This document shows, piece after piece, positions 1 through 36,685 of a stretch of 36,685 nt of DNA. Numbering within the stretch: position 1 is the first letter of the stretch; every line of letters begins with the position of its first letter. This DNA comes from Bacteroidota bacterium (GTDB lineage Bacteria > Bacteroidota > Ignavibacteria > UBA10030 > BY39), in the NCBI GenBank assembly GCA_030682385.1, contig JAUXOG010000130.1:1-36685 (forward strand). The letters are read 5' to 3'. The notes beneath the pieces were generated by a model. The model saw nothing but the letters and a program-made list of their open reading frames with translations, was not told the DNA's origin and searched no databases. Position numbers and translations under genes: made by a program.

Positions 1-1
1 T

Positions 2-2530
2 TATCTTAAATTCTTGTATGAATATTTTAAAGATGAATTGGGCAGAACGGATGAAGTATTTTTGAAATACCTTCCTCAGGAATTTATGAAGTTAGAATAC
101 CAAGAACAAGCTGTTCTGAATGCAAAGAAAATTCTCGAAGAATACGGTGGAGTTTTTATTTCTGATGTAGTTGGGCTTGGCAAAACTTACGTATCTGCAA
201 TGTTAGCTGGTCAGCTTGATGGAAGAACGCTTGTGATTGCACCGCCTGTTTTGCTTGATAAAATAAACCCTGGCTCATGGCCCAATGTTTTTTTGGATTT
301 TAGAGTCCACGCTGAATATGAATCTTTAGGAAAGCTTGAGGATATTATTGAGCGAGGAACTGAAAAGTTCACAAACATAATAATAGATGAAGCACACCGC
401 TTTCGTACCGAAACAACTATCAGCTATGAAAAACTTGCAGAAATATGCCGTGGCAAAAGGGTTATTCTTGTAACGGCGACACCATATAATAATTCACCCA
501 AAGACATTTTAAGTCAAATTAAACTTTTCCAGAAAGCAAGAAAAAGTACAATTCCAAATCTTCCTGATTTAGAAAGATTCTTCAACAATCTGGATAGAAA
601 ATTAAAGCAAGTTAACCGGCAAAAGGATTATGAAGAATATCTAAAAATAGTGAAGGAAAACGCAAAAGAAATACGTGAAAAAGTATTAAAGTATTTGATG
701 GTAAGAAGAACTCGGACAGAGGTTGTAAAATATTTTGCAGAAGATTTAGAAAAACAAAACCTCAAATTTCCAGAAGTTGAAAAACCTGAGCCGTTATTTT
801 ATGAGCTTAATGATGCTGAAGATAAAATATTCGACAGCACTATTAACCTTGTTGCGAATAAAATAAAATATACTCGTTATAAACCCTTGCTCTATTACAT
901 AGGAGAACTTAAAGATCGTCAAGCGATAGAGCTGAGTCAGAGCAACATGGGCAAGTTCATGAAAACTCTTCTGGTTAAAAGATTGGAAAGCAGTTTCTTT
1001 GCATTCAGAAACTCGGTGGATAGGTTTATATATTCATACGACATGTATATAAAAGAATTTGAAAAAGGCAATGTTTATGTAAGCAAAAAATACACTTACA
1101 AAATCTTCGAATTGTTAGAAAACGATGACGATGAAGCAATACAAAGATTAATTGATGAAGGCAAAGCAGAAAAGTATTCAAGCAATGAATTTACTGAGGA
1201 TTTTATAAGAGATTTAAAAAACGACCTTGATATTCTAAAACAAATTAAGTCACTATGGCAGCAAGTTGATCGTGATCCAAAGATTATAAAATTTCTGTCT
1301 GAACTTGCAAATAATACTCTTTTGAAAAAGAACAAGCTCATCGTATTTACCGAATCAAAAGAAACCGCCGAATATTTATCAAAAAATATAAATAATAAAT
1401 TCCCGGGCTCAATAATTTGCTTTACGGGCAGTTCAGGTGAATCTGTTCGCGACAAAGTGATAGAAAATTTTGATGCCAAGGTACGACATCCAAAAGACGA
1501 CTACCGCATATTGGTTTCTACGGAGGTTATGTCCGAAGGAGTTAACCTGCACCGCTCTAATGTTGTAATTAATTATGATATACCCTGGAACCCGACAAGA
1601 ATGATGCAGAGAGTTGGGCGTATAAATCGTGTGGACACCAAGTTCGATAAAATTTTTACATTTAACTTCTTCCCCACTAAACAATCAAACGATGAGATTC
1701 AATTAAGAGAAGTAGCTGAAGCTAAAATTAATGCTTTTTTAACACTGCTTGGCGGTGATGCGGCACTTCTTACAGAAGGTGAACCTGTTGGCTCGCACGA
1801 GTTATTCAATAGATTAATCTCAAAACAGACAGTAACAGGTGAAGATGAAACAGGCGAGAGCGAATTAAAATACCTGCATATAATCAAAAACATTCGTGAT
1901 AAACACCCTGATGTTTTTGAAAAGATAAAACGATTGCCAAAAAAGGCACGGACGGCGAAAATGAATGGGAGTTACAAGGAATCGGTTTTGACCTATTTTA
2001 GACGAGATAAATTGCAGAAATTTTTCATCGCTCAAAATATTGAGAAAGCAGACGAGCTTGATTTTCTATCTGCTGCAAAACTACTTGAGAGCCAGCAAGA
2101 CGAAAAGAAGCAGAAATTACCTGAAATATTCTACGACCTTTTAGATAAAAACAAAGAGGCATTTTTATTTGCTACAACAGAAGAAATGTTCGAGCCGCAG
2201 TATAAACGTGGGCGCGACAACGCTGCACAAATTATAAGGATATTAAAAGCAACTCTGAAAAACACACAGCAGTTCACTGACGAGCAAGAGCTATATCTTA
2301 AAAAAATTTTTACTCAACTTGAGGAAGGCGGTTTGCCCAAGCAAACAACTAAAGAAACGATCAAAGCACTGGACGAACTAAATCAAGATTTAAAAAATCC
2401 ATTTAAAATTTTGGCAACTCTGCAAACCCACATTCCACAACGACTCTTAGAAAGCCATTACGCTGAAAATAAACCGTCCGCATTTGGTAAAAGAGAAGTA
2501 ATTTTATCTTTATATTTTACAGGGGATTGA
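2..2530 (+). CDS. SNF2/DEAH-family helicase, N-terminus cut by window edge
   Basis: This is an ATP-dependent superfamily 2 helicase or translocase, probably acting on DNA in a defence operon. The frame is open to base 2, so the gene starts upstream; the TTG at 14 is only the first possible start inside the window. Counting from that TTG, the Walker A motif GLGKT is at about residues 54-58, the DEAH box (IIIDEAH) at 125-128 and TATP at 154-157. The C-terminal lobe ends in QRVGRINR near 532-539, the usual motif VI. Related helicases often carry a phospholipase-D-like domain in front of this point, which the window would have removed. The stop is one base before the Bro-N gene, so the two are co-transcribed. 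Family assignment is firm; the biological role is inferred from the neighbours. Confidence 0.9.
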   Translation, partial: YLKFLYEYFKDELGRTDEVFLKYLPQEFMKLEYQEQAVLNAKKILEEYGGVFISDVVGLGKTYVSAMLAGQLDGRTLVIAPPVLLDKINPGSWPNVFLDFRVHAEYESLGKLEDIIERGTEKFTNIIIDEAHRFRTETTISYEKLAEICRGKRVILVTATPYNNSPKDILSQIKLFQKARKSTIPNLPDLERFFNNLDRKLKQVNRQKDYEEYLKIVKENAKEIREKVLKYLMVRRTRTEVVKYFAEDLEKQNLKFPEVEKPEPLFYELNDAEDKIFDSTINLVANKIKYTRYKPLLYYIGELKDRQAIELSQSNMGKFMKTLLVKRLESSFFAFRNSVDRFIYSYDMYIKEFEKGNVYVSKKYTYKIFELLENDDDEAIQRLIDEGKAEKYSSNEFTEDFIRDLKNDLDILKQIKSLWQQVDRDPKIIKFLSELANNTLLKKNKLIVFTESKETAEYLSKNINNKFPGSIICFTGSSGESVRDKVIENFDAKVRHPKDDYRILVSTEVMSEGVNLHRSNVVINYDIPWNPTRMMQRVGRINRVDTKFDKIFTFNFFPTKQSNDEIQLREVAEAKINAFLTLLGGDAALLTEGEPVGSHELFNRLISKQTVTGEDETGESELKYLHIIKNIRDKHPDVFEKIKRLPKKARTAKMNGSYKESVLTYFRRDKLQKFFIAQNIEKADELDFLSAAKLLESQQDEKKQKLPEIFYDLLDKNKEAFLFATTEEMFEPQYKRGRDNAAQIIRILKATLKNTQQFTDEQELYLKKIFTQLEEGGLPKQTTKETIKALDELNQDLKNPFKILATLQTHIPQRLLESHYAENKPSAFGKREVILSLYFTGD

Positions 2531-2531
2531 T

Positions 2532-3359
2532 ATGGAAACAACAAAAATTGCTTTATTTAGAGGCATTAAAATACGAAAGACAATCCATAATAATGAGTGG
2601 TGGTTTGTAATTGTCGATGTCGTTGCTGCTTTAACTGATTCGGTACAGCCAGATGGATATATAAAAGATATGCGGCGGCGTGATCCCGAACTTTCTAAGG
2701 GGTGGGGGCAAATTGCCACCCCCCTTTCAATACAAACTGAAGGTGGAATGCAGCAAATGAATTGCGCCAACACCGAAGGCATTTTCCGCATAATCCAATC
2801 CATTCCTTCGCCCAAAGCCGAACCGTTTAAACGCTGGTTAGCAAAAGTCGGTTACGAGCGCGTTCAGGAAATTGAAAATCCTGAGTTGGCAACAAAGCGA
2901 ACGAGAATGCTCTACAAACTCAAAGGGTATCCAGAGGATTGGATAGAAAAACGGATGCGCGGAATTGCTATCAGGGAAGAACTTACCGATGAATGGCAAA
3001 AACGCGGAGCGGAAGAAAAAAAAGATTATGAAATATTAACCGCAGAAATATCGAAAGCAACTTTCGGGGTTACACCATCGGAATATAAAAAGCTCAAGAG
3101 ATTAAAACGGGAAAACCTTCGCGACCACATGGACGACCTCGAATTGATTTTTACAATGTTAGGCGAAAGAGCAACAACTGAAATCCACCGCACAGATAAT
3201 TCGTATGGTGTTCCTAAATTAAAATCGGATGCAAAAGCAGGCGGAGATATTGCCGGCGGTGCGAGGAAAAAATTGGAAAAACGGTTGGGTAAATCTATAG
3301 TTTCAAAGAAGAACTACCTACCGAAATCGAAACGAGCCAGGCAAATTAAAAGTAAATAA
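2532..3359 (+). CDS. Bro-N domain protein (phage antirepressor-like)
   Basis: This 275-residue protein has an N-terminal Bro-N domain at about residues 5-115, with typical features such as NNEWWFVIVDVVAALTD and FRIIQSIPSPKAEPFKRW. A charged, helical C-terminal half follows and ends in a lysine/arginine-rich tail. Bro-N domains are DNA-binding modules best known from phage antirepressors and baculovirus BRO proteins. This full-length architecture is common in chromosomes of Bacteroidota, where its function is not established. The ATG lies one base after the helicase stop behind an AGGGG ribosome-binding site, and the methyltransferase begins three bases after its end. The tight packing suggests it is part of, or regulates, the restriction-like operon. 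That role is inference. Confidence 0.85.
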   Translation: METTKIALFRGIKIRKTIHNNEWWFVIVDVVAALTDSVQPDGYIKDMRRRDPELSKGWGQIATPLSIQTEGGMQQMNCANTEGIFRIIQSIPSPKAEPFKRWLAKVGYERVQEIENPELATKRTRMLYKLKGYPEDWIEKRMRGIAIREELTDEWQKRGAEEKKDYEILTAEISKATFGVTPSEYKKLKRLKRENLRDHMDDLELIFTMLGERATTEIHRTDNSYGVPKLKSDAKAGGDIAGGARKKLEKRLGKSIVSKKNYLPKSKRARQIKSK

Positions 3360-3361
3360 TT

Positions 3362-5047
3362 ATGGATAAAGCACAAGCCCGCCAGATAATTAAAGATGTA
3401 TTTGAAAATCCTTTCGATAAGAGTAGTTTCACAAGTTTTATTCGAAATCTCTTAAACTCTTTTGAAGATGCGCCCCTCAGTTATAAAGGGAATATCATTT
3501 ACGATGCTTTCGATCAGCACATCAGCACTATGGAACGAATCGGAAAATATTCTGATAATGAGTTCAAGATTGATATTCTTATTGTAAAATTGAAGAAAGA
3601 AACTTCAGTAGAGCGTGCGCGGACTATGCAGCGTAATTTTATCGCTCGTTATCTGAACGGCAGCCGTGGCGGCGAGTTGAAAGATGCAGCCCTCGTTGCT
3701 TTTATCTCACCAAATGAGGAAGATTGGCGATTTTCTTTAGTGAAAATGGATTATAAATTTGAAGAAACAAAATCCAGAAAAATTAAAGTAAGAGAAACAT
3801 TTACTCCGGCTCGACGCTGGTCTTTCCTTGTGGGTTCTAACGAAAATAGCCATACCGCACAGCAGCAGCTTGTTCCGCTTCTCCAGGATACCGAAAATAA
3901 TCCCACGCTCGCACGAATCGAGCAAGCATTCAACATTGAATCGGTAACAAAAGAGTTCTATCAAAAATACAAAGAGCTCTACCTAAACCTCAAAGACAAC
4001 TGCACTGAAAAGGAGTTAAAACGTTCCAAGCAATTCAGAGAAGAGCTGAACAGCAAAGGCATAGATGAAGTAAGCTTTACCAAAAAACTTCTTGGTCAGA
4101 TTGTGTTTCTCTACTTTATACAAAAGAAGGGCTGGCTCGGCGTTCCGAAAGATAAAACGTGGGGTAACGGCGATAGAAGATATTTACGCACACTGCTCGA
4201 TAAAGCAATCGCATCCAAGCAAAACTTCTACGCCGATTATTTAAAGTATTTATTTTACAATGCTCTTGCAACAGAGCACCGCGGCAGCAGCGATCCGAGT
4301 TATTATAAAAAGTTAGATTGTAAAATTCCGTTCCTCAACGGTGGATTGTTCGAAGCCGACTACGATTGGGAGAAAACTGACATTAACATTCCCAACAACT
4401 TCTTCACGAATAAAAACAAAACGAAGGAAGGCGATGAAGGCGACGGCATACTCGATGTATTTGACCGATACAATTTTACCGTAAAAGAAGACGAGCCGCT
4501 TGAGAAAGAAGTCGCTGTTGACCCTGAGATGCTCGGCAAGGTTTTCGAGAACTTGTTGGAAGTGAAAGACCGCAAAAGCAAAGGCGCATATTATACTCCT
4601 CGTGAGATTGTGCATTACATGTGCCAGGAATCGCTTATAAATTATTTGGATGTAACGCTCAACTCCGATCCGGCATCGTACATAAAGATTGGCGATGAAC
4701 AGACCGATGCGTTCGGTAACACAACGAAGAAGGGACAGTTGGACCTCGAAGCAAAAACCGGTGAAGTAGTAAAAGTGCCGAAGAGCGACATAGAAGAATT
4801 TATCCGCCACGGTATTGCCGCGCTTGAAAACGATGTCCGTGTAGAAAGCAAAGGCAAAGAAACCGACACATATTTTTACCAGATACCGCTAAGCATACGC
4901 GCACACGCGGCAGAGCTTGATGAAGCATTAGAAACGATACGTATATGCGACCCGGCGATTGGCTCAGGAGCATTCCCCGTTGGTATGATGACAGAGATAG
5001 TAAAAGCCCGACAAGTTCTCACCACCTATTTACCCGAAGCGTATTAA
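3362..5047 (+). CDS. Eco57I-type DNA methyltransferase/restriction protein, N-terminal half
   Basis: These 561 residues match the N-terminal half of Eco57I-like adenine methyltransferases. A helical region carries SKGAYYTPREIVHYM near residues 404-418, the usual lead-in to the catalytic domain. Motif I, DPAIGSGAFP, which binds S-adenosylmethionine, is near 529-538. The reading stops at TAA 5045-5047, soon after motif I and before motifs II-IV. The same frame continues without another stop as NPPY-containing protein to 6754, so this is one gene cut by a nonsense codon. The N-terminal segment around residues 65-90 might hold a degenerate nuclease core, but I cannot identify catalytic residues with confidence. 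On its own this half would bind cofactor poorly or not at all. Confidence 0.85.
   Translation: MDKAQARQIIKDVFENPFDKSSFTSFIRNLLNSFEDAPLSYKGNIIYDAFDQHISTMERIGKYSDNEFKIDILIVKLKKETSVERARTMQRNFIARYLNGSRGGELKDAALVAFISPNEEDWRFSLVKMDYKFEETKSRKIKVRETFTPARRWSFLVGSNENSHTAQQQLVPLLQDTENNPTLARIEQAFNIESVTKEFYQKYKELYLNLKDNCTEKELKRSKQFREELNSKGIDEVSFTKKLLGQIVFLYFIQKKGWLGVPKDKTWGNGDRRYLRTLLDKAIASKQNFYADYLKYLFYNALATEHRGSSDPSYYKKLDCKIPFLNGGLFEADYDWEKTDINIPNNFFTNKNKTKEGDEGDGILDVFDRYNFTVKEDEPLEKEVAVDPEMLGKVFENLLEVKDRKSKGAYYTPREIVHYMCQESLINYLDVTLNSDPASYIKIGDEQTDAFGNTTKKGQLDLEAKTGEVVKVPKSDIEEFIRHGIAALENDVRVESKGKETDTYFYQIPLSIRAHAAELDEALETIRICDPAIGSGAFPVGMMTEIVKARQVLTTYLPEAY
5045..5047 (+). other. In-frame TAA interrupting the Eco57I-type gene
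   Basis: The codons before this TAA read ...LPEAY and those after read KQSRQSFNQENQGTDIYDF, then KRHCIQECIYGVDID, all in one frame. The downstream part is recognisable family sequence leading into motif II. The intervening stretch is Q/N-rich, and a CAA codon here would need only one C-to-T change to become TAA. No frameshift is needed to join the halves. Confidence 0.85.
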
Positions 5048-5137
5048 AAGCAATCAAGGCAATCATTTAATCAAGAGAATCAAGGTACAGACATTTACGA
5101 TTTTAAGCGGCACTGCATACAGGAGTGTATTTACGGC

Positions 5138-6754
5138 GTGGATATTGACCACTCTGCAATTGATATTGCCAAACTTCGTTTGTGGCTCTCGCTCGTTGTT
5201 GACGAAGAAGATTTTTACAAGATAAAACCGCTGCCTAACTTAGATTATAAAATTGTATGTGGAAATTCTCTAATTGGTTACCCGTATGCACCGCAAGGGT
5301 TGGAAGCTATTGAAAAGCTCAAGAAAATATTCTTTGAATTAACCGAACATAATGAAAAGGAGAAATATCGGAAAAGAATAAATGAGGCAATTGAGAAATT
5401 GTTGAAAAATACAGAGAAGACATTGGGATATAAAGTTGATTTTGGCTTTAAGATTCATTTCAGTGAAGTGTTCCATGGAAAAAATGGATTTGATATTGTT
5501 ATTGCAAATCCACCGTATGTTAGGCAGGAGGACATCAAAGAATATAAACTAAAGCTCCAGAAATCCGGATATAAAGTGTACAACTCTACTTCTGATCTTT
5601 ACACTTATTTTTATGAAGTTTCTTACAATATTCTTGCACTTCGTGGATTCTCTTGCTTCATTACGAGCAATAAATGGATGCGAGCTAAGTACGGCGAGAA
5701 ACTACGAAACTTTTTCAAGGCAAAAACTAAAGTACTGAACTTAATAGATTTTGGCGGACATAAAGTATTTGAAGCAACAGTAGATACCAATATTATTCTT
5801 TTTCAGAAAACCCAACCTTCACAGGAATACAAATTACCCTTTGTAAACATTGAAACTGATTTCTCTGGAGAGGGGCTTGATGAGTATTTAAATATAAAAC
5901 AACAGAGCATTAAACAAAGCGACCTAAATGACTCTGGCTGGACGCTCGCTGATGATAAGGTGCTGACGCTCAAAAAGAAGATCGAACAAATCGGCACACC
6001 GCTTAAGGATTGGGATATTAATATTTATCGTGGCATAACAACAGGATTTAACGAGGCATTTATCATAGATACCCCGACTAAAGAGCGACTTTGCAAAGAA
6101 GACCCAAAATCTGTTGAAATATTAAAGCCGATATTACGAGGACGCGATATTAACAAATATTTTTATACTTGGTCTGGGTATTGGATTATTTATAGTTATA
6201 CAGGTATAAAAATAGAAAAATACCCAGCGGTATTAAACCACCAGAAACAATATCGAAAAGAATTAGAACAAGTATGGGAAGCAAAACACGGTAAAAAACA
6301 ATGGTATGAATTAAGGGGTTGTGATTATTATGAAGAGTTTGAAAAGGAAAAGATTGTGTGGCAAGAAATAGTTAGAGAGCCAAGTTTTGCTTATGATATT
6401 AAGAATATCTATTGTGAAGCGACAACTTTCTTAATGACAGGAAAAGGTTTGAAATATTTAATTGCAATATTAAACTCAAAACCTGTAACATTTTTCTTCA
6501 AGCAATTTTATGCAGGTGGTGGTCTTGGGGAAAGTGGCTATAGATATAAAAAAGCATTTTTAGAACGACTTCCAATCCCCAAAATCTCTGAATCTGAACA
6601 AAAATCATTTATTGACCTTGTTAATAAAATCCTTGAGGCGAAGAAGAAAAACCCAACATCGGATACAACCGCATTAGAGCGCGAGATAGATGTAATGGTG
6701 TATAAACTGTACGGTTTGACTGAAGAAGAAATAAAAATTATTGAGAGTAATTAA
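5138..6754 (+). CDS. Eco57I-type DNA methyltransferase, C-terminal half
   Basis: This half contains the substrate and specificity side of an Eco57I-like N6-adenine methyltransferase. The first residues, GVDIDHSAIDIAKLRLWLS, are motif II. Catalytic NPPY (motif IV) is at residues 124-127 in VIANPPYVRQ. A target-recognition region follows, and the family's closing LEREIDVMVYKLYGLT is near the end. The first usable start after the TAA is GTG 5138, with CAGGAG at 5120-5125, but family-like residues (IYDFKRHCIQECIYG) lie upstream in frame, so a restart product would be truncated. The stop is one base before the TrlF ATG. It is probably inactive unless the stop is read through or the two halves assemble. 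Confidence 0.85.
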   Translation: MDIDHSAIDIAKLRLWLSLVVDEEDFYKIKPLPNLDYKIVCGNSLIGYPYAPQGLEAIEKLKKIFFELTEHNEKEKYRKRINEAIEKLLKNTEKTLGYKVDFGFKIHFSEVFHGKNGFDIVIANPPYVRQEDIKEYKLKLQKSGYKVYNSTSDLYTYFYEVSYNILALRGFSCFITSNKWMRAKYGEKLRNFFKAKTKVLNLIDFGGHKVFEATVDTNIILFQKTQPSQEYKLPFVNIETDFSGEGLDEYLNIKQQSIKQSDLNDSGWTLADDKVLTLKKKIEQIGTPLKDWDINIYRGITTGFNEAFIIDTPTKERLCKEDPKSVEILKPILRGRDINKYFYTWSGYWIIYSYTGIKIEKYPAVLNHQKQYRKELEQVWEAKHGKKQWYELRGCDYYEEFEKEKIVWQEIVREPSFAYDIKNIYCEATTFLMTGKGLKYLIAILNSKPVTFFFKQFYAGGGLGESGYRYKKAFLERLPIPKISESEQKSFIDLVNKILEAKKKNPTSDTTALEREIDVMVYKLYGLTEEEIKIIESN

Positions 6755-6755
6755 T

Positions 6756-9440
6756 ATGACTAATACTGGTGGTTTAAAATTTAAAAAGTTTGATCTTCAC
6801 ATCCATACTCCAGCTTCAGAAGATTACAAAGATAAAAAGGCCACAGCCGAAGATATTGTCAATCAATCTATAAATAAAGGGTTAGCTGGCATCGCCATCA
6901 CTGATCATCAAACTGGCGACTGGATAGACAGTATAAAAGAAGCGGCCAAAGGAAAAGATTTAATTGTTTTTCCCGGGGTAGAACTTAAGGTTCATGGCGG
7001 TGAAGAAGGTATTCACCTGGTCATTATTTTTGATGTTGATAAAAATACAGAGCATGTAACTGCTTTTTTAAACAGATTGGAGACCTACCAGCACAAAGGA
7101 AAAACCTCAATAACCGATAAAATTGTTATTGAAGTAGCCAAAGAACTACAACAATACGACAAAGATGCAATTTTAATTTTAGCTCACTGCGACTCCACTT
7201 TTGGAGCTGACTCCGATATGCGAGGCGAACAGAGGAGTAATATCTTTAAACCCGAATGGATTTGCCTGCTTGGCGCTGAGGCCAGCGAAACTAATTTTTT
7301 GGACGCAGACAAAAAGCAAAAACATACCAGAATTGTAGATTTATTTGATGGAGGCTTTCAAGATTTTCACAAAAAAATACTCGGTGTCTATCAAGCATCT
7401 GACGCGCACAGTTTAGAAGAGATTTGTTCAAAATACACTTATTTTAAAGTTGATGATCCAATAACCATTGAGGACATAAGACAATCCTTGATAGATAGAG
7501 ACACCAGAATGCGTCAGTCTTTTGAATATAAAGAGTTTACTTATCCTCACATTGTTAGTCTAAAAATCACAAGTGGTTTTTTGGCTGATCAAGAATTTTC
7601 TTTTCATGAAGGATTGAATAGCATCTTGGGTGCTAAGGGCTCAGGTAAATCTTTAGTTATTGAATTTTTGCGTTTTTGTTTAAATCAACAGCCAAATAAT
7701 CAGGAAATTTTATCTGACCATAAAGACAAGCTGGACAAATGTCTTAAAATTCACGGCGAGATTGAGGTTGTTTTTATGGATGAATCTGGCAAAAAGTATA
7801 TGATAAAAAGAGTGTTAAACCCGGCCGAAGCCAACCCTGTTACTATTATTGATTCATCTGACAATTCTGAGAAAAATTTCCAAGTTGAACAGGTGTTCCC
7901 GGTTTTATTTTTAAGTCAGAACGAAATTATCAAAATTGCTGAAGACAAAACTGGTGCAAGCCAAAGACGATTTATTGACCAGTTTTTTGATTTTTATAAA
8001 CATCAACAGGAAATTGAAAAATTAAACAATGATTTAAAAGAAGTTGACCAAAAAGTGGCTGATGTTTTGGAGGCTCATCTAAAAACGCTTGATCTAAAAA
8101 AGAAAATATCCACTCATAAGGAAGAAATTGAAAAGCTGGGCCGGCAGATTCAAAACACGGTTTTTGCCGAATATTCTAAAAAAGAAAAGGTCGGACAAGC
8201 CCTGCAAAGCCAGCTTGATTTTGTTGATTCATTGAGGCAGATGCTTTTAAGTTCCCAGTCCGAATACAAAGACATGACTCTGCCGGAAATTGAAGACCGA
8301 GAGACCAGCCAGAATCCGGCTGTTAAACGCTCGGCTGATGTAGTTTCTAAAATTTTGGATGAGGCCAAGAAAAGTTTTGAAAATACTATCAACTATTTGG
8401 ATGAGCAAAAGAAAACTATTAAGCAGGAAATTGCTGATTGGCAGTCGTCTTTCAAGCCGATTAAAACCAAGTATGACGCAGTAGTTAAAGAATCTGGCGG
8501 CACACAGGTGGCTTTGGATCAAAAACGCAAACTATTAAATACAAACCTTGCTAATCTTGAACGAGAGCTTACTAAACATCAGGGCAAAGCCCAGCAAGCT
8601 CAAGCTATTGGTGCACGAAGAGACGAAATTATCCGCCAGTTGGATAATGCTTACAAAGAATTTTTCAAAGCCAGAAAAAATCGCTGTGACTATTTTACTC
8701 AAAACTCCAACGGAGCGTTGCAAGTGTCGATTAGAGAGCGAGAAGATAAAACCGCTTTTAAAGATAATTTATTGAAATTTAAGAGAGGGTCATGGTTGAA
8801 GGACGAAGAGATTGATATTATTTCCCAAAAAATTAGTCCGCGCGATTTTATTGACAATTTGCTTCGTTATGCATGGTCGAACAGGATTGGGCAGAAGTTT
8901 ATAAAAGACATTACCGACAAAACTGGTATCAAACTCGAAAACATAGAAAAACTCGCCCAACATCTTTTGGATGAATATGATATGAAAGAAATTCTTGTGC
9001 TTCTTTATACATCAGTTCCCGAAGACGTGCCAACCATAAAATATAAGGTGGGAACTGAATTTAAAGCATTAAATGAATTATCTGTTGGCCAGAAAGCCGT
9101 TGCATTACTAATTATTGCCTTAAGTGATGGCTCTTTTCCAATAGTTATTGATCAGCCAGAAGATTCACTTGACCTCCGATCCATCTGGGACGATGTTTGT
9201 TGTAAATTAAGGTATACAAAAGATCAAAGGCAGTTTATATTTACTACCCACAATTCCTCGGTAGCTGTGGCCTCTGACAGCGATAAATTCACAATTCTAG
9301 AAGCGGATGCCAATCATGGATCAGTTTTATATTCCGGGTCGATTAATCGCAAAGAAATAAAGAAAGAAGTTATTAATTACTTAGAAGGCGGACGTGATAC
9401 TTACAAGCAAAAGAGACAAAAGTATAATATCCAAGATTAA
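6756..9440 (+). CDS. TrlF-like protein: PHP domain fused to SMC/RecN-type ATPase
   Basis: The N-terminal ~250 residues form a PHP phosphoesterase domain: HIH at 15-17, ITDHQ, ILAHCD and QASDAH supply metal-binding His/Asp. An ABC/SMC-type ATPase follows, with Walker A GAKGSGKS near 291-298, a Q-loop in FLSQNE, and a long coiled coil at about 415-640. The signature LSVGQK is near 775, Walker B with IVIDQPEDSLD near 796, and the H-loop is FTTHNS. This is the layout of the TrlF family. It probably senses or processes nucleic acid, and the PHP domain may hydrolyse phosphodiesters. ATG 6756 is preferred over the upstream TTG 6741 because GAGAG sits at correct spacing and the previous gene ends at 6754. 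It is the last intact gene of the operon, consistent with a defence role by association. Confidence 0.85.
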   Translation: MTNTGGLKFKKFDLHIHTPASEDYKDKKATAEDIVNQSINKGLAGIAITDHQTGDWIDSIKEAAKGKDLIVFPGVELKVHGGEEGIHLVIIFDVDKNTEHVTAFLNRLETYQHKGKTSITDKIVIEVAKELQQYDKDAILILAHCDSTFGADSDMRGEQRSNIFKPEWICLLGAEASETNFLDADKKQKHTRIVDLFDGGFQDFHKKILGVYQASDAHSLEEICSKYTYFKVDDPITIEDIRQSLIDRDTRMRQSFEYKEFTYPHIVSLKITSGFLADQEFSFHEGLNSILGAKGSGKSLVIEFLRFCLNQQPNNQEILSDHKDKLDKCLKIHGEIEVVFMDESGKKYMIKRVLNPAEANPVTIIDSSDNSEKNFQVEQVFPVLFLSQNEIIKIAEDKTGASQRRFIDQFFDFYKHQQEIEKLNNDLKEVDQKVADVLEAHLKTLDLKKKISTHKEEIEKLGRQIQNTVFAEYSKKEKVGQALQSQLDFVDSLRQMLLSSQSEYKDMTLPEIEDRETSQNPAVKRSADVVSKILDEAKKSFENTINYLDEQKKTIKQEIADWQSSFKPIKTKYDAVVKESGGTQVALDQKRKLLNTNLANLERELTKHQGKAQQAQAIGARRDEIIRQLDNAYKEFFKARKNRCDYFTQNSNGALQVSIREREDKTAFKDNLLKFKRGSWLKDEEIDIISQKISPRDFIDNLLRYAWSNRIGQKFIKDITDKTGIKLENIEKLAQHLLDEYDMKEILVLLYTSVPEDVPTIKYKVGTEFKALNELSVGQKAVALLIIALSDGSFPIVIDQPEDSLDLRSIWDDVCCKLRYTKDQRQFIFTTHNSSVAVASDSDKFTILEADANHGSVLYSGSINRKEIKKEVINYLEGGRDTYKQKRQKYNIQD

Positions 9441-9501
9441 GAAATTAAAACAATGAAAATTCTAAATAAACAGCAAATCCTTTTAAGAGAGTAAACGCTT
9501 T

Positions 9502-9804
9502 ATGCAATTATTAAGAAACTATATAAGATACAAAATAAATATTGACAAACTGGTAAAAAGGGGGATATATGTTCCCCACAGGTGTGGAGATGACCGCATC
9601 CTTGCCCTCACTAAAGACGAGGATTACCTGCAAAATTCACAGAAGCAGGCACAGGTAAAGACACTGGAGCGGGAGATTGATGAAATGGTTTATTAACTTT
9701 ACGGGCTAACGTATGAGGAGGTAAAAATTGTGGATCCCACATTTACATTAACAGAGAAAGAATACAATAACTTTAGGAATTTTGAAGAATTGGATGCCAA
9801 ATAA
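9502..9804 (+). pseudogene. Decayed C-terminus of a second Eco57I-type methyltransferase
   Basis: The frame reads ...SQKQAQVKTLEREIDEMVY, then TAA (9694-9696), then LYGLTYEEVKIVDP and on to a stop at 9802-9804. The block around LEREIDEMVY-x-LYGLT matches the C-terminal signature of the intact copy ending at 6754 (LEREIDVMVYKLYGLT), so this is a leftover of a paralogous methyltransferase. Only the last ~60 residues look related; the first part is unrecognised. The TAA sits where relatives carry Glu or Lys. It may mark an earlier rearrangement that brought in the TrlF gene. Confidence 0.7.
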
Positions 9805-9837
9805 AAATCAAGATAGGATAATCATTCGGGTATTAAA

Positions 9838-11562
9838 ATGGCAAATAGCGAATTAGTACTTGATAACAAATATCGAATCATTCGCATCCTCGGCGCAGGT
9901 GGTTTTGGTCAGGTTTTCCTTGCAAGCGATGAATTAGTCAAAAATCGTCAAGTCGCTATAAAGGTTTTAAAAGAAGAGAAGAATGTTGAGCAGAAAAATA
10001 TATTGTACGAGATGCAACATCTTGCGCAAGTTAATCATCCATTTGCAGTAACATTCTATCATCATTTTGTAGAGTCCGGAAAGCTCCATTTAGTTATGGA
10101 ATATTGCTCTGGCGGAAGTCTCAGAGATAGACTTAAAAATGTAAATCAACTCGATCCTAATCTTGCGTTCCAAATAGGGATACGGATAGCTGATGTTCTC
10201 GCCTTCATGCATGAGCGTGAGATTTTCCATCACGATATTAAACCGGAAAACATATTATTTACAGAAGATGGTAAGTTAAAAATAGGAGATTTTGGAGTTG
10301 CTAACACACTTGGGGGAACAATTTTATATATGGCGCCCGAGTTATTTCTGCAAGATGATGTTTCAGAGAAAGATCCACGTGTAGATATATATTCGCTTGG
10401 AATAACCTTGTTAGAATTAGTTACAGGAAAGAATCCGTTTAGAGGTTTAGATGAAACCGAAATCCTAAATTCAAAAGTAAGAGGTGATTTTATTTCCTCT
10501 GAATTACCGCGTTGGGTTCAAGAAATACTCTTAAAAGCCACGAACCCAATACCAGAATTACGCTTCCAAACCGCGAATGACTTTCGAGAAGCGATACAAA
10601 GCAGAAGCACTCCTTTTGTGCTTGATAAAAATCGTATCAAAGCCCATGAGTTGGTGTTAAATGCTGAGCGGCTCATGCGTCTTAAAAAATGGAAGAAAGC
10701 TTTTAGCTTTATCCAAAAAGCATTGGATGAATCACCAGACTTAGTATCAGCTCATATTGTTGCTGGCAGGTATCATCTTCGGTTACTGCATCTCAAGGAA
10801 GCTAAAATACATCTGGAACAATCACTCAAAAATAATCTTAGAGCAGATATCCAGAAGGAATTAGGGTGGATCAATTTAGAGTACGGTAATTATGCCAAAG
10901 CAATCTCATTATTAAATGATCATCTACAACGTTATCCTACAGACTTAGAAGCCCACAACTTATTAGTTCATTGTTTCTATCTAACTGATCGGTATGAATT
11001 GGGAATGGAATTTGCAGGATATGCTCTGGGAAAAAATGGTGTCTTCGATAATAATTACTTATTATGCCAAATCATGTCTAATCATAATCTAAATAATATT
11101 TCAAATACAATCCGACCAAATTCTGATAACCCATTTGTCATCTACAATTATAATGTAATTACTGAACCCCATAAATCTTGGAATATTGACGATCCCAAAT
11201 CGTTAAAGAGTAAAATGTTGTTTCAAGATTATAAGTTTGGCAACACAAATAATACTAAAAGCGTGAATACAGTGGTAATTGAAAATTCGCTTGAGGAGAG
11301 TAAGTATTTTACTGAAAGATTAATTACTATTGGTAGATCTGATACAAACTCAATATACATCAAGGATAACTCGGTGAGTAGACGACATTGTGTAATTATT
11401 AATTTTCGCCGTGATGTTTGGGTTTATGATCTGGGGAGTACAGTTGGGACATTTGTCGATGGAGTTCGAGTTGAAACCAAAAAGTTCTTGTATGGTGTAC
11501 ACGAAATCAAAATTGGCTCTACAATATTACGATTTTCTTCTGAGGCTGGATTATTGCTATAA
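9838..11562 (+). CDS. Ser/Thr protein kinase with TPR and FHA domains
   Basis: This is a Hanks-type protein kinase of 574 residues. The glycine loop LGAGGFGQV is at 18-26, catalytic Lys42 in VAIK, HHD at 131-133 with Asp133 (HHD in place of the common HRD), DFG at 151-153 and APE at 166-168. All catalytic residues are present, but the activation segment is very short. TPR-like helices span about 265-410. A C-terminal FHA domain at about 490-570 has GRS, SRRH and LGSTVGT, the phosphothreonine-binding signature. No membrane helix is seen, so it is cytosolic. FHA and kinase in one chain suggest autophosphorylation-dependent assembly. It lies just after the defence operon in the same direction with a weak ribosome site, so it could be a signalling or abortive-infection partner; that link is inference. 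Confidence 0.9.
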   Translation: MANSELVLDNKYRIIRILGAGGFGQVFLASDELVKNRQVAIKVLKEEKNVEQKNILYEMQHLAQVNHPFAVTFYHHFVESGKLHLVMEYCSGGSLRDRLKNVNQLDPNLAFQIGIRIADVLAFMHEREIFHHDIKPENILFTEDGKLKIGDFGVANTLGGTILYMAPELFLQDDVSEKDPRVDIYSLGITLLELVTGKNPFRGLDETEILNSKVRGDFISSELPRWVQEILLKATNPIPELRFQTANDFREAIQSRSTPFVLDKNRIKAHELVLNAERLMRLKKWKKAFSFIQKALDESPDLVSAHIVAGRYHLRLLHLKEAKIHLEQSLKNNLRADIQKELGWINLEYGNYAKAISLLNDHLQRYPTDLEAHNLLVHCFYLTDRYELGMEFAGYALGKNGVFDNNYLLCQIMSNHNLNNISNTIRPNSDNPFVIYNYNVITEPHKSWNIDDPKSLKSKMLFQDYKFGNTNNTKSVNTVVIENSLEESKYFTERLITIGRSDTNSIYIKDNSVSRRHCVIINFRRDVWVYDLGSTVGTFVDGVRVETKKFLYGVHEIKIGSTILRFSSEAGLLL

Positions 11563-11593
11563 GAAGTATTGTTAAAAATTTGCAGTACAAGAC

Positions 11594-11670
11594 ACTCATC
11601 GCTCATTCCTCACTGCTTCCGTCAACTGACGGACTCACCTCTCCTCGCTCCTCGCTCTTAACTTGTGATT
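11594..11670. repeat. C/T-rich spacer with hairpin
   Basis: Inside the 199-bp gap before acpS is a C/T-rich stretch with iterated 'cgctc/ctcgct' motifs and a perfect hairpin TCCGTC-AACT-GACGGA at 11618-11633. It resembles the degenerate repeat tags seen elsewhere in this window. It could also act as a weak terminator for the kinase gene, though no T-run follows the hairpin directly. Confidence 0.35.
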
Positions 11671-11761
11671 TTAAATAAAAATTTTATATATTTACTCACC
11701 AATCAAGTTTTATCCTCGTTCTTCTATCTTAATTTTATAACTATAATTTAAACCGAATAAA

Positions 11762-12118
11762 ATGGTCAAAGGTATTGGTGTTGATATTGTCAACCTCGAT
11801 AGGTTCGAAAATATCAATAACGATCGGGATTTCGTAAATCAGATTTTGAGTGATTACGAAATATCTGTCGTCCTAACTCGTAATCCCATATCTGTTCAAG
11901 TTGCAAAAGCTTTCGCTCTTAAAGAAGCAACGATGAAATCTTTGGGAACAGGTTTGCATTACGGGTCTTATTGGCATAATATCGAAATATCGGAATTGTG
12001 GGAAATTAAACTTTCCGGCTTTCTGAAGGAAGTTTCGGATAAGATGCAAATAACTAAAATTAATAATTCATTTGCACAAACTAAAAATTATGTAGCAGCG
12101 GTAGTCATAATAGAGTGA
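11762..12118 (+). CDS. acpS: Holo-ACP synthase (4'-phosphopantetheinyl transferase)
   Basis: This 118-residue AcpS-type enzyme transfers phosphopantetheine from CoA to the conserved serine of an acyl carrier protein. The two family signatures are visible: GIGVDIV with metal-binding Asp8, and FALKEATMKSLGTG with Lys54/Glu55. The middle and C-terminal parts are divergent and slightly shorter than the usual ~125 residues, so it may be a dedicated paralogue rather than the housekeeping enzyme. It lies 18 bases before the acyl-CoA synthetase and about 1.9 kb before an ACP gene in the same direction, which is its likely substrate. Confidence 0.8.
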   Translation: MVKGIGVDIVNLDRFENINNDRDFVNQILSDYEISVVLTRNPISVQVAKAFALKEATMKSLGTGLHYGSYWHNIEISELWEIKLSGFLKEVSDKMQITKINNSFAQTKNYVAAVVIIE

Positions 12119-12136
12119 TTAATAAAAGGAGAATTC

Positions 12137-13837
12137 ATGAGTAACATCGGTTCATACGAAGAAAAATACAAAACTTTTAAATGGGAACAATCAGAAAAGG
12201 AATTGGAGTACGGTAAAAACGGAATGTACAATATCGGTTATTACTGCTCCGACCGAATTTGCGAAAAAGGCGATGCCAATAAGTTGGCATTAATATGGGA
12301 AGGATTCACCGGCGAGGTTAAAAAATTCACCTACGACGATATACGTGTGCACAGTAATACGATTGCAAAGTTATTGCAGGATAATGGAGTAAACGTTGGC
12401 GACCGTGTTTGTCTTTTCATGGATAAAGTTCCTGAATTGTATTTAGGATTTATTGGAATCTTAAAGATGGGCGGTATAGCTCAGCCGCTCTTCTCTGCAT
12501 TTGGAGAAGAAGCATTGTTCACCCGCTTGGACGATGCAAAAACCAAAGCAATAATTACACAGAAAAAACATTTAGGAAAAGTCCGGAGAATAAAAGACAA
12601 ACTTCCTGAGCTTACAAAAATCATCATTATCGATGCTGATGACACAACACCTCAGGTCAATGAAATTCATTTTTGTATGGCGAAAGCCCATAAGGTAGAT
12701 AAGTTCGATATCGTAAAAGTGGGACCGGAAGTGCCTTCTGTTTTACACTACACTTCCGGCACTACGGGTAAACCAAAAGGGGCTCAACACGTTCATTCAT
12801 CAATTATTGCTCAGTACATTACATCAAAATGGGTTCTCGATTTGCACCCCGATGATATTTACTGGTGTACAGCCGACCCCGGATGGGTAACGGGAACATC
12901 ATACGGCATTATCGGTTCGTGGGCAAACGGTGTTACGCAAGTTGTTTTGGATGCCGGCTTCGGCACCGAGAAGTGGTATGCGTTTATTCAGAAATATAAA
13001 GTTACGATGTGGTATTCAGCACCGACTGCAATCCGTTTATTGATGAAGGAGGGATTGGATGTTGTAAAGAAGTACGACCTGTCATCACTCCGCCATCTTG
13101 CAAGTGTTGGTGAGCCGTTGAACGCTGAAGCTGTTATCTGGTCTGAGAAAGCATTCGGTAAACCGTTTTATGATACATATTGGCAAACTGAAACCGGTGC
13201 GATAGTGATAACGAATTTCCCGGGAATGAAAATAAAACCAGGATCAATGGGGAAAGCATTCCCTGGGGTTACTGCAACTGTTGTGAACGCAAAGACTTAT
13301 GAACCGATTGAAACTCCGGGTACAGTCGGTTTAATCGCCCTCAAACCCGGCTGGCCCTCAATGATGCGAACTTATTGGAACAATAAAGAAACTTATGAGG
13401 GCAAGTTTAAAAATGGCTGGTACATTTGCGGCGACCGTTCAAGCATCGATAACGAAGGTTATTTCTGGTTTGTTGGACGTGATGATGACGTTATTAATAC
13501 CGCAGGACATCTCGTCGGTCCGTTTGAGATTGAATCTGCGCTGCTCGAACACAAAGCTGTTGCTGAGTCGGCTGCGATTGGAAAACCCGACCCTGTAAAT
13601 ATGGAAGTAGTAAAAGCATTCATCGCGCTCAAACCCGGTTTTGAACCAAGCGGCGATTTAGAATTAGATATCATGAATTTTATACGGAAGAAACTTTCTC
13701 CTTTAGCAATGCCTCAAGATATCGAGTTCGTCCCGTCGCTTCCAAAAACTCGCAGCGGTAAAATAATGCGGCGTCTTCTCCGTGCGCAAGAATGGGGTGA
13801 GGAGATTGGAGATATATCGACATTAGAAAATGATTAA
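12137..13837 (+). CDS. acsA: Acetyl/acyl-CoA synthetase (AMP-forming)
   Basis: This ANL-superfamily ligase of 566 residues activates a carboxylic acid with ATP and loads it on CoA. It shows the phosphate-binding loop YTSGTTGKPKG near 206-216, YWQTETG in the active site, and the C-terminal catalytic lysine in RSGKIMRR near 540. The Trp in YWQTETG corresponds to the residue that limits acetyl-CoA synthetases to short acids, so acetate or propionate is the best guess. Length and sequence resemble AcsA of Bacillus more than the ~650-residue Acs. A good ribosome site (AAAGGAG) precedes ATG 12137. Its place between AcpS and ACP/Kbl suggests it supplies acyl groups to that pathway. Confidence 0.88.
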   Translation: MSNIGSYEEKYKTFKWEQSEKELEYGKNGMYNIGYYCSDRICEKGDANKLALIWEGFTGEVKKFTYDDIRVHSNTIAKLLQDNGVNVGDRVCLFMDKVPELYLGFIGILKMGGIAQPLFSAFGEEALFTRLDDAKTKAIITQKKHLGKVRRIKDKLPELTKIIIIDADDTTPQVNEIHFCMAKAHKVDKFDIVKVGPEVPSVLHYTSGTTGKPKGAQHVHSSIIAQYITSKWVLDLHPDDIYWCTADPGWVTGTSYGIIGSWANGVTQVVLDAGFGTEKWYAFIQKYKVTMWYSAPTAIRLLMKEGLDVVKKYDLSSLRHLASVGEPLNAEAVIWSEKAFGKPFYDTYWQTETGAIVITNFPGMKIKPGSMGKAFPGVTATVVNAKTYEPIETPGTVGLIALKPGWPSMMRTYWNNKETYEGKFKNGWYICGDRSSIDNEGYFWFVGRDDDVINTAGHLVGPFEIESALLEHKAVAESAAIGKPDPVNMEVVKAFIALKPGFEPSGDLELDIMNFIRKKLSPLAMPQDIEFVPSLPKTRSGKIMRRLLRAQEWGEEIGDISTLEND

Positions 13838-14060
13838 AATAGAAAAATAAATATTAAATCCGAAACTCTAATCCGCCAAGGCGGACTAAACAATTTCCAA
13901 ATATTAAAACCCGAGAATCAATTTAGATATTTGAGAATTAGAATTTGTTTCGAATTTCGATATTAGAATTTCGTATTTAATTCATTAAGTGCTTAAAGAA
14001 TCTTATTGTAACTAGCAAAAATAAATCATCATTCATTATCTATAAATTATAGGAGCAATT
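13838..14060. other. Spacer with short palindromes
   Basis: This gap holds a palindrome TCCGCCAAGGCGGA at 13872-13885, similar to one at about 19889-19902. After it come several interleaved AATTCGAAATT-like and TTAGAATTTCG-like inverted motifs between about 13914 and 13980. No gene is visible. The hairpin may end the upstream transcript or be a small interspersed repeat. Confidence 0.4.
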
Positions 14061-14315
14061 ATGTCGGAAGAAATTAAAAAATTAATTATCGATTACGTTA
14101 AAAAAGAATATCTCGAAGAAGATTCAACTACAGAAGTCAATGAAAACACAAAGCTCATCTCGAGCGGGATAGTTGATTCGTTTTCTATGGTATCATTAAA
14201 AATGTTTCTCGAAAAAAAATTCCTGGTCAAAATTCCAGATGATAAGGCGACACCCGAAGCGTTCGATTCAGTAAATAACATCATCGTGCTTTTAAAAGAA
14301 TTTACTAAAATATAA
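14061..14315 (+). CDS. Acyl carrier protein
   Basis: This 84-residue acidic helical protein has the ACP core SSGIVDSFSMVSL; Ser40 is the expected phosphopantetheine site. It differs from housekeeping AcpP, which has DSLD/E; here DSFSM suggests a pathway-specific carrier such as those for lipid or secondary metabolism. A strong TAGGAG site precedes the ATG, and the Kbl-like gene starts 10 bases after its stop with its own AAGGAGG site, so the two are translated together. The upstream acpS is a plausible modifying enzyme. Confidence 0.85.
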   Translation: MSEEIKKLIIDYVKKEYLEEDSTTEVNENTKLISSGIVDSFSMVSLKMFLEKKFLVKIPDDKATPEAFDSVNNIIVLLKEFTKI

Positions 14316-14324
14316 GGAGGATAT

Positions 14325-15572
14325 ATGGCATACAGTGAGAAAGCGAAATCATTCTACGAGGATGAATTAAATGGCATCCGCAAGGCGGGAATTTTTAAAG
14401 AAGAACGCTACATCAAATCGCAGCAAGCGGCAAAGATAAAAGTCGAATATCCCGCCGGTGCGCCCTCAAAGGATGTGTTGAATTTCTGTGCTAACAATTA
14501 TCTCGGTCTATCAAGTCATCCCGATGTTATAGCCGCGGCTCACAAAGGTCTTGATGAGAGGGGATATGGACTATCGTCGGTGCGGTTCATTTGCGGGACT
14601 CAGGATATTCATCGCGAGCTTGAGACCAAACTGTCTGAATTTCTTGGTATGGAAGATACGCTCCTATTTCCATCCTGTATGGAAGCGAACGCCGGACTTT
14701 TCGACGTTATGCTCGATAAGGACGATGCGATGATTGCTGATAGACTAGTTCATGCTTCGATTGTTGATGGAATGCGGCTTTGTAAAGCTCAGCTCTACAA
14801 TTACAAGCATTCCGATATGGCACACCTCGAGGAAAAATTACAGGAAACTCAGCATTGCAGATTGCGATTAATTATTACCGATGGGGTTTTCTCGATGGAT
14901 GGCGACATTGTTAAATTGGATAAGATTTGTGAACTTGCAGTGAAGTATGATGCGATGGTTATGGTTGACGATTCACACGCAACCGGTTTTATAGGAAAAC
15001 ACGGCAGAGGAACGCACGAGCATTGCGGAGTTATGGATAAAGTGGATGTGATTACTACGACACTTGGCAAAGCTCTTGGCGGTGCGGCGGGCGGATGTGT
15101 GAGTGGAAAGAAAGAGATTGTTGAAATGTGCCGTCAGCGCGCCCGTCCTTACCTGTTTTCCAATACGGTCCCGCCTGTTGTGGTAGCCGCAGCAATCAAA
15201 GTGATCGATATTATCTCCAAGTCAACAGACCGGCGCGATAAACTTGAAGCCAACACTACATACTTCCGTGAGAAGATGATCCAAGCCGGACTCGATATTA
15301 AGAAGGGAGATAGTCCGATTGTTCCGGTGATGCTTTACAACGCAAAACTTGCACAGGATGTAGCACGCGATCTGTACGATGAAGGTATTTATGTGGTTGG
15401 ATTCTTCTTCCCGGTTGTCCCTCAGGGTCAGGCACGAATAAGGACGCAGATTTCGGCAGACCACGAGAGAGAACATCTCGACAAAGCAATTGCTGCTTTT
15501 ACAAAAATCGGGGAGAAGTATAAAATTTTAGGTAAAAAGAAAGACGAAATAATAGCGATGTACGGGATGTAA
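14325..15572 (+). CDS. kbl: Glycine C-acetyltransferase / alpha-oxoamine synthase (copy 1)
   Basis: This is a pyridoxal-phosphate enzyme of 415 residues in the alpha-oxoamine synthase family. Motifs close to 2-amino-3-ketobutyrate CoA ligase are clear: [38 protein letters not shown] and TLGKALGGAAGG, with Lys249 the expected PLP Schiff-base residue. Kbl condenses glycine and acetyl-CoA or runs in reverse in threonine breakdown, but no threonine dehydrogenase is nearby. The adjacent ACP is typical of serine palmitoyltransferases and related synthases that take acyl-ACP, so a lipid or ketone-amine product is possible. By sequence I favour Kbl; by context an ACP-fed synthase is a real alternative. 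Confidence 0.82.
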   Translation: MAYSEKAKSFYEDELNGIRKAGIFKEERYIKSQQAAKIKVEYPAGAPSKDVLNFCANNYLGLSSHPDVIAAAHKGLDERGYGLSSVRFICGTQDIHRELETKLSEFLGMEDTLLFPSCMEANAGLFDVMLDKDDAMIADRLVHASIVDGMRLCKAQLYNYKHSDMAHLEEKLQETQHCRLRLIITDGVFSMDGDIVKLDKICELAVKYDAMVMVDDSHATGFIGKHGRGTHEHCGVMDKVDVITTTLGKALGGAAGGCVSGKKEIVEMCRQRARPYLFSNTVPPVVVAAAIKVIDIISKSTDRRDKLEANTTYFREKMIQAGLDIKKGDSPIVPVMLYNAKLAQDVARDLYDEGIYVVGFFFPVVPQGQARIRTQISADHEREHLDKAIAAFTKIGEKYKILGKKKDEIIAMYGM

Positions 15573-15674
15573 GAATCAACGTTACTGAAACTGCTCAGAT
15601 TAGTGAGTAGTATAGAAATTTTATTGTGTTGTGAGGATACTGTATAGGTCGATTGGCGTAAATCTCAGAACAAT

Positions 15675-15704
15675 TTGGAACATATTTCTCGTATTAGATA
15701 TAAT
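15675..15704 (+). promoter_or_regulatory. Candidate promoter of the HTH-SocA gene
   Basis: TTGGAA (15675-15680) and TATAAT (15699-15704) are separated by 18 bases, 40 bases before the ATG. The same place also reads TAATTTTG, which fits the Bacteroidota-type TAnnTTTG -7 element. Assigned by eye. Confidence 0.5.
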
Positions 15705-15841
15705 TTTGTTTGATTATATTGTAGCAACTTAAAAGGTGATTGTTATGAGTGATTTTTATAAGAAACTTGGAAAAAAATAAAAGCGATAAGAGAGCGCTTA
15801 GATATCAGCCAGGATACTCTTGCGAAGAAGCTAAATCTCCC

Positions 15842-15859
15842 TCCCGAACGCATTCGGGA
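15842..15859. repeat. Palindromic element copy 1 (inside HTH coding region)
   Basis: TCCCGAACGCATTCGGGA: 7-bp arms around CGCA. It lies between KKLNLP and AISQIERGER, where related HTH domains have about two residues, so it keeps the frame but lengthens the loop before the recognition helix. Confidence 0.8.
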
Positions 15860-16309
15860 CGCCATCTCTCAAATTGAGCGTGGTGAGCGAACCGTTACAG
15901 CGGATGAATTAATCAAACTTTCAAGTGCTTTTCATCTCCCGGTTGAGACGATACTCGATTTAAAGAAAGAGCCGGAGGTAATACTGAGCGATACTGAAAA
16001 ACCAAAACATTCACGCCCCCACAAAAAGGATGCAGAAGAACCTCAAATAAGAATCAATGTTCCTCAAAAGAACATGGAAAAATTCAAAGAGGTTTTTCTC
16101 TATATCCTTCACCGAGTTGGATCAAGACCAAATATTGGAGAGACTGTAATTTATAAACTACTCTACTTCATTGATTTTAATTATTACGAAAAATACGAGG
16201 AGCAGTTGATTGGTGCTCAGTACCAAAAGAATCACTTCGGTCCTACGCCCATCGAGTTTGCAAAAATAGCCGAGCGAATGATAAACGACGGTGATATCGA
16301 AAAAGTTAA

Positions 16310-16327
16310 TCCCGAACGCATTCGGGA
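16310..16327. repeat. Palindromic element copy 2 (breaks the DUF4065 frame)
   Basis: This copy is identical in sequence to copy 1. Deleting 16310-16326 (17 nt) restores reading from GDIEKV into RRPDLSKLSATELEVIEDVL, the expected DUF4065 continuation. Confidence 0.8.
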
Positions 16328-16547
16328 TCGGTACGGAGACCCGATCTATCCAAGCTAAGCGCCACAGAGCTTGAGGTAATTGAAGATGTTTTAAACCGTC
16401 TCTCCGATATGAATGCACAACAGATTAGCGATTATTCTCATAACGATGTACCGTGGCGAACAGCAGAAGAAGGAACAATTATTGAGTACGAAGCAGTTTT
16501 TTACCGGACAGCACCGTATTCTGTAAGGGAGTATCCAAATGAGTAAT

Positions 16548-16622
16548 GTCATTCTGAGTCCGAGTGAAACGAGGACGAAGAATCTGTTTAAGGTTTTAGA
16601 TTCTTCGCGACACTGAGAATTA
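16548..16622. repeat. Left hairpin repeat of the GIY-YIG cassette
   Basis: GTCATTCTGAG...GAAGAATCT at 16548-16585 is followed after ~12 bases by the imperfect reverse complement AGATTCTTC...CTGAGAATTAC. The unit could fold into a long hairpin. Related copies in opposite or same orientation lie on the other side of the nuclease gene. Confidence 0.7.
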
Positions 16623-16639
16623 CAAGTATTGTTGTAAAA

Positions 16640-16930
16640 GTGAAAAATTATTACACATACATAATGACCAACAAGAAGAACGGTGTATTGTACACCGGAA
16701 TGACGAATAATCTTGAGCGACGTGTGTACGAACACAAGCACAAATTAATTCCGGGTTTCACTAGTAAATATAATTTAACGCGATTGATGTATTATGTTAG
16801 TACAACTAACGTTCATGAAGCAATCACTTTTGAAAAAAGAATTAAGGGGTGGTTAAGAGTAAAGAAAATAAAGTTGATTGAATCGATAAATCAGGATTGG
16901 AACGATCTGAGTGATGGTTGGTATGGATAA
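16640..16930 (+). CDS. Small GIY-YIG nuclease
   Basis: This 96-residue stand-alone GIY-YIG domain shows YTYIM...VLYTGMT for the two tyrosine strands, the catalytic arginine in NLERRVYEHK, glutamate in ITFEKRIKGW and asparagine near the end. The start is GTG 16640. This small UvrC-like family is widespread and its function is unknown. Both sides carry copies of one hairpin repeat family, and the gene separates the broken SocA-like gene from the broken toxin gene. This suggests insertion as a cassette rather than membership in either operon. Confidence 0.85.
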   Translation: MKNYYTYIMTNKKNGVLYTGMTNNLERRVYEHKHKLIPGFTSKYNLTRLMYYVSTTNVHEAITFEKRIKGWLRVKKIKLIESINQDWNDLSDGWYG

Positions 16931-16949
16931 ATGCCATTCTTCGACATGT

Positions 16950-17074
16950 AGATTCTTCACTCCGTCCACTAATGTGGACTTCGTTCAGAATGACATTGAC
17001 TCTTTTTGTTATTCTGAATCCGAATGGAATGAGGACGAAAAATCTCACAAAGCTTACTAATTCTCAGAATGATG
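16950..17074. repeat. Right hairpin repeats of the GIY-YIG cassette
   Basis: Two more copies are present. The first, AGATTCTTC...TTCAGAATGAC (16950-16993), is inverted relative to the left copy and contains a perfect hairpin GTCCACTAATGTGGAC (16964-16979). The second, TATTCTGAATCC...GACGAAAAATCT (17009-17045), is direct and has a trailing TTCTCAGAATGAT partner. Confidence 0.65.
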
Positions 17075-17087
17075 ATTGGATGGCATA

Positions 17088-17467
17088 ATGTTTAAACAGA
17101 TAGAACGTTTACCTGAGTTTGAGAAAGACCTGTTAAAACTTCTTAAGCGATTCAGGACGTTGGAAGAAGACCTTGATAATTTTATCAAGTTCGGACTGGT
17201 CCCATAACATAAATTAGGAGAGGACAACGGCGGTATTCTCCGCATCCCTGACTTGGGATTTGACCAGCCAAAGATTATCAAAGCAAGAAAATTTGCTTGC
17301 CGATTTATGAAAGGTAAAGGAGTTCAATCCGTCCCGAAAGCATTCGGGATCGAGTAATTTACGCTTACTTTGAAGAAGATGATAAGGTTGAGTTGATTGA
17401 AATTTATTACAAGGGGGATAAAGATAATGAGGATAGGAGAAGAATTATCAATAAATATGAAGGATAA
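17088..17467 (+). pseudogene. RelE/ParE-like toxin, broken by TAA and palindrome insertion
   Basis: Translation gives KQIERLPEFEKDLLKLLKRF, then KFGLVP, TAA (17205-17207), HKLGEDNGGILRIPDLGFDQ, and after the palindrome RVIYAYFEEDDKVELIEIYY and KGDKDNEDRRRI. The VIYAYFEEDDKVELIEIYYKGDK block is typical of RelE/ParE-like toxins. Two lesions are seen: an in-frame TAA where relatives have a residue between LVP and HK, and the palindrome at 17332-17349. Deleting 17 nt of the palindrome gives GVQSDRVIYAYF in one frame. It is probably the partner of the SocA/DUF4065 gene upstream, separated by the GIY-YIG cassette. Not functional as read. Confidence 0.7.
17332..17349. repeat. Palindromic element copy 3 (breaks the toxin frame)
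   Basis: TCCCGAAAGCATTCGGGA. Removal of 17332-17348 (17 nt) restores the toxin frame, giving the junction QSDRVIYAYF. Confidence 0.8.
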
Positions 17468-17468
17468 A

Positions 17469-17644
17469 ATGAAATCCAAACAAAAAGCTAAGCGAATATT
17501 TTTAGATATACTTTCTTCACTACCTCGTACTGGGGCAATCGTTCGTGAATGGGACTCAATAGACAATACAAATTAGGTGGCGCTAAATACATCCTCCCAT
17601 GGCTCTGGTTAACAGAGGAAGCACATCTGAACTTCGAAATATAA
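17469..17644 (+). pseudogene. Short unrecognised gene remnant after the toxin
   Basis: An ATG one base after the toxin stop opens 35 codons (MKSKQKAKRIFLDILSSLPR...) ending at TAG 17574. The +1-shifted frame continues plausibly as RQYKLGGAKYILPWLWLTEE to TAA at 17642-17644. The pair looks like one ~58-residue protein with a frameshift near 17560. I do not recognise the family. Its position suggests it belonged to the toxin operon, but the evidence is weak. Confidence 0.35.
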
Positions 17645-17649
17645 ACACA

Positions 17650-17682
17650 AAACCCCGCCTCGAATTAATCGGAGCGGGGTTT
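17650..17682 (-). terminator. Rho-independent terminator of csp copy 1
   Basis: Stem AAACCCCGC / GCGGGGTTT closes a 15-base loop, with the T-rich side downstream of the minus-strand csp gene. An almost identical terminator follows csp copy 2. Confidence 0.85.
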
Positions 17683-17708
17683 GTTAAACGCGTATCTATC
17701 GCTACTTA

Positions 17709-17909
17709 TTAGATAACTGATACGTTAGTAGCTTGAAGTCCTTTTGGACCGTTTTCAACTTCAAATTTCACTTGATCGCCTTCGTTAAGGTTTTTAAAAC
17801 CTTCTCCGACGATTGATTTGTGATGGACGAATACATCTTCGCCACCTTGACGTGAAATGAAGCCGTAACCTTTTGCTCCGTTGAACCATTTGACTGTTCC
17901 TTTTTCCAT
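17709..17909 (-). CDS. Cold-shock protein (copy 1)
   Basis: This 66-residue single CSD/OB-fold RNA and single-strand DNA chaperone has RNP1 KGYGFIS and RNP2 VFVHH. It differs from copy 2 at two residues (Phe/Tyr in GEGxKNL and the last Ile/Val), and by my count at 7 of 201 bases. Homology between the copies ends about 8 bases upstream of the ATG. Copy 2 has AAAGGA there, while this copy reads TATAAT with no Shine-Dalgarno. It lies 45 bases after abiEii on the same strand, so it may be read through from the abiE promoter or from the TATAAT-like box. Confidence 0.93.
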
Positions 17910-17954
17910 GGAACTATTATACTAAAGAATCTATAAACCTCTCATACGAAATCC

Positions 17955-18890
17955 TCAAAGCCGTTTCCATCTCCAAGCTTTATTATCCCATTTGGTGTTC
18001 TTCAGTGCTGGATCATTAGTGCATACCGGTTCAAGAAAAAGCTCAAGCTTGTTTATCACATCCAGAAAACTTTCGTTAAAGGTCAATCGATTTCTACTTA
18101 GGAATGCTTTCCACTGTTTCTGTTTATCGGAATTCTGTTTGAAGTCATTACTGAAAATAACGCTTCGATCTTCAATGGGCGTTCTTCTGTGTTGAAACGT
18201 AGCTATAATAGCTTCACGAAGATTATCAAATAAGAAGTCCACATTCTCGGCTTGAAACAGTATATCGTAAATATCTTTCATCCGGCTCGATACAAAACTT
18301 AGCTTCACAAGCGATTCAAATTTTTCAGCTATCGATGATTCTATGGAGTAAACGCTAATCTTCGGTACTGGCATCTGCTCAAGGAGGACCGGGAAATCCG
18401 TTTGATAAGGACCGCCCACAATTTTATCTCCGAAAGCAACATCCATCCAAAGTACTTCCTTTATACCACCTAAAGTTGCCTCAACGCGAACTCGGACACC
18501 TTGATAATCTGCACTCTCAATAATTTCATCGGCAGTAACAGTTTTAGGATCGAATATCACACCATCTTCACAATCAATTGCAACAATCTCCTGCATTATT
18601 TTTTCGATATTGTCAGGAGCATTGGAAATACCTTGTCCCAAGAAATCAATATCCCTTGTCGGTCGGAGGCGGGACATCCGATGAGTTAAAAGTAATAGCG
18701 CACCTTTGAGTATGAACCCGTTTTGATATTGAGAGATAGATAACCGGTAAAGGAAACGTTCTTGAAAATATTGTAAAAGAACTGCGTTGAAATCACGATT
18801 GGTTTGCTTTGCTATATTAAGAAGCCGGGTTTTGACTGACGCAGTTAGGTCCTTAATTTGTTTGCTTCGTTTTGGCTCTCCACTCTTCAT
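17955..18890 (-). CDS. abiEii: AbiEii-type nucleotidyltransferase toxin
   Basis: This 311-residue member of the AbiEii/DUF1814 family is the toxin of type IV toxin-antitoxin and abortive-infection systems. The nucleotidyltransferase core is visible in GALLLLTHRMSRLRPTRDID, with the metal-binding Asp pair in RDIDF, followed by the conserved ESSIAEKFESLVKLSF and MKDIYDI segments. Known homologues transfer nucleotides to tRNA and block growth. ATG 18890 overlaps the antitoxin stop in TAATG, so translation is coupled. Confidence 0.88.
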   Translation of the reverse strand: MKSGEPKRSKQIKDLTASVKTRLLNIAKQTNRDFNAVLLQYFQERFLYRLSISQYQNGFILKGALLLLTHRMSRLRPTRDIDFLGQGISNAPDNIEKIMQEIVAIDCEDGVIFDPKTVTADEIIESADYQGVRVRVEATLGGIKEVLWMDVAFGDKIVGGPYQTDFPVLLEQMPVPKISVYSIESSIAEKFESLVKLSFVSSRMKDIYDILFQAENVDFLFDNLREAIIATFQHRRTPIEDRSVIFSNDFKQNSDKQKQWKAFLSRNRLTFNESFLDVINKLELFLEPVCTNDPALKNTKWDNKAWRWKRL

Positions 18891-19489
18891 TATCCGACGA
18901 TTGCTCTCACATACGGCATCATTACAGTTTTCACCTGGCAGATCTCTGCATATTTATTGAGCTTGTTTATGTTCGCCTCTTTCAGTTTGAGATAGCTCTT
19001 AAGTCCTTCAAGGGCAATATCTGTACCGAGCTTATTCCGGTAGCGGAACATATCACAGACAGTTTTTTCTTTATTGTAGATTTTAATTTCACCCATCTTT
19101 GTTTCTATTTTGTCAATGCCATATTTAAAGAAACGTTCTCTAAAATAGAAATATTTAATTGGAGGATAATTTACTTTCAGCGGTTTTGTTGCATGTGGAA
19201 TCGCTATGTAAATCTCCGACGGATTGAATGTTGAAAGATTGTAATATGAAAGAGCAGTAACAAGACATATCACACCTTTTGGAACGGCCTGGCATACATC
19301 CAGCATACTGAGGTTTGTTACATCTTTACCTTTAATATCTACAAGTCGATAAAGCCCCGGCTTCACTCTTTCAATGATACCTTCTTTTAGCAGAGCTGAA
19401 ATATCTCTTGTCTGAAACGATGCTTTCTTGAGATCTTTCATCCTCGCATAGCCCATATTGGACCTAAAATATTTAATAATCTTTTCCAT
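18890..19489 (-). CDS. abiEi: AbiEi-type antitoxin / transcription regulator
   Basis: This 199-residue protein has an N-terminal winged-helix region (KYFRSNMGYARMKDLKKASF, then LLKEGIIERVKPGLYRL) and a C-terminal AbiEi domain (VICLVTALSYYNLSTFNPSE, YFYFRERFFKYGID and KTVCDMFRYRNKLG). AbiEi proteins neutralise AbiEii and repress their own promoter. A perfect 23-bp inverted repeat sits 25 bases before its start. No strong Shine-Dalgarno is visible. The gene overlaps the toxin by one base (TAATG), the normal antitoxin-first order. Confidence 0.88.
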   Translation of the reverse strand: MEKIIKYFRSNMGYARMKDLKKASFQTRDISALLKEGIIERVKPGLYRLVDIKGKDVTNLSMLDVCQAVPKGVICLVTALSYYNLSTFNPSEIYIAIPHATKPLKVNYPPIKYFYFRERFFKYGIDKIETKMGEIKIYNKEKTVCDMFRYRNKLGTDIALEGLKSYLKLKEANINKLNKYAEICQVKTVMMPYVRAIVG

Positions 19490-19514
19490 AGCAAGTTATT
19501 ATGATTCTTTTTTA

Positions 19515-19537
19515 CTGCCAATATAATGTATTGGCAG
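19515..19537 (-). promoter_or_regulatory. Candidate AbiEi operator
   Basis: CTGCCAATA and TATTGGCAG are perfect 9-bp arms around a 5-base centre. On the minus strand the centre overlaps a -10-like CATTAT. Another -35/-10 pair (TTGATT-17-TATATT) lies just upstream. The position fits autorepression by AbiEi; assigned by eye. Confidence 0.6.
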
Positions 19538-19605
19538 AAGTTTAGAATCAATATAATATACTTTTTCAAACTAATCAAATTTGATGAAGACCCTCCTAAA
19601 ACACA

Positions 19606-19638
19606 AAACCCCGCCTCGAAAAAATCGGAGCGGGGTTT
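19606..19638 (-). terminator. Rho-independent terminator of csp copy 2
   Basis: It has the same AAACCCCGC / GCGGGGTTT stem as the copy-1 terminator. It separates csp copy 2 from the abiE promoter. Confidence 0.85.
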
Positions 19639-19667
19639 GTAGTTAAACGTAAATCTATCGCTACTTA

Positions 19668-19868
19668 TTAGACGACTGATACGTTAGTAGCTTGAAGTCC
19701 TTTGGGACCGTTTTCAACTTCGAATTTCACTTGGTCGCCTTCGTTAAGGTTTTTATAACCTTCTCCGACGATCGATTTGTGATGGACGAATACATCTTCG
19801 CCACCTTGACGTGAAATGAAGCCGTAACCTTTTGCTCCGTTGAACCATTTGACTGTTCCTTTTTCCAT
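19668..19868 (-). CDS. Cold-shock protein (copy 2)
   Basis: This is a 66-residue cold-shock domain protein nearly identical to copy 1, with RNP1 KGYGFIS and RNP2 VFVHH. It is preceded by AAAGGA seven bases before the ATG. Its upstream region is long and GC-richer, with hairpins (including CCCCGTAAGGGG), as expected of a structured cold-shock 5' leader, so this is likely the parental, normally regulated copy. The first ~110 bases of the two genes are identical and differences cluster at the 3' end, which suggests recent duplication or gene conversion. Confidence 0.93.
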
Positions 19869-20364
19869 GGAACTATCCTTTCTTTTATCCCGCCCTTGGC
19901 GGAACTGTTTTGTTATGAATCCGTCCCCGTAAGGGGCTCGGTAAAGTGTACGCCGGAAACCGTGGCTTTTATATCCTGGATCGCTTCATCGGAGTTTTTT
20001 CCGACTCTGCGTGTTTCGATTGCTGGCGACTCTGACCTTGAAAGGAGACAACGGGTACATCAGCTGGTGCTAAAAGCGTGCGAATACTGCAAAAAAACGT
20101 GCTAAGTAAAACAACCCTTTATGAATTGTGCTAACGGGGTACTGTTATTTGACTATTCAACATACACATAATTCCCTCCAATAGCAATATCTATTTAAGT
20201 TCTGCAACTCCGGTTCAACTTTTTCCCAAATGGGATGGGGTTGAAACTCACCCGTTTCACAGTTTTTATATTGGGAAGCTGGTATGTTTTTATTGAGAAG
20301 CGTCAGGAAGGTTTTAAATCTTTGCAAAAATTAGAATAAGAAAAATGGATTTCATAAACTATAG
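19869..20364. other. Gene-poor stretch upstream of csp copy 2
   Basis: Bases 19869-20105 are GC-richer than the flanks and hold hairpins near 19889-19902 and around 19922-19938. They probably form the csp leader on the minus strand. A minus-strand frame ending in [15 protein letters not shown] (stop about 19914) reads like a protein C-terminus, but no start or family could be assigned. The rest, 20106-20364, has only a small inverted repeat (TGAAACTCACCCGTTTCA near 20245) and no recognisable gene. Confidence 0.4.
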
Positions 20365-20553
20365 TCATTTATTTGCAGCTAATTTAATTTCGATGAGAGA
20401 ATTAGATATTACGTCGTACCAAGGTATGTTATCCTCGACAGACTTCTTTACAATTTCAATTTCTTTGTTACTCAATTTTCTTTCTATTTCTTCGAGTGCT
20501 ACATTCTGAAAATCTTCGACTGTTAATTTGTAAAGTATTTTGTTTTTGTTCAT
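20365..20553 (-). CDS. Small conserved-looking protein downstream of the TdeIII-type nuclease
   Basis: This 62-residue charged helical protein (LYKLTVEDFQNVALEEIERK, then IPWYDVISNSLIEI) starts 18 bases after the stop of the restriction gene on the same strand. No HTH motif is apparent, so it does not look like a classical controller protein. It is predicted as the third gene of the restriction-modification operon. Function unknown. Confidence 0.6.
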   Translation of the reverse strand: MNKNKILYKLTVEDFQNVALEEIERKLSNKEIEIVKKSVEDNIPWYDVISNSLIEIKLAANK

Positions 20554-20571
20554 AACTATTATTTCGTATTA

Positions 20572-21588
20572 TTAATTCAACAAATTATTTAGGGCATTGA
20601 GACGTTCAATATTATATTCGCCTTCTTTAAAAATGGGTTGGCTATAAATCCTTGACAATCTCTTATTGTTTTCTAGTTTGCTTTGAATAGTTGCTTCGTT
20701 TGTTACTATTGAAACATCCAATTTTAGATTCCATTCATGAAGTTGTTGCAGATAACGATTGAGATCGGTTGATTTATTGCTTGGGGTATTTAAGAAGTTA
20801 TATTTTTCTATGAATTTAGGAGTGGCAACGGCATTAATAATATCAATTAACTGCTTCATTGTGTTCGAATCACCCGATAGAAAATTCCAAAGTTCATCGG
20901 CTAGTAAAACTTCACTGGGATCAAAAAATTTAGTAAAATCAACGCTGTAATTCATAAACCTCATTTTATCCGAGCCAGTCGGCTCCTCGCTTAACGGATC
21001 AAAAGGAAATCCTAAATAAAAATAAACTTCTTTTGTAGGATTGGCATTTTTTAAACCTGCTTTTGCCGAAAGAATTTTATCTTTTTCGTTTTTGAAAATC
21101 CCACTGTTGGGTTTAACTGTTTTTAGTTCTATAGCGACTATTGTATCATCTTCAAAGTAACAATCAGCTGTAAAGTTTGCTATGTCTCGATCCGCAGGCA
21201 TATTATTTTGAAAAATTAAATTATTTTCTTTCGTTAAATTTGAGGTTTGAGTTCTATTTTTTAAATCGGTAATTATATCGGTTATTGTAGTCTGCTGCGA
21301 TAGCGAAATTAATTCTCTTTTCATTCCATCGCAAAGAATATGTGACACCTTTTCGAAAAATGATTGTCCTAACGTTGTATTTAATCCATGGAACCAAGAA
21401 CTTAAACTAATAAAAAAGGAAATATCAGAAACTTTTCCTGCAAACTTATGTTGGAAAGCGTTCAGAAATGCTTCGTGAAAAGGGGCATTCCTGTTTTCAG
21501 ATGCATCTTCAGGGAAATCACTAAATTTGGAATAAAGTGTTTTAATTACTGCATGAGCGATTTTTTCTTTTTTGTCAGCAGATAGCAT
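20572..21588 (-). CDS. TdeIII-family type II restriction endonuclease
   Basis: This 338-residue protein resembles the TdeIII family, with the characteristic FHGLNTTLGQSFFEKVSHIL segment at about 66-85. A PD-(D/E)xK core is visible: Asp142 in TADCYF, then Glu154 and Lys156 in VAIELKTVK. It should cut double-stranded DNA at the site protected by the neighbouring methyltransferase; TdeIII itself recognises GGNCC, but specificity here cannot be read from sequence. Its ATG overlaps the methyltransferase stop (TAATG), so methylation is translated first. Confidence 0.8.
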   Translation of the reverse strand: MLSADKKEKIAHAVIKTLYSKFSDFPEDASENRNAPFHEAFLNAFQHKFAGKVSDISFFISLSSWFHGLNTTLGQSFFEKVSHILCDGMKRELISLSQQTTITDIITDLKNRTQTSNLTKENNLIFQNNMPADRDIANFTADCYFEDDTIVAIELKTVKPNSGIFKNEKDKILSAKAGLKNANPTKEVYFYLGFPFDPLSEEPTGSDKMRFMNYSVDFTKFFDPSEVLLADELWNFLSGDSNTMKQLIDIINAVATPKFIEKYNFLNTPSNKSTDLNRYLQQLHEWNLKLDVSIVTNEATIQSKLENNKRLSRIYSQPIFKEGEYNIERLNALNNLLN

Positions 21589-23324
21589 TATAACTTCTCC
21601 TTCAAATGAAAAATAATTTCCGAATACGCACCCTTATCCTTTTCGGTGCGATTTAATACAGGTCGTTTGTACTGATTTACGATCTTCATTCCTGCTTGTT
21701 CGGCAATGGAGGGGTACAAATTCCATTTGTCGTTTGCTACTAAAAATACGTTGTAGTCTTTAGTCATAAATCTTTTACAATTATTTAATACCTCGGCGAT
21801 GTTTTTTACATAGCTTTCTTTCGCTTCTCTTCCCTGTCCTTTGGATAACGGACCGATCTCAAGTTCATCCTGTCGCTTAAAACCAAAAAGATTGTACGCG
21901 TAGGCATGTTGCTCGTGGTAATCAATCAATCCAACATACGGTGGGCTGGAAAATATTCCTGTTATTTTTTTTCTTTTCACAAGTAACGCTAGATCAGGAT
22001 TTTTCTTTTCAAGTTGAGTTGCAATATCAATAGTTCTGCTATCACCGGTTAAACAGAATTGAAACGTCTTTGTCTGTAATTTCCCAAAATTAACCAATCG
22101 TCTTACAGTGTCTTTCGTATAAGTTTCCCACCATTTTAGTATAGAGAAGAGTGGTTTGCATATTTTTCCGTGTTTTGCACAATAATATGTTGTCGTTATC
22201 GGTTCTAGGAGGGTTGCCAAATCTGCGTGCATAGTTGCGCGACAGGAGCGAATTGTCCGACTTAAAATAATACTTACGATTTTTTTTGTTTCTACGTTCT
22301 TGATCTTTTTTATTTCAGAGAATACGAATTCAATTTCATTGCGTATATGGTGGGAGTACCATTTACCTAAAAACGTATCTTCGCTGTCTTGTCGTAATTT
22401 AATATTGTAATCTTTTATGAGCTTTTGGTAAATTGGTAAAAATACTTTCGCTTTCTCCGTTCCGTAAGACTCTTCGTCTATTTCATCTCTTTGAACTTTG
22501 TACTTGTATTCAGGCACAGGAAAATATTCATTGTTAAACTTATATAACTCTTGCAATAACTTATTCTCAAATTCGACTGTGTGAGAGTTAGTGAGAAAAC
22601 TTTTCAAGGTGTGCGTAATTCTACTGATTTCTTTTTGCACATCGGCTAAATCAAATCTTGTTACTTTACAATTACTTATCAGCGCATTGAAAGCAGAGAC
22701 ATCGATGCCGATGGCGTGCATTCCCAATTCACTTGCCTGTACGAGCATTGTTCCGCTTCCGCAAAATGGATCGAGAATAATATCGTTCTTATGAAAATAT
22801 ACTTCCTTCTTAAAGGTATCGGTATGGCTGTCGAGAAAATATTCTACAAGCTGCGGAATGAATTTTCCTTTGTATGGATGCAGACGATGGACGTGTTTGG
22901 TGGTCTCAGCTTCCTTGAATTGGTCGAATGAAAGTGCCCAATTTAAATCCTTTCCAAGCTGATCCTTCCAAGAAACTTCCCTATTACCGTTGTATGATTT
23001 GTAGTATTCAATTAATTCTTTTTTGGAAATCTGTACATTTCCATTGTTGCCAATTTTACTTATTCGACCATACTGAATTAAGTAAGAGATGTTAGAAGGA
23101 GTTACATTTTTACCTAATAATTCTGAAGCCCATGAGGCAGCATCTTTTATGTTGAGCAATACATCGCTTTTGTTATGATCAATCGAATCAAGAGATAGTT
23201 TTAGTTCTGAATTCGATCTGCCTACAGCATAAGCGGGGTGCTGTTCGGCTATCTTTAATTTAGAAGGAGATACTTTTCTTTCTTTTCTTCCGATCTTTTT
23301 CTTCTTTTGATTTATTCTTGGCAT
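21588..23324 (-). CDS. Type II DNA methyltransferase (SPPY class) with N-terminal HTH-like region
   Basis: This 578-residue S-adenosylmethionine-dependent methyltransferase carries motif I DPFCGSGTML at 185-194, motif II GIDVSAFNA, and catalytic SSPPY at 459-463. SPPY favours N4-cytosine methylation. A ~170-residue helical insertion between motifs II and IV probably serves target recognition. Residues ~55-110 (NVTPSNISYLIQYGRISKIG) look like a MerR/excisionase-type helix-turn-helix, perhaps for self-regulation. It is the first gene of the operon with the TdeIII-like nuclease, so it is the cognate protecting enzyme. Confidence 0.85.
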   Translation of the reverse strand: MPRINQKKKKIGRKERKVSPSKLKIAEQHPAYAVGRSNSELKLSLDSIDHNKSDVLLNIKDAASWASELLGKNVTPSNISYLIQYGRISKIGNNGNVQISKKELIEYYKSYNGNREVSWKDQLGKDLNWALSFDQFKEAETTKHVHRLHPYKGKFIPQLVEYFLDSHTDTFKKEVYFHKNDIILDPFCGSGTMLVQASELGMHAIGIDVSAFNALISNCKVTRFDLADVQKEISRITHTLKSFLTNSHTVEFENKLLQELYKFNNEYFPVPEYKYKVQRDEIDEESYGTEKAKVFLPIYQKLIKDYNIKLRQDSEDTFLGKWYSHHIRNEIEFVFSEIKKIKNVETKKIVSIILSRTIRSCRATMHADLATLLEPITTTYYCAKHGKICKPLFSILKWWETYTKDTVRRLVNFGKLQTKTFQFCLTGDSRTIDIATQLEKKNPDLALLVKRKKITGIFSSPPYVGLIDYHEQHAYAYNLFGFKRQDELEIGPLSKGQGREAKESYVKNIAEVLNNCKRFMTKDYNVFLVANDKWNLYPSIAEQAGMKIVNQYKRPVLNRTEKDKGAYSEIIFHLKEKL

Positions 23325-23697
23325 TAAAGTTTACTATCGGTCTATTTTAAATTATAGGTACGGGGAATCCTTTCCTTTACGAAAGTTGTTTTCAAACCTA
23401 TTAAAACTTACAAAAATTTAAGGAGAATGGCAATTGAATTCCATCATTTTCTTTTCTATATTTATAAAGGCGTGTTCACAATTTGCCGTGGAGACGCCTT
23501 TAACCTTGATATGAACACCGGTATTGAATTAAGAACTCAACCCTTAGTTGATTTATATCTGATAGGGGATGAGTTCGATAATAATAAACAAACTCAACCC
23601 CCTGACTGAGTTTGAGCCAAACTCCCCCTTCTCTTACAAAGAGAAGGGGAGCTATGAATGAACTTTGAAAGGGGATGAGTTCGAAACAAAATAATCA
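23325..23697. other. Spacer with DUF559-associated repeats
   Basis: This non-coding stretch begins with the methyltransferase promoter area. From 23534 it carries a short repeat copy (ACTCAACCC...GGGGATGAGTTCGA, to about 23580) and then the full unit at 23591-23687. The frame 23427-23609 runs into these repeats, has poor start spacing and is not taken as a gene. Confidence 0.5.
23591..23687. repeat. Left repeat unit of the DUF559 cassette
   Basis: The unit has inverted ends (AACTCAACCCC ... GGGGATGAGTT) and an inner hairpin CCCCTTCTCTT/AAGAGAAGGGG around 23623-23649. A homologous unit of the same orientation lies at 24088-24183. Confidence 0.8.
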
Positions 23698-24105
23698 ATG
23701 AGTTTAACAAAAGACCATAGACTTGTTGAGGTAGCAAAACAACTTTGCAGAAAACTCAGAAAAAATGCTACTAAGACTGAGAAAATATTCTGGGAAGCTG
23801 TTAGAAACAAAAAATTCTTGAATAAGAAATTTTATCGTCAATATCCAATATTTTTTGATATCTATGGGGAAGAAACATTTTACATAGCGGATTTTTATTG
23901 TTACGAATACAAATTAGTTGTTGAAATTGATGGTAAGATTCACGATTATAACAAAAAGCATGATGAATTCAGAACATGTATAATGAACGACCTGAGTTTA
24001 GATGTTCTAAGATTCAAAAATGAAGAGATAGAAAATAATTTAGAGAATGTGTTAATAAAATTGAAAGAATATTTTCAGGAAGCAGCAAACTCAACCCCTG
24101 ACTGA
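23698..24105 (+). CDS. DUF559 / Vsr-like endonuclease-fold protein
   Basis: This 135-residue protein is of the DUF559 family, which shares the fold of very-short-patch repair and PD-(D/E)xK nucleases. Visible landmarks are LRKNATKTEKIFWEAVRN, FYRQYPIFFDIYGEETFYIA, ADFYCYEYKLVVEIDGKIH (Asp, Glu and Lys of the core) and LDVLRFKNEEIENN. The last codons (ANSTPD and stop) lie inside the right repeat unit, so gene and repeat evolved together or the repeat cut the original end. A nicking or cleaving activity is inferred from fold only. Confidence 0.85.
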   Translation: MSLTKDHRLVEVAKQLCRKLRKNATKTEKIFWEAVRNKKFLNKKFYRQYPIFFDIYGEETFYIADFYCYEYKLVVEIDGKIHDYNKKHDEFRTCIMNDLSLDVLRFKNEEIENNLENVLIKLKEYFQEAANSTPD

Positions 24106-24183
24106 ATTTAAGCTTTGCTCCCCCTTCTCTTACCAAGAGAAGGGGAACTGAGATTAAACTTTGATAGGGGATGAGTTCGAAAC
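24088..24183. repeat. Right repeat unit of the DUF559 cassette
   Basis: Same structure and orientation as 23591-23687: AACTCAACCCC start, inner hairpin CCCCTTCTCTT/AAGAGAAGGGG, GGGGATGAGTTCGAAAC end. It overlaps the last codons of the DUF559 gene. Confidence 0.8.
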
Positions 24184-24201
24184 TAACAAACGAGAATTAA
24201 T

Positions 24202-25416
24202 ATGGATATAACAACAATCATAAAAAATGAATTAAAAAGATTACAAGAATCAAACACTTGTAAGCACGAAACTCCGCTTCAAGGTCCGCAGGGAGGAGTG
24301 GTTAAAGTTAATGGTAAAAATGTTGTAATGCTTGCGTCAAATAATTATCTCGGCTTATCCGACCATCCGGTAATTAAAAAAGCTGCAATAGAAGGCATTA
24401 AAGAGTATGGCTATGGTATTGCATCAGTGCGGTTTATTTGTGGAACTCAGGATATTCACTTGCAGCTTGAAAAAAAAATCTCAAAGTTTGTAGGGACGGA
24501 AGACACCATTTTATTTTCCTCGTGCTTTTCTGCCAACGAAGGTTTCTTTGCTTCACTTACGAATGAAAAGTTAGGTTTCGATAATTACAAAGATGTGTTG
24601 TATAGTGATAAACTGAATCATGCAAGTATAATCGATGGACAGCGGTTGTGCAAAGCGGAGACGACAAATAAGAAAATATATAATCACGCTGATATGGAAG
24701 AACTTGAAAAGTTATTGGAAGCTGATAAAAATAAAAATTACCGCTTCAAAATTATTGCGACCGATGGCGCTTTCAGTATGGAAGGCTATTTAGCTCCGCT
24801 CGATAAAATTGTTGAGTTGGGTAAAAAATATAACGCTCTAATTTTTGTTGACGATTCGCACGCAATTGGTGTTTCCGGTAAAACTGGGCGAGGTACGCCA
24901 GAAGCAAAAGGTGTGCTTGGTAAAATCGATGTTATAACAGGAACACTCGGTAAAGCAATGGGGGGTGCAGCCGGCGGTTATATCAGCGGTAAAAAAGAGT
25001 TGATAACATACCTGCGTCAGAAATCACGTCCATATACATTCTCGAATTCGCTGCCACCCGCAATTGTTTTCGGTGCGATGGCTGCATTTGATTTGTTGAG
25101 CAAGGATCATTCTATTGTTCAGCATTTACACGACAACACTGCATATTTCAGAAAAGAAATTAAAGCCCTCGGCTTTACAATACTCGAGGGAGACCACCCG
25201 ATTGTACCGATTATGTTAGGCGATGCATCGGTTGCACAGGATATGAGCGCAGCATTACTCAAAGCCGGAGTTTACATCAAAGGGTTATGGTATCCGGTAG
25301 TACCCAAAGGCGAAGCCCGGCTGCGTGCCCAAATCTCAGCCGCTTTGACTAAAAAACAGATCGACCGGGCGTTGGATGCCTTTGAAACTGTAGGTAAAAA
25401 AATTAAAGTGATCTAA
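24202..25416 (+). CDS. kbl: Glycine C-acetyltransferase / alpha-oxoamine synthase (copy 2)
   Basis: This 404-residue PLP enzyme is paralogous to the one at 14325. It has [44 protein letters not shown] and [12 protein letters not shown] with Lys251 as expected PLP lysine, and ends [20 protein letters not shown]. Length is near that of E. coli Kbl (398). It stands alone, with no ACP or threonine dehydrogenase beside it, just after the DUF559 repeat. The pair may have split roles: one in threonine/glycine metabolism, the other with the ACP. I cannot tell which. Confidence 0.82.
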
Positions 25417-25442
25417 TACTAAACCTTCCGAAGTTAGATATT

Positions 25443-25642
25443 AAACTTCCGGTATATCGCTGCTCAATGAGCTTTAAATATCGGAAATTTAACCACTCTC
25501 CTGACTTCCGCACTTTTTTAAAAGAAACGAAAAACCTTTAGAAAACTTCCTGTAATATCGGTGATCATACCGGTTCAAATATCGGAAATTTCCCTCCCTT
25601 AAGCCATAGGACAAACACCTATAAAAAAAAAGATATTTGTCC
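25443..25642. promoter_or_regulatory. Duplicated ~49-bp motif and stem-loop before the response-regulator operon
   Basis: Two related blocks, 25443-25490 and 25543-25591, both start AAACTTCC and end AAATATCGGAAATTT, spaced 100 bases apart. Further on, GGACAAA and TTTGTCC (25609-25642) form inverted arms around an A-rich loop. They may be regulator sites or terminator-like structures; nothing more can be claimed. Confidence 0.4.
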
Positions 25643-25699
25643 GATTTATTTCGCTTTCTCCATAAGTTATATTTAAGGTGAATTGAAAGGAATATTAGA

Positions 25700-26074
25700 A
25701 TGAAATTATTTATAGTTGAAGATTCACCGATGATGAAAGTCAGATTGATTCAAATGCTTGAGCAAATTGAGGTCGTCGAAATAATTGGTGAAGCTGATAA
25801 TCAAAATGATGCTATCACTAAAATATCGGAATTAAAACCCGATGTAGTTGTGCTCGATATCCGCTTAAAAGAAGGGAATGGTTTAGAAGTATTAAAGTAT
25901 ATCAAAACAGAGCTGCCTTCCACAGTAGTTATAATGCTTACAAATTATCCTTATGTTCAATATCGTGATAAAAGTTTCAGCATGGGTGCCGACTACTTTT
26001 TTTATAAAGCAACGGAGTTTACAAAAGTATTCGACGTTGTAAGTTCGATCGTTCAAAATTCAAAAAACAATTAA
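25700..26074 (+). CDS. Single-domain response regulator (CheY-like)
   Basis: This 124-residue receiver domain without output domain has the acidic pair in FIVEDSP, phospho-acceptor Asp53 in VVVLDIRL, Thr81 in MLTN and Lys103 in FFYKA. It likely passes phosphate or binds a partner rather than DNA. It is 18 bases upstream of the hybrid histidine kinase, in the same operon. Confidence 0.9.
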   Translation: MKLFIVEDSPMMKVRLIQMLEQIEVVEIIGEADNQNDAITKISELKPDVVVLDIRLKEGNGLEVLKYIKTELPSTVVIMLTNYPYVQYRDKSFSMGADYFFYKATEFTKVFDVVSSIVQNSKNN

Positions 26075-26092
26075 GATAGATGTGGGTGTAGT

Positions 26093-29000
26093 ATGTTCAG
26101 AGAAACAATGAAAATAGCTATAAAGGTTCTTCTTGTAGAAGAAAATTTGATATACACGAAGTTCGTTACATCAATGCTCAAGAAGCAAGGATTACCGGGG
26201 TACGATCAGGAATTTGAAATTAGAGCAGTTGATAATTTAGCTGTCGGTCTCGAAATGTTGGCACACAAACAATTCGATTTGATAATTACAAATTTAGGTT
26301 CACGTAAAGATAATGAAAAATTTGAGATGATTAAAAAGATAAACCGCGAAGCTCCGAATCTTCCGGTTATTATTCTTTGCAAATCGCATTCAGAAATTAT
26401 TTCAATGCAATCAGCGGTCGAAAGTTTAGAAAATCTTGATTATTTGGTTAAAGGGGAATTCAACGAGGCGATTCTGAAACAAACTATTCGCAACGTATTC
26501 AAAAATAAATTATCGTTATTGAAGTACCGTACACGAGAAGAGTCGCAATTCGAGTTATTCAAAATTAATGCAAACCCGATGTGGATTTATGATATCGAGA
26601 CACTTCGCTTCCTTGCAGTGAACAAAGCGGCTATAAAACATTATGGTTATACTGAAGAAGAATTTCTGTCGATGAGTATTAAGGATATACGTCCGACAGA
26701 AGATATCCCGGTGTTAATTGACCATCTAAAAAAGCAGAATCCCGGATTGGACGCAGGGGGTATTTGGCAGCACTTGAAGAAAGACGGAACTATAATTTTT
26801 GCCGAAATTACTTCTCAAGCTTTCATTCATAAAAATCGAAATGCAAAAATGATTTTTGTGCGCGACCGTTCGGACTATGTAAACCAAACGGAACAGCTAA
26901 AACTGTTACAGTCGGCACTTGAAGCTTCTGCTAATACAATAATCATAACCGATAATAATGGTAAAATCGAATGGGTGAATCAAGCGTTTACTAAACTCAC
27001 CGGTTATATATCAGAGGAAGTGTTGGGAAATAATCCGAATGTTTTAAAATCCGGTCTTCAGGATGATGAGTTCTATAAAAATTTATGGCAAACAATTTTA
27101 GATGGACGTGTCTGGAAAGGTGAATTTGCTAATCGCAGAAAAGATGGTACGGTTTATTTTGAAGAATCAACTATTACTCCAGTCAAAGATGATGAAAATC
27201 AGATAACACACTTCATTGCGGTGAAACAGGATATTACAGAACGAAAGCAAGCCGAGGAAAAGTTGCTGGCAAGCGAAGACCGTTACCGTAGTTTCTTCGA
27301 AGCCGATTTAACAGGCGATTTTATTTCAACTCCAAGCGGGAAAATCCTCGCTTGCAACGAAGCCTTCGCGAAGATATTCGGCTTTGATTCTGTTGATGAG
27401 GTTTTAGATAACAATGCGAGTGAACTATATGGAAGTATTTCTGACAGGTCGGAATTTTTGCAGCTTCTCAAAGAAAAGAAAATGTTGAAAGACATTCGCT
27501 TCAAGATGAGGCGGCGAGACGGAAAAATGATCTATATCCTCGAAAACGTTGTTGGTGAATTTGATGATAATGGTGAGTTAATTCAGTTTAAAGGATTTAT
27601 CATCGATGAAACAGAACGGGTACAGGCTGAAGAAATTATTTCTCAGTCTGAAGAACGATACCGGACTATCGTTAATACCTCGAGCGATGTAATTGCACAA
27701 ATCTCGACTCAAGGAATCATAACATCTCTGAATCCATCCTTCGAACGGATTACAGGTTGGTCGAGTGATGAATGGATTGGGAAAAATTTTCTAGAGTTGG
27801 TTTACTTTGATGATGTTCAATCGACTTCAGATTACTTGACGAATGCATTCAATGGTGAATCGTTACAGTTATTTAATCTCCGCCTTCGAACAAAATCTGG
27901 TATTTTTATAAATTTCGAAATAAACGTTACACCACAAATTTTAAACGGGCAGGTTATAGGATTATTAGCTTCTGCCCGTGATACTACAACAAGAGAAAAA
28001 TTGGAAGAACAAGTGCGTCAAGTTCAAAAAATGGAAAGTTTAGGTGCACTTGCCGGCGGAATTGCACACGATTTTAATAATTTGTTAAGTATCATTTTAG
28101 GTCATACCTCGATTATAGAAAAAAACGTCTCCGACCCTGCACGGTTAAATGCAAGTGTTGATGCAATTACAAACGCAGTAAAGCGGGGGACAGGTTTGCT
28201 CCGTCAGTTGCTGATGTTTTCTCGCAAATCGGAAGTACATTTCGAAACAGTTCAACTAAACGATGTTCTGAATGAATTCCTAAAAATGTTATTAGGCACA
28301 TTCCCCAAAATAATTTCTATGAATGTCGATCTCAATAAAAAATTACCATTAGTTAAAGCCGATGTTAACCAATTGCATCAAATATTTTTGAATTTATGTG
28401 TGAACGCACGTGATGCAATGCCCAAAGGTGGTACGCTTTCAGTTCGTACTGAAGTCGTCGATACTGCTATAGTCCGTAAGAAATTCAGAGACGCAAAAGA
28501 TGCTCCATATATATGCGTATCAGTTACCGATACCGGTTCAGGTATGAGTGAAGCCACTATGCAAAAAATATTTGAACCTTTTTTTACAACTAAAGAAAAA
28601 GATAAAGGAACGGGACTTGGTTTAGCGGTAGTTTATGGCAGCGTAAAAAGTCATAACGGTTACATAGATGTCGAATCGACTGTGGGCGAAGGAACGACAT
28701 TCTATGTTTATATTCCCGCCTTGTCGAATGGTGAAAAAGTTACTCCGGTTATTCAAGATGAGAAAACCAACATCGCAGGAGGGAACGAAACGATACTCGT
28801 AGTTGAAGATGAAGAAATGATTCTCGATATTGTAACAAATATTTTAGAAAGCAAAGGTTATAAAGTTATGACTGCCCGCGACGGATACGAAGCTCTTCAA
28901 GTATATATTGAAAAAAAGAACGAGATTGCTCTCGTCATTTCCGATTTAGGACTGCCAAAATTAAACGGTGCGGATTTATTGAAAAAATTAAAAGAAATTA

Positions 29001-29152
29001 ATCCGTTAATAAAAGTAATAATCGCGAGTGGACATATAGAAACCGATGCACAAAGTGAAATGCAAAAATATGGAAATGTAAATTTCATGCAGAAACCATA
29101 TACGGTGTGGAAAGTTCTTAATCAAGTTCGTACGTTAATAGACCTCCGATAA
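26093..29152 (+). CDS. Hybrid sensor histidine kinase with degenerate N-terminal receiver
   Basis: This is a soluble 1019-residue hybrid kinase. In order: a receiver-like domain (about 5-140) in which the usual acceptor Asp is Asn (LIITNLGS); four PAS domains between about 150 and 645; a HisKA dimerisation box AGGIAHDFNNLLSIILGH with His near 659; an ATPase domain with DTGSGMSE and GTGLGLAVVYG; and a C-terminal receiver with Asp in LVISDLGLPKLNG near 953. No membrane segment is visible, so the signal is probably cytosolic (redox, light, ligand in PAS). The first ATG has a poor ribosome site; ATG 26108, preceded by AGAGA, is an alternative. The CheY-like protein just upstream is the likely partner. 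Confidence 0.9.
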   Translation: MFRETMKIAIKVLLVEENLIYTKFVTSMLKKQGLPGYDQEFEIRAVDNLAVGLEMLAHKQFDLIITNLGSRKDNEKFEMIKKINREAPNLPVIILCKSHSEIISMQSAVESLENLDYLVKGEFNEAILKQTIRNVFKNKLSLLKYRTREESQFELFKINANPMWIYDIETLRFLAVNKAAIKHYGYTEEEFLSMSIKDIRPTEDIPVLIDHLKKQNPGLDAGGIWQHLKKDGTIIFAEITSQAFIHKNRNAKMIFVRDRSDYVNQTEQLKLLQSALEASANTIIITDNNGKIEWVNQAFTKLTGYISEEVLGNNPNVLKSGLQDDEFYKNLWQTILDGRVWKGEFANRRKDGTVYFEESTITPVKDDENQITHFIAVKQDITERKQAEEKLLASEDRYRSFFEADLTGDFISTPSGKILACNEAFAKIFGFDSVDEVLDNNASELYGSISDRSEFLQLLKEKKMLKDIRFKMRRRDGKMIYILENVVGEFDDNGELIQFKGFIIDETERVQAEEIISQSEERYRTIVNTSSDVIAQISTQGIITSLNPSFERITGWSSDEWIGKNFLELVYFDDVQSTSDYLTNAFNGESLQLFNLRLRTKSGIFINFEINVTPQILNGQVIGLLASARDTTTREKLEEQVRQVQKMESLGALAGGIAHDFNNLLSIILGHTSIIEKNVSDPARLNASVDAITNAVKRGTGLLRQLLMFSRKSEVHFETVQLNDVLNEFLKMLLGTFPKIISMNVDLNKKLPLVKADVNQLHQIFLNLCVNARDAMPKGGTLSVRTEVVDTAIVRKKFRDAKDAPYICVSVTDTGSGMSEATMQKIFEPFFTTKEKDKGTGLGLAVVYGSVKSHNGYIDVESTVGEGTTFYVYIPALSNGEKVTPVIQDEKTNIAGGNETILVVEDEEMILDIVTNILESKGYKVMTARDGYEALQVYIEKKNEIALVISDLGLPKLNGADLLKKLKEINPLIKVIIASGHIETDAQSEMQKYGNVNFMQKPYTVWKVLNQVRTLIDLR

Positions 29153-29294
29153 TTTTAAAATAAGGAAGAATATTCGATGAACAGACTGATACCGAAAGGG
29201 TTTGGGTAAAGTCATCGAAAGGATTAGAAATTAAGGAGATGATGCGTGATACTGCATTCTGTTCGCACACGATAATGAGCAACGATATTTTTAG

Positions 29295-29995
29295 GGGGCA
29301 AAAGAATTAAAAATACAGAAAACATATTTTGAACAACTCTTTAAAAGCTCACCGTTGGCAATTGTAATCCTCGATAAATCCGATAAGGTTATGCGTGCAA
29401 ACCGCGAATTCTTCAATTTGTTTTCGTACACAGAAGAAGAAACGGTGGGGAAGCCGATTAACGATTTGATTGTACCCCCGGTTTAAGTAATGAGGCGAAT
29501 TCCCTCACTGGAAAAGTAATAAGCGGTGAAGCCCTAAGTTACGATACGATTCGTTGCCGCAAGGATGGAACGCTGTTGAACGTCTCGATACTCGGATCAC
29601 TGATTGCAGGTGATGGAGGACAGGTTGCTGTGTATGGAATTTACCGTGATGTAACTGCTCAATAAAAATATGAAAAAGAGCGTGAAGAATTAATACGGGA
29701 ACTTCAAGAAGCTTTAAAAAATATCAAAACATTAAACGGGTTGCTCTCCATTTGCAGCTCCTGTAAAAAAATCCGTGACGACAAAGGATACTGGAACAAA
29801 GTTGAGCAATATATTTCGCAGCACACCGATGCAAGTTTTACTCACGGTATCTGTCCCGATTGCGCCGAAAAATTCTATCCCGGCTTTGTTAAAAAACAAT
29901 CTAATTCCCAACCCGTCCTCCTACGTCCCGAAAGCATTCGGGACGTAGGAGGATTGACCTCTGAATGCAACTCCGAACTGGTAGCATTTACATAA
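29295..29995 (+). pseudogene. PAS-domain protein with Cys-rich C-terminus, frameshifted
   Basis: The PAS domain (YFEQLFKSSPLAIVILDKSD, then RANREFFNLFSYTEEETVGK) runs to VPPV and stops at 29484. Adding one C to the C5 run at 29475-29479 gives VPPGLSNEANSLTGKVISGE and continues through RDVTAQ. A TAA at 29663-29665 interrupts before KYEKEREELIRELQEALKNI and the family's C-terminal ICSSCKKIRDDKGYWNKVEQ and HGICPDCAEKFYP motif (possible metal-binding Cys pairs). No ATG follows the TAG at 29292. It has at least two lesions plus a lost start, so it is a decaying gene, once probably a signalling partner of the upstream kinase. Its last codons pass through the palindrome at 29916-29953. Confidence 0.75.
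29916..29953. repeat. Extended palindromic element copy 4
   Basis: This is a perfect palindrome with 17-bp arms and AGCA loop. Its core (29926-29943) is TCCCGAAAGCATTCGGGA and it is flanked by CTACG/CGTAG and TCCTC/GAGGA. The 35 bases 29925-29959 recur at 31228-31262, so the Fic gene lies between direct repeats. Confidence 0.85.
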
Positions 29996-30012
29996 AATTA
30001 TTTGTTTAGTTT

Positions 30013-31086
30013 CTATCCTTTTAACAAATCGAGCAATGGTTTGTTGATGAATAAATGATACTTGCCTACCCTGCTCTCCTTTAAAAACTTTCCTTTGGCA
30101 AGCTCAGTCAGGTATCGGCTTGCGGTTCTGTAGTTTACACCCAATCGTTTTCCCAAATTGACTGGAGAAATAATAGGTGATGCAAATAACGCTTCAACCA
30201 AATCGGAAGAATAAATCTTTTTATGCTTTTCCTTAACTCTTTCTCTCGACTTCTGTAGCAATGCTATAAGTTTTAATAAAACATCTTTAGTCTCTTTTGC
30301 CTGCGAATGAAATCCCTTCAGCATGTACAAGATGAACTCGTTCCACTTTTCATCCGAGCTAACGGCACGTAACAATCTGTAATACTCTGCGCGGTTCTTG
30401 TTGATGTATCCGCTGATATATAAAATCGGAAGGTTAAGAAGTTTTTGCTCGATGAGATAAAGTACAATCAATATTCTACCAGCTCTGCCATTTCCGTCAT
30501 CAAACGGATGGATTGCTTCGAATTGATAATGAGCAATCGCACACTTTATGAGCGGGTCGATTGAATCATCGGTATGGAGAAAGTTTTCCCAGTTCCCGAC
30601 CAAGCGTGAAAGCTGGTGTACTGGTGGTGGAGTATAGTGTATTTCACCAGTCGCGATATTCGAGATGGCATTCTGGTGCGTCCGGTATGAGTTCTTTGTT
30701 TCTGGGAGAAGTCTTTTGTGTATCCCAAGAACGAGACGGGTTGAAATTGGAAGTTTTTTTAGCTGGTCAAATCCCCAATAGACTGCTTCACGGTATCGCA
30801 ATACTTCTTTGTCGGGTTGTTGCTGTTCAGCTTCGGGGAAGAGCTGCATTTGTAATACCTGCTCGACTGTTGTATTGATATTCTCAATGCTTGAACTTGC
30901 AACCGATTCTTTGAGAACAGTTGGAGAAAGTAAGAGCATCGGGTTCGGCAACGAATGGGAATAACCGTTGAGTTCTCCCAACTCCGTTCTTGCTTTCAGC
31001 ATGAGGTCGATAAACCGCTCGTGTCTGAAGTTCAGTAGAGGTGGTAGCAGCGGTAAGTTATATGGTATTTTTGGATTGAAAGGCAT
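30013..31086 (-). CDS. Fic-family AMP transferase with C-terminal winged helix
   Basis: This 357-residue Fic protein has the active-site loop HPFDDGNGRAGR at 193-204, with all catalytic residues intact. The inhibitory helix motif [S/T]xxxE[G/N] is seen as SSSIEN (Ser64, Glu68, Asn69), placing it in the class with an N-terminal inhibitory segment, so activity is probably autoinhibited. The C-terminal ~90 residues look like a winged helix (NLGKRLGVNYRTASRYLTEL) that may bind its own promoter. It transfers AMP to hydroxyl groups of target proteins; the target is unknown. AAAGGA lies before the start. It stands alone, convergent with the PAS pseudogene and bracketed by direct repeats. Confidence 0.9.
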   Translation of the reverse strand: MPFNPKIPYNLPLLPPLLNFRHERFIDLMLKARTELGELNGYSHSLPNPMLLLSPTVLKESVASSSIENINTTVEQVLQMQLFPEAEQQQPDKEVLRYREAVYWGFDQLKKLPISTRLVLGIHKRLLPETKNSYRTHQNAISNIATGEIHYTPPPVHQLSRLVGNWENFLHTDDSIDPLIKCAIAHYQFEAIHPFDDGNGRAGRILIVLYLIEQKLLNLPILYISGYINKNRAEYYRLLRAVSSDEKWNEFILYMLKGFHSQAKETKDVLLKLIALLQKSRERVKEKHKKIYSSDLVEALFASPIISPVNLGKRLGVNYRTASRYLTELAKGKFLKESRVGKYHLFINKPLLDLLKG

Positions 31087-31135
31087 AGATTTATCCTTTA
31101 TGTTGTTTGATTTTTATATATACCAAATATACGAA

Positions 31136-31180
31136 ATATGTTACATATCGCAAACTATATGGTACACCGCGTTACATATC
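31136..31180 (-). promoter_or_regulatory. Candidate Fic operator repeats
   Basis: GTTACATATC occurs at 31140-31149 and 31171-31180, 31 bases apart (about three helical turns). The first copy lies within the palindrome ATATGTTACATAT. The position, 50-95 bases before the Fic start, suits binding by the Fic winged helix or another regulator. Confidence 0.45.
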
Positions 31181-31228
31181 CAATTTTCAGATGTCTCTAA
31201 TTCTTAATTAACCACCCGTCCGCCGAAG

Positions 31229-31246
31229 TCCCGAAAGCATTCGGGA
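31229..31246. repeat. Palindromic element copy 5
   Basis: TCCCGAAAGCATTCGGGA. The surrounding 31228-31262 is identical to 29925-29959, giving direct repeats on both sides of the Fic gene. Confidence 0.85.
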
Positions 31247-31383
31247 CGTAGGAGGATTGACCATTTATCCAATGATTCAATGATATGAAACCTTCTGCTT
31301 GATTCTTAATCTGTCCTATCTTATCTTACAATTGTTTCATTAACGGACTAAGTGCCTGAGTGGTAAATATTGAAGGTAAAACT

Positions 31384-32688
31384 ATGAACACAAAACTACT
31401 ACAAAAAAAAGAGCGGTGTATCCGGTCAAGCGTTAAATATTTTTCCGAACGAATGCTCTCCATGTTTCCTGTTTTCGTTATACTTTTTTCCTTGTGCAAT
31501 AATCCACATGCTCAAGCACAAACGCAAATAAAAATTGGCGTTCTTGCTAATAGGGGAACTGAAGAGGCACTAATCCGCTGGAAACCAACCGCCAATTATT
31601 TAACGGCAGAAATTCCACCGCACTCTTTTGCAATCGTTCCATTAGGTTACGATTCGCTGCATAAAGCTGTTGAGTCTGAAGCGGTGGATTTTGTAATCAC
31701 TAATCCTTCAAACTATGTAGAACTTGAATCAGCATACGGTACAACAAGAATTGCTACAATGAAAACGCTGTTTCATGGCAACCCATTAAATATGTACGGG
31801 GCTGTGATTTTTACAAAGGCGGACAGAAATGATATAACGGATTTGAGCGACCTTAAAGGAAAAAAGTTTATGGCAGTTGAAAAAGGATCTTTAGGCGGCT
31901 GGCAAAGCGTATGGCGCGAGTTTAATGATAAGGGAATAGACCCCTTCAGCGATTTTGCCGAACTAGAATTTACAGGTTTTCCGCACGACCTTGTAGTTCT
32001 TGGCGTAAGGGATGGCAAAGCTGATGCCGGCACTATGCGTACCGGTATTCTTGAAAGCATGGCAGCCGAAGGAAAGATAAACCTTTCGGATTTTCGCATC
32101 CTGAACCCGCAGGTGCGTGAAGATTTTCCGCAACTTCTGAGCACACGCTTATATCCTGAATGGGCGTTTGCAAAAACGAAGCATACGCCGGATGAATTAG
32201 CTCAGCAAGTAGTTATTGCACTCCTGAAATTGTCTTATGAAAGCGAGGCTGCAAGAGCTGCAGCAATCGAGGGTTGGACAGTTCCTCTTGACTATATGGC
32301 GGTTCATGAACTTATGATGGAATTGCGGATTGGACACTATAAAAATTATGGTAAATTGACTCTTGAGGACGCGCCCAATAAGTACTGGTATTTAATTGCC
32401 CTATTGATAATTGTAATAATTATCGGTGCGTTTATTGTTATTTATATGAAGAAAACTAACATCAAGCTTTATCAGGCAAAAACTGAAATTGAGAAGGAAC
32501 GCAGTAGTCTTGAGGTTCGTGTAACGGAACGGACACACGAGCTACAAAACCGAATCGAAGAACCCCGCCGCTGGCATAATGTAACGTTAGACCGAGAAGA
32601 CCGTGTCCGTGAACTTAAGAAGGAAGTGAATGAATTATTGCAACAACTTGGTAAAGACAATAAATATAGTAACACCTCACTTCAGTGA
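31384..32688 (+). CDS. PhnD-like periplasmic sensor with transmembrane helix; probably the 5' half of a split sensor kinase
   Basis: A signal sequence (SMFPVFVILFSLCNNPHAQA) leads a PhnD-like periplasmic ligand domain (IKIGVLANRGTEEALIRWKP, DFVITNPSNYVELESAYG, GGWQSVWREF). One membrane helix follows near residues 335-355 and then a coiled coil ending DREDRVRELKKEVNELLQQL. That last segment is the usual linker before PAS and kinase domains in phosphonate-type sensor kinases. The protein stops at TSLQ, which is encoded by the first REP hairpin at 32673. GTG 31360 is possible, but ATG 31384 has GAAGG at good spacing. The missing kinase part is probably the gene at 33479. Confidence 0.82.
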   Translation: MNTKLLQKKERCIRSSVKYFSERMLSMFPVFVILFSLCNNPHAQAQTQIKIGVLANRGTEEALIRWKPTANYLTAEIPPHSFAIVPLGYDSLHKAVESEAVDFVITNPSNYVELESAYGTTRIATMKTLFHGNPLNMYGAVIFTKADRNDITDLSDLKGKKFMAVEKGSLGGWQSVWREFNDKGIDPFSDFAELEFTGFPHDLVVLGVRDGKADAGTMRTGILESMAAEGKINLSDFRILNPQVREDFPQLLSTRLYPEWAFAKTKHTPDELAQQVVIALLKLSYESEAARAAAIEGWTVPLDYMAVHELMMELRIGHYKNYGKLTLEDAPNKYWYLIALLIIVIIIGAFIVIYMKKTNIKLYQAKTEIEKERSSLEVRVTERTHELQNRIEEPRRWHNVTLDREDRVRELKKEVNELLQQLGKDNKYSNTSLQ

Positions 32689-32772
32689 GGTGCAAAAAAC
32701 CGAAAATTAACACCTCGATTTATCGAGGTGAAATAAAAACAAAACTAAACCAATAAACTGTTTTAACAGTTT
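32673..32772. repeat. REP hairpin array, left of the Y1 transposase
   Basis: Three perfect hairpins: CACCTCACTTCAGTGAGGTG (32673-32692), CACCTCGATTTATCGAGGTG (32711-32730) and AAACTGTTTTAACAGTTT (32755-32772). The last two recur unchanged on the right side of the transposase gene. The first hairpin supplies the stop of the upstream sensor gene. Confidence 0.9.
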
Positions 32773-32802
32773 ACAACAAGATTTAAGAAAGGAGAAAAAC
32801 TT

Positions 32803-33252
32803 ATGTCCTTACACTCATACACAAAATGCTGGCTGCATCTTGTGTGGAGTACGCTCAGCAAAGAAAAACTTCTGAATACTCTTGAAGTTAGGAATGCGGT
32901 CTCCTCGTACATATCAGATTATTCAAAAGAGAATAACATTTATATGAAGATTAACCATGTTAATCCCGAACACGTTCATGCGCTTATAGACTTACCGACG
33001 AATATAGCCATCGAAAATGTTTTTAAGCTATTCAAGGGTAGCTCATCTCACTGGATAAATGAAAACAACTTAATACGAACTAAGTTCGCATGGGGTCGCG
33101 GTTACGGTGCATTTTCCGTATCAGAATCAGATGTCGAAAGAGTCGTTCAGTATATTAAGAATCAAGATGAGCACCACCGGAAAATAATTTTTGCAGAAGA
33201 ATTTCATAAATTTATTGAAGCTTATGGATTGAAGTACATCAAAGAAGATTAA
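32803..33252 (+). CDS. IS200-like Y1/HUH transposase (REP-associated type)
   Basis: This 149-residue single-strand DNA transposase of the TnpA/RAYT class has the HUH metal motif His57-Val-His59 in EHVHALID, the candidate catalytic Tyr117 in VVQYIKNQDEHH, and the conserved FKGSSSHWIN and WGRGYGAFSVS. A strong AAAGGAG precedes the ATG. Hairpin arrays lie on both sides, as expected for REP-associated transposases that recognise folded single-stranded hairpins. No accessory tnpB is present. The protein looks intact. Confidence 0.9.
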   Translation: MSLHSYTKCWLHLVWSTLSKEKLLNTLEVRNAVSSYISDYSKENNIYMKINHVNPEHVHALIDLPTNIAIENVFKLFKGSSSHWINENNLIRTKFAWGRGYGAFSVSESDVERVVQYIKNQDEHHRKIIFAEEFHKFIEAYGLKYIKED

Positions 33253-33456
33253 ACCGTTAAAACGGTTGGCTATAAGATAACTTAGTTTCATAACACCTGA
33301 CTGAAGTCAGGTGTTAATTCTAAACTGATAGGTTATAGATATTAAACTGAGGTTAGGGTGTAATGTAAACGCTGTCGTTAACCAAAAATTAACACCTCGA
33401 TTTATCGAGGTGTCTGTAGAAGTGGAAAAACAACGCTAAACTGTTTTAACAGTTTA
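33252..33456. repeat. REP hairpin array, right of the Y1 transposase
   Basis: Four perfect hairpins: AACCGTTAAAACGGTT (33252-33267), an 11-bp-arm hairpin with CACCTGACT arms (33292-33315), CACCTCGATTTATCGAGGTG (33393-33412) and AAACTGTTTTAACAGTTT (33438-33455). The last two match the left array. Arms differ between copies with matching changes on both strands. Confidence 0.9.
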
Positions 33457-33478
33457 CTAATATTAAGAAGCTCAAACT

Positions 33479-35179
33479 ATGAACACACAACAACTACTAC
33501 AAGAATCTGAGCGGTCGCGGAAAGCGCTGTTAAGCATTTTAGAAGATCAAAAACGCATCGAAGGAAATCTCCGCAAGAGCGAAGCATACAACCGCCTCCT
33601 CTTCAACTCATCACCTATCGGCTTGGTGCTTTGCAAAATGGACGGCTCGCTCGTCGATGTGAATCCTGCATACGCTAATCTTTTAGGTCGGACTGTCGAA
33701 GAGACTTTAAAGCTTTCCTATTGGGACATCACACCCAAGAAATACGAAGAACAAGAGAAACAGCAATTAAAATCGTTGGACGAAACCGGCAGATACGGTT
33801 CCTATGAAAAAGAATACATACACAAAGACGGGCATCTCGTTCCCGTCCGATTGCATGGATTGATAATAGAGAGAGAAGGTGAAAAATTTATCTGGTCTAG
33901 TGTTGAAGACATCACCGAGCGCAATCGTGCTGAAGAAGAAATCAAACTCACAAACAAAGAACTCGAAACAATAAACAAGATTATCGCATCCGCAACGAGT
34001 ACCTTTGACCTGAAATTGATACTCGATAAAGTTATGGATGAAGCGCTAAACGTCGTTGGGCTTGAAGGCGGAACTGTATGCCTCATCAACCCCGACAATA
34101 CTTTTGAGCTTGCAGTAGAAAAAGGAGCTACACAGGAAACAATTGAAGATCTCACTAACAATAAGATCAAAGTCGGTGATTGCCTCTGCGGCAATTGCGC
34201 CAAAGAATGTAAGCCGCTGATATTGCAGACGAAGGAAGATGTGTTAGAATACGCTACACGCGAAGTGCTTCGCGGAGAAGACATACGCTTCCATGCCGCG
34301 TTTCCGTTTGTCATCGGAGAAAAATGCGTTGGCGTTCTTTGTGTTTTCACCCGCACCGATAAGAAACCTTTAGAAAGAAACCTGAAGTTGTTGGAATCAA
34401 TAGTAGCACAAACCGCAATCGCAATCGAGAATTCAAGGTTGTATGAGGAGGTTAAAAAACATACACTGCAACTTGAGCATATCGTTTCGGAGAGAACCGC
34501 AGAACTCCAATCAGCAAACAAAGAGCTTGAAGCATTTTCATATTCGGTCTCGCACGACTTGCGTGCACCGCTCCGTGCGATAGATGGTTTCAGTCTTGCT
34601 CTGCTTGAGGATTATTCGGATAAACTTGATAATGAAGGTAAACATCATTTACAACGGGTTAGGAACGGGGCAACTGAAATGGCACAACTCATTGATGATT
34701 TATTGAATCTATCGCGAATATCCCGCCGTGAACTAATACGAGGAAGTGTCGATATGAGTAAAATCGTTAAATCTATAACAGACAAACTGAACTCTTCAGA
34801 AACGGACCGTAAAGCGGTGTTTAATATTGCGGATAATATTCAAGCAGCGGGCGACAGTAATTTGCTTAAAATAGTTATGGAAAATCTCTTAAATAACGCA
34901 TGGAAATTTACCAGTAAAAGGAAAAATGTAAGTATTGAATTCGGAATTTTGGAAAAAGAAGGTAAAACAGTATATTACATAAAAGATAATGGAGTCGGTT
35001 TTGATATGAAGTATGCTGATAAACTATTTAATCCATTCCAGCGGTTGCACAGAAAAGAGGATTATCCCGGCACGGGTATTGGTCTGGCAACAGTCCGGCG
35101 GATAATCTTGAAACACGGCGGCAGCATCTGGGCTGAAAGCGAGTTAGGAAAAGGTGCGGCGTTTTATTTCACGCTGTGA
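33479..35179 (+). CDS. PAS-GAF histidine kinase; probably the 3' half of the split sensor kinase
   Basis: This 566-residue kinase has a helical start (QESERSRKALLSILEDQKRI) followed by PAS (about 40-145), GAF (about 165-300, with a Cys-rich CLCGNCAKEC insert), a coiled coil, HisKA with His359 in SVSHDLRAPLRAIDGF, and an ATPase domain with NLLNNAWKFT, DNGVGFD and GTGIGLATV. No membrane segment is present. The N-terminal helix matches the part that normally follows the NELLQQLG linker of PhnD-type sensor kinases, so the REP/Y1 block upstream probably split one gene. The frames of the halves differ, and this part now has its own ATG. It may still be a working soluble kinase feeding the response regulators downstream. 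Confidence 0.87.
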   Translation: MNTQQLLQESERSRKALLSILEDQKRIEGNLRKSEAYNRLLFNSSPIGLVLCKMDGSLVDVNPAYANLLGRTVEETLKLSYWDITPKKYEEQEKQQLKSLDETGRYGSYEKEYIHKDGHLVPVRLHGLIIEREGEKFIWSSVEDITERNRAEEEIKLTNKELETINKIIASATSTFDLKLILDKVMDEALNVVGLEGGTVCLINPDNTFELAVEKGATQETIEDLTNNKIKVGDCLCGNCAKECKPLILQTKEDVLEYATREVLRGEDIRFHAAFPFVIGEKCVGVLCVFTRTDKKPLERNLKLLESIVAQTAIAIENSRLYEEVKKHTLQLEHIVSERTAELQSANKELEAFSYSVSHDLRAPLRAIDGFSLALLEDYSDKLDNEGKHHLQRVRNGATEMAQLIDDLLNLSRISRRELIRGSVDMSKIVKSITDKLNSSETDRKAVFNIADNIQAAGDSNLLKIVMENLLNNAWKFTSKRKNVSIEFGILEKEGKTVYYIKDNGVGFDMKYADKLFNPFQRLHRKEDYPGTGIGLATVRRIILKHGGSIWAESELGKGAAFYFTL

Positions 35180-35181
35180 GC

Positions 35182-35237
35182 AGTAGGTAGTATGGAGTAG
35201 GTAGTATGGAGTAAGTAGTATGGAGTAAGTAGTATGT
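35182..35237. repeat. 4 x 14-bp tandem repeat, left of the S23 gene
   Basis: The unit AGTAGGTAGTATGG is repeated four times; the last two carry AGTAAGTAGTATGG/T. It begins just after the kinase stop. Inverted relatives (TACTACATACTA...) follow the S23 gene. Confidence 0.88.
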
Positions 35238-35259
35238 AGAATAATTAAAGGATAAAGGC

Positions 35260-35652
35260 TTGGAAACTAAAAAAGAGTACCACGGTTTTCGGGATTTGAT
35301 TGTTTTTCAACTATCCTATAAATTGGCTTTAGAGATTTTTAATATTACCAAAACGTTTCCAAAGGAAGAGAAATACTCGTTAGTTGACCAAATCAGAAGA
35401 TCGTCGCGTTCGGTGCCTACAAACATTGCAGAAGCGTGGTATCATCGCAAATATCCTAAATCTTTTGTCAGCAAACTAATTGATTGTGCCGGTGAAGCAG
35501 GAGAAACAGAAGTCTGGATTGATTTTTCATATGACCATAATTATATAGAAAATGAAACACAAATACATTTACTAGAAAAATATAAAGAAGTTCATAAAAT
35601 GTTAAGTAGTATGATTTCGCAACCTGAAAAATTTTGCCGAACCCATTACTAA
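35260..35652 (+). CDS. Four-helix-bundle protein (S23/IVS family)
   Basis: This 130-residue protein is of the family first seen in 23S rRNA intervening sequences (FRDLIVFQLSYKLALEIFNI, FPKEEKYSLVDQIRRSSRSV, NIAEAWYHRKYP, LIDCAGEAGETEVWIDFSYD). Start TTG 35260 is preceded by AAAGGA. Its function is unknown; stand-alone chromosomal copies are common. It lies between direct tandem repeats and their inverted partners and separates two genes of a two-component cluster, so it looks like an inserted cassette rather than part of the signalling operon. Confidence 0.88.
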   Translation: METKKEYHGFRDLIVFQLSYKLALEIFNITKTFPKEEKYSLVDQIRRSSRSVPTNIAEAWYHRKYPKSFVSKLIDCAGEAGETEVWIDFSYDHNYIENETQIHLLEKYKEVHKMLSSMISQPEKFCRTHY

Positions 35653-35680
35653 ATACTACATACTAACTTCTACTTACTAA
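35653..35680. repeat. Right inverted repeat of the S23 cassette
   Basis: TACTACATACTAAC...TACTTACTA is the reverse complement of the GTAGTATG/TAGTAAGT units on the left of the S23 gene. Confidence 0.75.
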
Positions 35681-35707
35681 GCCAAGCTTTTACTAAGGAA
35701 CAAAAAC

Positions 35708-36124
35708 ATGGAAGAAAAAATAATCCTACTAATCGAAGACAACCCCGACGATATCGATTTGACGTTGAGGGCTTTCAAAAAAAACAACATCGTCAATAAA
35801 ATAATCATCGCCCGCGACGGCGAAGAAGCACTCGAACATCTTTTTGGAGCGAATGCAGTTAAACCGACTCTTGTTCTTCTCGATTTAAAATTACCAAAAA
35901 TCGACGGCTTGGAAGTGCTAAGAAAAATCCGTTCTAACGAAAAAACAAAACTCTATCCTGTCGTAGTACTAACTTCCTCAACAGAACAGAGCGACTTAAA
36001 AGCGGCTTACGAATTGGGCAGCAACAGCTACATCAAAAAACCGGTGAACTTTGAAGTTTTCCTCGAAGCCGTGCATAAATTAGGCGTGTACTGGCTGATA
36101 CTGAACGAGCCACCGGTGGAATGA
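35708..36124 (+). CDS. Response regulator (Rcp1-like single receiver)
   Basis: This 138-residue receiver has LIEDNPDDIDLTLRAFKK at the start, Asp59 in VLLDLKLPKIDGLEVL, Thr in VLTSS and Lys in YIKKP. The EDNPDD and GSNSYIKKP features are typical of the Rcp1-like group that pairs with PAS/GAF or phytochrome-like kinases. It is the likely phosphate acceptor of the kinase at 33479, now separated from it by the S23 cassette. Confidence 0.9.
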   Translation: MEEKIILLIEDNPDDIDLTLRAFKKNNIVNKIIIARDGEEALEHLFGANAVKPTLVLLDLKLPKIDGLEVLRKIRSNEKTKLYPVVVLTSSTEQSDLKAAYELGSNSYIKKPVNFEVFLEAVHKLGVYWLILNEPPVE

Positions 36125-36138
36125 GCAAGACAGATAAC

Positions 36139-36217
36139 AGTAGGTAGTAAGTAGTATGATGACGCAGCCCGAAAAATTTTGCCATACGAGATACTACATA
36201 CTACATACTACATACTT
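36139..36217. repeat. Deleted S23-cassette derivative
   Basis: A left-type repeat (CAGTAGGTAGTAAGTAGTATG) is fused directly to codons like the S23 C-terminus (SMMTQPEKFCHTRY against SSMISQPEKFCRTHY), then to three TACTACATAC units. It is an internal-deletion relic with both ends retained and the body lost. Confidence 0.85.
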
Positions 36218-36232
36218 TAAACAAGACTAACT

Positions 36233-36685
36233 ATGAACAAACTACTCAAAGTTCTTATCGTAGAAGACTCAGAAGATGATGTACAGCTTCTTCTTCGCGA
36301 ATTAAAAAAAGGCGGCTACAAACCGACACACAAGCGTGTCGAGACTGCCACCGCTATGAAAAAAGCCCTTAAAGAGCATTGGGATATAATTATTTCAGAT
36401 TATAAAATGCCAAAATTTAGCGGACCCGACGCTTTAAGAGTTTTACATGCCTCAAACCTCGATATTCCCTTTATTATCGTATCAGGCAGTGTTGGCGAAG
36501 ACGCAGCGGTTGAGACGCTGAAAGAAGGCGCCCACGACTTTATAACGAAAATGAATCTCGCACGTTTGGTGCCGGCAATAGAACGGGAGATAGAAGAATT
36601 CAAAATACGGAAAGCTCACAAACAAGCCGAAGAGGCTTTGCAACAAAGCGAACAGCGTTATCAAACGCTTGCACTAATGTCGCCC
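36233..36685 (+). CDS. Response regulator with following PAS domain, cut by window edge
   Basis: The receiver domain starts MNKLLKVLIVEDSEDD, with Asp56 in IISDYKMPKFSGPDAL and Lys in DFITKMN. A coiled linker (IEREIEEFKIRKAHKQAEEA) and the beginning of a PAS domain (SEQRYQTLALMSP) follow. The frame is open at the last base (151 codons visible), so the gene continues, most likely into a PAS-containing kinase or output domain. It belongs to the same signalling cluster as the kinase and the single receiver upstream. Confidence 0.88.
   Translation, partial: MNKLLKVLIVEDSEDDVQLLLRELKKGGYKPTHKRVETATAMKKALKEHWDIIISDYKMPKFSGPDALRVLHASNLDIPFIIVSGSVGEDAAVETLKEGAHDFITKMNLARLVPAIEREIEEFKIRKAHKQAEEALQQSEQRYQTLALMSP

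What the first reader, a model, noticed from the sequence alone, without database searches (positions are those of the whole stretch)
35182..36217. S23 cassette and its own internal-deletion derivative side by side
The relic at 36139 joins the left repeat to the S23 C-terminal codons at TAAGTAGTATG, a sequence present both in the left tandem repeats and inside the gene (35602-35613). Recombination at this microhomology explains the relic, giving a MITE-like product.
Basis: partly seen in the sequence, partly recalled or inferred. Interest (0 to 1): 0.65.

Follow-up and report, generated by a model that had tools for sequence, protein, structure and literature searches.

The report
S23 gene cassettes with heptamer arms
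A small bacterial gene of unknown function (S23, so far known mainly from inserts inside ribosomal RNA genes) turns out to sit, in many unrelated bacteria, between mirror-image arrays of 7-letter repeats that appear to be inserted with it between the genes of host operons, and the short "relic" next to it in this window is a deletion remnant of such an insert.

Summary
In detail: an S23/PF05635 gene (35260-35652) lies between GTAGTATG-type heptamer arrays in inverted orientation. A second copy of its 3' end plus right array (36138-36219, 83% over 63 nt) lies one gene downstream. The 11-nt joint TAAGTAGTATG is shared by array and gene; 0 of 500 codon shuffles reach it.

The larger finding is that this is the rule for S23 genes. 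In 104 loci from about 15 phyla, upstream and downstream flanks match as inverted repeats (51% vs 3% of control ORFs, p=9e-32), with period 7 and a locus-specific unit; this replicates in 36 cyanobacterial loci. The upstream flank is G-rich in 95%, and 87% sit in sense between co-oriented genes. Sites are empty, occupied or relic in relatives. Heptamer arrays elsewhere are largely confined to S23-bearing genomes. S23 copy number tracks Y1 (HUH) transposases (rho 0.73), not reverse transcriptases.

Best reading: a mobile, IVS-like intercistronic element, related to the 23S rRNA IVS. How it moves is unproven. The deletion route is supported by a second relic in a sister genome; "its own derivative" and "MITE-like" are not shown.

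The parts
35182..35239 (+). Left arm: tandem GTAGTATG-type heptamer array directly after the stop codon of the upstream histidine kinase gene (33479-35179)
35260..35652 (+). S23 / 23S rRNA-intervening-sequence protein gene (four helix bundle, 130 aa, TTG start)
   Evidence: PF05635 E=1.4e-32; TIGR02436 108 bits; PDB relatives 2RLD and 2GSC
35603..35613 (+). In-gene motif TAAGTAGTATG identical to left-array units; the inferred deletion joint
35652..35679 (+). Right arm: inverted heptamer array (CATACTA/CTTACTA units), overlapping the stop codon
   Evidence: inverted repeat I1
35708..36124 (+). Host gene: response regulator between cassette and relic
   Evidence: PF00072
36138..36219 (+). Relic: left-array units joined to the last S23 codons plus right array; S23 body missing
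   Evidence: 83% over 63 nt, E=6e-12
33479..35179 (+). Host gene: PAS/GAF histidine kinase upstream of the cassette

Best explanation
The window holds one member, plus one deletion relic, of a widespread class of small (about 0.5 kb) mobile cassettes: an S23/PF05635 gene bounded by inverted arrays of degenerate 7-nt repeats, lodged in sense orientation between adjacent genes of host operons. Shown here: the anatomy and its generality; arms lacking at truly empty sites, hence most likely part of the insert; sense and operon bias; purifying selection on the gene; transfer between genera and, together with the heptamer class, across phyla; decay by deletions at array/gene microhomologies that leave relics. 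Inferred: the cassette is read from the host operon; in the mRNA the arms pair into a stem with the S23 ORF in the loop, as in 23S rRNA intervening sequences, so that RNase III could cut it out and limit harm to the operon; the Avd-like S23 protein binds the stem or arrays. Mobility probably uses an activity supplied in trans. A Y1/HUH single-strand transposase acting on the arm hairpin is the best candidate (correlation only), and PF00078 reverse transcriptases are not required. The relic arose by deletion between a left-array unit and the matching in-gene motif of an S23 gene of this subfamily.
For: Inverted flanks: 104 loci, mean 18.9 vs 10.6 in 580 control ORFs, p=9e-32; dereplicated at 50% identity p=3.5e-9; independent sets incl. 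36 cyanobacterial loci p=5e-13. Period 7 in both flanks only. Upstream flank G-rich in 95%, controls 41%. Sense between co-oriented genes 84/97 vs 164/247 controls. Presence/absence at 8 of 8 orthologous junctions, with truly empty ones where host genes overlap or lie 4-6 nt apart; same in Draconibacterium. Homology between related cassettes at unrelated sites stops at the arms. Cassette 87-89% vs flanking genes 70-76% identical between genera. dN/dS 0.03-0.19. Arm class follows S23 lineage across phyla. Period-7 arrays: 0 in 579 kb of S23-negative vs 20 in 786 kb of S23-positive relatives. S23 vs Y1_Tnp copy number rho=0.73, vs DDE 0.25, PIN 0.17, RVT_1 -0.01. RNA duplex energy of arms -52 vs -37 kcal/mol cross-locus. 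Second relic.
Against: In this window the arms are among the weaker ones (alignment score 16; duplex energy no better than cross-locus). Some S23-negative cyanobacteria have heptamer arrays (5 in 269 kb). About a quarter to a third of S23 loci show no clear inverted arms. No target-site duplication or exact insertion event was resolved. Y1 correlation is not corrected for phylogeny and does not show action on these cassettes. Transcription and RNase III cleavage are untested.
Confidence: 0.6

Rival explanations
1. Heptamer arrays are independent host simple repeats (STRR-like) that expand by slippage or spread by another route; S23 genes insert into or are tolerated near them, and the arms are not part of the element.
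For: Solo arrays without S23 exist, mostly without an inverted partner (14% have one) and without sense bias; some S23-negative cyanobacteria have arrays; heptamer repeats are known without any S23 link (PMC4679880).
Against: Insertion into one array would leave direct, not inverted, flanks, yet inverted flanks dominate (18.9 vs 10.9) with fixed polarity; the unit follows the S23 lineage across phyla; arrays are nearly absent from S23-negative relatives.
Confidence: 0.2
2. S23 cassettes are kept as useful host regulators: the inverted arms are operon processing or attenuation hairpins and S23 an RNA-binding autoregulator; movement is incidental gene transfer.
For: Strong purifying selection (dN/dS 0.03-0.19) and sense position inside operons.
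Against: Presence/absence at every site compared, broken and deleted copies within one genus, and unrelated host operons; several unrelated S23 genes per genome.
Confidence: 0.12
3. Retro-mobility: S23 acts like Avd with a reverse transcriptase supplied in trans, and the cassette moves through its RNA.
For: S23 and Avd are related (bAvd PF22296 E=3e-8; DivGenRetAVD 31 bits; PMC10053308). Sense bias would fit an RNA intermediate.
Against: 12 of 16 genomes with at least 10 S23 genes have no RVT_1 gene, and rho=-0.01.
Confidence: 0.05

Closest known systems
23S rRNA intervening sequences (IVS) with S23 ORF, e.g. Coxiella burnetii (PMC4990558)
   Same: Same protein family; ORF in the loop between terminal inverted repeats; sense orientation in the host transcript; about 0.4-0.5 kb; thought selfish or of transposon origin
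   Different: Located between protein genes of operons, not in rRNA helices; arms are arrays of 7-nt units that differ between loci; many copies per genome
Heptameric short tandem repeats (STRR of cyanobacteria; TAACTGA repeats of Beggiatoaceae, Cyanobacteria, Bacteroidetes, PMC4679880)
   Same: Intergenic arrays of 7-nt units, scattered phyla, suspected horizontal spread
   Different: Known as direct arrays without a gene partner; here paired as inverted arms of fixed polarity around S23
REP/RAYT (Y1 HUH transposase and palindromic repeats)
   Same: Small palindromic intergenic sequences; Y1 gene number correlates with S23 number; a Y1 gene lies 2 kb upstream here
   Different: No transposase in the cassette; arms are long heptamer arrays, not 20-40 nt palindromes
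DGR accessory protein Avd
   Same: Homologous four-helix-bundle protein
   Different: No reverse transcriptase or template/variable repeats here; the bAvd loci examined precede an RT-like gene (by eye) and lack inverted arms
MITEs
   Same: Deletion derivative that keeps both ends of a larger cassette
   Different: Single copy, no evidence that relics move, no target duplication

Membership tests
S23 / PF05635 / TIGR02436 protein family | profile match over curated cut-off | tested here: met
   112.5 bits vs 33.8; 108 bits vs 24
23S rRNA IVS | insertion within a 23S rRNA gene | tested here: not met
   between kinase and regulator genes; no rRNA in 30000-36685
23S rRNA IVS | S23 ORF in the loop of terminal inverted repeats | tested here: met
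   class-wide; weak in this window (score 16)
23S rRNA IVS | excision from the transcript by RNase III | not testable with these tools
   needs RNA data
Heptameric STRR | intergenic tandem units of 7 nt | tested here: met
   lag-7 peak with harmonics
MITE | inverted terminal sequences without a transposase gene | tested here: met
   relic 36138-36219, arms paired at -19.5 kcal/mol
MITE | several near-identical dispersed copies | tested here: not met
   no second relic copy in the genome
MITE | target-site duplication | tested here: inconclusive
   empty sites too diverged
DGR (Avd) | reverse transcriptase with the Avd gene | tested here: not met
   none in the window; G000 has one sub-cut-off RVT_1 fragment elsewhere; Avd model 31 bits vs cut-off 80
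IS200/IS605 / RAYT | Y1 transposase encoded within the element | tested here: not met
   cassette encodes S23 only; no relative of the window Y1 gene found in the sampled S23 loci by tblastn

The most novel reading that the evidence does not exclude
S23 cassettes are a distinct, previously undescribed class of selfish intercistronic elements present across Bacteria and at least one archaeon. Their S23 protein, with a Y1 transposase in trans, creates or spreads the inverted heptamer arrays, which then persist as the scattered heptameric repeats (STRRs) known for decades without an explanation. The 23S rRNA IVS would be one special insertion site of this class.
Probability: 0.35. Interest if true: 0.87.

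Novelty: new variant of a known kind. Interest (0 to 1): 0.72.

Why it matters
To my knowledge the heptameric intergenic repeats of cyanobacteria and other phyla have no known origin, and S23/IVP proteins no known function outside ribosomal RNA inserts. A locus-specific, inverted, polarity-fixed pairing of the two, with arrays largely confined to S23-bearing genomes, links both puzzles. It makes them testable in cultured hosts (Flavobacterium, Draconibacterium, Nostoc). It also explains how operons acquired a small 'four helix bundle protein' gene between otherwise adjacent or overlapping genes.

Tried and rejected
RT/DGR dependence: rejected by absence of RVT_1 in most S23-rich genomes. General array/gene sequence sharing (arms derived from the gene): rejected, own 8.0 vs cross 7.7 nt; the window's 11-nt match is particular to it. 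Window relic as a multicopy MITE: rejected. bAvd genes as bearers of the same arms: not seen in 5 loci. Rfam: nothing above the gathering score. S23 on phages: none; on plasmids only relatives under 60% identity, mostly cyanobacterial, not pursued as empty-site pairs. Literature searches found no report tying S23 genes to heptamer arrays; only open-access PMC papers were searchable.

Full report
Observation. The S23 gene at 35260-35652 lies between a histidine kinase and a response regulator, all on the + strand. GTAGTATG-type units (start spacing 14) fill 35182-35239, and inverted units fill 35652-35679. The stretch 36148-36210 is 83% identical to 35603-35665 and keeps the S23 C-terminal codons (gene LSSMISQPEKFCRTHY*, relic SSMMTQPEKFCHTRYY). 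The 11-nt TAAGTAGTATG shared by array and gene is not reached in 500 codon shuffles.

Own genome. G000 has 10 PF05635 matches. None of the others has GTAGTATG flanks. Most have their own short-repeat arms in inverted orientation, for example GGTGAGC/GCTCAAT, CGGTGAAAC/GTTTCACCG and ATCATAAATC-type, and sit between adjacent genes. From their translations I read the neighbours as spmA|spmB, nuoH|nuoI, ABC1|ABC2, moxR|DUF58 and nrnA|pepA (gene names are my reading, not a database result).

Generality. A scan of species genomes gave 70 relatives at 33-73% identity in Bacteroidota, Desulfobacterota, Chloroflexota, Auribacterota, Omnitrophota, Verrucomicrobiota, Cyanobacteria, an archaeon and others. 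Of 60 relatives of G000, 49 carry the family, up to 16 copies each. Over 104 loci the 150-nt upstream flank matches the reverse complement of the downstream flank with mean score 18.9, against 10.9 for direct orientation and 11.1 for flanks of different loci. Against 580 control ORFs of the same loci (mean 10.6) p=9e-32. Dereplication at 50% identity keeps it (28 loci, p=3.5e-9). Independent sets replicate it: 36 cyanobacterial loci 25.3 vs 11.3; 14 Bacteroidota loci 20.3 vs 12.3; 7 of G001 19.4 vs 12.1. Both flanks show a 7-nt period with harmonics. The upstream flank is G-rich and the downstream flank C-rich (skew +0.40/-0.23; controls 0.00/0.00). 84 of 97 cassettes have both neighbours co-oriented, against 164 of 247 control genes.

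Insertion and decay. Orthologous junctions in four family members show presence/absence at all 8 testable sites. In G002/G004 the host genes overlap by 4 nt at spmA|spmB and lie 4-6 nt apart at ABC1|ABC2 and moxR|DUF58. At ABC1|ABC2, G000 and G003 carry S23, and G001 carries a relic with left arm, RBS and about 10 codons joined to the right arm at ACTTTTAA. At moxR|DUF58, G003 carries an S23-less hairpin of another repeat class. At the L003 site G001 carries a broken S23. In Draconibacterium one junction holds S23 in two species and, in D. orientale, only left-arm units plus a short filler. Related cassettes at unrelated sites share homology only up to the arms (for example L090/L092 in one genome, L035/L039). 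Between G000 and G003 the nrnA|pepA cassette is 87-89% identical while its flanking genes are 70-76%. dN/dS is 0.03-0.19.

Heptamers and S23. Across phyla, S23 pairs at least 60% identical share arm similarity in 39% of cases, vs 4-5% below 40% identity; a within-phylum permutation gives 14.67 observed vs 12.27 +- 0.55. Away from S23 genes, strict period-7 arrays number 0 in 579 kb of 8 S23-negative genomes and 20 in 786 kb of S23-positive genomes of the same order (2 vs 23 at a looser setting). Other periods show no comparable excess apart from the harmonic 14. In cyanobacteria it is 5 in 269 kb vs 37 in 400 kb, so the link is strong but not absolute. Two of the three array-bearing exceptions carry the related bAvd family, although those genes lack inverted arms. 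Solo arrays mostly lack an inverted partner and have no sense bias, as expected of remnants, but also of an independent origin.

Mechanism. The shared architecture with the 23S rRNA IVS (ORF in the loop of a terminal stem, in sense in the host transcript; PMC4990558) suggests the same trick at mRNA level. This is inferred; RNA duplex energies support arm pairing in general (-52 vs -37 kcal/mol) but not specifically in this window. For mobility, RVT_1 is uncorrelated with S23 number (rho -0.01) and missing from 12 of 16 S23-rich genomes. Y1_Tnp correlates strongly (rho 0.73, p=5e-11; 43/49 vs 2/11 genomes), while DDE_Tnp_1 (0.25) and PIN (0.17) hardly do (not corrected for phylogeny). A Y1 gene with palindromes lies 2 kb upstream in this window. 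This is a lead, not proof.

Relic. That the relic derives from the adjacent gene is not shown, because the divergence is 17% and another subfamily member scores nearly as well.

Known or new. S23 proteins, rRNA IVSs and heptamer repeats are known separately. I found no paper joining them, with the limit that only open-access papers were searchable.

Noticed in passing
window 32669-33460: Single-gene Y1 (IS200/REP-associated type) transposase at 32803-33252 surrounded by several perfect palindromes (CACCTCACTTCAGTGAGGTG, CACCTCGATTTATCGAGGTG, AAACTGTTTTAACAGTTT), two of them repeated on both sides: a REP/RAYT-like unit, also between co-oriented genes.
   Followed up: partly
L056 4001-8214 (Draconibacterium sediminis), L060: Three S23 genes in about 4 kb, in successive junctions of one gene cluster; D. 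orientale has two in the matching stretch.
   Followed up: partly
L190 4045, L209 8351: Heptamer arrays that appear to lie inside protein genes near a C-terminal sorting-like stretch (..VTLKVYDMLG), so arrays may also be read as coding sequence.
   Followed up: no
L138, junction of G003 matching moxR|DUF58: S23-less inverted repeat (GCGTCTCTGCG / CGCAGAGAACGC) at the junction where G000 and G001 carry S23 cassettes with other repeat units.
   Followed up: no
L348 18660-19396: A 195-aa gene not recognised as S23 lies between inverted heptamer arrays (GGTGACA / CCCCTGT) in a cyanobacterium: possible other cargo or chance.
   Followed up: no
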